Shown in pieces: positions 1-64,000 of a DNA stretch of 64,000 nt. The first letter of the stretch is position 1; each line of letters opens with the position of its first letter. A program made the translations under genes and the position numbers. The stretch covers positions 1 to 64,000 of the forward strand of contig RGCC01000001.1 in the NCBI GenBank assembly GCA_009919335.1, read 5' to 3'. The notes under the pieces were generated by a model. It did not search any database and was not told where the DNA came from. It saw nothing but the letters and a program-made list of their open reading frames with translations. Origin of the DNA: Alphaproteobacteria bacterium (GTDB lineage Bacteria; Pseudomonadota; Alphaproteobacteria; Puniceispirillales; Puniceispirillaceae).

Positions 1-98
1 GTGTCTTGCCATTCCTTTATGGTGATGCGTTAAAGCTGGCTGTGGCGGCTTGCATGATGCCGGCTGCGTGGCGGTTTGTGAAAGGTGCCCAGAAATAG
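1..98 (+). CDS. Biotin transporter BioY-like, C-terminal end (partial)
   Basis: The frame starting at base 3 is open from the window edge to a TAG at 96-98. It encodes about 31 residues, including LPFLYGDALKLAV and a short basic tail ending GAQK. The PFL-x-GD-x-LK pattern followed by an alanine-rich helix is typical of the last transmembrane segment of BioY, the substrate-binding S component of biotin ECF transporters. A Rho-independent terminator lies 35 bases downstream, which supports a real gene end. Only the tail is visible, so the family call is tentative. Confidence 0.5.
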   Translation, partial: VLPFLYGDALKLAVAACMMPAAWRFVKGAQK

Positions 99-133
99 GG
101 TGGAAAAAGCGCCGCTAACGCGGCCAAGGACAT

Positions 134-168
134 AAAAAAAAGCCCCAGTATTTGCCGGGGCTTTTTTT
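134..168. terminator. Rho-independent terminator, bidirectional
   Basis: A run of A residues leads into AGCCCC (141-146), a short loop, GGGGCT (157-162) and a T run to 168. The A run extends the stem and gives the opposite strand a T run as well. It can therefore end both the BioY-like gene on the plus strand and the 98-residue gene on the minus strand. Confidence 0.85.
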
Positions 169-205
169 CTGTCTTTTTTTCTGGGCTTTTTTAGATAGCC
201 CCTGT

Positions 206-502
206 CTATGACAGGCTGGTCAGAAACTGATTGTCATTTGCTGGGCTCTCAACAGGCAGCGGTGCATGGCCTAACGTCTCAAACTCATCCAGCACGTCAG
301 CAATATCCAGAACCTCTGCTTCACCGGAAGCTTCAATAATTTCGAGAAGGCGCTCTTCGGGCGACTCGCCCTCATGATGTAGGATCGTGACCGCGATCAC
401 CGCAGCGATGCTGCTAGTGGCGATATTATCGTGATTACTGGCAGGCCTTACGAAAGGAATGACGCGGCAATCTTGCCGTGAGTCATGATCGGTCATGCGC
501 AT
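206..502 (-). CDS. Hypothetical small acidic protein (98 aa)
   Basis: I do not recognise this protein. The ATG at 502 is preceded by GGAG seven bases upstream, a good ribosome binding site. The middle third is rich in Glu, Asp, Ile and Leu and looks helical (EERLLEIIEASGEAEVLDI). The C-terminus carries an SPANDNQF tail. Short ANDN-type tails occur on many small uncharacterised alphaproteobacterial proteins, but I know of no assigned role. There is no signal peptide, cysteine pair or membrane segment. It is transcribed towards the terminator at 134-168. Coding status rests on the ribosome binding site and the biased composition. Confidence 0.6.
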   Translation of the reverse strand: MRMTDHDSRQDCRVIPFVRPASNHDNIATSSIAAVIAVTILHHEGESPEERLLEIIEASGEAEVLDIADVLDEFETLGHAPLPVESPANDNQFLTSLS

Positions 503-864
503 GACAATACTCCATTGGCGAAGGAAGGTTGTTGGGATAGGTGGTTGCTAGGATGGACAAGAGGTGAGCATTGGGATGGGCGTTGCTCACGCCATAAATC
601 AACAAATTGATCTAATCTTGCCTTTTCCATACGAAATATAGTGTGTCTTGATTTTCACTATGGGGAAAGTGAAAAATGCGAAAAACGCAAAAAACCCGAA
701 ATTTTTGAATGCTGGCGATGATTTTTAGCTGGCGATTTGCAAGAATCCGAGCGCTATTTCGTGCCTTTGGGAAAGGGCTGCCAACAAAGGGGCTGCAGGG
801 GGCGGTGGTTGGCCAGACCCCGTGCAGCCCTGATTAATCCTGTGCGTTTGAGCGATGCCGGCGT
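503..864. other. Intergenic region with a GC-rich inverted repeat
   Basis: I see no convincing gene here. The AT-rich part (about 600-730) lies upstream of the 98-residue gene and probably holds its promoter, but no clear -35/-10 pair stands out. At 790-830, GGGCTGCA (790-797) pairs with TGCAGCCC (823-830), with further G:C pairing inside. This strong hairpin sits just past the stop of the carboxymuconolactone decarboxylase-like gene on the minus strand. No T run follows, so it may stabilise an mRNA end rather than terminate transcription. Confidence 0.4.
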
Positions 865-1239
865 TTATTCAGCCTCATCCAAAACCTTGCGGGCAGCACG
901 CATACATTCCAATGCCTGCGGAACACCACAATAAATTCCGATCACATGGATGATGGCGCGCAATTCTTCGCGTGTGACACCATTTTTGATGGCGCCGCGA
1001 CAATGTAATTCCCACTCGGTCATCTTTCCAAGTGCGCCAATCATGCTCAAATTCATCATTGAACGTGTCTTGACGTCAATCGCCTCATCGCCCCAGCCAA
1101 AACCCCAGCACCAAGCGGTCATTGCCTCTTGGAAGGGGCGTGAGAAGTCATCCGCGCCATCCAATGACTTTTGAACATAGTCATCACCTAGGGTTGCTTT
1201 GCGCTTTTTCAGGCCAGTTTCAAATAGATCTTTATCCAT
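865..1239 (-). CDS. Carboxymuconolactone decarboxylase (CMD/PcaC) family protein
   Basis: The 124-residue product matches the small alpha-helical CMD fold of PcaC, which decarboxylates 4-carboxymuconolactone in the protocatechuate branch of the beta-ketoadipate pathway. Visible PcaC-like landmarks are KTRSMMNLSMIGAL, then EWELHCRGAIKNGVTREEL, then HVIGIYCGVPQALE near the C-terminus. Length is normal for the family (120-130 aa). No other pca genes are nearby, so the true substrate could differ. Many stand-alone CMD proteins are peroxidase- or decarboxylase-like enzymes of unknown substrate. The C-x-x-C pair of AhpD is absent, which argues against an AhpD peroxidase. Confidence 0.8.
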   Translation of the reverse strand: MDKDLFETGLKKRKATLGDDYVQKSLDGADDFSRPFQEAMTAWCWGFGWGDEAIDVKTRSMMNLSMIGALGKMTEWELHCRGAIKNGVTREELRAIIHVIGIYCGVPQALECMRAARKVLDEAE

Positions 1240-1325
1240 GGGCTTTCCATTCTGTTCTCAAAGGTTAACGGCGTCAGATCGCCGCGTTTTGTTATTTGGA
1301 TCGTGTTTTGTCGGACCGGACAACC

Positions 1326-1363
1326 GGGTAAGATTGCGGACAGGGGGGTAAGACTGCGGACAG
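1326..1363. repeat. Tandem duplication, 18-bp unit (20-bp period)
   Basis: Two copies of GGGTAAGA(T/C)TGCGGACAG occur at 1326-1343 and 1346-1363, differing at one base and separated by GG. They lie in the divergent intergenic region upstream of the CMD-family gene. Confidence 0.85.
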
Positions 1364-1384
1364 CGAGCCAGCCAGTCAATAGGA

Positions 1385-1410
1385 TTTATCCGGCAGGGTT
1401 TATCCGGCAG
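1385..1410. repeat. Tandem duplication, 12-bp unit (14-bp period)
   Basis: TTTATCCGGCAG occurs at 1385-1396 and again at 1399-1410, separated by GG. It lies 22 bases from the 18-bp tandem duplication. Two independent recent duplications in one small region are unlikely to be chance. Confidence 0.8.
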
Positions 1411-1606
1411 CTATACCACCGCGCAGGATCAGCCGACCCGATAAAGAATTATGCCTCGCTTTTTAAATTCAAAACACCTTAATTAGTAAATTTGAGTTAA
1501 CCTGAGCGCAGGGTATGATTGGCGTCGGGTCAGGCGCAGGCTTTATCAAAACCTCGGAGAATATGCCGGATCTAATACCGGATGTGATAAAGGTAACGAT
1601 GAAAAG

Positions 1607-2674
1607 ATGATCGAAGTAATTCCAGCACCACAATCCAAACAAGGTTACAGCAGGTCTGATACGGGAACATCTGCCGGAAAGGTAGAATTACTGGTCGCGG
1701 CGACGGACTTCTTTGCTAATCGTCTATTGACACGCAAACAACAGAGACAGCTGACGTTTCTGATCGAATTTACTGCGCACCCCGTGCGGGGGCCAATCAA
1801 TCTTGAGACGATGGCTGGCAAATCTGGGCTGTTCGGGTTTCGCCCACCACGCCTGTTTGAGATGACTGTTTCATCGGCTGCGGGGATGCGCGCGGCGCTG
1901 GAGGCAGTCGCTGTTGAGATGGTCTATATTGCGCAGATTTTGAGTCGGCGTTTGGAAATCTTTGCCAAAAAGCGGAAAATTGAGGGTCAGCGCGAAATAG
2001 CGTTAAAGTCGCGCTGGCTTGGCAAACGGGCGGTATTTATTGATACCGTGCCAAAGTCTGAACGGGCATGGGTGGCCGAGGCTGAAATGACCGCACAACA
2101 GCTGGTTGGCGAGTTTCTGGCCTGGTCTTCGGGCCGCGTTCAAACGGTTCCGCGTCAACGTCCTAAGGGAAATAAAATCGGCCTATATCGGGTGCGCCCG
2201 ACCAGAATTGTGATGCCAGCTTCGAGTCAGGTCTTGGTTGATCAGCAAGGCTGGGGCGATCAAATCGATGATGCTGCTTGGTCGCCAGCTATGGATGACG
2301 CACCGGCATTGCACGCCACCCGCCTTGATCCGGTAACACCCAACGGGTCTGATCCTGTGTTACAGCCTGCCGATTTTCTGGTGGCGCATGATCCGGCGCA
2401 TGATCCGGCATTGGTGAACAATGACGACAGGGTTAAACAAAGCCGGCAATTGCTGCCCGCACAGCCATCCGCTGCGGCCATTATGCCGGTTGATCAGCCG
2501 CCAACGCCGGAATTTGTTATTCTTGTCGATTTGCCGGCACTGGGTTCGGCGCGGCGGCTGAATAGTGCTGCCTTTCACGGCAAGCTAAATGATCTTCTGG
2601 AGCGCGGCCTGATCGCAAGAGAGTCCGCAACCGCCGCGATGCGCCTTGCTGCTGATCGTTATATCTGGTGTTGA
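1607..2674 (+). CDS. Hypothetical protein; SprT-like metallopeptidase fold lacking zinc ligands
   Basis: The product has 355 residues. Residues about 25-175 follow the layout of SprT-like putative metallopeptidases known to me mainly from phages. An opening TDFFANRLLTRKQQRQL is followed by a strand ending PRLFEMTV, then a helix where the family has a HEMVH-type zinc motif, then RWLGKR and a final helix around AEAEMTAQQLVGEF. Here the motif reads VEMVYIAQ: the glutamate is kept but both zinc histidines are replaced (Val and Tyr). Residues about 175-300 are low-complexity, with a short AHDPAHDPA duplication. A small helical C-terminal segment (residues 305-355) follows. If the homology is right, this is a pseudo-enzyme, but that is my inference from pattern memory. 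No partner gene is evident. Confidence 0.55.
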   Translation: MIEVIPAPQSKQGYSRSDTGTSAGKVELLVAATDFFANRLLTRKQQRQLTFLIEFTAHPVRGPINLETMAGKSGLFGFRPPRLFEMTVSSAAGMRAALEAVAVEMVYIAQILSRRLEIFAKKRKIEGQREIALKSRWLGKRAVFIDTVPKSERAWVAEAEMTAQQLVGEFLAWSSGRVQTVPRQRPKGNKIGLYRVRPTRIVMPASSQVLVDQQGWGDQIDDAAWSPAMDDAPALHATRLDPVTPNGSDPVLQPADFLVAHDPAHDPALVNNDDRVKQSRQLLPAQPSAAAIMPVDQPPTPEFVILVDLPALGSARRLNSAAFHGKLNDLLERGLIARESATAAMRLAADRYIWC

Positions 2675-2708
2675 ATCATCTGGCATTGAATTTTCTGGCA
2701 TTGAATTA
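2664..2708. repeat. Tandem repeat, 3 x 15 bp, spanning a stop codon
   Basis: Three consecutive 15-mers (2664-2678, 2679-2693, 2694-2708) follow the pattern TCTGGCATTGAATTN. The first is diverged (TCTGGTGTTGAATCA) and contains the TGA stop (2672-2674) of the 355-aa gene. Each copy carries a TTGAA core, so every unit repeats the stop trinucleotide. Confidence 0.9.
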
Positions 2709-2819
2709 TTTGATGACCTTTGCGCCGCAAATGGATATGGTTGGCCGCACTATATTATGGCCCGCTCGCTGATATGCGCTGGCCACTGTCAAGGGTCGTT
2801 GGGAAAACAGGTCTAAACC

Positions 2820-3527
2820 ATGAATATCTATAAAAGCGTCAAGGATGAAGTTCTGGTGCCAATCCATCCTGCTGGCTGGCCATTTATTTTCTTATTCATT
2901 CTTGTATCAGCGGTCGCAACTTATTTCTGGGCATGGTTTGTCTTGCCCGGCAGCTTCTTAAGCCTGTGGTGCATCTATTTTTTCCGCAATCCAAAACGCA
3001 CAACGCCGGTTAGCGACCATCTGGTGATCTCGCCCGCGGATGGGCGTGTTTTGTCGACCGGAATTATGCCCGTGCCAGATGATCTTGATCTGCCAAAAGG
3101 TGAGTGGCGGCGTATATCGATTTTTATGAATGTTTTTGATGTTCATGTGAATCGGGCACCGGTCGCGGGCAAGGTTATTGCCACGTCCTATCATAAAGGC
3201 GCGTTTTTGAACGCAAGTCTGGATAAGGCGTCCGAGCAGAATGAACGGCAGAATATGGTGTTAGAAATGGCCTCGGGTCAGGCGGTCGGGGTTGTGCAGA
3301 TTGCCGGTCTGGTGGCGCGCCGTATTTTGCTGGAGGCTGCTGTTGGTGACCATCTAAATATTGGCCAGCAATATGGCATTATTCGCTTTGGAAGCCGGGT
3401 TGATGTTTGGCTTCCGGCATCAACTCCGGTGGCGGTTCTGGCGGGACAAACCGCGGTGGCTGGCGAGACAATTCTTGCCGATCTTTCTGGGGCGATGACT
3501 GAAATCACCGACGGGATTTGCCGATAA
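2820..3527 (+). CDS. psd: Phosphatidylserine decarboxylase proenzyme
   Basis: Psd converts phosphatidylserine to phosphatidylethanolamine at the inner membrane, using a pyruvoyl group made by self-cleavage. The 235-residue protein is the short bacterial form. It has an N-terminal hydrophobic hairpin (residues about 18-58), the core motifs SPADGRV and NVFDVHVNRAP, and a C-terminal RFGSRVDVW. The Gly-Ser of RFGSR is the expected cleavage site, whose Ser becomes the pyruvoyl group. The stop overlaps the start of pssA by one base (TAATG), so the two are translationally coupled. The pair forms a complete route from CDP-diacylglycerol to phosphatidylethanolamine. Confidence 0.95.
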   Translation: MNIYKSVKDEVLVPIHPAGWPFIFLFILVSAVATYFWAWFVLPGSFLSLWCIYFFRNPKRTTPVSDHLVISPADGRVLSTGIMPVPDDLDLPKGEWRRISIFMNVFDVHVNRAPVAGKVIATSYHKGAFLNASLDKASEQNERQNMVLEMASGQAVGVVQIAGLVARRILLEAAVGDHLNIGQQYGIIRFGSRVDVWLPASTPVAVLAGQTAVAGETILADLSGAMTEITDGICR

Positions 3528-4294
3528 TGAGCGAACGTCCGCAAAAGAAACGGCGGTTCCGGTCAGTTTCGATTTACTGGCTTTTGCCAAATATATTGAC
3601 TGTCGCCGGTTTTGTATCCGGGTTGACAGCTTTGCGGTTTGCTATGGATGGACGTTGGGCCGGTGTTATCGTGCTCATCAGCGTGGCGGCGGTGTTTGAT
3701 GCGCTGGACGGCCGTACGGCACGCCGGTTTCAAACATCCAGTGCCTTTGGTGCGGCGCTTGATAGCCTGTCTGATCTGGTCGTGTTTGGCGTGGTTCCGG
3801 CTTTGTGTCTTTATATATGGGCGTTACAGGGTGCGGGCACGATCGCCTGGTGGGCAACCTTGTTTTATGCAGTCTCGATCGCGTTACGTCTGGCGAGGTT
3901 TGACTCGGAACTGCCTGACCCGCCTGAATATGCGAAAGCCTATTTCACCGGTATTCCAGCACCAGCGTCAGGCTTTCTGGTATTGCTGCCGATTGTGATT
4001 GATTTGCAATTTGATCTGGAAATTGCGCGTGATGCAAAATGGGTTTCAGCGTGGCTTGTGCTCATTGGCGCAGGGGCGGTCAGTGCGCTGCCAACCTTTG
4101 CCGGCAAACGACTGAAATTGCCGGTTGCTTCTGTATTGCCAGTGCTGGCGGCAATTGGTTTGCTTGGTGCTGCGGTGGTGACCGAACCGTGGCTGACCTA
4201 TATGGCGGTAGTGATCATTTACGCCCTGAGCCTGCCATTATCGACATTGCGCTTCATGCGGGAACGCCGCCATTTTGAAGGTAGCGATAGCTAG
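3527..4294 (+). CDS. pssA: CDP-diacylglycerol--serine O-phosphatidyltransferase
   Basis: This enzyme makes phosphatidylserine from CDP-diacylglycerol and serine, the step before Psd. The 255-residue membrane protein carries the CDP-alcohol phosphatidyltransferase signature D-x2-DG-x2-AR-x8-G-x3-D-x3-D, read here from DALDGRTAR through GAALDSLSD (residues about 65-90). About seven hydrophobic segments follow. I start it at the ATG overlapping the psd stop. A longer reading from a TTG nine bases upstream has no advantage. Its TAG stop shares a CTAG (4291-4294) with the stop of the convergent EamA gene. Confidence 0.95.
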   Translation: MSERPQKKRRFRSVSIYWLLPNILTVAGFVSGLTALRFAMDGRWAGVIVLISVAAVFDALDGRTARRFQTSSAFGAALDSLSDLVVFGVVPALCLYIWALQGAGTIAWWATLFYAVSIALRLARFDSELPDPPEYAKAYFTGIPAPASGFLVLLPIVIDLQFDLEIARDAKWVSAWLVLIGAGAVSALPTFAGKRLKLPVASVLPVLAAIGLLGAAVVTEPWLTYMAVVIIYALSLPLSTLRFMRERRHFEGSDS

Positions 4295-5229
4295 CAATTC
4301 TGTTCATTATCTTGTTGGGCGGCGATACGTTCACGATGAAATAGATAAATCCCGCACGCAACAATGATAATCACCCCAAGAATTGTGCTTTTGGCAGGAA
4401 GATCGCCAAAGACCAGATAGCCCAGAATTACCGATGAAATAATTTCCATATATTGAAACGGTGCGAGCACACTCGCCGGTGCATTATTTGCCGCCCAGAC
4501 GATGAAAATATGCCCGATCGTGGCGATCAATCCCATATAAATGATCCATTCAAACTGCTGGGCATCCGGCATAATAAAACCGGTGCCAGAAATGGTGAAC
4601 ATCTGTCCGATAATCATCGTCATGCCAAGCACGAAGGCGGCTGTGACCCCGACGATAAACTGCATCTGATAGGGGTGCGCCCTGCCTGCAAGCTGTCGTG
4701 TTATGGTGACATAGCCAGCCATAGCAACCGCCGTCGCCAGCGGATAAAGTGCCGGTGTACCAAAAATGACAAGGCTTGGTTGCAAGATCACCATGACACC
4801 TAATAGCCCGATGATAATCGCAATGATCCTACGCTGCCGGATTTGCTCGCCAAGGAAAATTGCCGACAGGGCGGTGAGGATCAGCGGCTGGACAAAATAG
4901 ATCGAGATAGCCTCAGCCATCGGTAAATGTTGAAGCGCGGCAAAGAAACAGACCGTGGCAATCGCTAACAGAATACCGCGGGCAAACTGCATCATAAGGG
5001 TACCAGTCGGGATATGCCATTGACGCGCCCAGATCACCAGCGGTGCCATCAGTAAAATCTGCATGACGAACCGCATAAAGGTGACCTCGACTGGATCAAG
5101 CCCCTGTCCTAAAAGCTTGGCAAAAACATCAAGCCCCGGAATAAACAACATCGCAGCGCAAAGTTGCAGGATGCCCGTTGTCGTGCCTTTGGTGCTGGTG
5201 CGATGGTCATTTGAAGCTGCCGGTATCAT
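4291..5229 (-). CDS. EamA/DMT-family permease
   Basis: This drug/metabolite-transporter superfamily protein has about 312 residues. It has ten predicted hydrophobic segments arranged as two EamA repeats, the first spanning roughly residues 20-155 and the second residues 170-300. Members export amino acids, nucleobases, sugars or drugs, and the substrate cannot be told from sequence. I use the ATG at 5229, which has AGGA upstream. A TTG at 5265 gives a longer form without a ribosome binding site. It runs divergently from the Fur-type regulator and convergently into pssA with a 4-base overlap. Confidence 0.85.
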   Translation of the reverse strand: MIPAASNDHRTSTKGTTTGILQLCAAMLFIPGLDVFAKLLGQGLDPVEVTFMRFVMQILLMAPLVIWARQWHIPTGTLMMQFARGILLAIATVCFFAALQHLPMAEAISIYFVQPLILTALSAIFLGEQIRQRRIIAIIIGLLGVMVILQPSLVIFGTPALYPLATAVAMAGYVTITRQLAGRAHPYQMQFIVGVTAAFVLGMTMIIGQMFTISGTGFIMPDAQQFEWIIYMGLIATIGHIFIVWAANNAPASVLAPFQYMEIISSVILGYLVFGDLPAKSTILGVIIIVACGIYLFHRERIAAQQDNEQNC

Positions 5230-5349
5230 GGCCAAAACAGTTCCTGCAATACGGCCAAAGGTCAATTGAATTCGGTTATGGTGAAAGCGTTGATAACAAT
5301 CGGCGCGATGAAAATCATGCGGGGGACTAGATTGCTTTCCTCATCCGGC

Positions 5350-5371
5350 TTATAGTCGACAAGAACTATAA
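5350..5371. promoter_or_regulatory. Inverted repeat upstream of the Fur-family gene, possible operator
   Basis: TTATAGT (5350-5356) and ACTATAA (5365-5371) form a 7-base inverted repeat with an 8-base spacer, 25 bases upstream of the Fur-type ATG. Fur and Mur proteins bind AT-rich dyads and often control themselves, so an autoregulatory operator is plausible. The repeat does not match a textbook Fur or Mur box exactly. Confidence 0.3.
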
Positions 5372-5395
5372 CCAACACTTTAAACGGGCGGTGCC

Positions 5396-5803
5396 ATGAC
5401 AAGCGGGCTGATTGAAAAATGCCTTAATAATGGTATCCGCATGACCAGCCAACGGCAGATTATTCTGGGTGTTATCGAGGGGTCTGAGGATCATCCCGAT
5501 GTTGACCAGCTTTACCGGCGCGCGGTTGAGCAAGACCATACGATTTCAATTGCGACTGTTTATCGTACGGTGAAATTGCTGGAAGAGGCTGGGGTTATTG
5601 ACCGGTTAGAATTTGGTGATGGCCGCGCACGCTATGAAGAGTCCGGCGAGCATCATGAACATCTTGTTGATGTTGAAACCGGTGAAGTGATTGAGTTTTA
5701 CCATGCCGAATTAGAGGCCTTGAAAGAGCAGATTGCGCGCGAAATGGGGTATGAGCTGGTTGATCACCGGCTTGAGCTATTTGGCCGCAAGCTGAAATCC
5801 TAA
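5396..5803 (+). CDS. Fur-family transcriptional regulator (Fur/Mur type)
   Basis: A 135-residue metal-sensing repressor. The winged-helix DNA-binding half covers residues 1-85, with RMTSQRQIIL and the recognition helix region SIATVYRTVKLLEEAG. The C-terminal half carries the dimerisation and metal-site residues HHEHLVDVETGEVIEF (His cluster at about residues 88-91). The Cys-x-x-Cys structural zinc motifs of E. coli Fur are absent, as in alphaproteobacterial Mur/Fur proteins that respond to manganese or iron. The close match to Mur (DHPDV, VYRTVKL, RYEESGEHHEHL) favours a Mur-like role. No iron- or manganese-uptake gene lies in the window. Confidence 0.9.
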   Translation: MTSGLIEKCLNNGIRMTSQRQIILGVIEGSEDHPDVDQLYRRAVEQDHTISIATVYRTVKLLEEAGVIDRLEFGDGRARYEESGEHHEHLVDVETGEVIEFYHAELEALKEQIAREMGYELVDHRLELFGRKLKS

Positions 5804-6018
5804 ATTACATAGAAATTGATAGAGATAAGCCACATTCGACGCGCCTTGTGAGCGGTAAGGTGGCCATGTTTGCTGGGTGAAACAGGGGCATTTGGCGGTT
5901 AAGACCGTGCTGATTGTGCTTTTGCCAGAAACTATTTATAGACATTAGAAGTACCGATTTTCATGTGTCTAGTTGGCTTCTGGCACGCCGGCTGACCGCT
6001 ATTCTGGATATCATCTCA

Positions 6019-7006
6019 ATGCAGGCGACAAGCAATACCGGCAATGTAATCAGGCTTGCGGCGGCGCAGGCGCTGTCGATGACGACAATGAACGTCAATA
6101 TCATCAACACCGCGCTTGTTGGCAGCCTCTTATCGCCGGTTCCATGGTTGGCGACCCTTGGGCTGTCACTGCAATTTGTGACATCAATGTTAACAACCTT
6201 GCCAGCGTCATTGCTGATGGTGCGTTTTGGTCGGCGTCCGGTCTTCGGGCGGGTTGCTCGCTGCTTTTATGGGGCCGGAAATCGCTCGAAATACGGTCGA
6301 TTTTGTGCCCGGCCATCTCTATGCAGGATGTTTTTTCAGCGTTGCCGCAGTCCAGCTTGTCTCGCTAGGGTTTTTATCCGGCGTCAAAATTCCAAAGCCA
6401 ACGCTGACCGGGTCGGGTGGACGCCCGATTGGCACTTTTTTCACGATGCCCGTTTTTGTGGTGGGGGCGATCAGCGCTGCCATCGGCTATGCGATGATGA
6501 GCTATATGATGACAGCAACGCCGCTTCAGGTGGTGAATGTCGCCAAGCTAGGCACATCAGCAAATGCGACAATTATCCAGTGGCACGTTGTTGCCATGTT
6601 TGCGCCCGCTTTTTTCACGGGTAACCTTATCAGCCGGTTTGGTGCGCCGGTGATTTTAACCGCAGGTGTTCTGACGTATCTTGCGGCAATTGCCAGTGCG
6701 GTCCTTGGTATCGGCTTTTGGTGGTATTTCGTCTCGCTGGCGCTGATGGGGCTGGGCTGGAATTTTCTTTACATCGGCGGCAGCTCGTTGGTCGCAAGTG
6801 TGGCCAACCCCGAAGAACGCGGGCGGGTTCAGGGCATTGCTGATCTGATCACAACAACCTCAGTTGCAACCGCGTCGCTGGTTGCCGGTGCGCTACACAG
6901 CCAGTTCGGCTGGGAAGTCATGGTGTTATCAGCATTGGGACCGGTGCTAATCATCGCCCTATCACTGTCCTGGCTGATTTTATCACGCCGCAGCATGCGG
7001 GTTTAA
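6019..7006 (+). pseudogene. MFS transporter pseudogene with internal frameshifting deletion
   Basis: Two reading frames together give one MFS protein with a missing middle. From an ATG at 6019, frame 1 encodes TM1-TM2 up to RFGRRPVF (to about 6245), the loop 2-3 motif. Reading resumes in frame 2 at about 6245 with GGLLAAFMGPEIAR and continues through about seven more TM segments to 7006. Intact relatives have roughly 60-70 residues (TM3, TM4 and their loops) between these points. The join therefore removed about 200 bases and shifted the frame. That is too much for a sequencing error. The downstream half begins with a weak GTG and lacks the first helices. Confidence 0.75.
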
Positions 7007-7130
7007 TGGCGCGATTATTCTTCTGTAAAAACACTTATATTGCATTGCAGCATAAGAAATTGGCTGATTTAATTAAACACGAAATGGAAACAATCAATTT
7101 TCAAATTAGATTTTATAAAGAAATGAGCCA

Positions 7131-7159
7131 AAAAAAAGGTCGTAAGCAAGCTTACGACC
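7131..7159 (-). terminator. Rho-independent terminator of the candidate sRNA
   Basis: A perfect 9-base stem (7138-7146 with 7151-7159) with loop 7147-7150 is followed on the minus strand by seven T residues (7131-7137). It could also serve transcripts reading through from gluQ, which ends at 7304. Confidence 0.8.
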
Positions 7160-7198
7160 GAGTCTAGGGAGGAAACACACAAACTCACGTTTGGTGCA
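7131..7198 (-). ncRNA. Candidate small regulatory RNA with anti-Shine-Dalgarno motif
   Basis: On the minus strand a promoter-like pair (7203-7233) is followed by a transcript of about 68 bases ending in a textbook terminator. The terminator has GGTCGTAAG/CTTACGACC arms (7138-7146 and 7151-7159), a 4-base loop and seven T residues (7131-7137 read in reverse). Just before the terminator lies TTTCCTCCCTAG (reverse of 7163-7174), the complement of a strong Shine-Dalgarno sequence CTAGGGAGGAAA. Hfq-dependent sRNAs such as alphaproteobacterial AbcR and the CCUCCUCCC family use such motifs to block translation. No open reading frame fits. The start site is inferred. Confidence 0.55.
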
Positions 7199-7202
7199 AT
7201 GC

Positions 7203-7233
7203 AGTATATGAGATTATTATCATTTTAAGTCAA
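7203..7233 (-). promoter_or_regulatory. Sigma-70-type promoter for the candidate sRNA
   Basis: Read on the minus strand, TTGACT (7228-7233) is followed by CATATA at a 17-base spacing (7205-7210) or TATACT at 19 bases (7203-7208). The expected start is near 7197-7199, giving a transcript of about 68 bases to the T run at 7131. Confidence 0.5.
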
Positions 7234-7292
7234 CCCCACTGACTAATTTAAATGATAGAAAAAAAGATGCAGGTCGCGGCTAGGCGTGATTT

Positions 7293-7316
7293 AGCCTGAA
7301 AAATCAGGTTTTTTTT
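7293..7316 (+). terminator. Rho-independent terminator, plus strand
   Basis: CCTGA (7295-7299), loop AAAA and TCAGG (7304-7308) are followed by eight T residues (7309-7316). It ends plus-strand transcription from the MFS pseudogene and overlaps the gluQ stop codon on the other strand. Confidence 0.65.
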
Positions 7317-8272
7317 GGATTTTTTTGCGGCTGAATAACTGGAATTGGCGGCATTTTGGCAAAAATTCGTGCTGGATCGTCATCAATGAGCCGCATCGAC
7401 TGGAGGCTATGAGCAGAATCGCGCTTGGCGAGGCGATTGCCGGTCTGGTCAAGAATCAGGGCGTGATGGCAGTAATCGGGTGTTCGCAGCCCCAAAAGCG
7501 CCTGTAACAGCCGGTGAAGATGTGTTGAAGGCGCCAGATCATTACCGCGGGTCACAAGCGTAATACCGTCAAGCATATCATCGACCACAACTGACAGATG
7601 ATATGAGACGGCAATATCGGCACGGGCGATAACCACATCACCAAATTGTGCCGGATTGGCAGTTTGGTATCCGGCAAGATAGTCAAACCAGCCAAGTTTA
7701 TCGCCTTGTGCCCGCGCGGACGCCATTTCAAGAGCGGCACCCATCCGCAACCGCCAAGCCGCACCAGTGCCGGCAGCACGGCGGCGATCTATTTCAGCCG
7801 CACTTAACAGCCGGTCGGTATTGCTGACGATGTCGTCGCTCGCTGTCATTGGCGGGTCAATATTTGGCGGGTCAATATTTGGTGGCGCGGATGGCGATGT
7901 ATGCGGCGCGCTGAGCAGCGCGTTTAATTCCCGGCGACTAAGATAGCATGGGTAAACAAGCCCCATATCCTGAAGTGTTTTAAGTGCGGCTTGATAGGCG
8001 GGCATCCGCTGCGATTGGCGGGGGGCATTGCAGCCGGCTGTATCGGTCGTTGCCGCGCTATGCCATGCCAGCCCAAGCCAGTCTAAATCGTTGAAAATCT
8101 CTGCGGCGAAATGATCGCGGCAACGTGTGTGATCAATATCATCAATCCGCAGGATCATTTTCCCGCCCGATTGTGCCGCCAAATCATGCGCCACCTTTGC
8201 CGCATAGGCATGGCCGAGATGCAAAAGCCCAGTAGGGCTTGGTGCAAACCGGGTGATAAACGGACGATTCAT
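7304..8272 (-). CDS. gluQ: Glutamyl-Q tRNA(Asp) synthetase
   Basis: GluQRS attaches glutamate to the queuosine base at the wobble position of tRNA(Asp). It resembles the catalytic half of glutamyl-tRNA synthetase without the anticodon-binding domain. The 322-residue protein opens with TRFAPSPTGLLHLGH, the class I HIGH motif, then shows LRIDDIDHTRC. The KMSKS-equivalent loop reads NRLAKRD near residue 285. The Cys-x-Cys zinc site of E. coli GluQRS is reduced to a single Cys (YPCYLSRRE), as in many alphaproteobacterial forms. A proline-rich insert at about residues 130-140 contains a 15-bp tandem duplication (PPNIDPPNID). Confidence 0.9.
   Translation of the reverse strand: MNRPFITRFAPSPTGLLHLGHAYAAKVAHDLAAQSGGKMILRIDDIDHTRCRDHFAAEIFNDLDWLGLAWHSAATTDTAGCNAPRQSQRMPAYQAALKTLQDMGLVYPCYLSRRELNALLSAPHTSPSAPPNIDPPNIDPPMTASDDIVSNTDRLLSAAEIDRRRAAGTGAAWRLRMGAALEMASARAQGDKLGWFDYLAGYQTANPAQFGDVVIARADIAVSYHLSVVVDDMLDGITLVTRGNDLAPSTHLHRLLQALLGLRTPDYCHHALILDQTGNRLAKRDSAHSLQSMRLIDDDPARIFAKMPPIPVIQPQKNPKKT
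7851..7880. repeat. 15-bp tandem duplication inside gluQ
   Basis: GGCGGGTCAATATTT occurs twice, back to back (7851-7865, 7866-7880), identical. On the coding strand it doubles a five-residue proline-rich unit in a loop of GluQRS, keeping the frame. Confidence 0.9.
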
Positions 8273-8394
8273 TGCGGTAATCTCGCTGTTCCACTTGCCC
8301 CAGACCTATCGCTTTGCAACAATTTCGTCAATCAGGATGCGGCGTGGCTAAGATGTCGCGCGGGTTACGCATACCGCCCAACAGGAGAGATAAA

Positions 8395-9045
8395 ATGGAA
8401 ATTCGTAGTTATGGTGATTTGTCTGGGCCTTTTATCCCGCCGGCCAGAGGGGGGCTTGCGAGCAGTCTTATCGTGCTGCTGCATGGGTGGGGAGCCGATG
8501 GCAATGATCTGGCTGACCTGGCCCATCCGATTTCAGTACGGTTTCCCGGGGCCGCGTTTTTTGTGCCGAACGGGCCAGCACCATGCCGAATGAACCCAGC
8601 CGGACGCGAATGGTTTGATATTGATGATCGGGTGAACGGGCCGGTTGCCGCCGCGCCGGTCATTGATGCCGCGATTGCCGCAGCTCTGGCAGACTTAAAT
8701 TTGCCCGCCTCGGCATTTGCGTTGGCCGGATTTTCACAAGGCGGCATGATGAGCCTTCATTGCGGGTTACGCCATCCGGAACCGGCGGCGGCGATCATCA
8801 GCTTTTCTGGTGCCCTTTTATTGCATGAGGATCTTGCCGATGGCGCGACCTACCCGCCGGTGCTGTTGGTTCATGGCACAGATGATCAAGTTGTGCCATT
8901 CTCGCTGCAGGCGGCGTCACGAGATGTGATGCAGAGCCGTTCAATCGAGGTGGAAGCGGTTGCCTGTCACCGGCTTGGTCATGGCATTGACCCTGACGGC
9001 CTGTCAGCCGCGATTGCCTTTCTGGCCAAACATCTGCCAGCCTAA
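8395..9045 (+). CDS. Alpha/beta hydrolase, phospholipase/carboxylesterase family
   Basis: The 216-residue protein belongs to the abhydrolase-2 (YpfH/carboxylesterase) group. It shows the oxyanion region LLHGWGADGNDL, the nucleophile elbow GFSQGGMM (Ser about residue 120), the acid VHGTDDQVVP (Asp about 166) and the catalytic His in LGHGID (about 199). This is a complete Ser-Asp-His triad. Relatives hydrolyse short acyl esters or lysophospholipids, and the natural substrate is unknown. The start is the ATG preceded by CAGGAGAGATAAA, and longer readings lack a ribosome binding site. No signal peptide is present, so it is cytoplasmic. Confidence 0.9.
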   Translation: MEIRSYGDLSGPFIPPARGGLASSLIVLLHGWGADGNDLADLAHPISVRFPGAAFFVPNGPAPCRMNPAGREWFDIDDRVNGPVAAAPVIDAAIAAALADLNLPASAFALAGFSQGGMMSLHCGLRHPEPAAAIISFSGALLLHEDLADGATYPPVLLVHGTDDQVVPFSLQAASRDVMQSRSIEVEAVACHRLGHGIDPDGLSAAIAFLAKHLPA

Positions 9046-9238
9046 AAGGGCGCATTGCGCAAAATGCTGGCATCACGTTGCATAATCTATATTTAGGGGG
9101 TGCGTCAAAGTAGCTGTCCATATATTGATTCCATAGGGTTGTTTTTCCGTCTCTACCGTGTTCTGCTTTTTTCGTGGTTATTGTGGTTAGATTTTGACTG
9201 AGATTTGGAAGGGCCTTTCGTCTTAGAACAGGGAGACA

Positions 9239-9805
9239 ATGATGAATGCAGGTAGTTTTGCTCCGGCTTTGGTGTTAAATGCAGATTTCCGGCCGTTAAA
9301 CTATTTTCCGCTATCGCTATGGTCGTGGCAGGACGCGATCAAAGCTGTCTGTTTGGAACGGGTCACAATCATCTCGGAATATGAGCAATCAATCTCTTCA
9401 CCAACGACGGTGATCAACCTGCCTTCGGTCATTGCGTTAAAGGAATATGTGCCGCAAAATCGAAACCCCGCCTTCACCCGTTTTAACGTGTTTTTGCGGG
9501 ATCGTTTTTCCTGTCAATATTGTGGCAACGGCTTTTCAGCGTCGGATCTGACGTTTGATCATGTCGTGCCACGATCCAAGGGGGGGCGAACGAACTGGAC
9601 AAATGTCGTGGCGGCGTGCAGCCCGTGTAACCTGCGCAAAGGCAACAAGCTGCCAGGCCAGTGTAATATGCATCCGCTGTTGCGGCCATCAGCACCTAAT
9701 ATGTGGCAGTTACAGGAAAATGGCCGTGCCTTCCCGCCGAATTATCTGCATGAATCGTGGCGCGATTATCTTTATTGGGATAGTGAATTGCAAAGCGACG
9801 ATTAA
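9239..9805 (+). CDS. HNH endonuclease-domain protein
   Basis: A 188-residue protein common as a single-copy gene in alphaproteobacteria. The HNH domain spans roughly residues 80-150. It has a zinc knuckle CQYCG paired with CSPCNLRKG, and the catalytic core TFDHVVPRSKGG (DH) followed by NWTNVVAACSPCN. The N-terminal 75 residues (LVLNADFRPLNYFPLSLWSW) are the conserved extension of this subfamily. It has no methyltransferase or specificity subunit beside it, so it is not a visible restriction system. The function is unknown; DNA repair or nicking is a guess. The start has GGGAGA six bases upstream. Confidence 0.85.
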   Translation: MMNAGSFAPALVLNADFRPLNYFPLSLWSWQDAIKAVCLERVTIISEYEQSISSPTTVINLPSVIALKEYVPQNRNPAFTRFNVFLRDRFSCQYCGNGFSASDLTFDHVVPRSKGGRTNWTNVVAACSPCNLRKGNKLPGQCNMHPLLRPSAPNMWQLQENGRAFPPNYLHESWRDYLYWDSELQSDD

Positions 9806-9869
9806 AAGTCGCTGGTCACGGATCAAGGCCGTGATATGCCGCGATAGCGGGCTTTAGACCAGCCTCTGG

Positions 9870-9897
9870 CAGTTAAATTTTCTCAGTTAAATTTTTT
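9870..9897. repeat. 14-bp tandem duplication at the coq7 stop codon
   Basis: CAGTTAAATTTTCT (9870-9883) and CAGTTAAATTTTTT (9884-9897) are adjacent copies. The TAA stop of coq7 (reverse of 9887-9889) lies in the second copy. The same triplet recurs in the first. Confidence 0.85.
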
Positions 9898-10420
9898 CAG
9901 CGATTTTGATGGCGGTGCGGCATCCGGTCTGAATGACATCATGCAGCAATTTATAGTGGCGTGCTTCCCGCCCTTTGTAATCGACCGCAATATCGCGGTG
10001 TTCCAGCTCTTCATCGCGGAACCGTTCGATTTTTGCTTTCAGCGCGGCCTCGTCACTGCCAAGATTTTCGGCCTGCTTTTGGTAATGCTCGCCGATCACC
10101 TCTTCAACCGCGATCGTGCAGGCCATCGCAGCCTTTGGCCCCATTGCCGCGGTGACAACGCCAAGCGCAAAGCCGGCCGCACCCCATACTGGATCCAGCA
10201 GGGACGGGCGCACCCGACGTTCGTTGATCAGGCTATCAAAGGCTTCAAGATGTTCGACCTCTTGTGCCATCATATGACGGATTTCATCACCCATCGGGTG
10301 TTTGCCTAGCACCACAAGCTGTCCGCGATAGATTTGCTGGGCGGCACGTTCGCCAGCATGATCAACACGAATATAACGCTCAAGGTCACGCCGGTTGGTG
10401 GTGTCTTTTGACGGGGTCAT
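9887..10420 (-). CDS. coq7: 3-demethoxyubiquinol 3-hydroxylase (Coq7)
   Basis: Coq7 is a membrane-associated di-iron hydroxylase for the late ring hydroxylation in ubiquinone synthesis. The 177-residue protein has the ferritin-like ligand set: Glu in DHAGERAAQQIY, E-x-x-H in QEVEHLEAF, Glu in EEVIGEHY and E-x-x-H in EELEHRDIA. The hydrophobic segment around GAAGFALGVVTAAMG fits its interfacial helix. I start at the ATG at 10420, which has AGGA seven bases upstream. A TTG at 10447 gives nine extra residues and no ribosome binding site. It follows dsbB and the YqaA-like gene on the same strand and probably shares their transcript. Confidence 0.93.
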   Translation of the reverse strand: MTPSKDTTNRRDLERYIRVDHAGERAAQQIYRGQLVVLGKHPMGDEIRHMMAQEVEHLEAFDSLINERRVRPSLLDPVWGAAGFALGVVTAAMGPKAAMACTIAVEEVIGEHYQKQAENLGSDEAALKAKIERFRDEELEHRDIAVDYKGREARHYKLLHDVIQTGCRTAIKIAEKI

Positions 10421-10455
10421 GGAAAATCCTTTGACGGTCACTGGCAAAACAAGGT

Positions 10456-10941
10456 TTAGATACGCCTTAACGAGATAAGAGCCGCGGCAATAATGTCAAG
10501 GCTGATAAGCGCATTCCACCCTGCCATCGACAGGCCAAACAGCGACCATGCAACATCATCACAGCGTACCAGCGGCGTGTCGAGCAGCTGCTGCGTCATC
10601 GCGGTAATATCACCATCTAGGGCGAGGTTTGATGTGCAACCACTTGGCCCAGCCCAAAACCCCCATTCAATACCGGCATGATAACTGCCCAAGGCTGCAC
10701 TGATCAGACCCGCGATTAGAATGAGCCCAAGCATCAGCCGCGGCATAATGCCGCGAAGCCCAATAATGGCAAGGATCATAACAGCCAGATGCGGCCAGCG
10801 TTGCCAGATGCAAAGGCTGCAAGGTGCCAGTCCGCCGACATATTGAAATAAAATTGCGCCGCCAAGCAAACTCGTCGAAATGCCACCAGCAATATAGAGA
10901 CCAAGGCGCTGGCTTATCGGCGGAATGATATAATCGCTCAT
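10456..10941 (-). CDS. dsbB: Disulfide bond formation protein B
   Basis: DsbB is an inner-membrane quinone reductase that reoxidises DsbA. The 161-residue protein has four transmembrane segments. The first periplasmic loop carries the quinone-linked pair in APCSLCIWQRWP (C-x-x-C). The second loop carries the mobile cysteines in SGCTSNL and VRCDD. All four redox cysteines are present. Its ATG overlaps the stop of the YqaA-like gene (ATGA), so the two are coupled. A DsbA-like protein (63009-63641) and a DsbD-like reductase (50761-52929) elsewhere in the window could form the partner oxidation and reduction pathways. Confidence 0.92.
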   Translation of the reverse strand: MSDYIIPPISQRLGLYIAGGISTSLLGGAILFQYVGGLAPCSLCIWQRWPHLAVMILAIIGLRGIMPRLMLGLILIAGLISAALGSYHAGIEWGFWAGPSGCTSNLALDGDITAMTQQLLDTPLVRCDDVAWSLFGLSMAGWNALISLDIIAAALISLRRI

Positions 10942-11516
10942 CGTGTCATCCCTATCGCGATCGCAAACAAACAGACTAATGCCGTTATCAGCAGGATGAC
11001 TATTTTAGGGTTTCCGTTATGTCTGGCAATAGCCGCGACAATGGCAAAGCGCAGGCCGCGACCAAAGATCGAGGTCAGAATAAACGGCAACAAGCCAAAG
11101 CCGCCAAGGCCCGCGCTGACAGCGATAACCTTATAGGGAAGTGGTGAAAAAGCCCCCAGAAATACAAGGAAAATACCAAATTCGGCAAAACCCGTCTCGA
11201 CAGCCATAAAGGCAGCTGGTGCCGCCAGTTTGGCTGGTAATAGCGCCAGCCAATCATGAATATGAGCGCTGAAATATGCGCCAATTGCCCAGCCGCCAAC
11301 CCCGCCAATTACCGATGCCGCCGTGCAGCCAATGGTTAGCTGTCGCCAGCGAGCGGGACGCGCCAGCACCGTCGCAACCAACAGCGGGTCGACAGGTACG
11401 GGGATGATGATCGATTCCAGCGCGGCAAATAGGTACATCGCGCGAACGGCCAATGTTGTCGCTGCGGCGCGGATGATAAAATCATATTGCTGTTTTAATA
11501 ATCGCCAAAGCGGCAT
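10938..11516 (-). CDS. YqaA/DedA-family membrane protein
   Basis: The 192-residue membrane protein has about five hydrophobic segments and belongs to the SNARE-associated (VTT/DedA) superfamily in its YqaA branch. Recognisable parts are the N-terminal ALESIIIPVPVDPLL, GGVGGWAIGAYF, and the re-entrant region LGAFSPLPYKVIAVSAGL, which holds the conserved proline/lysine segment. DedA-type proteins are linked to membrane-lipid flipping and membrane-potential homeostasis. The role of the YqaA branch is not settled. It heads the operon with dsbB and coq7, which is a common arrangement in this class. Confidence 0.85.
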   Translation of the reverse strand: MPLWRLLKQQYDFIIRAAATTLAVRAMYLFAALESIIIPVPVDPLLVATVLARPARWRQLTIGCTAASVIGGVGGWAIGAYFSAHIHDWLALLPAKLAAPAAFMAVETGFAEFGIFLVFLGAFSPLPYKVIAVSAGLGGFGLLPFILTSIFGRGLRFAIVAAIARHNGNPKIVILLITALVCLFAIAIGMTR

Positions 11517-11574
11517 CTGTCACCGTTGATCAGGCTTCGGTTTTTGCGCACCAACGTCGCAAACAAGTCGTTGT

Positions 11575-11660
11575 TGGTACGGCTGAAGGGACTTGAACCC
11601 CCACTCTGTCACCAGAAGCGGATTTTGAATCCGCCGCGTCTACCATTCCGCCACAGCCGC
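11575..11660 (-). tRNA. tRNA-Leu (anticodon CAA)
   Basis: The minus strand folds as a class II tRNA of 86 bases with an encoded CCA. The acceptor arm GCGGCTG (from 11660) pairs with CAGCCGT. The anticodon stem GCGGA/TCCGC brackets TT-CAA-AA. A long variable arm follows, and the T arm reads GGGGGTTCAAGTCCC. It decodes UUG. It sits between the ChaC-like gene and the YqaA-like gene on the same strand. Confidence 0.95.
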
Positions 11661-11692
11661 GTTTACCAACAAGAAAACAGTTCCTACCCAAA

Positions 11693-12385
11693 TTATGCGG
11701 ATGACGCAAGCCTCTCGGACACTGCTTTCGCCAGTTTCTCCATCGCCCGGTCACGGATACCGCAATCATGCATACCGGCAAGCGTGTCAAACAGGTAATC
11801 ACGGCAATGGCCATTGAAGCCAGCGGCCGTTGCGACTGTTGCTACCGTATCTTCAAACGGCATTGGCGGGGCATAGGCTGGTCGTTGCGGATTGGCCACA
11901 AAAGCGAGGCCGCGCTTAATCCCCTCGGCCGTATGAAGCCTGAGCCAGCGCGCATTATAGGCAAGCGTTAGCATCTCGCGCCGCCATAATAGATCAAGCT
12001 CGGCAATGGCCGTTTCCGGGTTAAGCCTAAAGCCAACACCAACACATGATCCGCCGCGATCGAGCGAGAGCACCAGTCCCGGACATTCTGGCGAACCGCG
12101 GCCAATTTTTGTCCAGAGACAGAACCGGCGGTGATAACCATGCGTGCGGGCAAGCAGACGCTGTTCATGGGCAATAATCGGGTTAAAAATCAGGCTACCG
12201 TAGCCAAACACCCATAAATCGCGGCAATCGGCATCGTCAGGTACCATTGCGCGCCGCGATTCGAGTAACTGGTTTTCGGTGGCAACACTTGCATCAGCCC
12301 CGTATTGTTCGCGCGCCATCTTTGCAACGCGCCAATCTTGCAGTGCCTCGCGGGTGATTTTGGTGGTCTTAAGCTCGCTGCTCAT
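11693..12385 (-). CDS. Gamma-glutamylcyclotransferase, ChaC-like
   Basis: The 230-residue protein shows the gamma-glutamylcyclotransferase signature VFGYGSLIF (residues about 64-72), followed by the ChaC-type CLWTKIGRGSPECPGLVLSLD and the LDLLWRRE segment with the expected catalytic Glu. ChaC enzymes cleave glutathione to 5-oxoproline and Cys-Gly, and a glutathione-synthesis gene (gshA) is present at 37 kb. The N-terminal 60 residues are an extension with little recognisable structure. Its ATG overlaps the mscS stop (ATGA), so the two are coupled. Confidence 0.88.
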   Translation of the reverse strand: MSSELKTTKITREALQDWRVAKMAREQYGADASVATENQLLESRRAMVPDDADCRDLWVFGYGSLIFNPIIAHEQRLLARTHGYHRRFCLWTKIGRGSPECPGLVLSLDRGGSCVGVGFRLNPETAIAELDLLWRREMLTLAYNARWLRLHTAEGIKRGLAFVANPQRPAYAPPMPFEDTVATVATAAGFNGHCRDYLFDTLAGMHDCGIRDRAMEKLAKAVSERLASSA

Positions 12386-13248
12386 GCCCCGCCATTAACC
12401 CCATCCGCGCCCTCATCATCGGCATAACGAATGACGCGCTGTGGATATGGGATTGAAACATTATGCGCCGCCATGGCGTCTTTTAACTGGCGATGCAGAT
12501 CATGGCCCAGATCAAAGAAATCTGCATAGTTCGCATAGACGCGCAGCCGTACGATAATCGCCGAGTCAGCATAGCTTACCACCAGAAAGCGCGGGGCTGG
12601 ATCGGGCAGGATGCGTGGGTCTTGCGCTAGGCTCATCAGCGCTGCTTCGGCGTCGTCCAGATTGCTTTCATAGGCGATGCCAATATCAAGATCTAAACGC
12701 CGCTGCTCGTAACGTGAGTGGTTGATAATATTTGCCGACCAAATCGCCGAATTCGGAACGCTGATATAAACCCGGTCGAAGGTGTCAATGATTGTCGTAA
12801 AGAGGCCAATCTCACGAACCGTACCAGACATGCCGGCCGCCTCAATCCAGTCACCAATTTTGAACGGGCGCAGGAACACCAGCATCAAACCGGCGGCAAC
12901 GTTCGATAATGTCCCTTGCAAGGCAAGGCCAATGGCAAGGCCGGCGGCACCCAGAACTGCAATGATAGATGTTGTCTCAACGCCGAATTTGCCAAGCGCA
13001 ACGACCAATGTCAGCGTCATGCCGGCATAGCGGATAAGCGCGCCGATCATCGGCACGATGGTAATGTCGATCCGGTCTATCTTTGAGATAGAATCAACAA
13101 CGAGGCGGCTGGCTTTTCCTGCCAGCCAAAAGCCCGCTATGATTGTGATGATACCGGCCAGAATCTGTGTGGCAAAGCCCAACAAAAGGTCGGCGCTGGT
13201 TTGACCAAACATATCCAATGAGAACAGGCTGTCGGTTAGGGTTTCCAT
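12382..13248 (-). CDS. mscS: Small-conductance mechanosensitive channel (MscS family)
   Basis: The 288-residue channel has three N-terminal transmembrane segments. The third is the pore helix AVLGAAGLAIGLALQGTLSNVAAG, followed by the beta domain (FRPFKIGDWIEAAGMSGTV) and an alpha/beta C-terminal domain ending VSIPYPQRV. It opens on membrane tension during hypo-osmotic shock. I chose the ATG giving METLTD because it aligns with the usual MscS start. Two upstream in-frame ATGs (13272, 13293) would add up to 15 residues, and none of the three has a strong ribosome binding site. Confidence 0.9.
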   Translation of the reverse strand: METLTDSLFSLDMFGQTSADLLLGFATQILAGIITIIAGFWLAGKASRLVVDSISKIDRIDITIVPMIGALIRYAGMTLTLVVALGKFGVETTSIIAVLGAAGLAIGLALQGTLSNVAAGLMLVFLRPFKIGDWIEAAGMSGTVREIGLFTTIIDTFDRVYISVPNSAIWSANIINHSRYEQRRLDLDIGIAYESNLDDAEAALMSLAQDPRILPDPAPRFLVVSYADSAIIVRLRVYANYADFFDLGHDLHRQLKDAMAAHNVSIPYPQRVIRYADDEGADGVNGGA

Positions 13249-13546
13249 ATTGTATCTATCATTTTCAATCATGGTTGATGTCAAAAGGCACATGACCGGC
13301 GCGCGATTATGATGGCCCGTGCCACCCCAAGGGCAGCCTCATGCGATTGGGCACAAGCGTATCAAATACGCCGGGTTATGTAAAAACATTCTATTGCACC
13401 TATCCCGATGACCAAAAAAGCGGTGCTGCTTTGCGCTGCTTACTTATGGTCAATGCCACATACCCGGTTTTACGATCACCGCCATATGCCTCTTTTCGCG
13501 ATCAACGATTGATATTAAGGGGCGTTCGGCGATATAGTGCCGCGCT

Positions 13547-14560
13547 ATGAAAAACCAACAGACAGACATGGTCGAAATGATTGATTGGGCCGTCGGCGAT
13601 ACGCCGTTGGCAGGCAGTGAATTTGCGGGGCCCGGTTTGGCGGCGGCGATCGGTAATTTTGACGGTGTGCACCGCGGCCATCAAAAGGTTGTTGCGGCTG
13701 CCTGCGCTGCGGCTAGGCGTGATGGTCTGTTGCCTTCAGTGATTAGTTTTGACCCGCACCCGCGTGAGTTTTTTCGCCAAGATGAGGCGCCGTTTCACCT
13801 TGCTGATCGGCGCGAAAAAGACCGGCTGCTTGCTAGTCTTCTTGGCCAGATGGGGCCAGCACGGGTGATCCATATCAGGTTTGACAAAGCGCTGCGCAGC
13901 ACAGATGCCAGCCAGTTTGTTACGGAGATTCTTGCCGGGCTTGGGGTGCGCCAGCTTTATGCCGGCACCGATTTTGCTTTTGGCAAAGGGCGCGGCGGCG
14001 ATATTCAGACGATCAATCAGGTCGGTAACGATGTTGGTATTAGTGCCACCGCAGTGCCGTTGCTTGTCGATACGAACAGCGCGGTCATCTCCTCAAGCCG
14101 AATTCGCGCCGCGCTACAGGCAGGTTCGCCCGATGCGGCGGCGGCGATGCTTGGCCGTGACTGGGCGGTCACCGGCAACGTTATCAGGGGTGATCAACGC
14201 GGCCGCACCATCGGTTTCCCAACAGCAAATATTGCGCTAGGGCCGCTGCAACATCCGGCCTTTGGTGTTTATGCGGTCGAGATTGATCTGGTTGAGGGCG
14301 ATGGTCGTGTTCGCCAAATCGGTAATGGTGTTGCAAATATCGGCATCAGACCGACAGTGCAGAACCGCGGTGTTTTATGTGAGGCGCATCTCTTTGACCA
14401 TGATATCGACCTGTATGACAGGCGTTTATTGGTCAGGTTGAAGGCGTTTTTGCGGCCGGAGCAGAAATTTTCTGGTATTGAAGAATTGTTACAACAGATT
14501 TCGCTGGATGCCGAAGCCGCGCGCCAGCTTTTGCCACCTTTTGCCCTTGGTCAGATGTGA
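13547..14560 (+). CDS. ribF: Bifunctional riboflavin kinase / FAD synthetase
   Basis: RibF phosphorylates riboflavin to FMN and adenylylates it to FAD. The 337-residue protein has the N-terminal nucleotidyltransferase half with AAIGNFDGVHRGHQ (G-x-x-H loop) and ISSSRIRAAL. The C-terminal kinase half has GDQRGRTIGFPTANI and a closing region ending PEQKFSGIEELLQQI. Both domains are complete. It is followed after 54 bases by ileS, a typical alphaproteobacterial and enterobacterial neighbourhood (ribF-ileS-lspA). The 298-base region upstream (13249-13546) shows no FMN riboswitch and no convincing gene. Confidence 0.95.
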   Translation: MKNQQTDMVEMIDWAVGDTPLAGSEFAGPGLAAAIGNFDGVHRGHQKVVAAACAAARRDGLLPSVISFDPHPREFFRQDEAPFHLADRREKDRLLASLLGQMGPARVIHIRFDKALRSTDASQFVTEILAGLGVRQLYAGTDFAFGKGRGGDIQTINQVGNDVGISATAVPLLVDTNSAVISSSRIRAALQAGSPDAAAAMLGRDWAVTGNVIRGDQRGRTIGFPTANIALGPLQHPAFGVYAVEIDLVEGDGRVRQIGNGVANIGIRPTVQNRGVLCEAHLFDHDIDLYDRRLLVRLKAFLRPEQKFSGIEELLQQISLDAEAARQLLPPFALGQM

Positions 14561-14614
14561 CCCTGCGCATTCATTAACGAGCCTCCTCATTCGAGACAAT
14601 AGATCGAGCCAAAC

Positions 14615-17410
14615 ATGAATTACAAAGATACAGTTTTCCTGCCGCGTACAGATTTTCCGATGCGGGGCGGTTTGCCCACAAAAGAGCCGCAAATCCTGCA
14701 GAACTGGCACGATATTGATCTCTATCAAAAGCTGCGCGATGCCCGCAAAGATGCGCCGCGCTTTACCTTGCATGACGGCCCGCCTTACGCCAACGGCCAG
14801 CTTCATATCGGTCATGCTCTGAATAAGATTCTGAAGGACGTGGTTAACCGGTCGCAATCAATGCTCGGAAAAAATGCAAATTACGTTCCTGGCTGGGATT
14901 GTCATGGTCTGCCGATCGAATGGAAAATCGAAGAGCAATATCGTAAAAAAGGCAAAGATAAAGACGCCGTTCCGGTGGCCGAATTCCGTCAGGAATGTCG
15001 CGATTTTGCGGCGCATTGGCTGGATGTGCAATCCGAGGAGTTTCAACGGCTTGGCGTTTTGGGTGACTGGCAAAACCCCTACACGACGATGGCCTATGCC
15101 GCCGAAGCCAAAATCGCCGAGGAGCTGGGCCGCATCTTGATGGATGGCAGCCTTTACCGTGGTGCCAAGCCAGTGATGTGGTCGCCGGTTGAAAAGACTG
15201 CATTGGCCGAGGCGGAAATCGAATATGAAGATCATACTTCAGTTACCATTTACGCCCGCTTTCCGGTGATCAAAGCGGCGCATCCTTCGCTGGATGGCGC
15301 CAGCATCATCATCTGGACAACAACACCATGGACGATGCCCGGTAACCGCGCGGTCGCCTATGGCGATGATATCAGCTATCAGGTGACCGAGGTGCTTGGC
15401 ACCGGCGAGGGCGCATTATGCGCCGTTGGTGATGTTATTGTTATTGCCGATGATTTGGCGGCTGGCGTCATGACGGCAATTGGCGCTAGCGACAGCAAGG
15501 TAAGGGCGCAGATTATGGGCCGTGATATTGCAGGCTCGATCGCGGCGCATCCGATGGCCGGACATGGTTATGATTTTGACGTGCCTCTCTTGGCTGGCAG
15601 CCATGTAACAACCGAACAGGGCACCGGCTTTGTTCATATTGCTCCCGGTCACGGGGTCGAGGATTACGAGCTTGCGCATTTGAAACATGGTATCGCGGTG
15701 CCTGATACGGTTGGTGAAGATGGTGTAATTTTGCCACATCTGCCAATCTTTGGCGGTATGCACGTGCTGCGCGACAATGCCAAGATTGCCGAAATTATGG
15801 CAGAACATAAAGGCGTGATCGGGATTGGCAAACTGGTGCATTCCTACCCACATTCATGGCGCTCAAAAGCGCCGGTGGTTTACCGCAACACAGCGCAATG
15901 GTTTGTCTCGATGGAATCGCATGGCCTTCGCGATACGGCGCTTGCCGAGCTTGCCAAGACCAAATTCTATCCTGCCGCTGGCCAAAAGCGCCTGACGTCG
16001 ATGATTGCCCAGCGCCCCGACTGGTGCCTTAGCCGACAGCGGGCTTGGGGTGTGCCCTTGACCATTTTTGTGCATAAGGAAACTGGCGAGCCGTTACGCG
16101 ATCCGGCGGTTCATGCCCGTATTGTCGCAGCGATGAAGGATGAAGGTGCGGATTGCTGGTTTGCATCTGAAAATGCGCGTTTTCTTGGCGATGCTTATAA
16201 TGCGGATGATTATGAAAAAATCACTGACATTCTGGATGTCTGGTTTGATTCCGGATCAACACATTCGTTTGTGCTTGAAGACCGTGATGATCTGGATAGC
16301 CCAGCAGACCTGTATCTTGAAGGTTCGGATCAGCATCGCGGCTGGTTTCATTCATCCTTGCTGCAATCATGCGCAACGCGGGCACGGGCGCCGTATAAGG
16401 CCGTTTTGACACATGGATTTGTGCTGGATGAGCAGGGCCGCAAAATGTCGAAATCACTCGGCAATGTTGTGACCCCGCAAAAGGTGATGGAACAGAACGG
16501 TGCCGATATTCTGCGACTGTGGGTGGTAAGCTCAGACTATTATAATGATCTTCGGATTGGGCCGGAAATCATCAAGCGGACAACCGATAATTACCGGCGG
16601 TTCCGTAACACGTTACGGTATCTGCTTGGCGCGCTGGATGGGTTTGATACTGCCGAAAAAACCGCCTATGCCGATATGCCCGAACTGGAAAAATGGGTTC
16701 TTCACCGTTTGGCTTCGATTGATGCAGCCATTCGTGAAATGACGGAAACGCACGATTTTCATGGTATTTTTTCCGAGCTTCATCAGTTCTGTAACAGTGA
16801 TCTGTCAGCGTTCTATTTCGAGATTCGTAAAGATACGCTCTATTGCGACCGGCCCGATGATGTTGCGCGTCGTGCCTGCCGGACGGTGATGGATGAAGTC
16901 TTTAACCGATTGACGGCTTGGCTTGCGCCAATTTTATGTTTCACTGCCGAAGAAGCGTGGCAATCACGCCATGCCGATATCAATAATTCGGTGCATCTTC
17001 GAAGCTATGATCTGGTGCCAGCTGATTGGCAGAATGCGGCAGTTGCCGAGAAATGGTCACAGATCCGCAAAGTGCGCCAAGTTGTGATGAGTGCCCTTGA
17101 GGCCGCCCGTAATGATGGCATGATAGGGGCCTCTTTACAGGCAACGCCGACAATATATATGCCGGCCGCGATGCTGTCTCAATTTGTCGGACAGGATGCT
17201 GCCAGCTTGTTTATTACCTCGGCTGCCAGCCTGAGTGACGCGCCAGCACCCGCCGATGCGTTCCGGCTTGAGGCGGTTGCGGATGTGGCGGTTGTTGTCG
17301 CGGTTGCTGATGGCGAGAAATGCGCCCGTTGTTGGAAAATTACGCCGGAAGTCACTGCTGAGCGCGATATTTGCACACGCTGCCATGATGCGGTTTCGGC
17401 GGGATCATGA
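14615..17410 (+). CDS. ileS: Isoleucyl-tRNA synthetase
   Basis: A full-length 931-residue class I synthetase that charges tRNA(Ile) and edits misactivated valine. Signatures are HIGH in GQLHIGHALNK (residues about 62-72), the CP1 editing domain with TTTPWTMPGN, KMSKS in GRKMSKSLGN (about residue 610), and a C-terminal zinc finger CARCW...CTRC (residues about 905-925). The zinc finger marks the bacterial (type 1) form. No T-box leader precedes it. Its stop overlaps lspA (ATGA). Confidence 0.97.
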   Translation: MNYKDTVFLPRTDFPMRGGLPTKEPQILQNWHDIDLYQKLRDARKDAPRFTLHDGPPYANGQLHIGHALNKILKDVVNRSQSMLGKNANYVPGWDCHGLPIEWKIEEQYRKKGKDKDAVPVAEFRQECRDFAAHWLDVQSEEFQRLGVLGDWQNPYTTMAYAAEAKIAEELGRILMDGSLYRGAKPVMWSPVEKTALAEAEIEYEDHTSVTIYARFPVIKAAHPSLDGASIIIWTTTPWTMPGNRAVAYGDDISYQVTEVLGTGEGALCAVGDVIVIADDLAAGVMTAIGASDSKVRAQIMGRDIAGSIAAHPMAGHGYDFDVPLLAGSHVTTEQGTGFVHIAPGHGVEDYELAHLKHGIAVPDTVGEDGVILPHLPIFGGMHVLRDNAKIAEIMAEHKGVIGIGKLVHSYPHSWRSKAPVVYRNTAQWFVSMESHGLRDTALAELAKTKFYPAAGQKRLTSMIAQRPDWCLSRQRAWGVPLTIFVHKETGEPLRDPAVHARIVAAMKDEGADCWFASENARFLGDAYNADDYEKITDILDVWFDSGSTHSFVLEDRDDLDSPADLYLEGSDQHRGWFHSSLLQSCATRARAPYKAVLTHGFVLDEQGRKMSKSLGNVVTPQKVMEQNGADILRLWVVSSDYYNDLRIGPEIIKRTTDNYRRFRNTLRYLLGALDGFDTAEKTAYADMPELEKWVLHRLASIDAAIREMTETHDFHGIFSELHQFCNSDLSAFYFEIRKDTLYCDRPDDVARRACRTVMDEVFNRLTAWLAPILCFTAEEAWQSRHADINNSVHLRSYDLVPADWQNAAVAEKWSQIRKVRQVVMSALEAARNDGMIGASLQATPTIYMPAAMLSQFVGQDAASLFITSAASLSDAPAPADAFRLEAVADVAVVVAVADGEKCARCWKITPEVTAERDICTRCHDAVSAGS

Positions 17411-17907
17411 CCGGTTCATCCCCGTTACGAAAATGGCCGGGGCTAGCTGTATTTTTGCCGGTATTTTCTACCGTGCTGGTTGCCGATCAGGTCAGTAAGC
17501 AGATTATGCTGGATCTGGTGTTTAACCCGCCGCGCTATATCGAAATTGGCTTGCTGTTAAATATTGTTCCGGTTTGGAATAGTGGGATGAGTTTTGGGCT
17601 GCTTGCCGATGGCGGGATGATTGTCCGGATTGGCTTGACTATGTTGGCGTTTCTGGTCAGTGGCTGGCTTGTCTGGATGTTGCCTAATCTTGATCGGATG
17701 CAACGGTTTGCCGGTGCGGCGATTGCGGGTGGTGCAATCGGAAATGCAATTGACCGGTTGCGTTTTGGCCGGGTTGTTGATTTTATAGATTTGCATATTG
17801 GTGCGTGGCATTGGCCAGCATTTAATGTCGCAGATGCGGCGATCACAATTGGCGCGGGGCTTTGGGCCTATAGCATTTTGTTTGGACAGGAGACAAACGA
17901 GACATGA
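17407..17907 (+). CDS. lspA: Lipoprotein signal peptidase (signal peptidase II)
   Basis: LspA cleaves the signal peptide of prolipoproteins after diacylglyceryl transfer. The 166-residue protein has four transmembrane segments. The two catalytic aspartates fall in GNAIDRLRFGRVVDFIDL (first Asp) and FNVADAAITIG (second Asp). DQVSK near the N-terminus is the family's conserved early motif. It overlaps both ileS upstream and the bamF-like lipoprotein gene downstream by four bases, so all three are translationally coupled. The downstream lipoprotein is a likely client. Confidence 0.95.
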   Translation: MTGSSPLRKWPGLAVFLPVFSTVLVADQVSKQIMLDLVFNPPRYIEIGLLLNIVPVWNSGMSFGLLADGGMIVRIGLTMLAFLVSGWLVWMLPNLDRMQRFAGAAIAGGAIGNAIDRLRFGRVVDFIDLHIGAWHWPAFNVADAAITIGAGLWAYSILFGQETNET

Positions 17908-18434
17908 CCAGACAATTTATGAAGATCAGCATGACAGTCTTGCTGGCAACCGGGATGGTGACCGGGCTGACGGCCTGTTCTGATTTCCGCCGTGCCATTG
18001 GCGATGGTAAATCGGCACCAGATGAGTTTCAGGTTGTGGTGCGGGCACCGCTGTCCCTTCCGCCCGGTTTTTCTGATAGCCCCGAAGATATCGTCAAACA
18101 GGCACAAACCACTGGTAGTGATGCTAAATCTAGCACAGCACAATTGATTGGCTCGGCAACGGCGGATAACTCTAGCTTTGCCAGCCTGTTTGATTTTTCT
18201 GGCGTTCCTGAAGATATCCGCACCAAGGTTGATGAAGAGACCTATGGCATTCAGCTTGAGAGCAGGTTGCCATTGCAAATCTTATTTGGTGGCATGCCGG
18301 ATGTTGGGCCGGTGCTTGATAAGATGGAAGAAGATTTGCGGCTTCGTAGAGCGCGCCTTGACGGAAAAACGCCAACCGAAGACGGCAGCAAGGCCATTGA
18401 CCCTGCGAGTAATCAGCCACTTACGATAAATTAG
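17904..18434 (+). CDS. bamF: Lipoprotein, BamF (DUF3035) family
   Basis: The 176-residue protein has a signal peptide ending in the lipobox LTAC, with Cys at about residue 25. The mature N-terminus reads APDEFQVVVRAPLSLPPGF, the conserved DUF3035 motif. In alphaproteobacteria this family is described as BamF, an accessory lipoprotein of the beta-barrel assembly machine at the outer membrane. The rest is low in predicted structure. It sits between lspA and mutL. Confidence 0.82.
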   Translation: MTRQFMKISMTVLLATGMVTGLTACSDFRRAIGDGKSAPDEFQVVVRAPLSLPPGFSDSPEDIVKQAQTTGSDAKSSTAQLIGSATADNSSFASLFDFSGVPEDIRTKVDEETYGIQLESRLPLQILFGGMPDVGPVLDKMEEDLRLRRARLDGKTPTEDGSKAIDPASNQPLTIN

Positions 18435-18443
18435 ACCGCGATT

Positions 18444-20333
18444 ATGGCCGTTATTCGCCAGCTTCCTGACCGACTGATTAACCAGATTGCGGCTGGTGAG
18501 GTTGTTGAGCGGCCAGCTAGTGCACTAAAAGAACTAGTTGAAAATGCGCTAGATGCTGGGGCCCGTCAAATCAGCATCACGTTGCGGCGTGGCGGCATTG
18601 ACGAGATTACCGTGACTGATGATGGCTGTGGCATGAGCCCCGATGATATGCTGCTTGCGGTCGAGCGTCATGCGACGTCGAAACTGCCGCATGATACACT
18701 TGATCAGATCAATTCACTTGGGTTTCGCGGCGAGGCGCTGCCGTCGATTGGCGCCGTTTCACGTCTCGTGCTGACGTCGATTACGGCTGATCTGGACCAT
18801 GCGTGGCGGCTGGTCGTTGATGCTGGTCGCCGCAGCGGCCCTGATCCGGCAGCTTTGGCAAAAGGCTCGATGATTTCGATCACCCAGCTATTTAAGGCAG
18901 TGCCAGCGCGGCTGAAGTTTCTAAAGACCGAGCGCACCGAGCAAGGGCAATGTGTTGATGTCATCAAACGGCTGGCGATGGCCTGGCCTGAGGTTGGGTT
19001 TCATCTGAACGCCGATGACCGGTCATTGCTGGATTTGCCAGCCTGTTTGCCGGGGCATGGGGGTTTGCAAACGCGCATTGGCGCGATCATGGGACAGGGT
19101 TTTGCCGCCGAGGCAATCGCGCTGGATACGGCCCGCGATGAGGTGCAATTGACCGGTCTTGTCGGCCTGCCGACGATGAACCGCCCAACACCTGCCAATA
19201 TTTATCTGTTTGTGAACGGACGCCCGATCCATGACCGAAGCCTTTTGGGCGCCGTTCGGGCCGGTTACGGCGATACATTGCCGCGGGGCAGACATCCGAT
19301 GGCGGTGCTGTTTTTAACTGTGCCTCCGGCCAGTGTTGATGTGAATGTGCATCCGGCAAAGGCCGAGGTGCGGTTTAAAGATGCAACCGCAGTCCGCAGC
19401 CTCTTGGTTGGTGGTTTGATGGCGCGGTTGCGCGATGGCAGTATTCACGCGACCAGTGCTGGCGGCACGTCTGCAATGGGCAAATTTTCGACAGCGCCGA
19501 ACAATCTGCCTCATGGGCCTGCCAGTCACAATCTTTCCAGCGGGCAGCAACGCCCCTATTTGACGCCGCCGTCACGACAGCAATTAGCATCTGCCCATGC
19601 CTATTACCGGCCTGATCAACCGGGCGGGGCTGAATATCCTCATAGCCAGCCATCGGGTGCAGAAACGCGTGCGGCGTTATTGGGTGATGACGCGGTGCCG
19701 CTGGCGCGGGTTGAGGCGCATCAGGACGAGACCGCAGATCAAGCCCAGCGCCGGCATTTGCTTGGGGCGGCCAAGGCGCAGCTTCATAAAACCTATATCG
19801 TTGCTGAAACCGAAGACGGATTGACGATTATCGACCAGCACGCCGCGCATGAGCGGCTGGTGATGGAACGGATGAAGGCGGCCTTGGCGGCGCGCGCCGT
19901 ACCATCGCAAAATCTGCTATTGCCTGAGGTTGTCACGCTGGCCGATGATCAGGCAGCGGCGGTGGTCGAGGCGGCGGAATTGCTCGAGGATATGGGGCTG
20001 GTGGTTGAAGGTTTTGGGGCTGGTGCGGTGGTGGTGCGGGCGGTGCCGGCATTGCTTGGCACACCTGATGTCAAGGGGCTGATCGCTGACATTGCCGAAG
20101 AGCTGGTTGAATTGGGCGGCAGTACCAGCCTTGAAGATCGTATCAATCATGTTTTGGCGACGGTCTCGTGCCATGGGTCGGTTCGCGCCGGTCGCCAGCT
20201 GAATGCCAGCGAGATGAACGCGCTGTTGCGTGATATGGAAGTAACGCCGCGATCAGGGCAATGTAATCACGGGCGGCCAACATGGGTAAAGCTGTCACTG
20301 GCCGATATTGAACGGCTGTTTGGGCGCAGCTAA
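18444..20333 (+). CDS. mutL: DNA mismatch repair protein MutL
   Basis: MutL couples mismatch recognition by MutS to strand incision. The 629-residue protein has the GHKL ATPase N-terminal domain with VENALDAGA, DDGCGM and GFRGEALPSIGAV, then a transducer ending VNVHPAKAEVRF. A flexible linker (residues about 335-440) leads to the dimerisation domain. The C-terminus carries DQHAAHERLVME, which fits the DQHA-x2-E-x4-E endonuclease motif, and QCNHGRP near the end. It is thus probably a nicking MutL, as in bacteria without MutH. It ends the ileS-lspA-bamF run. Confidence 0.95.
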   Translation: MAVIRQLPDRLINQIAAGEVVERPASALKELVENALDAGARQISITLRRGGIDEITVTDDGCGMSPDDMLLAVERHATSKLPHDTLDQINSLGFRGEALPSIGAVSRLVLTSITADLDHAWRLVVDAGRRSGPDPAALAKGSMISITQLFKAVPARLKFLKTERTEQGQCVDVIKRLAMAWPEVGFHLNADDRSLLDLPACLPGHGGLQTRIGAIMGQGFAAEAIALDTARDEVQLTGLVGLPTMNRPTPANIYLFVNGRPIHDRSLLGAVRAGYGDTLPRGRHPMAVLFLTVPPASVDVNVHPAKAEVRFKDATAVRSLLVGGLMARLRDGSIHATSAGGTSAMGKFSTAPNNLPHGPASHNLSSGQQRPYLTPPSRQQLASAHAYYRPDQPGGAEYPHSQPSGAETRAALLGDDAVPLARVEAHQDETADQAQRRHLLGAAKAQLHKTYIVAETEDGLTIIDQHAAHERLVMERMKAALAARAVPSQNLLLPEVVTLADDQAAAVVEAAELLEDMGLVVEGFGAGAVVVRAVPALLGTPDVKGLIADIAEELVELGGSTSLEDRINHVLATVSCHGSVRAGRQLNASEMNALLRDMEVTPRSGQCNHGRPTWVKLSLADIERLFGRS

Positions 20334-20342
20334 GCCGGGCTA

Positions 20343-20909
20343 TTACGCGTCGTAGGTCAGAAAATGCAATAGGGCTTTGCCATAGCTGCGCTGATCAATC
20401 ACGCTTAGGCCGCTGGCAAGGTCTTGGCTCTCTAGAGTTTCGGTTTTAGCGGTTTCGATAATAATAATCGCGCCACTGGCAAGCGCGCCAATCCTGGCTA
20501 ACGCGGCAACCGCCGTCTGCCCGCCGCCTGTCTGATACGGCGCATCAGCAAAAACGATATTCGCTGGCGCACCGCGCCAATGTACCAGCCCCAGCGCATC
20601 AGCCGCCAGAACGGCGCTTGCTGATTGAAACCGCAATTTGTTGATATTGGCGCGCAAAACTGCAAGGGCGGCAGGCTCATTTTCAATAAAACTGGCAAAG
20701 GCAGCCCCGCGCGAAATTGCCTCCAGCCCAAGCGCGCCAGTGCCCGCAAAAGCATCAATGACCTGACTGCCTGCCAGTAAACCGCTAAACCGGCCTGACT
20801 GCAGAATGTTGAATAATGACTCGCGAACCCGATCTGCCGTTGGCCGGGTTTTAACGGTGTCCAGTTTTGCGAGGACTGCCCCGCGACGGCTTCCCGCTAT
20901 GATTCGCAT
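20343..20909 (-). CDS. rsmD: 16S rRNA (guanine(966)-N2)-methyltransferase RsmD
   Basis: RsmD methylates G966 of 16S rRNA. The 188-residue protein begins MRIIAGSRRG, shows RPTADRVRESLFNIL, the SAM loop DAFAGTGALGLEAISRGA and the catalytic NPPY-like motif read here as ADAPYQTG. I start at the ATG at 20909, which has AGAGG upstream. The longer open frame reaching 21077 is just read-through inside rluB. The rluB stop lies 59 bases inside this gene, so the two overlap and are co-transcribed. Confidence 0.92.
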   Translation of the reverse strand: MRIIAGSRRGAVLAKLDTVKTRPTADRVRESLFNILQSGRFSGLLAGSQVIDAFAGTGALGLEAISRGAAFASFIENEPAALAVLRANINKLRFQSASAVLAADALGLVHWRGAPANIVFADAPYQTGGGQTAVAALARIGALASGAIIIIETAKTETLESQDLASGLSVIDQRSYGKALLHFLTYDA

Positions 20910-21738
20910 GTCTGCCTCTTTTTGGGCCTGATTTATGAGCTGGTTTATTAATCGAAAGCTTTGGCTTTTCACTGGCGGCAAGGGCGGCATCGCCCAGCCC
21001 AAGCTGATCTGCCAGAACCCGTGGTTTAATCTGTTCGATAGCACCATCTTCAAGGTCGCCAAGCTGGAACGGGCCATAGGAAATGCGGATCAGGCGGCTG
21101 ACTTTATGCCCAAGATATTCCATGATGCGGCGAATTTCGCGGTTCTTGCCCTCACGAATGGCGACGGTAAGCCACGCATTGCTGGCCATCTGCCGATCCA
21201 GCCGCGCAACAACCTCGCCATAGCGGATCCCGTCAATGGTCACACCATCGGCAAGGGCGGCAAGCTGTTCTTCGTTGACATGGCCTTGTATGCGCACCCG
21301 ATATTTCCGGCTCCAGCCGGTTGATGGCAATTCCAAATGACGGGCAAGATCGCCATCATTGGTCATCAGCAACAAGCCTTCTGAATCCAGATCAAGCCGT
21401 CCAACCGTCATCAGACGCGGTAGATTTCGCGGTAAATGGTCAAAGATCGTTTCGCGGTTCTGCTCGTCGCGGTCGCTCACAACAAGGCCGCGCGGTTTAT
21501 AATAACGCCATAAACCAGCCGGCTCGCGTGCTGGTAACGGCTTGCCATCAATGGTGATTTTGTCACTGGCGCTAACATTTAGCGCCGGACTGGTAATCAC
21601 CGCGCCATTAACGCTAACGCGCCCATCCAGAATTCGAGCCTCGGCCTCACGGCGCGAGCAGATGCCCGCCCGGGCGATGCGTTTGGCAATGCGCTCGGAC
21701 TCGGCCATCTCGTCAAGGGTGAAACTTTGTTTTGTCAT
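20851..21738 (-). CDS. rluB: 23S/16S rRNA pseudouridine synthase, RluB/RsuA family
   Basis: The protein has 295 residues. An S4 RNA-binding domain (residues about 15-60, AGICSRREAEARILDGRVSVNG) is followed by the pseudouridine synthase domain. The catalytic Asp lies in VGRLDLDSEGLLLMTNDG, and EGKNREIRRI is the family's second motif. RluB makes pseudouridine 2605 in 23S rRNA. The basic Lys/Arg/Gly tail (from residue about 255) is usual in alphaproteobacteria. The start is the ATG giving MTKQSF; the open frame extends 102 codons upstream into tadA without coding character. Confidence 0.9.
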   Translation of the reverse strand: MTKQSFTLDEMAESERIAKRIARAGICSRREAEARILDGRVSVNGAVITSPALNVSASDKITIDGKPLPAREPAGLWRYYKPRGLVVSDRDEQNRETIFDHLPRNLPRLMTVGRLDLDSEGLLLMTNDGDLARHLELPSTGWSRKYRVRIQGHVNEEQLAALADGVTIDGIRYGEVVARLDRQMASNAWLTVAIREGKNREIRRIMEYLGHKVSRLIRISYGPFQLGDLEDGAIEQIKPRVLADQLGLGDAALAASEKPKLSINKPAHKSGPKRGRHANHSGKPSRGSPRKTGHR

Positions 21739-21885
21739 GCGCTTGGATGTAGCCGGAAATCTGGCGCTTGGCAAATGCCAATCTGCAAGCTGCGGTAAAT
21801 CGGCAAGCGTTGCGGGTTTCATTGGGCCGGTTGCGCGCAGTATTTTTGCTTGGTAAAGCCGGCCATCTATGCCACCAAGGAGAGC

Positions 21886-22335
21886 ATGAAGATGAAAGGC
21901 TATATGGATAAGGTTTTGGTCGCCGCCGCCGCCGCCGCCGCCGCGGGTGAAGTGCCGGTTGCAGCGGCAATTACCGATGCTGATGGCGGGCTTATCGCGC
22001 TTGCTGAAAACCGAATGATCCGTGACGGCAATGCACTTCATCATGCTGAAATTCTGGCAATCGAGGCAGCAATGGCAATAACCGGCCGCTCGCGGCTTGA
22101 TGGTTATGATCTATGGGTTTCGCTGGAGCCATGCACGATGTGTGCGGGGGCGATTGCACATGCAAGGCTGCGGCGGGTCTATTTTGCCGCGCATGATGAA
22201 AAGGCGGGTGCCGTTGAGTCTGGCGTGCGGTTTTTCGACAGTGCATCCTGTCACCACCGGCCCGAGATTTATGGCGGAATTGGTGCGGCTGAGGCACGCG
22301 CAATGCTGCAAGCGTTTTTTGCAGTGCGCCGCTAG
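21886..22335 (+). CDS. tadA: tRNA-specific adenosine deaminase TadA
   Basis: TadA converts A34 of tRNA(Arg)ACG to inosine. The 149-residue protein shows the zinc-deaminase motifs LHHAEILAIEAA (His ligand and catalytic Glu) and SLEPCTMCAGAIAHAR (two Cys ligands). AAGGAGAGC directly precedes the ATG. Helix 1 contains a run of eight alanines encoded by seven GCC codons and a GCG (21922-21945). Relatives have a mixed A-rich helix before GEVPV. It is divergent from rluB and shares its final CTAG with the purD stop. Confidence 0.93.
   Translation: MKMKGYMDKVLVAAAAAAAAGEVPVAAAITDADGGLIALAENRMIRDGNALHHAEILAIEAAMAITGRSRLDGYDLWVSLEPCTMCAGAIAHARLRRVYFAAHDEKAGAVESGVRFFDSASCHHRPEIYGGIGAAEARAMLQAFFAVRR
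21922..21945. repeat. (GCC)7 trinucleotide run in tadA
   Basis: Seven uninterrupted GCC codons and one GCG encode the Ala-8 stretch before GEVPV in TadA. Runs of this kind can slip by whole codons, which keeps the frame but changes helix length. Confidence 0.85.
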
Positions 22336-23591
22336 ATTTTGGCAATATCGCTTCGGTAAAAGCCGTTTTCCCAGTCAATCTTTGCGACCGCTTCATAGGC
22401 ATGGCGGCGTGCCGATGCCGCATCATCACCAAGCGCGGTTACCGCAAGCACTCGCCCGCCAACCGCAATCAGATCACCATTATCCGCAAGCGCAGTTCCG
22501 GCATGAAAGACGTGGCAATCGGCAACCGCTTCAGCCGCATCTGTATTTCTGATCACACTGCCCTTTTCATAGCTGCCCGGATAGCCTTTATTCGCCATCA
22601 CCACGGTGACAGCCGCACGCTGATCCCAGCGCATATCAAAATGATGCAGGCTGGCGGTTGTTGTTGCCAACATTGCACTGACGATGTCGGTTTTTAGCCG
22701 TGGCAGAATTACCTGTGCTTCAGGGTCGCCAAAGCGGCAGTTGAATTCGATGACTTGCGGGCCGTCATCGGTAAGCATCAACCCGACATAGAGAACCCCG
22801 CGATAGGGCGCGCCTTCGGCGGCCATGCCGCGTACGACCGGATGAACTATTTGCTGCATCACCTGATCTTCAAGCGCTTTATCCAGCCGCGGTGATGGCG
22901 AAATCGCCCCCATCCCGCCGGTATTTGGCCCTGTATCATTGTCATAGGCGCGTTTATGGTCTTGGGCAGTCGCCATTAAAATTGCCGTATCGCCGTCCAG
23001 CAGGGCAAATAGCGAGGCTTCGGGGCCGCTGATCCGCTGTTCAATGACAATCGTTTTGCCTGAATCACCAAACTGGCCATCCAGCATTGATTTTGCGGCG
23101 GCCTTAGCAGTTTCAGAATCATCGGCGACCACGACGCCCTTGCCGGCGGCAAGCCCATCTGCCTTGATCACGCAAATGCCGCCAAGCTGGTCAATATGCT
23201 GGCAGGCGGCGGCATAGTCGCTAACCGGATAATAGGCTGGTTGGGGAACGTTGTGACGCGCGCAAAAGGCGCGGGCAAATTCCTTGGAGCCTTCAAGCCG
23301 GGCAGCGGCGGCACTTGGCCCGAACGCGGCAATGCCCAGCCCAGCCAGCCGATCAGCCAAACCCTCGACAAGAGGTACCTCAGGGCCGATTACAACAAGG
23401 TCGGCAGCGATTTCACTGGCAAGTGCGCATAACCCATCCAGATCATCAGCGGCGACTGGCCGCAATTCGCCGTAAGGTGCCATACCGGGGTTGCCTGGGG
23501 CAATGACAAGGCGGGTGGTTAGCGGCGAGTCTACAAGTGACCAGGCAAGCGCGTGTTCGCGCCCACCGCTGCCAATTAGTAAAATGTTCAT
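22332..23591 (-). CDS. purD: Phosphoribosylamine--glycine ligase
   Basis: PurD catalyses the second step of purine synthesis, making glycinamide ribonucleotide. The 419-residue ATP-grasp enzyme begins MNILLIGSGGREHALAW, shows IKADGLAAGKGVVVA, GPEASLFALLDG and NTGGMGAISPSPR, and the metal-binding EFNCRFGDPE. The start aligns exactly with other PurD proteins; upstream in-frame codons (to 23666) are not conserved and would overlap the xseA start region. It is divergent from xseA and convergent with tadA, with a 4-base stop overlap. Confidence 0.96.
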   Translation of the reverse strand: MNILLIGSGGREHALAWSLVDSPLTTRLVIAPGNPGMAPYGELRPVAADDLDGLCALASEIAADLVVIGPEVPLVEGLADRLAGLGIAAFGPSAAAARLEGSKEFARAFCARHNVPQPAYYPVSDYAAACQHIDQLGGICVIKADGLAAGKGVVVADDSETAKAAAKSMLDGQFGDSGKTIVIEQRISGPEASLFALLDGDTAILMATAQDHKRAYDNDTGPNTGGMGAISPSPRLDKALEDQVMQQIVHPVVRGMAAEGAPYRGVLYVGLMLTDDGPQVIEFNCRFGDPEAQVILPRLKTDIVSAMLATTTASLHHFDMRWDQRAAVTVVMANKGYPGSYEKGSVIRNTDAAEAVADCHVFHAGTALADNGDLIAVGGRVLAVTALGDDAASARRHAYEAVAKIDWENGFYRSDIAKI

Positions 23592-23645
23592 CAGATAATC
23601 CTTTGGTGTTGCGGCGCGACCAATATGGCATAAGATGGGTTCATC

Positions 23646-25199
23646 ATGGAAGAGGGCGAACAGCAAATCAGTGGCGATAACGCGCCCTATTTGACGATAA
23701 GCGAGCTATCGCGGGCGGTAAAGACCACCGTTGAGACCGCGTTCGAGTTTGTGCGGGTGCGGGCGGAAATTTCGCGCCCCAATAAGGCCCCGTCAGGCCA
23801 TCTTTATTTCACCCTAAAGGACGAGAAATCGACCCTTGCCGCGGTCTGTTGGAAAACCATGACAGCCAATTTGGCAGTTCAGCCCGAAGAGGGGCTTGAG
23901 GTGATTGTCACTGGCCGGCTGACAACTTTTGCAGGTCAGTCGAAATATCAAATGATCGTCAGCCAGATGGAAATTGCTGGCGAGGGGGCTTTGCTCAAAC
24001 AGCTAGAGGATCGCCGCCGAATGCTTGCCGCCGAAGGGCTGTTCGACGCGGAACGCAAAAAGAAAATACCAAAGATGCCAGCCGTGATTGGCGTGGTCAC
24101 AAGCCCAACCGGCGCCGTTATCCGCGATATTTTGCACCGGCTCCATGACCGGTTTGGGGTAAGGGTGTTGATATGGGGAACGCTGGTTCAAGGGCGTGAG
24201 GCGGCTGGACAGGTCGCCGCCGCAATTCGCGGCTTTGATGCGATGCCCGAGGATGGCTCTCTGCCACGGCCAGATTTATTGATTGTTGCGCGTGGCGGTG
24301 GTGCGTTAGAAGATTTATGGGCCTTTAATGAAGAGGCCGTGGTGCGCGCCGTTGCGGAATGCCGGATACCGGTAATTTCGGCAATTGGGCATGAGACTGA
24401 CACGACGTTGATTGACCATGCCGCTGATTTGCGCGCCCCAACCCCGACGGCAGCGGCCGAACTTGCAGTGCCGGTGAAAACTGATCTTGCCGCCCATATA
24501 AGTGAAATTGACGCACGGCTGATGCGTGCCACCGCGCAAAAGTTGCAAAATTCAGGGCAGCGCGCGGCGATGGCAGCACGCGGCCTGATTGATCCGGATG
24601 ACCTGATCCAGCGGCGGGCCGAAACATTGGATTATGCGCTAGGGGGGCTGGTGCGGGGGCTTGACCGGTGGTTGTCAGCGCGCACCGTGCGGCTGTCGGG
24701 ATTGGCGGGCCGCCTGCAACCGCCCGAAACCAAACTTGTCGCGGCGCATGGCCGCCTATCGCAGATTAGCCAGCGCTTTGATCAGCATCTTGCAAATGGC
24801 CTTAGCCAGCGCCAGCAAAAGCTTGATAATCTGGTCAAGCTGCTTGATGCCAACTCATTTGAGCGGGTGCTTGATCGCGGTTTTGCGCTGGTAACAGACA
24901 TAAGCGGAACGCCCATTAAACGTGCCGCAATAGCACCAGATCATGCGGCGGTCACGATCCGCTTTGCCGATGGGACGCGCGCCGCAATTTTGGGCCATGA
25001 TGATGCGCGTGCAAAACCCCAAAAAACCGGGCCTGACGCCCCGTCTGGTCAAAACCCATCAGGTCAGGACTCGTCTGGCCAAAACCCATCAGGTCAGGGC
25101 TCGTCTGGTCAAAATCACGCAACAGATAGCGCGCAGGCCGCGAAACCAAAACCGTCTAAAAAACCCAAAGCTGATGAACGGCAAGACACGTTATTTTAG
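23646..25199 (+). CDS. xseA: Exodeoxyribonuclease VII large subunit
   Basis: XseA is the catalytic subunit of exonuclease VII, which degrades single-stranded DNA. The 517-residue protein has an N-terminal OB-fold (residues about 20-115, HLYFTLKDEKSTLAAVCWK), the catalytic core with GVVTSPTGAVIRDI and ARGGGALEDLWAFNEEAVVRAV, and GHETDTTLIDHAADLRAPTPTAAAE. A long coiled coil follows. The last 50 residues are an unusual Ser-Gly-Gln-Asn repeat tail plus a Lys-rich end. The TAG stop lies in the first unit of a tandem-repeat array. xseB is not adjacent. Confidence 0.95.
   Translation: MEEGEQQISGDNAPYLTISELSRAVKTTVETAFEFVRVRAEISRPNKAPSGHLYFTLKDEKSTLAAVCWKTMTANLAVQPEEGLEVIVTGRLTTFAGQSKYQMIVSQMEIAGEGALLKQLEDRRRMLAAEGLFDAERKKKIPKMPAVIGVVTSPTGAVIRDILHRLHDRFGVRVLIWGTLVQGREAAGQVAAAIRGFDAMPEDGSLPRPDLLIVARGGGALEDLWAFNEEAVVRAVAECRIPVISAIGHETDTTLIDHAADLRAPTPTAAAELAVPVKTDLAAHISEIDARLMRATAQKLQNSGQRAAMAARGLIDPDDLIQRRAETLDYALGGLVRGLDRWLSARTVRLSGLAGRLQPPETKLVAAHGRLSQISQRFDQHLANGLSQRQQKLDNLVKLLDANSFERVLDRGFALVTDISGTPIKRAAIAPDHAAVTIRFADGTRAAILGHDDARAKPQKTGPDAPSGQNPSGQDSSGQNPSGQGSSGQNHATDSAQAAKPKPSKKPKADERQDTLF
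25041..25118. repeat. 30-bp tandem repeat in the xseA C-terminal tail
   Basis: Two full 30-bp units (25041-25070, 25071-25100) and a partial third (25101-25118) encode PSGQN/SSGQN/PSGQG-type pentapeptides. Each 30-mer is itself two similar 15-mers. The array is in frame and adds a flexible polar tail not found in usual XseA proteins. Confidence 0.9.
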
Positions 25200-25250
25200 C
25201 CGGATTTTAGCGGGGTTTTTAGCGGATTTTTTAGCTAGGTTTTAGCTAGA
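25194..25250. repeat. Five-unit 11-13 bp tandem array between xseA and lpxL
   Basis: The units are TTTTAGCCGGA, TTTTAGCGGGG, TTTTTAGCGGA, TTTTTTAGCTAGG and TTTTAGCTAGA. They fill the gap between two convergent genes. The xseA stop (TAG, 25197-25199) is in unit 1, and the lpxL stop (reverse of CTA, 25246-25248) is in unit 5. Each unit contains TAG on the plus strand. Units 4 and 5 also contain CTAG, hence a stop on both strands. Confidence 0.9.
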
Positions 25251-26139
25251 TTTTCTTGCCCCAACGCCGATGCGGCCAAAACCATTGTTCAGGCGCGGCG
25301 CGAATCCAGCTCTCGATTTCTGCGTTGATTGCGGTTGCTAAAGCCAGAACGGCGGCATCATCGGCCGTCGCTGGCAGTTCGATCGGCGGCGAAATGGTGA
25401 CGCGGAACCGGCAGCCATCGAGCCGCTCGGTTCGCATATAAAGCAATGGTGCCTGCTTCTTGATGGCGACTTTGATATGGCCGATTGAGGTGCGCGCCGG
25501 ATGACCAAAAAACGGCACTGATTTGCCCTCACGAAGCTGTTGGTCGACAAGCAGGCACATCATCTGGCCTTTTCGAAGTGACGTGACCATGCCAAGCGCC
25601 GCCTCGCGGCCTTTGCGATAGATATCACCGCCATAGGTTTGCTGGCGGCGATGTAAAAGCCCGGATAACAGCGGATTGTTCAATGGCCGATAGATGGCCG
25701 CCACCTTTTTGCCGGTGGATAGCGCCGCAAACGGGCCAAATTCCCAATTTCCAATATGCGCGCCAATCAGAAACCCGCCGCGATCAATCGCCGGTAGATG
25801 CTCTAGCCCGACAAATTCAACCCAGCCCTTATCAACGATCGAATTGATATGCGGATATTCGCCAATGACCCGCCCTAAATTACCCCACATCGCGCGCAGG
25901 ATCCGGTCCTTTTCCTGCTGGTCAAGCTCGGGCATTGCATGATTGATATTCTGCAGGGCGCGTTTGTGCCATGGGGTCAATGGTGCCAAAAGCCCCAGAA
26001 TAAATCCCATCGCAGCACTGGCAAAGCGCGCCGGTAACAGCCGCGCAAAATAGAACAGCCCAAAGCCAAGCAAAGCCTCAATTGGCCAGCGGATCATTTG
26101 CCAAAAGCGTTTTTGCACAAGCGTTGCCGAGCGCACCAT
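25246..26139 (-). CDS. lpxL: Lipid A biosynthesis acyltransferase (LpxL/HtrB family)
   Basis: The 297-residue LpxL/LpxM-type acyltransferase adds a secondary acyl chain to Kdo-lipid A at the inner membrane. It has an N-terminal membrane anchor (residues about 12-50), the catalytic H-x4-(D/E) motif in IGAHIGNWEFG (residues about 127-137), and VDQQLREGKSVPFFGHPA. It is the last gene of the DUF374-waaA-lpxK-lpxL run, five bases after lpxK. Which acyl chain it transfers cannot be read from sequence. Confidence 0.9.
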   Translation of the reverse strand: MVRSATLVQKRFWQMIRWPIEALLGFGLFYFARLLPARFASAAMGFILGLLAPLTPWHKRALQNINHAMPELDQQEKDRILRAMWGNLGRVIGEYPHINSIVDKGWVEFVGLEHLPAIDRGGFLIGAHIGNWEFGPFAALSTGKKVAAIYRPLNNPLLSGLLHRRQQTYGGDIYRKGREAALGMVTSLRKGQMMCLLVDQQLREGKSVPFFGHPARTSIGHIKVAIKKQAPLLYMRTERLDGCRFRVTISPPIELPATADDAAVLALATAINAEIESWIRAAPEQWFWPHRRWGKKI

Positions 26140-26144
26140 TGGGG

Positions 26145-27134
26145 TCAGGCTCCCTTTCCGGCGATTGTCGCGACGATGGTATCGAGCAGGCTATCGGCGT
26201 TTTCAAGATCGAGGGTCACTGGCAAAAACCCAACGCGCTCACGCCATTCTGCGGGCAGGCGCACCCAGTCTTTTTTGGTGGTGATTAGGGCCGCCCCCAG
26301 TCTGGCTGCATCTTCTTGCAACCTAACCAGATCAGCCTCACTATAGGGATGATGATCGGCAAAGGCTAACTCGCGAACGATGTTTACACCGGCATCACGC
26401 AAGGTGGTAAAGAACCGCTTTGGTCTGCCAATCCCGGCAAAGGCCAGAACGGGGTTCCCGTCAAATGCGTCAATAGTGCTCGCATCCGCGGATAGATTGC
26501 CGCTAAAAACCGGCATATGAGGCCGCAATGAAGCGGCAATCGCTGTTTCATCTCGACCATTTATAATGGCAGCCTGAATGGTCTTTAGACCGGATTGAAA
26601 GCCGATACGAAGCGGCCCTGCCGGAATGAGCCAGCCATTGCCAATACCAACATTGCCGTCAAACACACCAATCGCAAAATCCTTGGCGATATAGGGGTTT
26701 TGCAGGCCATCATCCATCAAGATTACATCATGCTGACCAGTTGCCGCAATCACTGCCGCACCAGCGACACGGTCACGCGCCACCAGAACATCGCGGCTTT
26801 CGGCCAGCATCAGGGCTTCATCACCGACATCGTTGGCATGATGCAGGCTGTGATCAACCCATTGCGGTCGCTGCGCCGTTCCGCCATAGCCGCGGATTAA
26901 GATTGCAGGTTTATGGCCGCGATCCTTTAGCTGGTCATAGAGGAATGACGAAACTGGGGTTTTGCCGGTGCCGCCAGCACTGAAATTTCCGATGCAAATC
27001 ACCGGTAATACCGCCGCTGTTTCCTGTGCCATCCGGTTGCGAATGGCGGTTGCCACGGCCCATAGGCCAGCCGCTGGCAACAATAATGCCGCAATCACGC
27101 CGCGGCTTGTCCAGAAATCGGGTGTTTTTATCAT
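26145..27134 (-). CDS. lpxK: Tetraacyldisaccharide 4'-kinase
   Basis: LpxK phosphorylates the 4' position of the lipid A disaccharide precursor. The 329-residue protein has a short N-terminal membrane anchor, a P-loop in GNFSAGGTGKTP (residues about 49-60), ILIRGYGG, GDEALMLAE and the conserved MDDGLQNP. All family landmarks are present at normal spacing. It lies between waaA and lpxL on the same strand. Confidence 0.95.
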   Translation of the reverse strand: MIKTPDFWTSRGVIAALLLPAAGLWAVATAIRNRMAQETAAVLPVICIGNFSAGGTGKTPVSSFLYDQLKDRGHKPAILIRGYGGTAQRPQWVDHSLHHANDVGDEALMLAESRDVLVARDRVAGAAVIAATGQHDVILMDDGLQNPYIAKDFAIGVFDGNVGIGNGWLIPAGPLRIGFQSGLKTIQAAIINGRDETAIAASLRPHMPVFSGNLSADASTIDAFDGNPVLAFAGIGRPKRFFTTLRDAGVNIVRELAFADHHPYSEADLVRLQEDAARLGAALITTKKDWVRLPAEWRERVGFLPVTLDLENADSLLDTIVATIAGKGA

Positions 27135-27189
27135 CGGTTAATCACGGGTGGCTGTTTCATTATCTCATCTAATGGCTATTTTTGTTCAG

Positions 27190-28512
27190 CTACCTGTTGC
27201 TCAGTAGCGTGCAGTCCAGAATTTGTTTTGCGGCGACCTCGCACCGGCGGGCGGCAGTGTCGGCATAGGTTTTGGCAGCGGCGGCAATCTGTCGGCGTTT
27301 ATCTTTATCATCTATTATGCCGCGCGCCAATCTGGCCAGCTGTTGGCCTGTTGCCGTTGCATCAGTCACAGCATCCTCGGCGATATCAAACACCACCCCC
27401 GCATCACGAAGACCAGCAAATTCGGCGGTGTTTTTGAAAATATGTGGGCCGGTGATAATCGGCAAGCCGAAAGCGGCTGGCTCAAGCGGGTTATGCCCGC
27501 CTTTTGGCGCAAAAGCGCCGCCAAGAACAACCAGATCGGCAAGGCTGAAAAGACTGCCCAATTCCCCAAAACTGTCCATAATATAAATATTGTGATCCGG
27601 TGATGGCCACTGGCCGCGGCTGCGTTGTGGTGCATGATTGCTGTCTGCTGCAATTCTGGCGCCCCGGTGCGGATGTCGCGGCGCGATGATCGTTAACCAG
27701 TTATCGCCGTGTTCTGTGTCGGTAAGCGCGTTTGCGGCGGCAATGATGCTGGCATCTTCACCTTCATGCGTTGAGGCAGCAAGCAAGACATGGCGAGAGC
27801 CAATGGCTGTTTTCAGCTGTTTGCTAAGCGCTGGATCAACTGCCGCCAGCGAGCCTAGCTTTAAGGATCCTAAAACAGTAATACTAGCCGCGTCTGCGCC
27901 AAGAGTTTCGAACTGGCTGGCCTGTTGTTCATTAACGGCGAATATGTGCTGCGGCGCCGAAAAAACGGCCTTTGCCATGACCGGTTGTCGCTGCCAACGG
28001 AGAAAGGCGTCACGCGATAATTGTGACGAGGCAAACACGATCGGAACGGATTTGGCGGCGGTTCGGGTAATCAGGTTAGGCCAGAAATCGGACTCGATAA
28101 AAATAGCCAGCACTGGATTTGTTTTCGCTAAAAACCGGTCAACAAAAAGCGGATGGTCAAGCGGCTGAAACGCGTGCGAAAGGCAAACGCCCTTGGCGAT
28201 TTCCTTTTCAACCATCGCGGCGGCGCTGACCGTGTTGGTGGTGATCAGCAATTTAGCTGTTGGCAATTCGTCGATAAGCGCCGTGGCCAGGCCAATCGCG
28301 GCAACAGTCTCACCAACGCTGACCGCGTGAATCCAGATTACCTCGCCCTGTTCCTGATCGCCAATTGAGCCTTGATCAAAATGAGGTAAGCCATAGCGGT
28401 CTTGAAGGCGGGCAATTACCTCCTTGCCGCGCCATGCACGCCAGCGCAGCAAAATTGGAATTACCGGACGAAGCAGATGCCAGATAAAATTATAGAGGGC
28501 GAATCTTATCAT
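27190..28512 (-). CDS. waaA: 3-deoxy-D-manno-octulosonic acid (Kdo) transferase
   Basis: WaaA transfers Kdo to the lipid A precursor. The 440-residue GT-B glycosyltransferase has an N-terminal membrane anchor, IHAVSVGETVAAIGLATAL (acceptor-site region with the catalytic-type Glu), ESDFWPNLI, and the donor-binding C-terminal half with ASTHEGED and GGAFAPKGGHNPLEPAAFG. Residues from GGHN to EPA are the CMP-Kdo-binding signature. It sits 13 bases after the DUF374 gene. Confidence 0.95.
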   Translation of the reverse strand: MIRFALYNFIWHLLRPVIPILLRWRAWRGKEVIARLQDRYGLPHFDQGSIGDQEQGEVIWIHAVSVGETVAAIGLATALIDELPTAKLLITTNTVSAAAMVEKEIAKGVCLSHAFQPLDHPLFVDRFLAKTNPVLAIFIESDFWPNLITRTAAKSVPIVFASSQLSRDAFLRWQRQPVMAKAVFSAPQHIFAVNEQQASQFETLGADAASITVLGSLKLGSLAAVDPALSKQLKTAIGSRHVLLAASTHEGEDASIIAAANALTDTEHGDNWLTIIAPRHPHRGARIAADSNHAPQRSRGQWPSPDHNIYIMDSFGELGSLFSLADLVVLGGAFAPKGGHNPLEPAAFGLPIITGPHIFKNTAEFAGLRDAGVVFDIAEDAVTDATATGQQLARLARGIIDDKDKRRQIAAAAKTYADTAARRCEVAAKQILDCTLLSNR

Positions 28513-28525
28513 ATCAGTTTGGTCA

Positions 28526-29197
28526 TCATGGCAGCTCGGTCATCAGCCGGTCCAACGCATCGGCCTGCTTGTTCAGCGCGATTTCAAGCTGATTGCGCGC
28601 CTGCTCAAGCTGGTCTTTGCCGATGTCGTCAAGGTAAATTGGATCGCCGATGATGAACCGCCCGCGGGCAAAGGGTTTCGGAATAATAAGGCGATCCCAT
28701 CCAGTGGCTCGCCAATAGCGGTCAACAGCCCAGCACATTGGTACAATCGGTTTGCCAGCAATTTGCGCAATCGCAACAGGCCCAAGCGCCGATTTTCGGG
28801 CTGGCCCCCGCGGGCCATCCGGGGTGATCGCAACAGACTCGCCGCGATCAAGTACCCGCTTTAGCCCGCGCAAGCCCGATAGCGGGTTGCGGTTTGAGCT
28901 GCCCCACACGGTTTTTACCCCGAAACAGCCAATAGCGTGCGACATCATCCGGCCATCTGCGTGCGGTGATTGCAACGCGTAAAGCGCATAGGCCGACGGC
29001 CAAAGCCATGGCATGGCCATCACCCGTTCATGCCAAAACACCATGATGATGCCATCCTGACTTGCCATAAATTTATCAGATTTTTCTTTATCAACCGTGC
29101 GCCATCTTACGGTGATCATTAAAAGCGCGATGATGCTGCCAATTGTCCAGCCGACAAGGGCATTGCCAAATGGCGATCGTATCAATTTTTTTATCAT
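28526..29197 (-). CDS. Lysophospholipid acyltransferase family protein (DUF374)
   Basis: The 223-residue protein has an N-terminal transmembrane segment and a DUF374 domain, with ITPDGPRGPARKSALG (residues about 125-140) and an upstream FWHERVMAMPWLW carrying the probable H-x4-(D/E)-type site. DUF374 genes next to waaA and lpxK are usual in alphaproteobacteria and probably acylate an envelope lipid, but the exact acceptor is not established. It is the promoter-proximal gene of the lipid A run. The ATG at 29197 has CAGG upstream. Confidence 0.85.
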   Translation of the reverse strand: MIKKLIRSPFGNALVGWTIGSIIALLMITVRWRTVDKEKSDKFMASQDGIIMVFWHERVMAMPWLWPSAYALYALQSPHADGRMMSHAIGCFGVKTVWGSSNRNPLSGLRGLKRVLDRGESVAITPDGPRGPARKSALGPVAIAQIAGKPIVPMCWAVDRYWRATGWDRLIIPKPFARGRFIIGDPIYLDDIGKDQLEQARNQLEIALNKQADALDRLMTELP

Positions 29198-29465
29198 GCG
29201 CCTGAAACTGCTTTGAGGTTAAATCATCCAACGTCAAAACCTTAGCACGCAACAGGTTATTTTCGGAATGGGGTAATTTCAGGAGAGGGTGATATATAGA
29301 TAGCCGATTAATCGTCACACGGCGATCAGGCAATTGCCGTTTCACAAATTTTTTCCAAACAGAGATCAATGCTTTTGGATTGGACGCCAAATTGCTACTA
29401 TCGTCAAAGGGCAACGCTGTGTCTGATAGGCCCTCTTGATTGATAGGATTACCGGCTTGACCGAA
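29198..29465. other. Divergent intergenic region between DUF374 gene and msbA
   Basis: This 268-base region must hold the promoters of the lipid A run (minus strand) and msbA (plus strand). I see AT-rich tracts at about 29290-29300 and 29340-29360 but no convincing -35/-10 pair. Open frames here lack ribosome binding sites and coding character. Confidence 0.35.
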
Positions 29466-31232
29466 ATGAAGCGCTCAAAACAGGTCAATCGTGACATCAT
29501 CAGGCGGATATGGCAGGGCTGGATTGTCGGCTATTTGCCGCGCTTGATTGGTGCGTTTTTATTGATGATTGTCGTTGCTGCCAGCGCGTCAGCCTATCCG
29601 TTATTGACCAAACATATCTTTAACGGGCTTGCCGAGGGCAGGGCTAGCGAGATCATCTGGCTGGCACCGCCGGTAATCATTTTATTTGCGCTGGTAAAAG
29701 GCACAGCGTTATTCGCCCAAACAGTCATGGTCAATGCGCTAGCCTTGCGGGTCAGCACCGATTTACAAAAGGACATGGCAAAAACACTGATCGAGGCTGA
29801 TCTTGCGACGATTAGCCGTGAGCCGGCCGGGGTGTTTATGTCGCGCATCATGAATGATTTGAATCTGGTGCGTGAAGCGCTCGTTCGATTGGCGAATAAT
29901 CTGGTTCGCGATAGCCTGACCGTCGTTGTCCTAATCGGTGCGATGATCTGGCTTGATTGGGTGATGGCGCTTGTTGTGATCGGGGTTTATCCGTTGGCAA
30001 TAGGGCCGATTATCCGCATCGGAAACCGCCAGCGAAAGGCATCAGGTAACCTGCAAACCCATATGGAAAGCGTTACCGCGTTGCTTGCCGAAACCCTGAA
30101 CGGGGCGCGGATGGTCAAGGCCTATCAGCGTGAAGATGCAGAAACTGGGCGAACGCATGAGGCATTTGATGGGCTTTATAACCGGCTCGTTGGGCTGTTG
30201 ACCGGCCGCGCCAAGATTGATCCGATCCTTGAAGTTGTTGGTGGTGTTGCGGTTGGCGGCGTTGTTGCGCTGGCGAGCTGGCGCGTGGCTAATGGTGATA
30301 TGCAGGTTGGTGATGTAATCGCCTTTATCACCACGCTTATTCTTTTGGTGCAGCCGGTTCGGGCGATCGGCACATTGAATGCGGTGACCCAAGAAGGGCT
30401 TGCTGCCTGTGAGAGGATCCTGACACTTTTGGATACGCCGCGCCGGATTACCGATCGGCCGGATGCGCTGCCGCTGACAGTGAAAAAGGGGCAACTGGTC
30501 TTTGATAATGTCGGTTTCACCTACAGCGAAGGCAGTTCTAGCGCCCTTGATGGCATCAGCTTTACCGCAAAGGCTGGGCAGACAATCGCGCTGGTGGGCC
30601 CTAGCGGTGCTGGCAAAACCACGGTGATTAATCTTTTGCCGCGTTTTTTTGAGGCAAGCAGCGGCGTGATAAAAATTGATGATCAGCCGATCTGTGATGT
30701 GCAGATTGCCAGCCTGCGCCGTGCTGTGGCGCTGGTCAGTCAGGAATCGGTACTATTTGATGATACAGTCGCGGCCAATATCGGCTTTGGTCGCGCCGGT
30801 GCCAGCCGCAAAGACATTGAGGCAGCCGCCCGCGCGGCGGCGGCTGATAGCTTTATCAAGGCCTTGCCAAATGGCTATGACACGATGGTCGGGGCAATGG
30901 GGAACCGGTTGTCCGGCGGACAGCGCCAACGTATTGCGATTGCAAGGGCAATGCTAAAGGACGCGCCGATTTTACTGCTGGATGAGGCGACGGCCGCGCT
31001 TGATGCCGAGTCTGAACAGCAGGTTCAAGCTGCTTTGCAAAAATTACAGTCTGGGCGCACGACACTTGTGGTCGCGCATCGGCTGGCAACGGTACGCAAC
31101 GCCGATCTCATCCTTGTTTTGGAATCGGGGCGGATTACCGAGCAGGGAACACATGAAACGCTAATGGCGAAAAATGGTCTCTACAGCAAACTATGTCAGC
31201 TGCAATTTTTTGATGATGACGCGGCGCATTGA
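29466..31232 (+). CDS. msbA: Lipid A export ABC transporter, MsbA-like
   Basis: The 588-residue half-transporter has six N-terminal transmembrane segments (residues about 20-310) and a C-terminal ABC domain. Visible are Walker A VGPSGAGKTT, the Q-loop SQESVLF, signature LSGGQRQRIAIARAM, Walker B ILLLDEATAALD and the H-loop VAHRLAT. Its position divergent from waaA, lpxK and lpxL supports lipid A-core flipping as substrate, though ABC exporters of this type are hard to assign by sequence alone. I use the ATG giving MKRSKQ. A TTG ten codons upstream has no better ribosome binding site. Confidence 0.88.
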   Translation: MKRSKQVNRDIIRRIWQGWIVGYLPRLIGAFLLMIVVAASASAYPLLTKHIFNGLAEGRASEIIWLAPPVIILFALVKGTALFAQTVMVNALALRVSTDLQKDMAKTLIEADLATISREPAGVFMSRIMNDLNLVREALVRLANNLVRDSLTVVVLIGAMIWLDWVMALVVIGVYPLAIGPIIRIGNRQRKASGNLQTHMESVTALLAETLNGARMVKAYQREDAETGRTHEAFDGLYNRLVGLLTGRAKIDPILEVVGGVAVGGVVALASWRVANGDMQVGDVIAFITTLILLVQPVRAIGTLNAVTQEGLAACERILTLLDTPRRITDRPDALPLTVKKGQLVFDNVGFTYSEGSSSALDGISFTAKAGQTIALVGPSGAGKTTVINLLPRFFEASSGVIKIDDQPICDVQIASLRRAVALVSQESVLFDDTVAANIGFGRAGASRKDIEAAARAAAADSFIKALPNGYDTMVGAMGNRLSGGQRQRIAIARAMLKDAPILLLDEATAALDAESEQQVQAALQKLQSGRTTLVVAHRLATVRNADLILVLESGRITEQGTHETLMAKNGLYSKLCQLQFFDDDAAH

Positions 31233-31338
31233 TTTTGCCAGCTAATGATCTTGTGCATTTTTCTTCGTAATTTTGCGGGCTATTTTTTTGGCTATTTTTT
31301 GGCAACGCTATTCGCGGCGCAGAATGCTGTCGGTCAGC

Positions 31339-31914
31339 CTAACCGCCCAGCCTTGCGCGATAAAGCATGCCAGCATCTTCATACGGGATGTAGGCCTCAA
31401 AAAACGCATCAAGAAGGCCGGTTTTGGCAGCTTTTACATGACCATATTTCCATGCAAGCTGGGTCATGGCAACACGGGCAGGCTGCTGTTTGGCAATCAG
31501 CAGATACAGCGCCGACATCAAACCGGCGCGATCCGCCCCCGATTTGCAATGCATTAATGCTGGCGTTTTTAGTGCAGCGAACAGATCGCGTGCTTCATAC
31601 AGCATATCTTTGGATGGGGCGGCGCGTGATCGGGCGGTAAAGTCCAGAAGAGTGATCCCCGCCTTGGCACAGGCCTCGGCTTCAAGCTGCCAGCCGCCAT
31701 CTTGGCGTGGCCCCCGTAAATTGATAATGGTTTTGATGCCAGCCTGTCCCAGCGCAGCAATGCGCGATGGTCCGGGTTGATTGCTGCGCCAGATCCCGTC
31801 ACTGACAAGGTGCTGATTATGCCAGCAAAGACGCAAAAACCCGTGATCTTTGAAGATCAGGTCAAGCCAGTCGACAACCCCGCGCCGCTGGCCCGACGGG
31901 GCGCGCCATTTCAT
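31339..31914 (-). CDS. Dual-specificity/tyrosine phosphatase-like protein
   Basis: The 191-residue protein has a Cys-based phosphatase domain. The catalytic loop reads MHCKSGADRAGL (C-x5-R, residues about 121-132). The upstream strand KTIINLRGPR and the general layout match the DSP-like phosphatase group found in many proteobacteria. The usual acid residue could be the Asp of LLDFTARS. The substrate is unknown. The start overlaps the pmbA stop region (31911-31914), so it is expressed with pmbA. It has no signal peptide. Confidence 0.82.
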   Translation of the reverse strand: MKWRAPSGQRRGVVDWLDLIFKDHGFLRLCWHNQHLVSDGIWRSNQPGPSRIAALGQAGIKTIINLRGPRQDGGWQLEAEACAKAGITLLDFTARSRAAPSKDMLYEARDLFAALKTPALMHCKSGADRAGLMSALYLLIAKQQPARVAMTQLAWKYGHVKAAKTGLLDAFFEAYIPYEDAGMLYRARLGG

Positions 31915-33248
31915 GATCCGGCAACCATAATACTGTCAAGCCGAAGTGATGGTGATGCCACGCTGTCACGAAGATCAATGTCATTTGCCGCAGTTATCTG
32001 CATGAACATTTCCCCAAGATTGCCGGCAATGGTGGCTTCGGTAATCGGATGGGTAATTTGACCCTTGGAAATCCAAAATCCGCCGGCGCCACGGCTGTAG
32101 TCACCGGTAATCATATCAACTGAGCTGCCAATCATTTCAGTAATCAGAAACCCCTCATCAATCTCGGCAATCAGCGCATCTCGGCTCATCGCAGAATTTT
32201 CGATGTAGAAATTACTGGCACCGGGTGATGGGGCGCTGCCCAGCCCCCGCCGCGCATTTCCGGTTGGTGCCATTTCAAGTTTCGTTGCCGAGGCAAGATC
32301 GAGAAACCAGCCGGTCAAAACACCGTCATCAATCATGACGCGCCGGCTAACTGGCAGGCCCTCTGCGTCGAACAGGCGCGAGCCAAGCCCGCGTGAGCGC
32401 AACGGATCATCGATAAAATTAAGCCCGCTGCGCGTGACCTGCTTGCCAAGCCGGTCTTTTAAAAAGCTGGTACCGCGGGCGATCGCGGCGCCATTAATTG
32501 CGCCGGCCATCGTGCCGACAAGTGATGCCGCCACGCGCCGGTCATAAATCACTGGAAATTTGCCGGTTTTGGCCTTTTTGGCGCCAAGCCTTGCCACTGT
32601 CCGGCTAGCGGCATTATGCCCAACCTCATCAGCGGGCTGCAAGTCGCTTTCATAGACGGCGGCACTGTAATCATAGTCGCGTTCCATGTGCCCGTTTTGC
32701 TCGGCAATGACCACGGTCGAAACACCGTGCGATGACCGTTTATAGCCAGCTAGAAAGCCATTAGATGTCCCGATCAGCACATCGACGATACTGTGGCCAG
32801 CATCGGCGCCATCCGAGGTTTTAATGCCTTTATGCGATAGGGCGGCATCCTCGGCGGCGGCGGCGCGTTGGCGCAGGCTTTCGGCGTCCGGCATGGTCTC
32901 GTCATACATATCAAGATCGGGAATGACTTTGGCAATTTCGGCATCAGTGGCAAGCCGGACATACGGATCTTCGGGGGCGAGCTTGGCCATTGCGACAGCG
33001 CGTTCGGCGAGATTTTTAATATTTTCCGGATCAAGCTGGCTTGTCGAGATTGACGCGGTACGCTGGCCGACAAAAACCCGCAAACCAACATCAAAATCTT
33101 CTGATCGTTCGCTGGCTTCGACCTTGCCAAGCCGCAGGCTGATACTATTGCTCTGACCACGGGCCAACATGGCGTCAGCACCGTCTGCCCCTGCGGTTTG
33201 GGCGGCGTCAAGCAATTGGGCGATGAGGGTTTGATGATTTGTGTCCAT
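31911..33248 (-). CDS. pmbA: PmbA/TldE-type metallopeptidase-complex subunit
   Basis: The 445-residue protein belongs to the TldD/PmbA family. PmbA (TldE) pairs with TldD as a heterodimeric metalloprotease that trims unfolded or modified peptides, including microcin B17 in E. coli. PmbA itself lacks the HExxxH site, and none is visible here. Recognisable parts are LRLGKVEASERSEDFDVGLRVF near the N-terminus and TEMIGSSVDMITGDYSRGAGGFWI near the C-terminus. The matching tldD is in this window at 39737-41176, so the complete enzyme is encoded. Confidence 0.93.
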   Translation of the reverse strand: MDTNHQTLIAQLLDAAQTAGADGADAMLARGQSNSISLRLGKVEASERSEDFDVGLRVFVGQRTASISTSQLDPENIKNLAERAVAMAKLAPEDPYVRLATDAEIAKVIPDLDMYDETMPDAESLRQRAAAAEDAALSHKGIKTSDGADAGHSIVDVLIGTSNGFLAGYKRSSHGVSTVVIAEQNGHMERDYDYSAAVYESDLQPADEVGHNAASRTVARLGAKKAKTGKFPVIYDRRVAASLVGTMAGAINGAAIARGTSFLKDRLGKQVTRSGLNFIDDPLRSRGLGSRLFDAEGLPVSRRVMIDDGVLTGWFLDLASATKLEMAPTGNARRGLGSAPSPGASNFYIENSAMSRDALIAEIDEGFLITEMIGSSVDMITGDYSRGAGGFWISKGQITHPITEATIAGNLGEMFMQITAANDIDLRDSVASPSLRLDSIMVAGS

Positions 33249-33323
33249 GCCTTATCTGATACCCTGCATGATCGGATAATTCAACCGCTTGTCGCGCTGG
33301 CTGATTAGGTTTATGAATGCCCT

Positions 33324-34265
33324 ATGGAATGTAAAGTCTTTATTGATGGTGAGGCTGGAACGACCGGTCTGAAAGTGGCGGAGCGTCTGCAACAGCATCC
33401 GCTGGTGCAAATCCTGCGCGTTGACGAGGCATATCGCAAGGATGCGGCGGCGCGTGCCGATATTATGGCGGCAAGTGATATTACCATCCTATGCCTGCCG
33501 GATGACGCAGCGCTGGAGGCGGTGACGTTGGCAGAACCGTCAAAAACGCGGCTGATTGACGCCTCATCGGCGCATCGCACCAATCCTGACTGGGTCTATG
33601 GTTTTGCCGAATTACAGCCGGGCCAGCGGGACGCAATAGCCACAGCGAGACTAATCACGAATCCGGGCTGTTATCCGACCGGATTTCTGGCATTGGCGCG
33701 GCCGTTGATTGCCAGTGGGTTGGTGGCTGATACAGCGCTGATCAACGTGCCGGCGGTTAGCGGCTTTAGCGGTGGCGGCAAGGCGATGATTGCGCGGCAT
33801 GATGCTGGCGAGCTTGACCCTGCATTTAGTTATGGAACGAATTTGCAGCACAAGCATCTTGGTGAAATGACGGTTTATTCCGGCCTCAAGACGCCGCCTA
33901 TTTTCATGCCGTCGGTTGGTGATTTCTTTGCTGGTATGCTGGTTCATATGCCGCTTCATGCCGATCAGTTTGCCGGGCCGGTTACCGCGGCAAAGATTTA
34001 TGATTGCTTTGCCGATTGGTATGGCCAGTCGAACTTTGTGCGGATGGGGGCAGGTGCTGCCAATCATCAAGACACGCCGTCGATGCTTGCGGCTGATGCG
34101 CTGGCTGGCCGCAATGATATGGAACTATTCGTGTTTAGTGATACCGGCGAGCGACGTTTTTGGTTAACTGCACGGCTGGATAACCTTGGCAAAGGCGCGT
34201 CGGGTGCGGCCGTGCAGAATATGAATATTGCGCTTGGGCTTGATGAAGGTCTGGGACTTTTATAA
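33324..34265 (+). CDS. argC: N-acetyl-gamma-glutamyl-phosphate reductase (type 2)
   Basis: ArgC reduces N-acetylglutamyl phosphate in arginine synthesis. The 313-residue protein is the short (type 2) form, with the opening KVFIDGEAGTTGLKV (NADP-binding loop), LIDASSAHR, and the catalytic Cys in NPGCYPTG (residues about 113-120). SGFSGGGKAMI and KHLGEM provide the substrate-site residues. It reads divergently from pmbA and precedes an unrecognised gene by 59 bases. Confidence 0.94.
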   Translation: MECKVFIDGEAGTTGLKVAERLQQHPLVQILRVDEAYRKDAAARADIMAASDITILCLPDDAALEAVTLAEPSKTRLIDASSAHRTNPDWVYGFAELQPGQRDAIATARLITNPGCYPTGFLALARPLIASGLVADTALINVPAVSGFSGGGKAMIARHDAGELDPAFSYGTNLQHKHLGEMTVYSGLKTPPIFMPSVGDFFAGMLVHMPLHADQFAGPVTAAKIYDCFADWYGQSNFVRMGAGAANHQDTPSMLAADALAGRNDMELFVFSDTGERRFWLTARLDNLGKGASGAAVQNMNIALGLDEGLGLL

Positions 34266-34324
34266 AGGGGCCGTGCCAGCGTCTCCGGTTTGGGACCTCA
34301 CTCCAAAATAGGGATCGGATCACG

Positions 34325-35146
34325 ATGCGGTTGAACGGTAACGTTACCCTGACAGAAATTGCTGATGCGGCCGCCTATCTTGCGCCGATCAGTGAAATTG
34401 ATCGTGCCCGCAAATACCCCTATCTTGCGCCCGAGGGCGGCTTTGTTCTGGCAAATGGGCGGCTATTTCATCTTGATGAGGCCCAGCTCAGCAATGATCA
34501 TGCCGATGGAATTTTGGCGGGACGAACGCCGGTTTTGTCGGTTGGCTCAAACCGTGCGCCGGTTCAGTTGCTGCGTAAGTTTGGGATGGCGGCGACGGTG
34601 CCGGTGACGCCTGCAAGGCTGCATGATTGCGATATCGTCCATGCGGCGATTCTGGGCTATTACGCGGCCGTACCCTGCACCGCCTTTCCATCACCTGGTA
34701 CCGTGGTGACGCTTAATGTCGCTTGGCTAGATGCCGAACAATTGGTGCAGATGCATCGCACCGAAGGTATTGGCGTTGCCTATGATTTCGTTCAGATGCA
34801 GGGCGTCACGCATCAGTTTAACCTGCCCGTGTTGCCGGTATTTGGCTATGCAGCCCGCGCTGGTGTTTTGGATTGCGGCGGGGGAGAACCTGCCGGTCTG
34901 GCAGCAATTCCAGCCGAAGGGCGGCGGTTTCAAACCCTAGATCAGCATCAGGCAGCAACTAGATTACGCCAGCTCGCCAAGATTGATGATAATCGGACAA
35001 TGGCGCAGTTTATCGCTGATATGCAGGCAGATAAACCTGCTCGTGATGCGGTTATCGAACGGCTGCGTCCCTATGCTATCCAGCCGCAAAACCCGCCTTG
35101 GCACCTGCAAACAGTCACGATTGATGGGATCGACGCTTATCTTTAG
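34325..35146 (+). CDS. Hypothetical protein, possible gamma-glutamylcyclotransferase-like fold
   Basis: I do not firmly recognise this 273-residue protein. The segment VLSVGSNRAPVQLLRKFG (residues about 73-90) resembles the (Y)GSN-x-P-x-x-L start of gamma-glutamylcyclotransferase-like proteins. The later VTLNVAWLDAEQLVQMHRTEG could be the matching acid helix. This is a weak pattern call. The protein is soluble, with no signal peptide or membrane segment. It follows argC, which might reflect shared transcription. Its TAG stop is in the first unit of a 12-bp repeat array. Confidence 0.55.
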   Translation: MRLNGNVTLTEIADAAAYLAPISEIDRARKYPYLAPEGGFVLANGRLFHLDEAQLSNDHADGILAGRTPVLSVGSNRAPVQLLRKFGMAATVPVTPARLHDCDIVHAAILGYYAAVPCTAFPSPGTVVTLNVAWLDAEQLVQMHRTEGIGVAYDFVQMQGVTHQFNLPVLPVFGYAARAGVLDCGGGEPAGLAAIPAEGRRFQTLDQHQAATRLRQLAKIDDNRTMAQFIADMQADKPARDAVIERLRPYAIQPQNPPWHLQTVTIDGIDAYL

Positions 35147-35200
35147 CGCTATCTTTGCCGGTGCCGTTGCCGGTGACTTTGCCAGCGCCTTTGCCAGCGC
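35141..35200. repeat. 12-bp tandem array (5 units) between convergent genes
   Basis: Units are CTTTAGCGCTAT (35141), CTTTGCCGGTGC (35153), CGTTGCCGGTGA (35165) and CTTTGCCAGCGC twice (35177 and 35189). The last two are identical and the first is the most diverged. The stop of the upstream plus-strand gene (TAG, 35144-35146) is in unit 1. The array then fills the gap up to the ubiA stop at 35209. Confidence 0.85.
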
Positions 35201-35208
35201 CTCGTCAA

Positions 35209-36141
35209 TTAACTCACAAACAGCCGGTCAAGCATAAGACCAGCAACGAGCCACAGCCCGGCATTACGATTTGATTTGAATAAAGCGAGTGCCAGCACAG
35301 CATCATCAATCCGCACCATTCGTATCTGGTTGCCAAGATGCAGCGCCATTGCAGCAAGACCCAGCCATCCGGTAAAAACCGGTTGCGGGTCATGCAATAA
35401 CAGGCCAGCCGCAATCAGCAGGACGGCCAAACAATAGGCCGTCCCGACACCGGCCTTTATGTTGCTGGCAAGCGCGAGGGCGGATGATTTCACCCCGACC
35501 TTTTTATCATCATCTATGTCCTGAACTGCGTAGATGGTGTCATAGCCGAACACCCAAGCAGCACAGCCCGCATAGATCAGGATTAGGGATAAATCTGGCA
35601 GGCTGTTGGTAACGGCGGTCCAGCCCAGAAAAACGCCCCATGAAAATGTCAGCCCCAGAACGAATTGCGGAAACCATGTCACGCGTTTGGCAAGGGGGTA
35701 GAGTATCACCAGCGGCGTTGCCGCTAAGCCGACATAAACCGCCAGAATGGGTAATTGAACTAAAACCAGCAGGCCAGTCAGCCCAAGCGCGATCAAAAAA
35801 AGGCTGGCTTGCTGCATCGACATGGTGCCGGCGGCCAACGGGCGTGCGCTTGTGCGGGCGACCATCTGGTCAAGGTTGCGATCCCACATATCATTGATGA
35901 TGCAGCCAGCTGCCCGCGTGACAATCGCGCCAATCAAAAACAACAGCATGAACCAAATTATGCTGATAAAGCCGGGCGCGCCAAGAGCAATGGCCCACCA
36001 GCCCGGCAGTAATAACAGCCACCAGCCAATTGGACGGTCAAGCCGTGATATATAGATATAAGGGTGCGATATTGGGGGCAGCCAACGCCACCAGCCATGT
36101 GACCGGATATCGGTATGAGTTTTCACTGAGTTGTTAACCAT
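35209..36141 (-). CDS. ubiA: 4-hydroxybenzoate polyprenyltransferase
   Basis: UbiA prenylates 4-hydroxybenzoate, the first committed membrane step of ubiquinone synthesis. The roughly 310-residue protein has about eight transmembrane helices and both aspartate-rich Mg-binding motifs: NDMWDRNLDQMVARTSARP (N-D-x3-D-x3-D) and DIDDDKKVGVKS (second motif). RLDRPIGWWLLLLPG opens the core. I take the start at 36141 (MVNNSV). In-frame ATGs at 36153 and further upstream would run into the divergent rsmE. With coq7 in this window it belongs to the ubiquinone pathway. Confidence 0.93.
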   Translation of the reverse strand: MVNNSVKTHTDIRSHGWWRWLPPISHPYIYISRLDRPIGWWLLLLPGWWAIALGAPGFISIIWFMLLFLIGAIVTRAAGCIINDMWDRNLDQMVARTSARPLAAGTMSMQQASLFLIALGLTGLLVLVQLPILAVYVGLAATPLVILYPLAKRVTWFPQFVLGLTFSWGVFLGWTAVTNSLPDLSLILIYAGCAAWVFGYDTIYAVQDIDDDKKVGVKSSALALASNIKAGVGTAYCLAVLLIAAGLLLHDPQPVFTGWLGLAAMALHLGNQIRMVRIDDAVLALALFKSNRNAGLWLVAGLMLDRLFVS

Positions 36142-36230
36142 GCCATTAGTCATTAGCGAATTGAACGGTAAAAAGCAAAAGTGATTCGTCATGAGATTGC
36201 CTATCACGAGATAGCTTGTCACGGCGGATA

Positions 36231-37004
36231 ATGAGCAGTACATATCACAGTATGGGTCAAACAGACATCAAAGCACGTCTTTTTGTGGATGCGCCGCTTG
36301 CAGACGGCGCCATCATCGAGCTGCCATCCGATCAAATGCACTATTTGTTGACTGTGCTTCGTCTTGGTGTTGGCGCGGTGATCGCTGTTTTTAACGGTGC
36401 AGATGGCGAATTTGCGGCGGTTATTTCGCAGGCGGCGAAAAAACAATGTTCGATTACCATTGGCGCCCAGCGGCGAGAGCAGGTTTATTGCCGCGATTTA
36501 TGGCTGTTATTCGCGCCGGTCAAAAAGGCAAGGCTGGATTTTATCGCGCAAAAAGCCAGTGAATTGGGCGTCCGGGTTATCTGGCCTGTTCGAACTGATT
36601 ATTGCCAGATCAGTCGGGTCAATGACGACCGGCTGGCGGCAAATGCAATCGAGGCTGCCGAACAGACTGAGCGGCTGGATATTGCCGAAATCTGGCCCTT
36701 TACCGGTCTCGATGAAGCGCTTGCCAGCTGCGAGGATGACCGGCTGTTGATCTGGTGTGACGAGGCCAGCGCCGGACATCCATCATTAAACATCACTGCC
36801 GCGCTTGCCGCCGCACCGCCGCATGATAAGGCGGCTATTCTGATTGGGCCCGAGGGCGGGTTTTCCGCGGCCGAGCGAGCCTATTTGCAAGCGCGAAATA
36901 ATTGTTTGAAAATTTCTCTGGGGCCGCGCATATTGCGGGCCGATACCGCCGCTATTTCGGCGCTTTCTTGTTACCAGTCAATTTGTGGAGATTGGCAAAG
37001 CTAG
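36231..37004 (+). CDS. rsmE: 16S rRNA (uracil(1498)-N3)-methyltransferase RsmE
   Basis: RsmE methylates U1498 of 16S rRNA. The 257-residue SPOUT-class enzyme has an N-terminal PUA-like domain (residues 1-80, HYLLTVLRLGVG). The knotted catalytic domain shows KKARLDFIAQKASELGV, EQTERLDI, LIGPEGGFSAAE and LGPRILRADTAA. The last two are the SAM-binding knot. I start at the ATG at 36231. A later in-frame ATG at 36252 is an equally possible start. The upstream region is shared with ubiA. Confidence 0.92.
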   Translation: MSSTYHSMGQTDIKARLFVDAPLADGAIIELPSDQMHYLLTVLRLGVGAVIAVFNGADGEFAAVISQAAKKQCSITIGAQRREQVYCRDLWLLFAPVKKARLDFIAQKASELGVRVIWPVRTDYCQISRVNDDRLAANAIEAAEQTERLDIAEIWPFTGLDEALASCEDDRLLIWCDEASAGHPSLNITAALAAAPPHDKAAILIGPEGGFSAAERAYLQARNNCLKISLGPRILRADTAAISALSCYQSICGDWQS

Positions 37005-37074
37005 GCATTTTGTCTGGCTGAAACCGGCTAGGGTGATTTGTTTCACGATGGCTTGAATGCAGGGGGGATACCGC

Positions 37075-38439
37075 ATGGCAAACAATAGCACGATCATCAC
37101 AGATGTCGGACAGCTTGTTGACTGGATCGCCAAAGGCGCAAAACCGTCTGCTGATTGGCGCATCGGAACCGAGCATGAGAAATTCCTGTTTCACCGCGAT
37201 AGCCTGCGGCCGGTTGCCTATGAGGGTGATAGCGGCGTCGAGGCAATGCTTCACGCGCTGTGCAAACGCATCGGCGACAAGGCCACGCCAATCATCGAAA
37301 AGGGTAAAATCATTGGCCTGAAAGATGGCGATGGTGGATCGGTTTCGTTGGAACCGGGGGGGCAATTAGAATTATCTGGCGCGCCCTTGGCCAATCTGCA
37401 CCAGACCTGCGCCGAGACCGGGCGGCATTTGCGTCATATGCGGGCAGTTTCGTCGGCGCTTGGGGTTGGAATGCTTGGCATCGGGTTTCAGCCAAAATGG
37501 GGCCGTGACGATATTTCATGGATGCCAAAGGGCCGATACCGGATTATGCGCGATTATATGCCCAAGGTTGGTACGATGGGGCTGGATATGATGCTTCGGT
37601 CCTGTACGGTTCAGGTTAATCTCGACTATGCGGATGAGGCCGATATGCGGCGCAAATTCCGCACCTCGCTTGCATTGCAACCGGTGGCAACGGCGCTATT
37701 TGCCAATTCACCATTCAAAGATGGCAAGCCGTCTGGCTTTTTGTCGAGCCGGGCCCATGTCTGGACTGATACTGATAATGCGCGCTGCGGTGTGCCAGCG
37801 TGTGTTTTTGATGCCAATTTCGGCTATGAACAATGGATTGACTATATTCTTGATGTGCCGATGTATTTTCTGCATCGCGGCGAAGATTATATTGATGTAG
37901 CGGGCAAATCTTTCCGCGATTATCTGGCCGGAACGCTTGCTGGATTTGAGGGTGAGCCGCCAGTAATGGCCGATTTTGAAGATCATATCACCACGGCGTT
38001 TCCCGAGGCGCGGCTAAAGCAATATCTTGAAATGCGGGGCGCAGATAGCGGGTCTTGGGCGAATATTTGCGCGCTTCCGGCCTATTGGGTCGGACTATTA
38101 TATTGCGACGATGCGTTGGCCGAGGCCGAGGCACTCGTCGGTGATATTGGCCCTGATGATGTGATGGCGGCGCGGCTGTCTGTGGCAAAGGATGGACTTG
38201 GCGGCAAGCTTGGCGCGCATGATGTCTATGATCTGGCCAAAAGGACGGTTGATATCGCATCAATGGGTTTGCGTAATCGCGGTATTTTCGATGATGGCGG
38301 CAATGATGAAAGTGGCTTCCTTCAGCCTTTACGCCAGGTGATCGCAACGCAAAAAACCCCAGCCGAAGTCATGCTTGACCTCTATCATGGTGACTGGGCA
38401 GAAGATATTGATCAGGTTTTCACATCAAACCAGTATTAG
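37075..38439 (+). CDS. gshA: Glutamate--cysteine ligase
   Basis: GshA makes gamma-glutamylcysteine, the first step of glutathione synthesis. The 454-residue protein is the plant/alphaproteobacterial GCS2-type enzyme. Visible are RIGTEHEKFLF, LEPGGQLELSGAPLANLHQTC (substrate-binding Glu/Gln residues), YMPKVGTMGLDMMLRSCTVQVNLD and RNRGIFDDG toward the end. AGGGGGG lies nine bases ahead of the chosen ATG, and the open frame's upstream ATG (37057) lies before that site. The ChaC-like protein at 11.7-12.4 kb is a possible glutathione-degrading counterpart. Confidence 0.93.
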   Translation: MANNSTIITDVGQLVDWIAKGAKPSADWRIGTEHEKFLFHRDSLRPVAYEGDSGVEAMLHALCKRIGDKATPIIEKGKIIGLKDGDGGSVSLEPGGQLELSGAPLANLHQTCAETGRHLRHMRAVSSALGVGMLGIGFQPKWGRDDISWMPKGRYRIMRDYMPKVGTMGLDMMLRSCTVQVNLDYADEADMRRKFRTSLALQPVATALFANSPFKDGKPSGFLSSRAHVWTDTDNARCGVPACVFDANFGYEQWIDYILDVPMYFLHRGEDYIDVAGKSFRDYLAGTLAGFEGEPPVMADFEDHITTAFPEARLKQYLEMRGADSGSWANICALPAYWVGLLYCDDALAEAEALVGDIGPDDVMAARLSVAKDGLGGKLGAHDVYDLAKRTVDIASMGLRNRGIFDDGGNDESGFLQPLRQVIATQKTPAEVMLDLYHGDWAEDIDQVFTSNQY

Positions 38440-38511
38440 CGCCCGGCAACGATCGGCGCCGTAAAACAGCGTGCTGAAGATAGTCTTGGCCGCACCATAA
38501 GGATCTTTCAT

Positions 38512-39705
38512 ATGCCTGTTTTATTGCTTGTGGTGTTTATCAATTTTGTTGGTATTGGCGCGCTTATTCCGGTTTTGCCCTACACGGTAATTGAAACCCT
38601 TGGCCTGTCGGCAACGGTGATGACATTGCTGTTGGCATCATTTGCCTTTGCGATGTTTTTATCAAATCCGCTTCTTGGTCGTTTGTCTGATCATGTTGGG
38701 CGGCGCCCGGTTCTAATGTTCAGCCTCGCGGTGAATGTTATGGCGCATATCTGGTTTGCCTTGTCGGATGATATTGTCCATATGTTTGCGGCGCGAATTC
38801 TGGCTGGTCTTGCAGCGGGCAATACAGGCGTCATTCAGGCAATGATTGCCGACCGCGTCGAGGCCAAGGATCGGGCCCGCTATATGGGGCTGTTTGGGGC
38901 GGCAATCGGAACTGGCTTTGTTGCTGGACCGGCGCTTGGCGGGCTGTTTAGCGGATTAGGCGATGGGCCACTTCATCAGGCACCATTTTTGCTGGCTGCC
39001 GGGTTTGGTGTGATTGCGTTCATACTGTCGATGCGATTGAGCGAGAGTGCGGCGGCTGCCCCAGCACAAAAAGCACCAACAGCGCCGCTTGGAGCGCGGT
39101 TAAGAACGGTTCTTCGCAGTGAATTGGCGCTCTATGCGCTGGCGTTTTTCTGTCTGAACCTGTCATTTGCGCAGGTAGAGGCCAGCTACATCCTGCTGCT
39201 TCGTGACTATCTTGGCTTTGGGGCAAAGCAAACCGGCTGGCTGTTTACCTATATTGGTGTCTGCATTGTTCTTGTTCAGGCCGGATTAATCAATGTTGCG
39301 GTGCGCTATTTAGGCGAGGTTGGCACGGTTGGATTTGGTGCCAGCATGCTGGTGTTTGGGCAGGTGATCACGGTGCTTTTGTCACTTGGTTTCATGCTTG
39401 GTAACACCTATCCGCTGGCGCAGATCGTCTTGACAACAACCGCGGTCTGTTTTGGCTTTGGCTTTAGCAATCCGGCATTATCAGCCGCGGCGAGTAATGC
39501 CGCCGGTAAAACCACCATGGGCGGCGCGCTTGGCACCGTTCAGGGGTTTGCTTCGCTTGGGCAGGTCGCCGGTCTGGTTCTGGCTGGCCCGTTATACCAG
39601 CTGGGTGGATCGCATTACCCGTTCGCTTTTGGCGCTGGCATCACCGCGGTTTTGTTAGGCGTTGTTTTCGTGCTTAAGCGGCGTCCACAGGTACGTTCAG
39701 CCTAA
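38512..39705 (+). CDS. MFS transporter, TetA-like drug exporter
   Basis: The 397-residue protein has twelve hydrophobic segments in two halves. MFS motif A reads GRLSDHVGRRPVLM (residues about 62-75). ARILAGLAAGNTGVIQAMIAD matches the TetA/Bcr branch, including motif C-like glycines in GAAIGTGFVAGPALGG (antiporter signature). It is probably a proton-coupled drug or metabolite exporter, and the substrate is unknown. Unlike the MFS pseudogene at 6-7 kb, this one is intact. It converges on tldD with 31 bases between the stops. Confidence 0.88.
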   Translation: MPVLLLVVFINFVGIGALIPVLPYTVIETLGLSATVMTLLLASFAFAMFLSNPLLGRLSDHVGRRPVLMFSLAVNVMAHIWFALSDDIVHMFAARILAGLAAGNTGVIQAMIADRVEAKDRARYMGLFGAAIGTGFVAGPALGGLFSGLGDGPLHQAPFLLAAGFGVIAFILSMRLSESAAAAPAQKAPTAPLGARLRTVLRSELALYALAFFCLNLSFAQVEASYILLLRDYLGFGAKQTGWLFTYIGVCIVLVQAGLINVAVRYLGEVGTVGFGASMLVFGQVITVLLSLGFMLGNTYPLAQIVLTTTAVCFGFGFSNPALSAAASNAAGKTTMGGALGTVQGFASLGQVAGLVLAGPLYQLGGSHYPFAFGAGITAVLLGVVFVLKRRPQVRSA

Positions 39706-39736
39706 ATCGGGCGTCAGCGGTTCGGTGCTGTTGCGC

Positions 39737-41176
39737 TTAAGCGGCTTCGGTGCCACCGACCGTAACGCCGCCCATTTTCACCGTTGGCTGGCCGACGCCG
39801 ACCGGAACGCTTTGTCCCGCCTTGCCGCACGTGCCAATGCCACTATCCAGCTTGGTGTCATTGCCGATCATGGTAATCTTTGACATGGCGTCAGGGCCAT
39901 TGCCGATTAGCGTCGCCCCTTTCACCGGCGCACCGATCTTGCCATTTTCAACAAGATAGGCCTCGGCCGCCGAAAAGACGAATTTGCCAGAGGTGATATC
40001 GACCTGACCGCCGCCAAAATTGACCGCGTAAATGCCCTTTTTCATTGAGGCAACAATCTCTTGCGGATCAGCATCGCCATTTTCCATATAGGTGTTGGTC
40101 ATCCGCGGCATTGGCGCGTGTGCATATGATTCGCGCCGTCCATTGCCGGTTGCGTCAACGCCCATAAGGCGGGCGTTCTGACGATCCTGCATATAGCCTT
40201 TCAAGATACCATCTTCGATCAACACATTGCGCCGGCTTGGGGTGCCCTCATCATCGACGGTGATCGAGCCGCGCCGGTCGGCAATGGTGCCGTCATCAAT
40301 GACTGTCACGCCCTTTGAGGCAACTTGTTGGCCAATCCGGCCACTGAACACCGAGGTGCCTTTGCGGTTGAAATCGCCTTCAAGCCCGTGGCCAACGGCC
40401 TCATGCAGCATCACGCCCGGCCAGCCTGCGCCAAGCACAACTTCCATTTCCCCGGCAGGTGTCGGCACGGATTGCAAATTTAAAACGGCAATCCGCAATG
40501 CCTCATCGACCTGAGATTGCCAGCTTTCCGGCGTTAGCCACTGATCGAGCATAACCCGACCACCAGCACCAGCACCGCCCGATTCCATCCGGCCGTTCTG
40601 TTCGACGGCAATCCAGATATTGATCCGCACCAAGGGGCGGATATCAGCAACCCGAATACCGTCGGCACGCATGATCTGGACGGCCTGCCATGATCCGGCA
40701 AGGCTGGCGCTGACCTGCTTGACCCGCGAATCCGAATCGCGGGCATAGGCGTCAATTTCCTGCAAAAGTTTGATTTTAGTGTCAAACGACGTCGCATTCA
40801 GCGGGTTTTGATCTGAATAAAGTGGATTGTTTGCACCCGCGCTAGGGGCCAGTGCCGCGTTCCCGCTATAGCCCTTGGTGACGGCTGATACACTGTCGGC
40901 AGCGCGTTTCAGCGCAGCTTCAGACAATTCGCCAGCATGAGCATAGCCATGCGCCTCACCAGCCACCGCACGAAGGCCAAACCCGCTTGACTGGTCGTAA
41001 CTGGCTGTTTTCAGGCGGCCATCATCAAAGGCCAGCATTTCTGCATGACGCATTTCGAGAAATAATTCGCCATCATCACCACCAGACAGCGCATCACGGA
41101 CAATTTTGCCAGTGCGCTGCAAATCTAGATTGGTGCGGGTAAAAAACAGTTCGTCGGTTTGCTGAAGCAGATCCAT
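39737..41176 (-). CDS. tldD: Metalloprotease TldD
   Basis: The 479-residue catalytic partner of PmbA. The zinc motif HEAVGHGLEGD (H-E-x3-H, residues about 258-268) is intact. The downstream GTPSRRNVLIEDGILKGYM and GGGQVDITSGKFVFS complete the family layout. TldD/E degrades peptides with little structure and processes modified peptides in several bacteria. No peptide-modification or bacteriocin gene is near. pmbA is 6.5 kb away on the same strand, not adjacent. Confidence 0.95.
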   Translation of the reverse strand: MDLLQQTDELFFTRTNLDLQRTGKIVRDALSGGDDGELFLEMRHAEMLAFDDGRLKTASYDQSSGFGLRAVAGEAHGYAHAGELSEAALKRAADSVSAVTKGYSGNAALAPSAGANNPLYSDQNPLNATSFDTKIKLLQEIDAYARDSDSRVKQVSASLAGSWQAVQIMRADGIRVADIRPLVRINIWIAVEQNGRMESGGAGAGGRVMLDQWLTPESWQSQVDEALRIAVLNLQSVPTPAGEMEVVLGAGWPGVMLHEAVGHGLEGDFNRKGTSVFSGRIGQQVASKGVTVIDDGTIADRRGSITVDDEGTPSRRNVLIEDGILKGYMQDRQNARLMGVDATGNGRRESYAHAPMPRMTNTYMENGDADPQEIVASMKKGIYAVNFGGGQVDITSGKFVFSAAEAYLVENGKIGAPVKGATLIGNGPDAMSKITMIGNDTKLDSGIGTCGKAGQSVPVGVGQPTVKMGGVTVGGTEAA

Positions 41177-41504
41177 GATCCATCCTGACCAGACAGGTTA
41201 ACGTAAATGATATGACTCGGGTGGATGCACCCGGCCAAACCTTCGATGATAGAGATGATGGGCTTGTTTGCGATGAAATTCAAGGCTTGAGCTTGGCTTC
41301 ATTTCAGTCATGGCCGGTGGCAAGTCAGATTTTACGGCGAAAAAGGGAAAAAAGTTAAAAATTATAGCGACAGGCTGCCGCATGGGGCTTTTCTATTCAG
41401 CCCAAACAGTCTAAACAAATCCGGTTCGGTGGGTAGGTCTGTCGCCTGTGCCACCTGACCAGATGATTTTGAACGACAGATGACGAATTTTGGGAGAGGA
41501 ATCC
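41177..41504. other. Divergent intergenic region between tldD and coxB
   Basis: This 328-base region should hold the promoters for tldD and the cytochrome oxidase operon. An AT-rich stretch at about 41339-41384 (GGGAAAAAAGTT, AAAAATTATAG) is the best promoter candidate for coxB. No clear -35/-10 pair, operator or gene is visible. Confidence 0.4.
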
Positions 41505-42398
41505 ATGCCAATTTTGGCCAAATTCAATGCGCTACTCGCGCAGTTTCTTTCGGGACGCAAGGCAGCTAAACTCGCCGGTGTTTTATGTGGTGGTGTTGCG
41601 CTGGCTTTGAGTGCGACTGGCGCGGCTATGGCAGCAGCGCCCGTGCCGTGGCAGATGGATCTACAGCCACCGGCGGGATCACTCGCTGAGATGGCGACTG
41701 ACCTGCATAATCTATTGCTGGTGGTCATAACGCTCATTTCGCTGTTTGTCCTCGCTTTGCTGATTTATGTCGGTGTGCGTTTCCGTGCGAGCCGTAACCC
41801 AAACCCGTCAAAGACATCGCATCACACCGTGATCGAAATCCTGTGGACGGTCATTCCGGTTCTGATCCTTGTTGGCATTGCGGTTCCGTCATTCCGTTTG
41901 CTCTATTACATGGACCGCACAAACGAAACCGATATGGTGATCAAGGTTACTGGGAATCAGTGGTACTGGAACTACAGCTACCCCGACGAAGGCATCGCCT
42001 TTGACAGCTATATGGTGGATGAGGCTGATCTAAAGCCCGGCCAGCCGCGCCTATTGACCGTCGACAACCCGATGGTCGTGCCAGAAGGCACCCGGATCAA
42101 ACTGCTGATCACCGGTAATGACGTGATGCATTCGTTCTTTGTGCCGTCACTTGCAGTGCAGATTTACGCCTTTATCGGCCGCACGAACGAAGCCTGGATT
42201 GACGTGCCGGTTGGCGGCCAGACCTATTACGGCCAATGCAACCAGATTTGCGGCGTAAACCACGCCTATATGCCGATCGAGGTAAAGGCCCTGCCAAAGG
42301 CTGAATACGCCGCTTGGCTGGCCAATGCCAAAAAAGAATTTGCGTCGAACGAGGTCGTTCCTGCGCAAACAGAAGTTACTTTGGCATCAGCCAAATAA
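41505..42398 (+). CDS. coxB: Cytochrome c oxidase subunit II
   Basis: Subunit II accepts electrons from cytochrome c through its CuA centre. The 297-residue protein has a signal peptide (cleavage probably after GAAMAA, about residue 45), two transmembrane helices (residues about 65-130) and a periplasmic cupredoxin domain. The aromatic GNQWYWNYSYPD and the CuA ligands in GQCNQICGVNHAYMPIEV (C-x3-C-x3-H-x2-M) are complete. The upstream His of the centre lies in VMHSFFVPS. GGGAGAGGA precedes the ATG. It starts the operon coxB-coxA-ctaB-small ORF-ctaG-coxC. Confidence 0.97.
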   Translation: MPILAKFNALLAQFLSGRKAAKLAGVLCGGVALALSATGAAMAAAPVPWQMDLQPPAGSLAEMATDLHNLLLVVITLISLFVLALLIYVGVRFRASRNPNPSKTSHHTVIEILWTVIPVLILVGIAVPSFRLLYYMDRTNETDMVIKVTGNQWYWNYSYPDEGIAFDSYMVDEADLKPGQPRLLTVDNPMVVPEGTRIKLLITGNDVMHSFFVPSLAVQIYAFIGRTNEAWIDVPVGGQTYYGQCNQICGVNHAYMPIEVKALPKAEYAAWLANAKKEFASNEVVPAQTEVTLASAK

Positions 42399-44003
<1,605 letters not shown>

Positions 44004-44037
44004 GGTAGGGCATAGCCCGTTTTTGAAAGGCATTTTG

Positions 44038-44967
44038 ATGGCTGTTACATCAAACCAGCACATGATCAACGACACCGACGGCTTGTTTGAGCCGTCGGTT
44101 GCCGATTTTTGGTCACTGTTGAAACCACGGGTGATGAGCCTGGTCATTTTCACAGGCTTTGCTGGCATGTATGTGGCACCGGGTGCCGTGCATCCGTTGG
44201 TGTTTGCGATCTCGCTGTTTGCGATTGCCGCCGGGGCGGGTGCGTCGGGTGCAATCAATCAATGGTATGACCGTGATATCGACGCGATCATGACCCGCAC
44301 CAAAACCCGGCCTATTCCAGCCGGTGTTATGGCGCCTGCCGAAGCGCTGACCATGGGTTTGGTTATCTCGGCGCTATCTGTTTTGTTGCTTGGTCTTGCG
44401 GCAAATTGGCTGGCCGCGGGGCTGCTTGCCTTTACCATTTTCTTTTATGCTGTTGTCTATACTGTCTGGCTAAAGCGCAGTACACCGCAAAACATCGTTA
44501 TCGGCGGTGCGGCGGGCGCCTTGCCACCCGTGATTGGCTGGGCCGCGGTTACCGGCAGCCTGTCAATCGAGCCATTGTTACTATTTGCCATTATCTTTAT
44601 GTGGACACCGCCGCATTTCTGGGCGCTGGCACTGGTTAAAAATGACGATTATAAGGCCGCTAATGTGCCGATGCTGCCGGTCGTGGCGGGGGCCTTGGAA
44701 ACACGTCGTCAGATTGTAATCTATGCGGTTCTGCTGGCACCACTGGCCGTTGTGCCGTCATTTATTGGTATGGCGTCTGTCGGTTATGGCGTTATTGCCA
44801 GCATCGCTGGAGCGCTGTTTGTTGGGATGAGCGTGCACCTATATAAAACCGGCGATCACAAACACGCAATGCGCCTGTTTGCCTATTCAATCTTGTATCT
44901 GTTCCTGCTGTTCCTAGGGCTGGTGATTGACCATGCTATTCTTGGCTATCTGGCGGGAGCGGCCTGA
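44038..44967 (+). CDS. ctaB: Protoheme IX farnesyltransferase
   Basis: CtaB (heme O synthase) adds farnesyl to heme B for the oxidase. The 309-residue UbiA-family protein has about nine transmembrane segments. The Mg-binding motifs are [19 protein letters not shown] and [14 protein letters not shown]. The start is the ATG preceded by AAAGG. The open frame extending back to 43873 lies within coxA and is not coding. Its stop overlaps the 47-residue ORF (ATGA-type overlap). ctaA, for heme A, is not in the window. Confidence 0.95.
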
Positions 44968-45110
44968 TGGAACGTCGCCGCCAGCCAAAGACCGCAACCG
45001 AAATGCAGCAGATGCGCAAAAAGCGTAATCTTGCGCTGCTTGCGGTAATTGGCGGATTGGTTCTGCTGTTTTATGTGCTGACCTTGGTAAAGATTGGCGG
45101 TGCAACATGA
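44967..45110 (+). CDS. Small membrane protein in the cytochrome oxidase operon (47 aa)
   Basis: The ATG at 44967 overlaps the ctaB stop by one base, and the stop overlaps the ctaG start by four (ATGA). This is a tightly coupled reading frame of 47 codons. It has a basic N-terminus ([14 protein letters not shown]) and a single hydrophobic helix (LALLAVIGGLVLLFYVLTL), so it is probably an N-in, C-out single-pass protein. Small proteins of this kind occur between ctaB and ctaG in many alphaproteobacteria (CoxF-like), with presumed roles in oxidase assembly. The function here is inferred only from position. Confidence 0.8.
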   Translation: MERRRQPKTATEMQQMRKKRNLALLAVIGGLVLLFYVLTLVKIGGAT

Positions 45111-45685
45111 TCGCGCCATCCAGCATGGCCGCACCGAACGGTAATCGCCGCACCTTGGCCATTTTGGGTATTCTGGTGGCGGGTATGGTTGGCCTATCCT
45201 ATGCATCAGTGCCGCTTTATGAGCTGTTTTGCAAAGTGACCGGCTATGGCGGCACGACGCAGGTTGCCGATCAAAGCTCTAGTCAGATTGTGGCTGATTA
45301 TCCGGTTGATGTGCGCTTTGATGCGAATGTGAACCCGTCATTGAACTGGAAATTTGTTCCAGTTGATCGGAAAGTAACGTTAAATCCGGGTGAGGAAGTG
45401 GTCATTAATTACCGCGCCACAAATATGGGCGATGTGCCCAGCACCGGCACCTCTACATTCAATGTAACGCCGGTCAAAGCGGGCCCATTTTTTATGAAGC
45501 TGGATTGTTTTTGTTTTATCGAACAGACATTACAGCCCGGAGAATCTGTCGACATGCCAGTACGGTTTTTTGTCGACCCAGAAATTGTGACGGATGAAAA
45601 TGCTAATGACATTCGGGAAATAACCCTGTCATACACATTTTTCCCGGCACTTGAGAGCAACTCGGCTAAGAGTCGCACGCAATAA
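45107..45685 (+). CDS. ctaG: Cytochrome c oxidase assembly protein CtaG/Cox11
   Basis: CtaG (Cox11) delivers copper to the CuB site of subunit I. The 192-residue protein has one N-terminal transmembrane helix (residues about 22-44, ASVPLYELFC) and a periplasmic immunoglobulin-like domain. The copper-binding motif is CFCFIEQTLQPGE (residues about 126-138). The conserved Cys just after the helix (LFCKVTGYGG) is also present. It is coupled to the 47-aa gene. Confidence 0.96.
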   Translation: MIAPSSMAAPNGNRRTLAILGILVAGMVGLSYASVPLYELFCKVTGYGGTTQVADQSSSQIVADYPVDVRFDANVNPSLNWKFVPVDRKVTLNPGEEVVINYRATNMGDVPSTGTSTFNVTPVKAGPFFMKLDCFCFIEQTLQPGESVDMPVRFFVDPEIVTDENANDIREITLSYTFFPALESNSAKSRTQ

Positions 45686-45739
45686 TCGAGGAGAGGTGGC
45701 TGGATAAAACATTACCAGCCAGATTTTGAGGAGACGAAC

Positions 45740-46525
45740 ATGAGTGGTGCAAATAAACACCCCTATCATCTAGTAGAAGCAAGCCCATGGCCAGCGGTCG
45801 GGTCGGCCGCAGCCTTTACCGCGGCAGTTGGCGGTGTCATGTATATGCATGAAGTGGCCTATGGAGTTGCTGTTTTGGGACTTGGATTTGCGCTGGTTTT
45901 GGCAACCATGTTCATGTGGTGGCGCGACATTATCCGCGAGGCCGAATATCAGGGACACCATACGCCGATCGTTCAGATTGGTATGCGTTACGGCATGATG
46001 CTGTTCATCACGTCAGAAGTGATGTTCTTTGTCGCGTTTTTCTGGGCGTTCTTTGATCGCGCCATTTATCCGAATGACGGGGTATGGCCGCCAGAAGGCA
46101 TCATCACTTTTGATCCGTTTGACCTGCCATTGATCAACACATTGGTTTTGCTTTTATCGGGGTGTACAGTCACATGGGCGCATCATGCGTTACAGCATGG
46201 CAACCGTAAGGATTTCATGACCGGCCTTGCTATGACCATTGTGCTGGGCGCGCTTTTCACCGGCTTGCAGGCGCTTGAATACAGCCATGCAGAGTTTGGG
46301 TTTACCGATGGTATTTATCCGTCAGTCTTTTACATGGCGACCGGATTTCATGGCTTTCATGTTCTTGTTGGTACGTTGTTTCTGGCAGTCTGCTGGTTCC
46401 GTGGCCGTGCTGGTCATTTTACTGCTGATCAGCATTTTGGATTTGAGGCTGCGGCATGGTACTGGCACTTTGTCGACGTTGTTTGGCTGTTCCTGTTTGC
46501 CGCCGTTTACTGGTGGGGTGGTTGA
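45740..46525 (+). CDS. coxC: Cytochrome c oxidase subunit III
   Basis: A 261-residue protein with seven transmembrane helices that stabilises the subunit I oxygen channel. Landmarks are HPYHLVEASPWP at the N-terminus, GMMLFITSEVMFFVAFFWAFF, and FGFEAAAWYWHFVDVVWLFLF at the end, the most conserved part of the family. A weak hairpin with a T5 tract at 46583-46615 follows (GGCGC/GCGCC) and may reduce read-through into surf1. Confidence 0.96.
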   Translation: MSGANKHPYHLVEASPWPAVGSAAAFTAAVGGVMYMHEVAYGVAVLGLGFALVLATMFMWWRDIIREAEYQGHHTPIVQIGMRYGMMLFITSEVMFFVAFFWAFFDRAIYPNDGVWPPEGIITFDPFDLPLINTLVLLLSGCTVTWAHHALQHGNRKDFMTGLAMTIVLGALFTGLQALEYSHAEFGFTDGIYPSVFYMATGFHGFHVLVGTLFLAVCWFRGRAGHFTADQHFGFEAAAWYWHFVDVVWLFLFAAVYWWGG

Positions 46526-46644
46526 TCATCAACCGCTTCAGGCATAATGTCTGCAGCTAGAATTTTAAAAAATCGGGGTGTCGGCGCTAGGGTAAATACG
46601 CGCTGGCGCCCTTTTTGACATGGCGATGCCATGAAGGTATGACA

Positions 46645-47376
46645 ATGAAATTCCGCCCGTTTCTATGGTTGACGATTGTATCCCTGCCAGCATTGTTGGT
46701 GTTAGTTGGGCTTGGATCATGGCAGTTGCAGCGACTGCAGTGGAAAAATGACCTGATTTCCAGCTTTGAGGCACGTGCGGCCGCCCCCGCCATCGCGGTT
46801 CCGGCGGCAGATGCCGGCCTTGACGATGTTGAATTTCGGCGGCTGTCACTTGAGGGCGCGTTTCTGCATGATCGGGAAATATTCCTGACCGGTCGCACCT
46901 ATGAAGGCAATGCCGGCTTTCATGTCGTAACACCATTTAAACTGGATGATGGACGGTTGATCCTGATCAATCGTGGTTGGGTATCTGAAGATTACCGTGA
47001 TCCGGCCAAACGCAGCTTTTCGCAAATTAATGGGAAAACCTCGGTTGCCGGGATTTTGCGCCGTCCGGGGGTTAAAGGCTATTTTGTTCCGGAAAACGAG
47101 CCTGATAACGGCTTTTGGTTTACCCTAATCCCCGGCCAGATCAACCAGCATCTGGGGCTGGACGCTGCCGCTATCAACGCATTTTATGCCGATGCTGTGC
47201 GCACCTCAGACGTTGTGACATTGCCAATTGCGGCCAAGACAAAGCTGAATTTGAGGAATGCCCACCTCAGTTATGCGTTAACATGGTATGGTATTGCGCT
47301 GGCCTTAATCGGGGTATACATCGCGTTCCATTATCAGGCGGGACGGTTGCAATTCAAACGCGGCCAAAAGGATTAG
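46645..47376 (+). CDS. surf1: SURF1 family protein
   Basis: SURF1 assists heme a insertion into subunit I. The 243-residue protein has one transmembrane helix at each end (residues about 8-30 and 212-232), with the family's LGSWQLQRLQWK after the first helix and NRGWVSEDYRDP in the periplasmic domain. LSYALTWYGIALALI is the second helix. AAGG lies seven bases before the chosen ATG (46645). An ATG two codons earlier (46639) is also possible. Confidence 0.92.
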   Translation: MKFRPFLWLTIVSLPALLVLVGLGSWQLQRLQWKNDLISSFEARAAAPAIAVPAADAGLDDVEFRRLSLEGAFLHDREIFLTGRTYEGNAGFHVVTPFKLDDGRLILINRGWVSEDYRDPAKRSFSQINGKTSVAGILRRPGVKGYFVPENEPDNGFWFTLIPGQINQHLGLDAAAINAFYADAVRTSDVVTLPIAAKTKLNLRNAHLSYALTWYGIALALIGVYIAFHYQAGRLQFKRGQKD

Positions 47377-47378
47377 AA

Positions 47379-48788
47379 ATGGATTATATCAGCACGCGTG
47401 GACAAGATGGCCCCCTAGGGTTTGAGCAGGCGCTATTAAGCGGTCTGGCCCGCGATGGTGGTCTTTATCTGCCGGTGGAATGGCCGCGTTTCAGTTCGGA
47501 CGAAATCGCCGCGATGAGAGGCCTTTCTTATGCCGATCTTGCGGGCAGGATCATGGCACCATTTTGCGATGGCGAAATCAGCGAAGCAGAATTAAGTGCG
47601 ATGGCCGCTGATGCCTATGCGGCGTTTGATCATCCGGCAATCGCACCATTGGTGCAGCTAAATGACAATATTCACATATTAGAGCTGTTTCACGGCCCAA
47701 CGATTGCCTTTAAAGATTATGCGATGCAGTTTTTGGCGCGTGCTTTTGACCGGGCATTGGCCAAGAAGAACCAGCATGCGGTCATTCTCGGCGCAACCAG
47801 TGGCGATACTGGTTCGGCCGCACTTGAGGCATTTCAGGGGCGCAAATCGGTAGATGTGTTTATTCTGTTTCCCGATGGCCGCGTATCGCCGGTACAACAA
47901 CGCCAGATGACATCGGTGATTGCTGATGGCGCTTTTGCGGTTTCGGTAAAAGGTGATTTTGACGATTGTCAGGCACTTGTCAAAACCCTGTTTAACGATC
48001 ATCAATTCCGTGATGCGGTTAACCTGTCAGCGGTCAATTCGATTAACTGGGCGCGGTTAATGCCGCAGATTGTCTATTATTTCTCATCGGCATTGGCTCT
48101 GGGTGCGCCCGAACAGAAAGTCGCATTTTCGGTGCCGACCGGCAATTTTGGCAATGTCTTTGCGGGCTATGCTGCGGTGCAAATGGGGCTGCCGATCGAA
48201 CGTCTGATCGTCGCGTCAAACCAAAACGACATTCTGCCACGGTTTTTCGAGGCCGGAACAATGGCGCGTGAGGCCGTTGTGCCGTCGCTGAGCCCATCAA
48301 TGGATATTCAGGTTTCGAGCAATTTTGAGCGGTTGTTGTTCGAACTGCTCGGCCGTGACGGCAGCAGGACAGCATCGGTGATGCATGACTTTGCGACGAC
48401 TGGCCAGTTCAGCCTTGATAATGATGTTATGGCCGGGGCTCATCGCCTTTTTTCTGCCTATCGGTTGGATGATGCTGGCACAATTGCCGAGATTGCCACG
48501 ACCGCGAAAAATGATGGCATGGTTCTTGACCCCCATAGTGCGGTGGGGCTGTCGGCGGCGCGGCGCGCTCATGCGGATGGCACGGTGCCAACAGATATAC
48601 CGATTATCAGCCTCGCTTGTGCGCATCCGGCAAAATTTGAAACTGCGGTTGAAACCGCCACCGGCGAAAAGCCTGTTTTGCCGCCGCATATGGCTGACCT
48701 GATGACAAGACCCGAACAGATGCAGACCGTCGCCGCCGATGCAGATGCGGTAAAGGCACTGGTGCTGGCACGAAAGCGAAGCGCATGA
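47379..48788 (+). CDS. thrC: Threonine synthase
   Basis: ThrC converts O-phosphohomoserine to threonine, using pyridoxal phosphate. The 469-residue protein shows the PLP lysine in LFHGPTIAFKDYAMQFLA (residues about 102-119), the phosphate-binding loop GATSGDTGSAALE and FSVPTGNFGNVFAGY. The matching homoserine kinase gene (thrB) is at 54.1-55.1 kb on the other strand. It begins two bases after surf1, with AAAAGGA as its ribosome binding site. Open reading upstream of the ATG lies in surf1. Confidence 0.95.
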   Translation: MDYISTRGQDGPLGFEQALLSGLARDGGLYLPVEWPRFSSDEIAAMRGLSYADLAGRIMAPFCDGEISEAELSAMAADAYAAFDHPAIAPLVQLNDNIHILELFHGPTIAFKDYAMQFLARAFDRALAKKNQHAVILGATSGDTGSAALEAFQGRKSVDVFILFPDGRVSPVQQRQMTSVIADGAFAVSVKGDFDDCQALVKTLFNDHQFRDAVNLSAVNSINWARLMPQIVYYFSSALALGAPEQKVAFSVPTGNFGNVFAGYAAVQMGLPIERLIVASNQNDILPRFFEAGTMAREAVVPSLSPSMDIQVSSNFERLLFELLGRDGSRTASVMHDFATTGQFSLDNDVMAGAHRLFSAYRLDDAGTIAEIATTAKNDGMVLDPHSAVGLSAARRAHADGTVPTDIPIISLACAHPAKFETAVETATGEKPVLPPHMADLMTRPEQMQTVAADADAVKALVLARKRSA

Positions 48789-50047
48789 CAACAACAGTAA
48801 CGGTACTTGGTAACGGTCTGAAAATCGCCACACGGGCAATGCCGCACACTGCCACCTTGTCAGTTGGGATATGGGTTAATGCCGGTGCGCGCGATGAGGG
48901 CGATAACGAACAGGGTATTGCCCATATGCTGGAACATATGGCGTTCAAAGGCACCAAACGGCGTGACGCGCAGACGATCGCGACCGAGGTCGAAAATGTC
49001 GGCGGTTATATGAACGCCCACACAAGCCGCGAGGAAACCGCTTATTATTTACGGCTGCTGCCCGAGCATCTCGATCTGGGTGTCGATATTCTTGCCGATA
49101 TCCTGACCGAATCGACCCTGCCCGAATTGGAAATTGAACGCGAGCGCGGTGTCATCATTCAGGAAATAGGGCAATCGCTTGATACACCGGATGATCTGGT
49201 GTTCGATTTGTTTGCCGCGGCCTGTTACGAAGGCCATACATTGGGACGCCCCATTCTGGGAACGGTTGATAGTGTCTCGGCATTTCAGCAGCAGGATTTA
49301 GACGCATTTTTGCGCCGTCATTATGGTGCCGGGCAAATGCTGGTTTGTGCTGCTGGGGCGGTTGATCATGATGATCTTGTGCGCCGGATTGAACAACGGC
49401 TTGGTCATATCGGTAATGCCACATCGGCGGTTCGCCACGCCGCGCCTTGGGGTGGTGGCCGCAAGCTGGCAACGCGCGAGCTTGAGCAGTCACATATCGT
49501 CTTTGGTCTGCCTGCTAAAATTGACACAATGGCCGACCGGTTTTCACTGATGGCGCTATCGACCCTTTATGGCGGCGGAATGTCATCGCGGTTATTTCAG
49601 CAGGTTCGTGAAAAACGCGGGCTGTGCTATTCGATTTTTTCATTTTCCCAATTGCATTCAGATGGCGGCAGCTTTTCTGTTTATGCAGGTACATCAGCCG
49701 GTCAGGTTGATGAGATGTTATCAGTCTGTGCGGCTGAGTTAGCGTCGGTCGCAGGCGGCGTGGGTGATGATGAGGTGGCGCGCGCAAAGGCCCAAATCCG
49801 CGCCAATCTATTGATGAGCCGCGAGTCTGTTTCGGGCTGTAGTGATGCGCTTGCGCGTCAAATCATGCTGTTTGGACGCCCGCAATCTGATGCGGAATTG
49901 CTGGAGGCTATTGACCAGATAGATGCCAAGCAGATTGCCACGATGGCCGCCAATCTCATTGCTGGCGGCACACCAGCGATAGCATGTGTTGGGCCGTCTT
50001 CGAAAGTTATGTCAAATGCTGATCTGGCGGCGCGGCTTGCGGCCTAG
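48785..50047 (+). CDS. M16-family zinc peptidase (processing-peptidase-like)
   Basis: A 420-residue insulinase-family protein with the inverted zinc motif HMLEHMAFKGT (H-x-x-E-H, residues about 48-58) and the downstream Glu in SREETAYYL. The second half (GGGMSSRLFQQVREKRGLCYSI) matches the R/Y-containing pair of the mitochondrial processing peptidase beta subunit. Such genes lie next to thrC in many alphaproteobacteria. The substrate is unknown. There is no signal peptide. It overlaps thrC by four bases and shares CTAG with the convergent algH stop. Confidence 0.92.
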   Translation: MTTTVTVLGNGLKIATRAMPHTATLSVGIWVNAGARDEGDNEQGIAHMLEHMAFKGTKRRDAQTIATEVENVGGYMNAHTSREETAYYLRLLPEHLDLGVDILADILTESTLPELEIERERGVIIQEIGQSLDTPDDLVFDLFAAACYEGHTLGRPILGTVDSVSAFQQQDLDAFLRRHYGAGQMLVCAAGAVDHDDLVRRIEQRLGHIGNATSAVRHAAPWGGGRKLATRELEQSHIVFGLPAKIDTMADRFSLMALSTLYGGGMSSRLFQQVREKRGLCYSIFSFSQLHSDGGSFSVYAGTSAGQVDEMLSVCAAELASVAGGVGDDEVARAKAQIRANLLMSRESVSGCSDALARQIMLFGRPQSDAELLEAIDQIDAKQIATMAANLIAGGTPAIACVGPSSKVMSNADLAARLAA

Positions 50048-50664
50048 GCATTGCCAGCTTCGCTAACATAATGTGCAGGATCAACGCCAAGCATTGCATA
50101 GGCCTTGTCCCACATATCATCACTATTGATGCCGAATAACAGATGGCTGCTTGCTGGCAGGTTCAACCACACATTGGCAGCCATTTCCTGTTCTAACTGG
50201 CCGGCGTGCCATCCGGCATAGCCAAGCGAAACAATAGAATGTTGCGGGCCAGTGCCGCTGATGATGTCACGAAGGATATTCACACTTGAGGTCAGGCCGA
50301 TATCATGGGTAAGGGCAACACTTTCAGGCCGCATATGATCTTGTGAATGCAGCACAAACCCGCGCGTAGTATCAACCGGCCCGCCAATATAGACCGGCTG
50401 ATCACCATGAAAGCGCGGCGTCTCCATTTCCAATGTTTTGCAGAGGCGCGCAAGGTCAAGCTGGTCAGTTTTCCGGTTGATCACGACGCCCATTGCCGCG
50501 CTTTGGTCATGCTGGCACATCATGATGACACTATGTTGAAAGCGGCTATCGTCGATATGGGGGCTGGCGAGGAGAAGCTGGCCTTGCAGGCTGGCGGCAG
50601 TCCTAAAGCGTGCCGCATAATGCAAAGGATCACCTTTCTGGCTTGTATCTTTTCTCGCCGTCAT
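50044..50664 (-). CDS. YqgE/AlgH family protein
   Basis: A 206-residue protein of the DUF179 (YqgE/AlgH) family, with QLLLASPHIDDSRFQHSVIMMC at the start and GYAGWHAGQLEQEM near the C-terminus (residues about 150-163). The family is widespread and its biochemical role is not established; AlgH was named from alginate regulation in Pseudomonas. No alginate gene is here. It is convergent with the M16 peptidase gene (4-base overlap) and divergent from the DsbD-like gene. Confidence 0.9.
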   Translation of the reverse strand: MTARKDTSQKGDPLHYAARFRTAASLQGQLLLASPHIDDSRFQHSVIMMCQHDQSAAMGVVINRKTDQLDLARLCKTLEMETPRFHGDQPVYIGGPVDTTRGFVLHSQDHMRPESVALTHDIGLTSSVNILRDIISGTGPQHSIVSLGYAGWHAGQLEQEMAANVWLNLPASSHLLFGINSDDMWDKAYAMLGVDPAHYVSEAGNA

Positions 50665-50760
50665 TATCTACATTAGACAGCAATCCCATCACAGGTAAAG
50701 CAAAACCATGTCACACCAGATTACGCCTTGGCCGCAGCTGATATGGATTTGGATTAAAAA

Positions 50761-52929
50761 ATGATCAAGCCGCATTCATTTCAGCCATCATTGCAATGGC
50801 CTAATTTGCACCAGTACTGGCGGATGATTGGTTGTTTGCGTTTATCATCTCTGCTGCGGCTTTTTGGCGTTATCACGCTAGCTGCTTTGCTTGCTGCGCC
50901 CCTGCCTGCGGCTGCGCAATCTAGTGATGGGGCTGGCCCTTGGGTTGGCGATCCGGCGTTTGGTCAAGCGCGGTTGATCAGTGCAGTCACCGGAACTGGT
51001 CAGCTGGAACGATTGCCATTGGGGTTGGAATTTCGTCTGGCGCCCGGATGGAAAATATACTGGCGCACCCCCGGCGAAGCCGGATTGCCGCCAGAGTTAG
51101 ATTTAAGGCTGGCAAGCGGTGAGGTGCTGCAAACCGAGATCGAATGGCCGGTGCCAAAGCGGTTTAATGCATTTGGGTTTGATAATTTCGGCTATGCGGA
51201 AACGGTAATTTTGCCGGTTGGGATTCGCGGTCATATGCCGGGCGCGGCGGTGCAGATCAGCGGTCAGCTGGAAGCGCTGGTTTGCGCTGATATATGTGTT
51301 CCGCTTGCTGGTGACGTCCAACTTGATCTGGCCGATGGGCCGGCTGAACCCTCGTTGATGGCGATGCCGATCGCCCAGTTTCAAGCAAAAGTGCCGCGCC
51401 TTGGTGCCGCCTCATCTCTTGAGATCACGTCCCTGTGGCAGGATGGCGCCCAGCTAAAGGCCGCCTTTCGCGCAGATCAATCGTCGATTGACGATATTTT
51501 TGTTGAAGGCGCGCCCGGCATTGCTTTTAAGAAACCGGTCATTGACGGCGATGTTGCGGTAATTGCGCTTGAGGGTGATGTGGGCGCCCCGCTGGCTGGA
51601 CAGGCGCTTGATCTGACTGTTGTTGCCGGTGATGATTTTTTAATGCGCAAGATGGTTGTGGGCGCCTCTGCCGAAACATCATCTGCCAATCGTGACGGCA
51701 AGCCCGGCAAAATCTGGACTATTATCGCGTTGGCGTTTCTCGGTGGATTGATCTTGAACCTGATGCCGTGTGTTTTGCCGGTATTGGCGATCAAGCTGGC
51801 GGCGATTATCGAATCCTCTGGTCAAAGCCGTGGATTTGTCAGGCTGCGGTTTGGTGCCGGGGCGATGGGCATCATTACGAGCTTTGCCCTGTTGGCCGCA
51901 GGGTTAGCGGCGTTGCGGTTTGCTGGCGGACAAATCGGCTGGGGCATTCAATTCCAAAGCCCGGTATTTCTGACGGTCATGCTGCTGGTTCTGGGGCTGT
52001 TTACCCTGAATATGCTTGACCGGTTCTTTTTACCGGTGCCAGCTTTTTTATCGGCTGGCGCGGCGCGCGCTGGGCACAATAACGGTGGATCGGGTCGTGG
52101 CACAGTCCTATTCGGTGATTTTATGGCGGGGATGCTGGCGACCTTGCTGGCGACGCCCTGTTCGGCGCCGTTTGTTGGCAGCGCGGTCACGGTGGCGCTG
52201 ACCGGCGATATGGCCCAGCTTTTTGCCGTCTTTATGGCGATGGGTGCAGGGCTTGCCGCGCCGTGGGGGCTGGTTGTGTTATTTCCGGCTCTGGTTGGGT
52301 TGTTGCCGCGCCCGGGCCATTGGATGGTCTGGTTAAAGCGCGCGCTTGCCGGATTGCTGATCATCACAATGATTTGGCTTGGCTGGCTTTTATTCACCGT
52401 ACAAGGCGGCACGGCCGCAGTGCTGGTGCTTTTGTTGCTGATATTGCTGCTTGCGGCGATCCTGTTTCGCATCAAGCTGATGATGCTAGGCGCCAGCCTT
52501 GGCTTGTTTTTGGGGCTGATGTTCTTGCCAGCACCAGCGGCAGTTAAACAGCAGATGGCAGGAATTGATTGGCAGCAATGGTCGCCCGCGGCAAGTGCTG
52601 TTGCGCGGGAACAGGGTAAACTAGTGCTCGTTGATGTGACCGCAGATTGGTGCATTACCTGCAAGGCGAACAAGACGCTGGTTCTCGAGGCGGCGCCAAT
52701 TGGCCCGCTGCTCAGAACACTGGCGAACGAAGACAAGCTGGTGATGTTAAAGGCTGACTGGACGCGCCCTGATCCGGCCATTGCCAGTTTTCTGGCAAGT
52801 CATGGCCGCTTTGGTATTCCGTTCAATATTATCTATGGCCCCAAGGCAAATGACGGCATAGTGCTGGGTGAATTGCTAAATGCCAATATGGTCGAGTCTG
52901 CGCTGATCAAGGCGGGCATGGCGCGCTGA
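50761..52929 (+). CDS. DsbD-family thiol:disulfide interchange protein
   Basis: The 722-residue protein passes electrons from cytoplasmic thioredoxin to periplasmic thiols. A signal peptide (residues about 22-52, ending PAAAQ) leads to a periplasmic domain with the Cys pair in ALVCADICVPL (residues about 176-186). The transmembrane core (residues about 315-600) has Cys in LNLMPCVLPVLAIKL and TPCSAPFVGS. The C-terminal thioredoxin-like domain has DWCITCKANK (C-x-x-C, residues about 630-640). The domain order fits the DsbD/ScsB group. The start could be the ATG at 50761 or at 50824. Confidence 0.87.
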   Translation: MIKPHSFQPSLQWPNLHQYWRMIGCLRLSSLLRLFGVITLAALLAAPLPAAAQSSDGAGPWVGDPAFGQARLISAVTGTGQLERLPLGLEFRLAPGWKIYWRTPGEAGLPPELDLRLASGEVLQTEIEWPVPKRFNAFGFDNFGYAETVILPVGIRGHMPGAAVQISGQLEALVCADICVPLAGDVQLDLADGPAEPSLMAMPIAQFQAKVPRLGAASSLEITSLWQDGAQLKAAFRADQSSIDDIFVEGAPGIAFKKPVIDGDVAVIALEGDVGAPLAGQALDLTVVAGDDFLMRKMVVGASAETSSANRDGKPGKIWTIIALAFLGGLILNLMPCVLPVLAIKLAAIIESSGQSRGFVRLRFGAGAMGIITSFALLAAGLAALRFAGGQIGWGIQFQSPVFLTVMLLVLGLFTLNMLDRFFLPVPAFLSAGAARAGHNNGGSGRGTVLFGDFMAGMLATLLATPCSAPFVGSAVTVALTGDMAQLFAVFMAMGAGLAAPWGLVVLFPALVGLLPRPGHWMVWLKRALAGLLIITMIWLGWLLFTVQGGTAAVLVLLLLILLLAAILFRIKLMMLGASLGLFLGLMFLPAPAAVKQQMAGIDWQQWSPAASAVAREQGKLVLVDVTADWCITCKANKTLVLEAAPIGPLLRTLANEDKLVMLKADWTRPDPAIASFLASHGRFGIPFNIIYGPKANDGIVLGELLNANMVESALIKAGMAR

Positions 52930-53021
52930 TACCTTGTTGGGCTTGCATCATTTAGGACTGCGGTATAAACAGCGGGGTAAATTCTTCCGCGTTCCTAATA
53001 TTCCTCGAAAAAGGCGATCCG

Positions 53022-53516
53022 ATGACTGACGAAAATCCGACTATTCAGCCTGGCCAACAGATTCCAGCTGCAACCATCCAAATCAAATCTGAAGGTGGTA
53101 TTGATGCCATCGAAACCGCCGATTATTTCAAGGATTGCCGCGTGGTGATGTTTGCGCTTCCCGGCGCGTTCACCCCAACCTGTTCGGCCAAGCATTTGCC
53201 GGGCTATATCGAACATGCCGACAAATTCACGGCAGCTGGCTTTGACAAAATTGCCTGTCTGGCGGTGAATGATGCCCATGTCATGCGGGCGTGGGGTCTG
53301 GAAAACAAGGTTGAAGGTATCATTGATATGATCTCTGATCCGTTATGTGAATTTTCCAACGCGCTTGGCATTGCCCGTTTTATGGGGCCGGTGATGGGCC
53401 GCCGTGCGGCGCGCTGTGCCATGGTAATTGATAATGGCACGCTGACCCATATCTTCATGGAAGAACCAGCCGCGTTTGAAGTATCCAGCGCCGAGCATGT
53501 TCTAGCCAATATCTAA
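53022..53516 (+). CDS. Peroxiredoxin, Prx5 type
   Basis: A 164-residue thiol peroxidase. The peroxidatic cysteine lies in ALPGAFTPTCSAKHLPGY (residues about 45-62), with the Thr and Arg residues of the active site (RRAARCAM). A second Cys in IACLAVND and one in RRAARCAMVID are candidate partners, but Prx5-type resolving residues vary. It reduces peroxides in the cytoplasm with glutathione or thioredoxin. A strong terminator follows at 53538-53561. No OxyR site was recognised upstream. Confidence 0.9.
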   Translation: MTDENPTIQPGQQIPAATIQIKSEGGIDAIETADYFKDCRVVMFALPGAFTPTCSAKHLPGYIEHADKFTAAGFDKIACLAVNDAHVMRAWGLENKVEGIIDMISDPLCEFSNALGIARFMGPVMGRRAARCAMVIDNGTLTHIFMEEPAAFEVSSAEHVLANI

Positions 53517-53537
53517 GTCGCGAATCTTTGGACTATA

Positions 53538-53561
53538 GGGGGCCTATGGCCCCCTTTTTTT
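53538..53561 (+). terminator. Rho-independent terminator after the peroxiredoxin gene
   Basis: A perfect 7-base stem GGGGGCC (53538-53544), loop TAT and GGCCCCC (53548-53554) are followed by seven T residues (53555-53561). Confidence 0.92.
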
Positions 53562-53563
53562 GG

Positions 53564-53608
53564 GCAGATTTCGGCGATGCAGATCTCGGCGATGCAGATC
53601 TAGGCGAT
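53564..53608. repeat. Tandem repeat, 3 x 15 bp, at the rnhA stop codon
   Basis: GCAGATTTCGGCGAT (53564), GCAGATCTCGGCGAT (53579) and GCAGATCTAGGCGAT (53594) are adjacent copies. Each differs from the next by one base. The change C to A in copy 3 creates the CTA that is the TAG stop of rnhA on the minus strand (53600-53602). Confidence 0.9.
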
Positions 53609-54049
53609 GGCCTCTGCCGCGCCGCGTGCGAGGATGTCACAACGTTCGTTCAATGGATTGCCAGCATGCCCCTTGACCCAATGCCAGCGCACCTGATGTC
53701 GCGCGACAGCCTCGTCTAACTGCTGCCATAAATCTTGATTAGCGACTGGCTTTTTTGCCGCGGTCTTCCAGCCATTTGCCTTCCAGCGGGGCATCCAATC
53801 CTGAACCCCGTTCATCACATAGCGGCTGTCAGTGTGCAGATCGACCAGCATCGGCCGCGTGACCGCATTCAGCCCCATGATCGCCGCCATCAATTCCATC
53901 CGGTTATTTGTCGTATCGGCCTGTGATCCGGTGATCTCACGCTCATTGTCCTGCCATTGCAAAATCGCCGCCCAGCCGCCCGGACCCGGATTTGACAAGC
54001 ATGACCCATCAGTGTGGATTACAACCGGTTCTGGGGCATCCTGCGGCAT
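53600..54049 (-). CDS. rnhA: Ribonuclease HI
   Basis: RNase HI cleaves the RNA strand of RNA-DNA hybrids. The 149-residue protein has the four catalytic acidic residues: Asp in [14 protein letters not shown], Glu in [10 protein letters not shown], Asp in [10 protein letters not shown] and Asp in [23 protein letters not shown] provides the conserved His. Length is typical (about 150 aa). It lies downstream of ispH and thrB on the same strand, the standard alphaproteobacterial order. Confidence 0.95.
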
Positions 54050-54110
54050 TTAACGGCTCCTCTGGGGGTTGGGGTAGACAAGGTGTGATATTCAACCTTG
54101 GCGGGAATAA

Positions 54111-55073
54111 TCAATCAAAACCATAGGCGCCAACGCCGGATACGGACTGATGAAACCGCAGTATCGACCAATATTCCATCGGATCTTTCGGGCTGACGAG
54201 CGCATCTTTTGGTGTGTGGAGCCAGTCATAGGCGCGTGTTAGGAAAAACCGCATTGCCGAACCGGCGGCCAAAACCGGAATGGCATTAATTTCGGCCTCG
54301 CTAAGCGGGCGTACCGACTGATAGCCGCGGATTAGCGCGCGTGATTTTGTCAGATTAAAACTGCCATCAGCATCAAAGCACCATGAGTTCAGGCAGATGC
54401 CAATGTCATAGGCAAAAATATCTTCGCACGCAAAATAGAAATCAATCAGTCCGGTCAGCTTATCACCGATGAACAGCACATTATTGGGGAATAAATCGGC
54501 ATGGATGATGCCTTGCGGTAAATCTTGCGGCCATGAAGCAAGGATAGAGCTCAGGCGGCTTTGCGCCATTTCCTGCATTGAGGGGGTGATTTCATCGGCA
54601 CCCGCACCAATGCTGTCGAGCAGTGGCTGCCATGATGCAGGGCCCAGCGCGTTTGCCCGGCGGCGGGTAATGCCGCTGGCGTGAAGATGCATCGTTGCAA
54701 GGCTGACACCAAGCGCACGGCATTTCTCGCGGTTCGGGTAACGCGACGAGGTGCCGTCAAGAAATGAGAAAACCGCACAAGGCCGCCCCATCAATTCCTG
54801 TAAAATGCTGCCATCACGTGCGGCAACGGGCAGGGGGCAGTTCATCCCCATGCCCGCAAGATGGGTCATCAGTTCCATGAAGAATGGCAAATCATCCGCA
54901 TCGACCCGCTTTTCATACAAGGTTAGAATGAAATGCGCTTTATCGGTGCGCAGAAGATAATTGGAGTTTTCAACCCCCTCGGCAATGCCAGCAAAGCTGA
55001 GCACGTTGCCAAGATCATAGGCCGACAAGAACGTGGCTAAAGTCAGGTCATCTACTGTTGTGTAAACCGCCAT
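54111..55073 (-). CDS. thrB: Homoserine kinase (type II, ThrB-like)
   Basis: This enzyme phosphorylates homoserine to feed ThrC. The 320-residue protein has the aminoglycoside-phosphotransferase-like kinase fold used by alphaproteobacterial homoserine kinases. The catalytic loop is GIIHADLFPNNVLF (H-x-D-x4-N, residues about 188-201), and GLIDFYFACEDI carries the Mg-binding Asp. GVENSNYLLRTD supplies the N-terminal nucleotide loop. It starts seven bases after ispH and is likely translated from the same mRNA. Confidence 0.92.
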   Translation of the reverse strand: MAVYTTVDDLTLATFLSAYDLGNVLSFAGIAEGVENSNYLLRTDKAHFILTLYEKRVDADDLPFFMELMTHLAGMGMNCPLPVAARDGSILQELMGRPCAVFSFLDGTSSRYPNREKCRALGVSLATMHLHASGITRRRANALGPASWQPLLDSIGAGADEITPSMQEMAQSRLSSILASWPQDLPQGIIHADLFPNNVLFIGDKLTGLIDFYFACEDIFAYDIGICLNSWCFDADGSFNLTKSRALIRGYQSVRPLSEAEINAIPVLAAGSAMRFFLTRAYDWLHTPKDALVSPKDPMEYWSILRFHQSVSGVGAYGFD

Positions 55074-55080
55074 AAAATCA

Positions 55081-56025
55081 CTAGCCTGCTAAAATGGATG
55101 GCAGTTTGAAATTCACTGTTTCCCGAATTTTGCCATGCTCACTAACGTCAATCTGGTAACGCTGGCGAAGCGCGGCAACCACGTCTTCAACTAGGCTTTC
55201 AGGTGCCGATGCACCAGCCGATAATCCGATGTGATCGGCCGCATCAACAAGCGACCAGTCAATCGCCTGTTTATCAGCGATCAAAATAGCAGCCTTTGCC
55301 CCGGCTAGCTTGGCAACCTCGACAAGACGCTGGGAATTTGATGAATTTTCCGCACCGATCACCAGCATCAGATCAACCGCACCGGCAATATCCTTGACCG
55401 CCTTTTGCCGGTTTGTGGTGGCATAACAGATATCCTCGCCGCGCGGGCCAGAAATTTCGGGAAAGCGGAACTGTAGCACTGAAATAATCTCGGCCGTGTC
55501 ATCAACCGACAAGGTGGTCTGCGTCGCAAAAGCCAGCGCAGCGCCGTCGGGCGGGGTTACCGTGCGGGCATCCTCAACCGTTTCGATCAGGGTCACATCT
55601 TCAGGATTAACCTGCCCCATTGTGCCCTCAACCTCGGGATGACCAGCATGACCGATCAGCAGAATATGACGGTGATTATCGGCATGGCGACGGGTTTCAA
55701 TATGGACTTTGGTCACCAGCGGGCAGGTGGCATCGACCGCGATCATATTGCGGCGGGCAGCCTCATCGACAACAGCGCGAGCAACCCCATGCGCAGAAAA
55801 GACAACCGGTGCATCGGCTGGCACTTCATCCAGCTCGTCAACAAACACCGCGCCCTGAGCTGCCAGCCCGTCAACAACCGTTTTATTATGGACAATTTCA
55901 TGGCGCACATAGACCGGAGCGCCAAATTTTTCCAGTGCGACTTCAACGATGCGAACAGCGCGATCAACGCCAGCACAAAAACCACGCGGCGCGGCAATGG
56001 TGAGTTTTTTAGGACTTGTTTTCAT
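55081..56025 (-). CDS. ispH: 4-hydroxy-3-methylbut-2-enyl diphosphate reductase
   Basis: IspH (LytB) is the last enzyme of the MEP isoprenoid route and an iron-sulfur protein. The 314-residue product has the three cluster cysteines in [12 protein letters not shown] (residues about 14-25), [11 protein letters not shown] and [20 protein letters not shown] and [14 protein letters not shown] carry the substrate-binding His and Glu-x-Thr residues. It is first in the run ispH-thrB-rnhA. Confidence 0.96.
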
Positions 56026-56097
56026 AACTATTGTTGTTGCCCATTTCCTGTGTTTAGGTCAATTGCTGTTCGGGAAAAAAAGCTTTATGTTGGGAAT

Positions 56098-56553
56098 ATG
56101 AAACAGATATCTTTTCTGGCCGTAATTGGCTGTTCGATCTTTCTTGCTGGCTGTACCAGTAAAGATGAGTTTGTCTCTTGTCCCGCGATTAGTGCGCCAG
56201 AACAAGGCACGCGTGCCTATGTGCGCTCGGATGAGACAAGGCAGGTGTTTGACGTTCGTCTGAACGGCGTGGATGCTGTCTGCACGCGGCATAAGTCGGG
56301 CGGCACAAAGATTGCGCTAAGGACGGGGTTAAAGGTCAAGCGTGACCTTGCTGCCGGGGCTGGTAATGACACGCTGTCGTTGCCGCTTATGACGGCAATT
56401 GTCGATCGTAACCAAGCTGTGACCGCGAATGAAGATTTCGGGTATCTGATTGGCTTTAGCAAGGATGATGCAGTGAAATATCCGGTGGTCGAGTTCGAAC
56501 AGATCGTTCCGGCTGATGCGCGTCTGGTGATTAGCCTAAAGCCAGCTTACTAG
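56098..56553 (+). CDS. Hypothetical lipoprotein (151 aa)
   Basis: The ATG at 56098 begins a clear lipoprotein signal peptide, MKQISFLAVIGCSIFLAGC, with lipobox LAGC (Cys at residue 19). The mature 133 residues are mostly beta-like, with two Cys residues (SCPAIS and VCTRH) that could pair. It resembles uncharacterised alphaproteobacterial lipoproteins and I cannot name a family. A bidirectional terminator follows. It is divergent from ispH. The open frame extending upstream to 55639 is not coding. Confidence 0.75.
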   Translation: MKQISFLAVIGCSIFLAGCTSKDEFVSCPAISAPEQGTRAYVRSDETRQVFDVRLNGVDAVCTRHKSGGTKIALRTGLKVKRDLAAGAGNDTLSLPLMTAIVDRNQAVTANEDFGYLIGFSKDDAVKYPVVEFEQIVPADARLVISLKPAY

Positions 56554-56580
56554 GCGGACGTCACTGCCGGTAGCCCCAGC

Positions 56581-56608
56581 CATAAAAGAAACGCCATAAA
56601 AAAAACGC
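56581..56608. repeat. 14-bp tandem duplication beside a terminator
   Basis: CATAAAAGAAACGC (56581-56594) and CATAAAAAAAACGC (56595-56608) are adjacent and differ at one base. The second copy supplies the left arm of the terminator at 56603-56630. Confidence 0.85.
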
Positions 56609-56636
56609 CAGTTCTTGCGAGCTGGCGTTTGTTTAT
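56603..56636. terminator. Rho-independent terminator between lipoprotein gene and atpF
   Basis: AAACGCCAG (56603-56611) pairs with CTGGCGTTT (56622-56630), with T-rich sequence after it and an A run before it. It probably ends both the lipoprotein transcript and, from the minus strand, the ATP synthase F0 transcript. The stem arises next to the 14-bp duplication. Confidence 0.8.
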
Positions 56637-56658
56637 TTCGCATTTTGAAAGGCAGGGA

Positions 56659-57147
56659 TTAATTCAGCTTTTCAATCTCAGCAGCAGCTTTATCGACAAG
56701 CGCAAGGCTGGCTTTGTCGTCGAGTTTGCTGGTGATGATCTCGGTCGCTGTGGCGACGGCTAGGGCAGCTGCCCGTTCCCGTAATTCTGCAACCATGCTG
56801 GCCTCGGCCGCCTTGATCTTTGCATCGGCCTGTTGTTCCCGCCGTTTGACTGCGGCGATGGCGTTTTTCTCGGCTGTTTCGCGGATCCGCTGTGCGGTCG
56901 CTTCGGCTGACTGTAAAATAGCCTCAGCCTCTTTTGCCGCTTCACGGTGCAGACGCTTGTAAGTTTGCAACTCTTCAAGAGCCGCATCCCGTAACGCTGC
57001 CGCTTCCTTCAGCTCGTCACTGATTTTTGCCGAACGTTCGTCAAGCATACCGCCCAAAGCAGCGCCGACCTTACGCCAAACAAGCGCGACAAAGACCAAA
57101 AAGCCAACAAGCACCCATACCGATTCAAGAACGATTCCCTGTTCCAT
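56659..57147 (-). CDS. atpF: ATP synthase F0 subunit b
   Basis: Subunit b of the peripheral stalk holds F1 stationary against the rotor. The 162-residue protein has one N-terminal membrane helix (VWVLVGFLVFVALVW, residues about 9-23) followed by a continuous Ala/Glu/Arg-rich coiled coil. It overlaps the upstream b' gene by one base (ATGA), so the two are translated together. Two different b-type subunits, b and b', are normal for alphaproteobacteria and form a heterodimer. Confidence 0.94.
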   Translation of the reverse strand: MEQGIVLESVWVLVGFLVFVALVWRKVGAALGGMLDERSAKISDELKEAAALRDAALEELQTYKRLHREAAKEAEAILQSAEATAQRIRETAEKNAIAAVKRREQQADAKIKAAEASMVAELRERAAALAVATATEIITSKLDDKASLALVDKAAAEIEKLN

Positions 57148-57752
57148 CAGTTTGCTCCCTGCTTGGCCAGTTTTGTGGCAATTGACGCTGCGGTTTTACC
57201 CGCCTGTGCACTGGTGGTTTTGATTCCGGCAAGTGCGGCAACTGCGTCCATAGCAGCTTCGGCTGCGACATCATTAAGATTAGCCAATGCTTCGGTTTTC
57301 GCTTTTGCCAATGCAGCTTCAGCGCTTGCAACCTTATCGGCCAGCTTGCGCGCGACTTTGGCGTCTGCTGCCTCGGCTTTTTTCGTGGCTTCCATAGCAG
57401 CTTGCTTGGCAAATTCAGCCGCATCGCTGCGGGCTTTCTCAAGGTCGCTCTCATATTCAGCACGGGTTTTGGCAGCATCAGCACTGGCGTTACGTGCCTT
57501 TTCAAGATCGCCGTCCAATGTCTGACGACGTTCTTCAAGAACAGCACCAATGCGCGGTGTTACCATTTTGGCCATGACCACATAGCCCGCACCAAACAGC
57601 ACCACGAGCCAGAACAGCTGTGATGGCCATGTAGCAATATCAAGCTGGGGCAGGCCCGGCTCGCTGGCACCAGCTGCAAAAGCCTTTGCCGACATAAAAG
57701 CCGGAAGGGCGACTGCAATTGCGGTTAGCCGGTATCTTGTATTTTCCGTCAT
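57147..57752 (-). CDS. atpG: ATP synthase F0 subunit b'
   Basis: The 201-residue b' subunit has an N-terminal leader-like stretch, a membrane helix (SQLFWLVVLFGAGYVVMAKM, residues about 43-62) and a long Ala/Lys-rich coiled coil. The LPQLDIATWPSQLFWL segment is typical of b'. It lies between atpE (96 bases upstream) and atpF (overlapping). The symbol atpG is used for b' in photosynthetic and alphaproteobacterial operons and should not be confused with F1 gamma. Confidence 0.92.
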   Translation of the reverse strand: MTENTRYRLTAIAVALPAFMSAKAFAAGASEPGLPQLDIATWPSQLFWLVVLFGAGYVVMAKMVTPRIGAVLEERRQTLDGDLEKARNASADAAKTRAEYESDLEKARSDAAEFAKQAAMEATKKAEAADAKVARKLADKVASAEAALAKAKTEALANLNDVAAEAAMDAVAALAGIKTTSAQAGKTAASIATKLAKQGAN

Positions 57753-57848
57753 TTTTATCCCCTTGCCCGCCTGCCGGACTTGGTTCGTAAACGAACCACA
57801 AAGCCGGCAAGCAAGTCATGGAATGTTTGTTGCGAATTCGGGTCTTTT

Positions 57849-58076
57849 TTAAAGAGCGAACAAAAGCAACAGAGCAACAACAAGTGCGAACAGCGCGATG
57901 GCTTCAGTCAAGGCAAATCCAAGAATGCCAATACCGAAAACTTCGCCGCGAGCCGCAGGGTTGCGTGCGATAGAGGTTACAAGTGCAGAGAAGATGTTAC
58001 CAATACCAACACCAACACCAGCAAGAGCGATAACGGCCAAACCGGCACCGATCATTTTTGCAGCTTCTACTTCCAT
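57849..58076 (-). CDS. atpE: ATP synthase F0 subunit c
   Basis: Subunit c forms the rotor ring. The 75-residue hairpin has helix 1 [20 protein letters not shown], the polar loop [12 protein letters not shown] and helix 2 with the proton-carrying Glu in [16 protein letters not shown] (residue about 58). The residues around that Glu do not show the Q/E/T/S sodium-binding set, so proton use is expected. I use the ATG at 58076 ([13 protein letters not shown] eight bases before). An ATG two codons upstream (58082) is closer to that site. Confidence 0.95.
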
Positions 58077-58163
58077 AATCATAGTCCTTCCATGAGTTTT
58101 TACACAGTTTCGTTCAATTCACACCGCTGTAATTTACCAGCGGATTCGGTTGGGCCTCTGCGC

Positions 58164-58925
58164 CTAGTGTAGGTGCAGGGCGTCGTTCAAATACATACAA
58201 GTAAGGATGGTGAAGACATAGGCCTGCAACGCCGCCACCAAAACTTCAAGGCCAGTCAGGCCGATCAACGCGACAAATGGCAACAGCGAGCCAGCCATTG
58301 CAAGACCGCCTGCACCTGAAATCATCACGGCAAGGCCAGCAAAAACTTTCAGCATTGTGTGACCCGCCAGCATGTTGGCAAACAAACGAACAGACAGGCT
58401 GACAGGGCGGACAAAATATGAAATCACTTCAATCACGATCAAAAACGGGATCAGCACTTTCGGCGCACCGGCTGGTACAAAAAAGCTGAAGAAATGCAGA
58501 CCATGTTTGCACAAGGCGATTATCGTCACGCCCACAAACACAAAGGCGGCCATCGCAAAGGTCACGATGATCTGCGAGGTAAAGGTGTATGAATAGGGGA
58601 TCAGCCCAAGCATATTGCCAAACAGCAGAAACACAAACAGCGTGAAGATGAACGGAAAGTAAGGGCGGCCCTCACTGCCAACGTTGCTGCGCACCATTTC
58701 GGCAACAAATTCATACATCATTTCGGCCATACCCTGCATGCGGCCTGGCACCATATCGGCGCGGCGCATTGCGCTGATCAGGAAGATCGAGCTGACACCA
58801 ATGGCAAGCAGCATAAACAGGCTGGAATTTGTGAATGAGACATCATAACCACCAAGCGACAGTTCGACCAATGGCTTGATCTCAAACTGTGCGACCGGTG
58901 AATGCATTCCTTCAGAATTGCTCAT
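58164..58925 (-). CDS. atpB: ATP synthase F0 subunit a
   Basis: Subunit a provides the proton half-channels beside the c-ring. The 253-residue membrane protein has about five to six helices. The essential Arg falls in VSLSVRLFANMLAGH (residues about 174-188), followed by LEVLVAALQAYVFTILTCMYL. An N-terminal EIKPLVEL starts the family core. An internal ATG six codons in (MHSPVA) is another possible start. It sits between atpI and atpE. Confidence 0.95.
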   Translation of the reverse strand: MSNSEGMHSPVAQFEIKPLVELSLGGYDVSFTNSSLFMLLAIGVSSIFLISAMRRADMVPGRMQGMAEMMYEFVAEMVRSNVGSEGRPYFPFIFTLFVFLLFGNMLGLIPYSYTFTSQIIVTFAMAAFVFVGVTIIALCKHGLHFFSFFVPAGAPKVLIPFLIVIEVISYFVRPVSLSVRLFANMLAGHTMLKVFAGLAVMISGAGGLAMAGSLLPFVALIGLTGLEVLVAALQAYVFTILTCMYLNDALHLH

Positions 58926-58940
58926 TGCCTGTCAGCTCCC

Positions 58941-59309
58941 TTAATCGTCTTTGCCTGATGAGTTTTTATGCTCATCGAAATAACCAGCGGCCAATCCACG
59001 GCCGGTAAATACACGCCATACATTCAACATGCCAGCGATCGCGCCCATAAAGAACATCACCAGCAAAAACAGCGGCGACGTCTCAAGCCATCGATCCAGC
59101 GCCCATCCGATAAAAGCACCAACCATAACACCGGCCACAAGCTCGGTCGCAACGCGCCCCATTATCGCTGCCATGCCTTCGGGAAGGGCGGATCGGCTGG
59201 GCCGGTCTTTTTCTTCCCGCTGCGCCTGCAGCTTATCCAGACGACGGTCAATATCCGCAAGACGTTCATTGTCTCTTTGCGAGTCTTTTTCGTTCATCTG
59301 GTTATCCAA
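58941..59309 (-). CDS. atpI: ATP synthase protein I (AtpI)
   Basis: The 122-residue AtpI/AtpZ protein has a charged N-terminal part (residues 1-45, many Glu/Arg/Asp) and two transmembrane helices (GVMVGAFIGWALDRW and LFLLVMFFMGAIAGMLNVW). AtpI heads the F0 gene set in many bacteria and helps c-ring assembly or ion supply. A near-consensus promoter lies about 135 bases upstream. It is the first gene of atpI-atpB-atpE-atpG-atpF. Confidence 0.9.
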   Translation of the reverse strand: MDNQMNEKDSQRDNERLADIDRRLDKLQAQREEKDRPSRSALPEGMAAIMGRVATELVAGVMVGAFIGWALDRWLETSPLFLLVMFFMGAIAGMLNVWRVFTGRGLAAGYFDEHKNSSGKDD

Positions 59310-59443
59310 TCCTTGAATGCCGTTTTAGATGCGGCCGGATATGGCGGTTTGTACGAAGCTGTTCCTCTGCTTTTCCTTTACCGAATTAGGCAGGCATTTT
59401 GTCGCTGTTATCCCCAGCGACCGCCCCTGCCGAAATCGCGCTC

Positions 59444-59473
59444 AAAATAGGGGGGTGGGTTGGTCTTTGTCAA
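59444..59473 (-). promoter_or_regulatory. Near-consensus sigma-70 promoter of the F0 ATP synthase operon
   Basis: On the minus strand, TTGACA (59468-59473) and TATTTT (59444-59449) are 18 bases apart. The predicted start near 59437 gives a leader of about 128 bases before atpI. A 16-base inverted repeat, CCGCAGA-TT-TCTGCGG (59496-59511), lies 22 bases upstream of the -35 and could be a protein site. Confidence 0.6.
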
Positions 59474-59560
59474 GCCTTCAATGGGTGTTCTTTTGCCGCA
59501 GATTTCTGCGGATTAGCTGGCTTGGGGAAATGGATTGTTTTTATCAGCCAAAAGCAGCCG

Positions 59561-62500
59561 CTAAGCGACCGCAGTGTCACGGATTCTCTCGGCTGTCTGC
59601 AGGTCAACCGACACCAGCTTGGAAATGCCGCGCTGTTCCATGGTGATGCCGAAAAGCCGGTCCATGCGCGCCATTGTCATGCGGTGATGGGTAATGACAA
59701 GGAATCGGGTGTCGGTTTGATCACAAATATCACGCAAAAGGTCACAGAATCGCACGACATTCGAATCGTCAAGCGGCGCATCCACTTCATCAAGAACGCA
59801 AATTGGCGCTGGATTGGTCAAAAAGACCGCAAAAATAATCGCCAATGCTGTCAGAGCCTGCTCACCGCCAGATAAAAGCGATAGTGATTGCAACCGTTTG
59901 CCGGGTGGGCTTGCCAGAATCTCTAACCCCGCCTCAAGCGGGTCATCGGCATTGGTCAACTGTAATTCAGCGTTACCACCGCCGAATAGCTTTTTAAACA
60001 GACGTTTGAAGTGATCATTCACTTCGCCAAAGCTTTTGAGCAGGCGTTCCCGCCCTTCACGGTTCAACTGGCTGATTGCGGAACGTAACTTGCCAATCGC
60101 TGCAATCAGATCGTCGCGCTCGGTTTCCATGCTGGTGATCCTCGCCGCAACATCCTCCATCTCGGCCTCGGCTCGCAAATTGACGGGCCCGATATTATCA
60201 CGTTCACGGATAAGACGGTGAACCCGCTCTTCCAGAACATCCAGACCACCAAGCGCCGCACCATCCTCTACACCGGCAATTTCGGCAACCGCATCCGGGG
60301 CGCAGTTCAATTTATCCTGAATCCGGTCTTTTAATTCGGCCAGCGCAGCATTGCAGCGTTCCTCGCCAGCTTCGGCGCGGATTTGGGTTTCGCGGGCAGT
60401 CGCCATGGCGTTATCAGCATCACGCTGCAATGATTCGGCCTCGTTAAGGCTGGTTTCGGCAAGGCGCAGCGCGTCGGCAGCGCTTTGCCGGTTTGCCTCG
60501 GAAATCTCCAGCAGGTCACCGATTTCAAGTCGCTGTTTCGCGAGTGTTTCGGGAACAGCCTGCAGCCGCTGTTGTTCCTGATTACCATCAGCAAGTCGCG
60601 CTTCCAGCTCGGCGATGCGGCTGTTTGCGCCATCGAGGCGTTGTTGCCAGGCGCTGGCTTCCTGCGCGCAGCTGGCTTGGCGGCGGGTGGCGGTTCCGAT
60701 GACATCAGCAAGGCGTGATTCCGCCTGCATCGCCTCGGCAAGTGCGGCCCTCGACGCCTCGGCAGCTGCTCTGGCATCGGTTTCAGCAACGCCAAGCGCA
60801 GCATCATCGGCAAGCGCAGATATTTCCACATCGCAGCTGGCAAGCGCTACCGATAATTCATCCAAGCTGGTGTTTAATTCGCCAGCACGCTCCCGACCAG
60901 CCGCTAGTTTCAACGCATCGGACTCGGCGCGGCGGCGGCTGTCACCAAAGGCTTGTTCCGCCTGCATACTGTTAGTACGGCAGTTTTGCACATTCTGGCG
61001 CGCGGTGCTAAGCGCGGTTTCGCTAGAACTGGCAATTGTGCCACTTTGATCAAGTTTTTTTGAAGCCTTGTCGGCATCATTTTGCAAGGCTTCAAGCCGG
61101 CGGCGTTGGCGAATCCGCTCGGCGCCCTTGTCAGATTGATTGGCATGACGCACAAACCCGTCCCAGCGCCATAGGCTGCCTGATTTGGTCACCACTGCTT
61201 GTCCCGGAAGGAGGCTAAATTGTAATGCCTCTGCACTGGTCGCATCATCAACGACACCAACGCCAGCAAGTGATGCGCTCAACGCCGGTGCGCCGCTAAC
61301 AAAATTGGCAAGCGGGATCGTTCCATCAGGCGGCGACAGGCGCGGCGTGCTGCCGTTCCGCCAGAATTCCTGATTACCGCTGTCGACCGGCGCCGATAAT
61401 TCATCCGCCAGATAACCGGCCAGCGCCGTTTCCATACCATCGCGAACTGATAATTGATCGGCGATGGGGGCTGATGCTTGATCACCAAGATCGGCCAGCA
61501 GATATTCCAATGCGTCAATTTCGGCCTGAAGGCGGGTCATGTGCGATTCGCTATCACGCTTGGCGTTTAGCGCAGTTTCCGCGGCGGTAGTGGCATCGGT
61601 CAGCGCCTGTTCAGCCGCTTCCAATGCTGACTTTGCTGTCATGAAATCAGCCTCGGCTTCTTGTTTTTCCCGATCTGACTGGCCGGCCGCTGCAAGCATA
61701 GTCTCAAGTGATAATTGCGACAGCGCGTTCGTTGCCGACTGGATACGGGCCTCTAAATCCTGTTTGCGGCTGGTTAGGCTGTTGCGGGTGGTCGCGGCGG
61801 CGCGAAGGGCGGCACTCGCCTCGGCGAGACTGGTTTCATTCTGGCTGGCAGTAAGGCGGGCGGCGTCTAGAATATCGCTGGCAGCTGCCTGTTTTGGCGC
61901 CGCCTCAGTGATCTGCATCGCCAATGCGTCGGTTTCCTCGGCAAGCCGTGCAATAGCCGCTTTTGCATCATCAAGAAGACTGGTCTCTCGGGCGATGTCT
62001 TGGGTTAACTGGGCTTGGCGGCTGGCAAGCTGGGCCAGCGCATCGCTCACGCGCCCTTCTTCGCGGTCCAGCTCTTCACGGCCAAGGGCGAGGCGCTGAT
62101 ATTCCGCCGCCTTTTCCGCCTCGGCAGCCCGCAGGGGCGGCAGTGAGGCGGCAATCTCGCTGCGTGCGGTGGCACTTCGTGCGGCGATTTCGGCGCGGGC
62201 GCCAACATCTAGTCGTGCCGCTGCCAACGCGGCTGTTGCCGCATCTAGATCCATTTGGCCAGCGGTCCAGCGGGCCAGCAGGAATTGCGCCTCGGCTTTT
62301 CGGATGCGATCGGCAACCGAGCGGTACCGCGCCGCTTGGCGTGCCTGTTTGCGAAGCGAGTCACGTTGCTCACTCAGGCCAGCAATAACATCATCCAAAC
62401 GCTCAAGATTTGTCTCGGCAGCACGAAGGCGTAATTCAGCCTCATGTCGGCGGGCGTGCAGGCCGCGAATATTTGCCGCTTCTTCAATTAACGTGCGGCG

Positions 62501-62977
62501 GTCAACCGGCTTGGCACCAACAATCGCGCCAATACGGCCTTGGCTGACGATGCCGGACGATCTGGCGCCGGTTGCGGTATCAGCAAACAGCAACTGAATG
62601 TCACGCGCCCGCGCCGGTTTCGCGTTCACGTAATAACTGCTGCCTTTACCGCGTTCAATTTTGCGCGTTATTTCCAGCTCATCACTATTGTTGAATTCGG
62701 CTGGTGCCTGACGCAGATGATTATCAAGCTGTAGGGTGATTTCGGCGAGATTGCGCGCTGGTCGTTGTTCCGTGCCGCCAAAAATCACATCATCCATTTC
62801 GCCGCCACGCATCTGACGAGCCGAGCTCTCGCCCATGACCCAGCGCAGGCCTTCAACAATGTTCGATTTGCCACAGCCGTTTGGCCCAACGATGCCAGTC
62901 AGGCCGGAATCGATATCAACCTCTGCCGATTCCGCAAAGGATTTGAATCCGGCCATTTTCAGGCTTCGAAAAATCAC
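59561..62977 (-). CDS. smc: Chromosome segregation protein SMC
   Basis: A full-length 1138-residue SMC ATPase that compacts and segregates chromosomes with ScpA/ScpB. The N-terminal head has the P-loop GIVGPNGCGKSN (residues about 30-41). Long coiled coils flank a central hinge (residues about 500-590, GYLADELSAPVD...GVVDDATSAEALQF). The C-terminal head has signature LSLLSGGEQALTALAI and Walker B ICVLDEVDAPLDDSN. All ATPase motifs are intact. It is preceded by the DUF721 and dsbA-like genes. Confidence 0.97.
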   Translation of the reverse strand: MIFRSLKMAGFKSFAESAEVDIDSGLTGIVGPNGCGKSNIVEGLRWVMGESSARQMRGGEMDDVIFGGTEQRPARNLAEITLQLDNHLRQAPAEFNNSDELEITRKIERGKGSSYYVNAKPARARDIQLLFADTATGARSSGIVSQGRIGAIVGAKPVDRRTLIEEAANIRGLHARRHEAELRLRAAETNLERLDDVIAGLSEQRDSLRKQARQAARYRSVADRIRKAEAQFLLARWTAGQMDLDAATAALAAARLDVGARAEIAARSATARSEIAASLPPLRAAEAEKAAEYQRLALGREELDREEGRVSDALAQLASRQAQLTQDIARETSLLDDAKAAIARLAEETDALAMQITEAAPKQAAASDILDAARLTASQNETSLAEASAALRAAATTRNSLTSRKQDLEARIQSATNALSQLSLETMLAAAGQSDREKQEAEADFMTAKSALEAAEQALTDATTAAETALNAKRDSESHMTRLQAEIDALEYLLADLGDQASAPIADQLSVRDGMETALAGYLADELSAPVDSGNQEFWRNGSTPRLSPPDGTIPLANFVSGAPALSASLAGVGVVDDATSAEALQFSLLPGQAVVTKSGSLWRWDGFVRHANQSDKGAERIRQRRRLEALQNDADKASKKLDQSGTIASSSETALSTARQNVQNCRTNSMQAEQAFGDSRRRAESDALKLAAGRERAGELNTSLDELSVALASCDVEISALADDAALGVAETDARAAAEASRAALAEAMQAESRLADVIGTATRRQASCAQEASAWQQRLDGANSRIAELEARLADGNQEQQRLQAVPETLAKQRLEIGDLLEISEANRQSAADALRLAETSLNEAESLQRDADNAMATARETQIRAEAGEERCNAALAELKDRIQDKLNCAPDAVAEIAGVEDGAALGGLDVLEERVHRLIRERDNIGPVNLRAEAEMEDVAARITSMETERDDLIAAIGKLRSAISQLNREGRERLLKSFGEVNDHFKRLFKKLFGGGNAELQLTNADDPLEAGLEILASPPGKRLQSLSLLSGGEQALTALAIIFAVFLTNPAPICVLDEVDAPLDDSNVVRFCDLLRDICDQTDTRFLVITHHRMTMARMDRLFGITMEQRGISKLVSVDLQTAERIRDTAVA

Positions 62978-63008
62978 ATTAATAACCTGTTATTTTGGAA
63001 CCTTTGGG

Positions 63009-63641
63009 TCAGGCGTCCGTTGCATTTATCTTGGCAGCGAAATCTTCATAGGACAGATCGCCAGAAATGATGGTTTTACTATTCACCACAAAGGATGGAG
63101 TCGATTTGACACTCCAGCGTTTATGCGCGTTTTGACGCATCTCAACAATCGCTTCGAGAAGTCGCCGGTTGCCCATAACAGCGTCAAAATCTGCCTTGCC
63201 CATTCCGGCCAACCTTGCCATCTGTGCAAGGGCCGACAGCGGGTCCGGATTACGAGCCCACCGATCAATATCTTTCAACAGCATTGAAACCATTGGGAAA
63301 TATTTGCTCTCGGGCAGGGCGCGCGCCAATGCGTGAGCGCGCAGCGCGATCTGGTCTAGCGGGAAAGGCTGCATCTCAAAACGAACCATACCAGTGTCGA
63401 TCAGCCGCGTTTTCACATCTGGAAACGTCTTGTTGTGAAAGCTGGCACAATGCGGGCAGGTCATGGAAAATAATTCGACAACCGTGATCGGTGCATCTGC
63501 TTTGCCGAGAACGCGGGGCGATGTCACATGCTCAATCGTTACCTCAGCCGCAAATCCTGCGGTTGGTACAAGCATCATCGCGGCACCTCCAAGGAGGAGC
63601 GAACGGCGGTCGGTGGTTAAATCTTTTAGGTTTTCTGTCAT
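63009..63641 (-). CDS. DsbA-family thiol oxidoreductase
   Basis: The 210-residue periplasmic protein has a thioredoxin fold with helical insert. The active site reads FSMTCPHCASFH (CPHC, residues about 65-76), and the cis-Pro loop is STPSFVVN. The N-terminal signal peptide begins DRRSLLLGGAAMMLVP, a twin-arginine-like RRSLLLGG followed by a hydrophobic stretch ending GFAAE. Export by Tat or Sec is not decidable from sequence. Two ATG codons (63641, 63644) are possible starts. This dsbA-like gene beside smc is conserved in alphaproteobacteria. Confidence 0.9.
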   Translation of the reverse strand: MTENLKDLTTDRRSLLLGGAAMMLVPTAGFAAEVTIEHVTSPRVLGKADAPITVVELFSMTCPHCASFHNKTFPDVKTRLIDTGMVRFEMQPFPLDQIALRAHALARALPESKYFPMVSMLLKDIDRWARNPDPLSALAQMARLAGMGKADFDAVMGNRRLLEAIVEMRQNAHKRWSVKSTPSFVVNSKTIISGDLSYEDFAAKINATDA

Positions 63642-63710
63642 CATGGCCTGATCATAATCCAAGGGTAAAATCGGGGCAATGCGCGATTTCGTTGCAGGGC
63701 TAATTAATTT

Positions 63711-63740
63711 GGTAGTTGGCTTGTTGGTGGTTGGCTTGGG
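63711..63740. repeat. 15-bp imperfect tandem duplication between dsbA-like and DUF721 genes
   Basis: GGTAGTTGGCTTGTT (63711-63725) and GGTGGTTGGCTTGGG (63726-63740) match at 12 of 15 positions. Confidence 0.7.
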
Positions 63741-63825
63741 GAAATCTGGCTATCCATGTGGGCCATTCACTCTGGCTGCCCGCAGTGGTGATCAATGTTC
63801 AGCCGCATCTTGTTTTTTAGCCCAA

Positions 63826-63855
63826 TCATGTGTTATCAGCGTCATGTGTTATCAG
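63826..63855. repeat. 14-bp direct repeat at the DUF721 stop codon
   Basis: TCATGTGTTATCAG occurs at 63826-63839 and at 63842-63855, two bases apart. The TGA stop of the DUF721 gene (reverse of 63842-63844) lies in the second copy. Confidence 0.85.
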
Positions 63856-64000
63856 AATCATTAACGGGGCCGCCAAGCCGCCGCAGCGCGGCACGTAATT
63901 CCGGCGATTTGATATCTTTCAGCTTTTCATCAAGTGCCCAGATATCGGCCGCATCCGAAATTGCGGGGGTCTTTTGGTCAGTTGGCCCACTGCCCGGCGG
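63842..64000 (-). CDS. DUF721 (DciA-like) protein, C-terminal end (partial)
   Basis: On the minus strand the frame entering at 64000 is open for 52 codons to a TGA at 63842-63844. It ends ELRAALRRLGGPVNDSD. The LRAALRRLG pattern matches the C-terminus of alphaproteobacterial DUF721 proteins, which are related to DciA (a replicative-helicase loader). The order DUF721-dsbA-smc is standard, often preceded by mutY. Only the tail is visible, so the call rests partly on gene order. Confidence 0.65.
   Translation of the reverse strand, partial: PPGSGPTDQKTPAISDAADIWALDEKLKDIKSPELRAALRRLGGPVNDSDNT

Follow-up and report, generated by a model that had tools for sequence, protein, structure and literature searches.

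Among the small RNAs of Alphaproteobacteria, those of the alpha-r8 family silence mRNAs by occupying their ribosome-binding sites. Members of the family are recognized by an internal single-stranded 5'-UUUCCUCCCU-3', with a weak hairpin before it and a Rho-independent terminator after it (PMC12559287). In Caulobacter, the member SisA uses this same seed to repress TonB-dependent receptors as well as other transporters (PMC12559287), and the gene of the S. meliloti member, mmgR, is repressed by AniA/PhaR (PMC7143759). Purified PhaR binds CAATTGTGCACCGCAGCATTA in the mmgR start region, as proven by EMSA; the consensus of its sites is WNWDDNYGCRNYGCRNHHWNW, and the S. meliloti PhaR core is YGCRNYGCR (PMC12542648).

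The window analysed here, a stretch of 64,000 nucleotides from a draft alphaproteobacterial genome of the order Puniceispirillales, carries on its minus strand an unannotated element of this kind. An earlier note on the sequence had described there a promoter, an anti-Shine-Dalgarno core and a 9-bp hairpin, all of which are confirmed by direct reading, together with a run of seven T and a boundary at 7131, which have to be corrected to eight T and 7130. The -35 element TTGACT (7228..7233) is separated by a 17-nt spacer from the -10 element CATATA (7205..7210), an alternative reading TTGACT-19-TATACT also being present, and transcription is expected to start at about 7199-7197 and to yield an RNA of about 68-70 nt, for a gene that spans 7130..7199. 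In the predicted structure a 5' hairpin (7175..7197, in both the MFE and the centroid fold) is followed by the single-stranded TTTCCTCCCTAGACTC and then by the terminator hairpin. The core UUUCCUCCCU (7166..7175) is identical to the alpha-r8 family 10-mer (PMC12559287) and has nine of its ten bases unpaired in the MFE fold; a longer reading of it, TTTCCTCCCTAG (7175 to 7164), is the exact complement of CTAGGGAGGAAA. The Rho-independent terminator (7130..7159), identified by terminator scan, fold and covariation, consists of a 9-bp stem at 7159-7138 and T8 at 7137-7130, and has the most pairs among the 10 terminator-like sites of a 4.5-kb promoter and terminator scan; the same scan does not call the sRNA promoter, because the -10 element is non-canonical. 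The order of hairpin, single-stranded core and terminator is accompanied by a folding z-score of -4.7 to -5.1, with none of 200 shuffles equally stable.

The match of the element to Rfam family RF00519 (suhB/mmgR, "Makes More Granules Regulator", alpha-r8) extends over the full length of the model (1-77) and scores 40.4 bits (E 3.4e-7) in a permissive scan of 281 bp, against a curated gathering cut-off of 41; default Rfam scans are silent on the locus because it falls 0.6 bit under that cut-off. The shortfall is marginal, since gluQ-linked orthologues of the same genus (G003, G004, G002 and G008 among them) score above the cut-off, and 30 genomes of the order have copies above it. RF00519 is found in 65 of the 136 genomes of the order and in 33 of the 43 good ones, compared with 71 genomes found by clade model R1, which gives the window sRNA 84 bits but contains the window sequence itself by construction. 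Each element of the family hallmark is found here, the exact 10-mer, the weak upstream hairpin and the downstream terminator; linkage to an FGase gene, which is usual in alpha-r8 as a typical, non-defining trait, is not, the neighbour being gluQ. As a side observation on copy number, three genomes (G116, G029 and G002) each carry six to seven alpha-r8 copies, a lineage-specific expansion of the family.

The region is 75-91% identical in other genomes of the genus, and the core is invariant in all 38 aligned sequences. Single-sequence folds show a hairpin immediately before the core in 38 of 38 relatives and recover the complete hairpin-core-terminator fold in 33. In the terminator stem, both sides have changed in five of the eight counted pairs and 99.3% of cells remain paired, a level reached by none of 500 shuffles; the 5' hairpin was left out of this count because MAFFT slides it, and was assessed by the single-sequence folds instead. 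The promoter is conserved too: the -35 position keeps GGGGTTGACT within the genus and, across the order, TTGAC in nearly every gluQ-linked copy, and most genera share the -10 string CATAT. A separate observation concerns a dyad, AGTCA-N7-TGACT, which lies across the -35 element (7228-7244; AGTCAGTGGGGTTGACT on the minus strand) and is a possible activator site; related GGTCAG...TTGACT strings occur in another family of the order.

The upstream neighbour on the same strand is gluQ (7304..8272, minus), the gene of tRNA glutamyl-Q(34) synthetase, identified by an NF004315 equivalog match above cut-off. It adjoins 55 of the 57 orthologous loci and thus forms a conserved syntenic anchor; the other two (L031 and L051), on short contigs with no gluQ match, were assigned to the gluQ type by sequence. 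On the other side lies an MFS transporter gene (about 5973-7006, plus strand), which the earlier note called decayed. Its frame is indeed broken in the draft, but in the same-species genome G117 the gene in this place reads through without interruption for 428 aa, and in G008 for 426 aa, so the break is either recent or an assembly error.

Taken together, the family match, the exact core, the structure, the covariation, the order-wide gluQ synteny and the conserved promoter identify the sequence from 7199 to 7130 on the minus strand as a real gene of the already described alpha-r8/MmgR/SisA family. The proposal of an unannotated anti-Shine-Dalgarno sRNA of the trans-acting type has thus held up, its promoter, motif and terminator being conserved in relatives and gluQ-linked copies being present in 55 genomes of the order, and the suggested covariance-model search did return a family, though a known one and not the AbcR or Cuckoo kinship that had been supposed. 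That kinship, to AbcR (alpha-r15) or a CcsR/Cuckoo-type RNA, is very improbable. Both groups share a C-rich anti-Shine-Dalgarno motif, and the predicted targets discussed below include solute-binding proteins, but suhB/mmgR is the best Rfam match in the clan. AbcR membership was rejected on architecture, the window RNA having one core, two hairpins, about 70 nt and a gluQ neighbourhood, as against two motifs, a three-stem RNA of about 115 nt (114-120) and an lsrB neighbourhood; CcsR/Cuckoo membership was rejected because CCUCCUCCC is absent from the sRNA, which has only UUUCCUCCCU. Still less credence can be given to a functional plus strand, on which GGGAGG would serve as leader to a 9-codon frame (ATG CAG TAT ATG...) that begins about 24 nt after it: the ATG lies too far away, relatives do not keep the frame, and it is the minus strand that has the T-run, the promoter and the greater part of the fold excess (z of -4.7/-5.1, versus -2.6 on the plus strand). 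The RNA, then, is not of a new kind; what is new is its control region, in which the earlier note had missed the PhaR operators.

The first of these putative PhaR/AniA operators has the core TGCATTGCA at 7203-7195 on the minus strand, almost directly after the -10 element and overlapping the expected start; it matches YGCRNYGCR and departs from the full 21-mer PhaR consensus at one position. The second (7035..7055, with core TGCATTGCA at 7041-7049) is found past the terminator, at a distance of 154 bp from the first, and matches the full 21-mer perfectly. A canonical PhaR is encoded in the genome (contig C192; TIGR01848, 125.8 bits against a cut-off of 109.45), and the region upstream of its own phaR contains TGCANTGCA twice, as is the case in several relatives. 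The short motif is uninformative by itself as a regulon marker, because most of its 30 genome-wide sites lie inside reading frames, and matches to the full consensus at one mismatch are no commoner than chance within the window. A further inverted repeat, TTGTTTCC-N5-GGAAACAA, stands between the sRNA terminator and operator 2 at L020, L014, L028 and L017; it is degenerate in the window (about 7075-7100), occurs in several genera, including genomes without PhaR, and would be either a regulator site or the 3' hairpin of the convergent gene. An iron-regulator site, considered because GATAATAATC lies in the spacer and a Fur-family gene nearby, was rejected, as the string is not kept in relatives.

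Evidence on the operators comes from their distribution across the 57 gluQ-type copies, of which 20 are in genomes with canonical PhaR and 37 in genomes without, where absence of PhaR or PhaC from a draft genome means that it was not detected and is no proof of loss. Site 1 (YGCRNYGCR) is present in 20 of 20 genomes with PhaR, 24-28 bases before the core, versus 6 of 37 without it, at 21-28 bases (Fisher 1.9e-10), and among genomes at least 88% complete in 13 of 13 versus 4 of 24 (6.7e-7). Site 2 occurs in 19 of the 20 PhaR-bearing genomes, at +110 to +126 relative to the core, so that the pair, with a spacing between operators of 136-154 bp across genomes, is found in 19 of 20 versus 4 of 37, and three of these four PhaR-less genomes are incomplete and come from a genus that otherwise has PhaR. 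In flank shuffles each site arises in about 0.5-0.7% of draws per locus, and none of 23 alpha-r8 paralogues, 10 of them in PhaR-bearing genomes, has site 1. PhaR carries stops in G013 and is a remnant in G014, and both lack both sites, which are kept along with PhaR in their sister G005; G002, with only a PHB-cluster-type PhaR paralogue, is without the site. Counter to the association, no PhaR was detected in G017 (98% complete), which keeps both sites, or in G019 and G025, each with a string like site 1. The classing of G002, G013 and G014 as PhaR-negative is the author's reading of scores and frames, and if every PF07879 match is taken as PhaR, these three included, the agreement is 20 of 23. 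On the GluQ tree PhaR changes eight times; five well-supported independent contrasts, from which incomplete f3 genomes were left out, comprise four that agree with the operator pair, none that disagrees and one without difference, which gives a sign-test p of 0.125, the lowest possible with four informative pairs, so that this correction for relatedness is too small a test to reach significance. At the level of sequence, then, the paired PhaR-type operators track the PhaR gene. Other arrangements exist: alpha-r8 genes at L142 (an alphaproteobacterium), L148 and L141/L146 (Lichenibacterium and Methylobacterium) have two tandem PhaR-like sites upstream and none just downstream.

Two other explanations of the strings have to be weighed against PhaR control of the sRNA gene. 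They may belong to the promoter or hairpin, or be recognized by another regulator whose distribution happens to coincide with that of PhaR; operator 1 does overlap the 5' arm of the first hairpin, and the association contains only four to five independent contrasts. The second copy of the motif, however, is non-transcribed, the same motif stands twice upstream of phaR, and both sites have been lost where PhaR is broken or missing (G013/G014) but not in the sister G005, and this explanation is accordingly considered improbable. Somewhat less remote, yet unlikely, is that operator 2 serves a transcript of its own, such as an antisense RNA or sponge that runs rightward over the sRNA gene, or else a second, short sRNA running leftward, and has no part in mmgR repression. 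This would account for its better consensus match and for its being conserved as well as operator 1, and on the plus strand of some genomes a TATAT stands ahead of operator 2; against it, no -35/-10 pair is conserved beside operator 2 across genera in either direction, and where checked the neighbouring gene converges on operator 2, which therefore is at no gene's 5' end. The favoured reading remains that both operators act on the sRNA gene.

PhaR, a regulator of carbon storage, is known as a sensor of the polymer PHB. PHB synthase follows a different distribution. PhaC_N matches occur, within the genus, only in this genome, its same-species partner and G002, and the class III PHB synthase model yields no further matches above its cut-off. 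No PhaC_N match or PHB synthase is detected in 18 of the 20 PhaR-bearing genomes with operators, several of which are 98-99% complete, and because of this the sequences indicate that PhaR in the clade must often respond to a signal other than PHB. The PHB genes of the present genome are a phaC-depolymerase locus (L069) and a phaB-phasin-second PhaR locus (L068), and no YGCRNYGCR occurs in the promoters read at either. The second PhaR-like protein of the PHB cluster (L068, 1914-2462) scores 87.8 against the TIGR01848 cut-off of 109.45, and its type was found only in G000, G117, G002 and G008.

Targets were sought genome-wide by pattern searches. The exact complement of the core, the search that the earlier note had called for, occurs once in the 1.8-Mb genome, in the sRNA gene itself, and gives no other target. 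Among imperfect complements, GGGAGG lies 3-14 nt before ATG 28 times, versus 16 for the reversed pattern, and 12 of these sites begin a plausible gene, four of them encoding solute-binding proteins (Peripla_BP_6, TctC and two TAXI/NMT1_3) and a fifth a TRAP permease. In predicted duplex energy (-16.5 to -19.7 kcal/mol) these five take ranks 2-6, behind a TauD site (-20.9 kcal/mol), where the best 1% of random windows reaches -16.6, although highly expressed binding-protein genes have strong Shine-Dalgarno sequences in any case, a confound in this ranking. Since SisA represses transporters through the same seed, transporter silencing, as had originally been suggested, is a plausible best guess.

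It is thus judged very probable that the sRNA, with Hfq, covers Shine-Dalgarno regions and that PhaR represses its gene through the start-site operator together with the second one. Canonical PhaR would bind the operator over the start site, as the conserved operators suggest, with help from the operator beyond the terminator, and the whole gene may be looped between the two. Titration of PhaR, or its release by a signal, would allow the sRNA to be made, and its exposed UUUCCUCCCU, as in characterized relatives, would then pair with Shine-Dalgarno regions and block translation of a set of mRNAs that probably includes those of solute-binding proteins. Looping is a hypothesis, weakly supported because the operators are not separated by a fixed number of helical turns, and a literature search for DNA looping by PhaR returned no relevant paper. 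The complete same-species genome encodes Hfq, as do 65 others of the order; the gene was not found in the present draft assembly, probably owing to an assembly gap. Hfq and alpha-r8 co-occur by family in the order, and family f4 is without Hfq and, one marginal match excepted, without alpha-r8, many f4 genomes having PhaR and PhaC. A stronger combined proposal, that PhaR in this marine order has been uncoupled from PHB and is mainly a dedicated alpha-r8 repressor, that the bracketing operators loop the gene and that the output is silencing of nutrient transporters, is tentative and on balance doubtful.

A family of which only two systems have been characterized thus gains a set of unannotated orthologues that runs through the order, some alpha-r8 members being narrowly excluded by the Rfam cut-off. 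The PhaR-mmgR link, known from a root symbiont, now extends to marine bacteria around Puniceispirillum (the Candidatus Puniceispirillum MAGs belong to the SAR116 group), and the link is kept where PHB synthase is undetected, which raises the testable question of what PhaR senses without PHB. The paired operators offer a compact system for testing whether a loop around an sRNA gene can repress it.

Of the described systems, AbcR1 and AbcR2 (alpha-r15) share with the window sRNA the anti-Shine-Dalgarno mode and the transporter mRNAs that are predicted as its targets, and differ in their two motifs, three stem-loops, length of 114-120 nt and tandem arrangement at the lsrB locus. SisA-D of Caulobacter crescentus (alpha-r8) have the core as seed and the weak upstream hairpin in common with it, and like them the order has several copies per genome, one here and three in the complete same-species genome; SisA, however, has an N-formylglutamate amidohydrolase gene as its neighbour, the sponge CrfA inactivates it, and its account mentions no PhaR site (PMC12559287), in contrast to the gluQ neighbour and two candidate sites of the window sRNA. 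The closest counterpart is MmgR of S. meliloti (RF00519), with the same core, single-stranded before the terminator hairpin, a similar length (77 nt, against about 70) and a PhaR/AniA site in the start region. Its host's phasin genes carry a promoter PhaR site, unlike the PHB loci read in the window genome. Most PhaR-bearing relatives of that genome, moreover, are without PHB synthase, and the sRNA gene itself differs from mmgR in standing beside gluQ, with a second PhaR site beyond its terminator.
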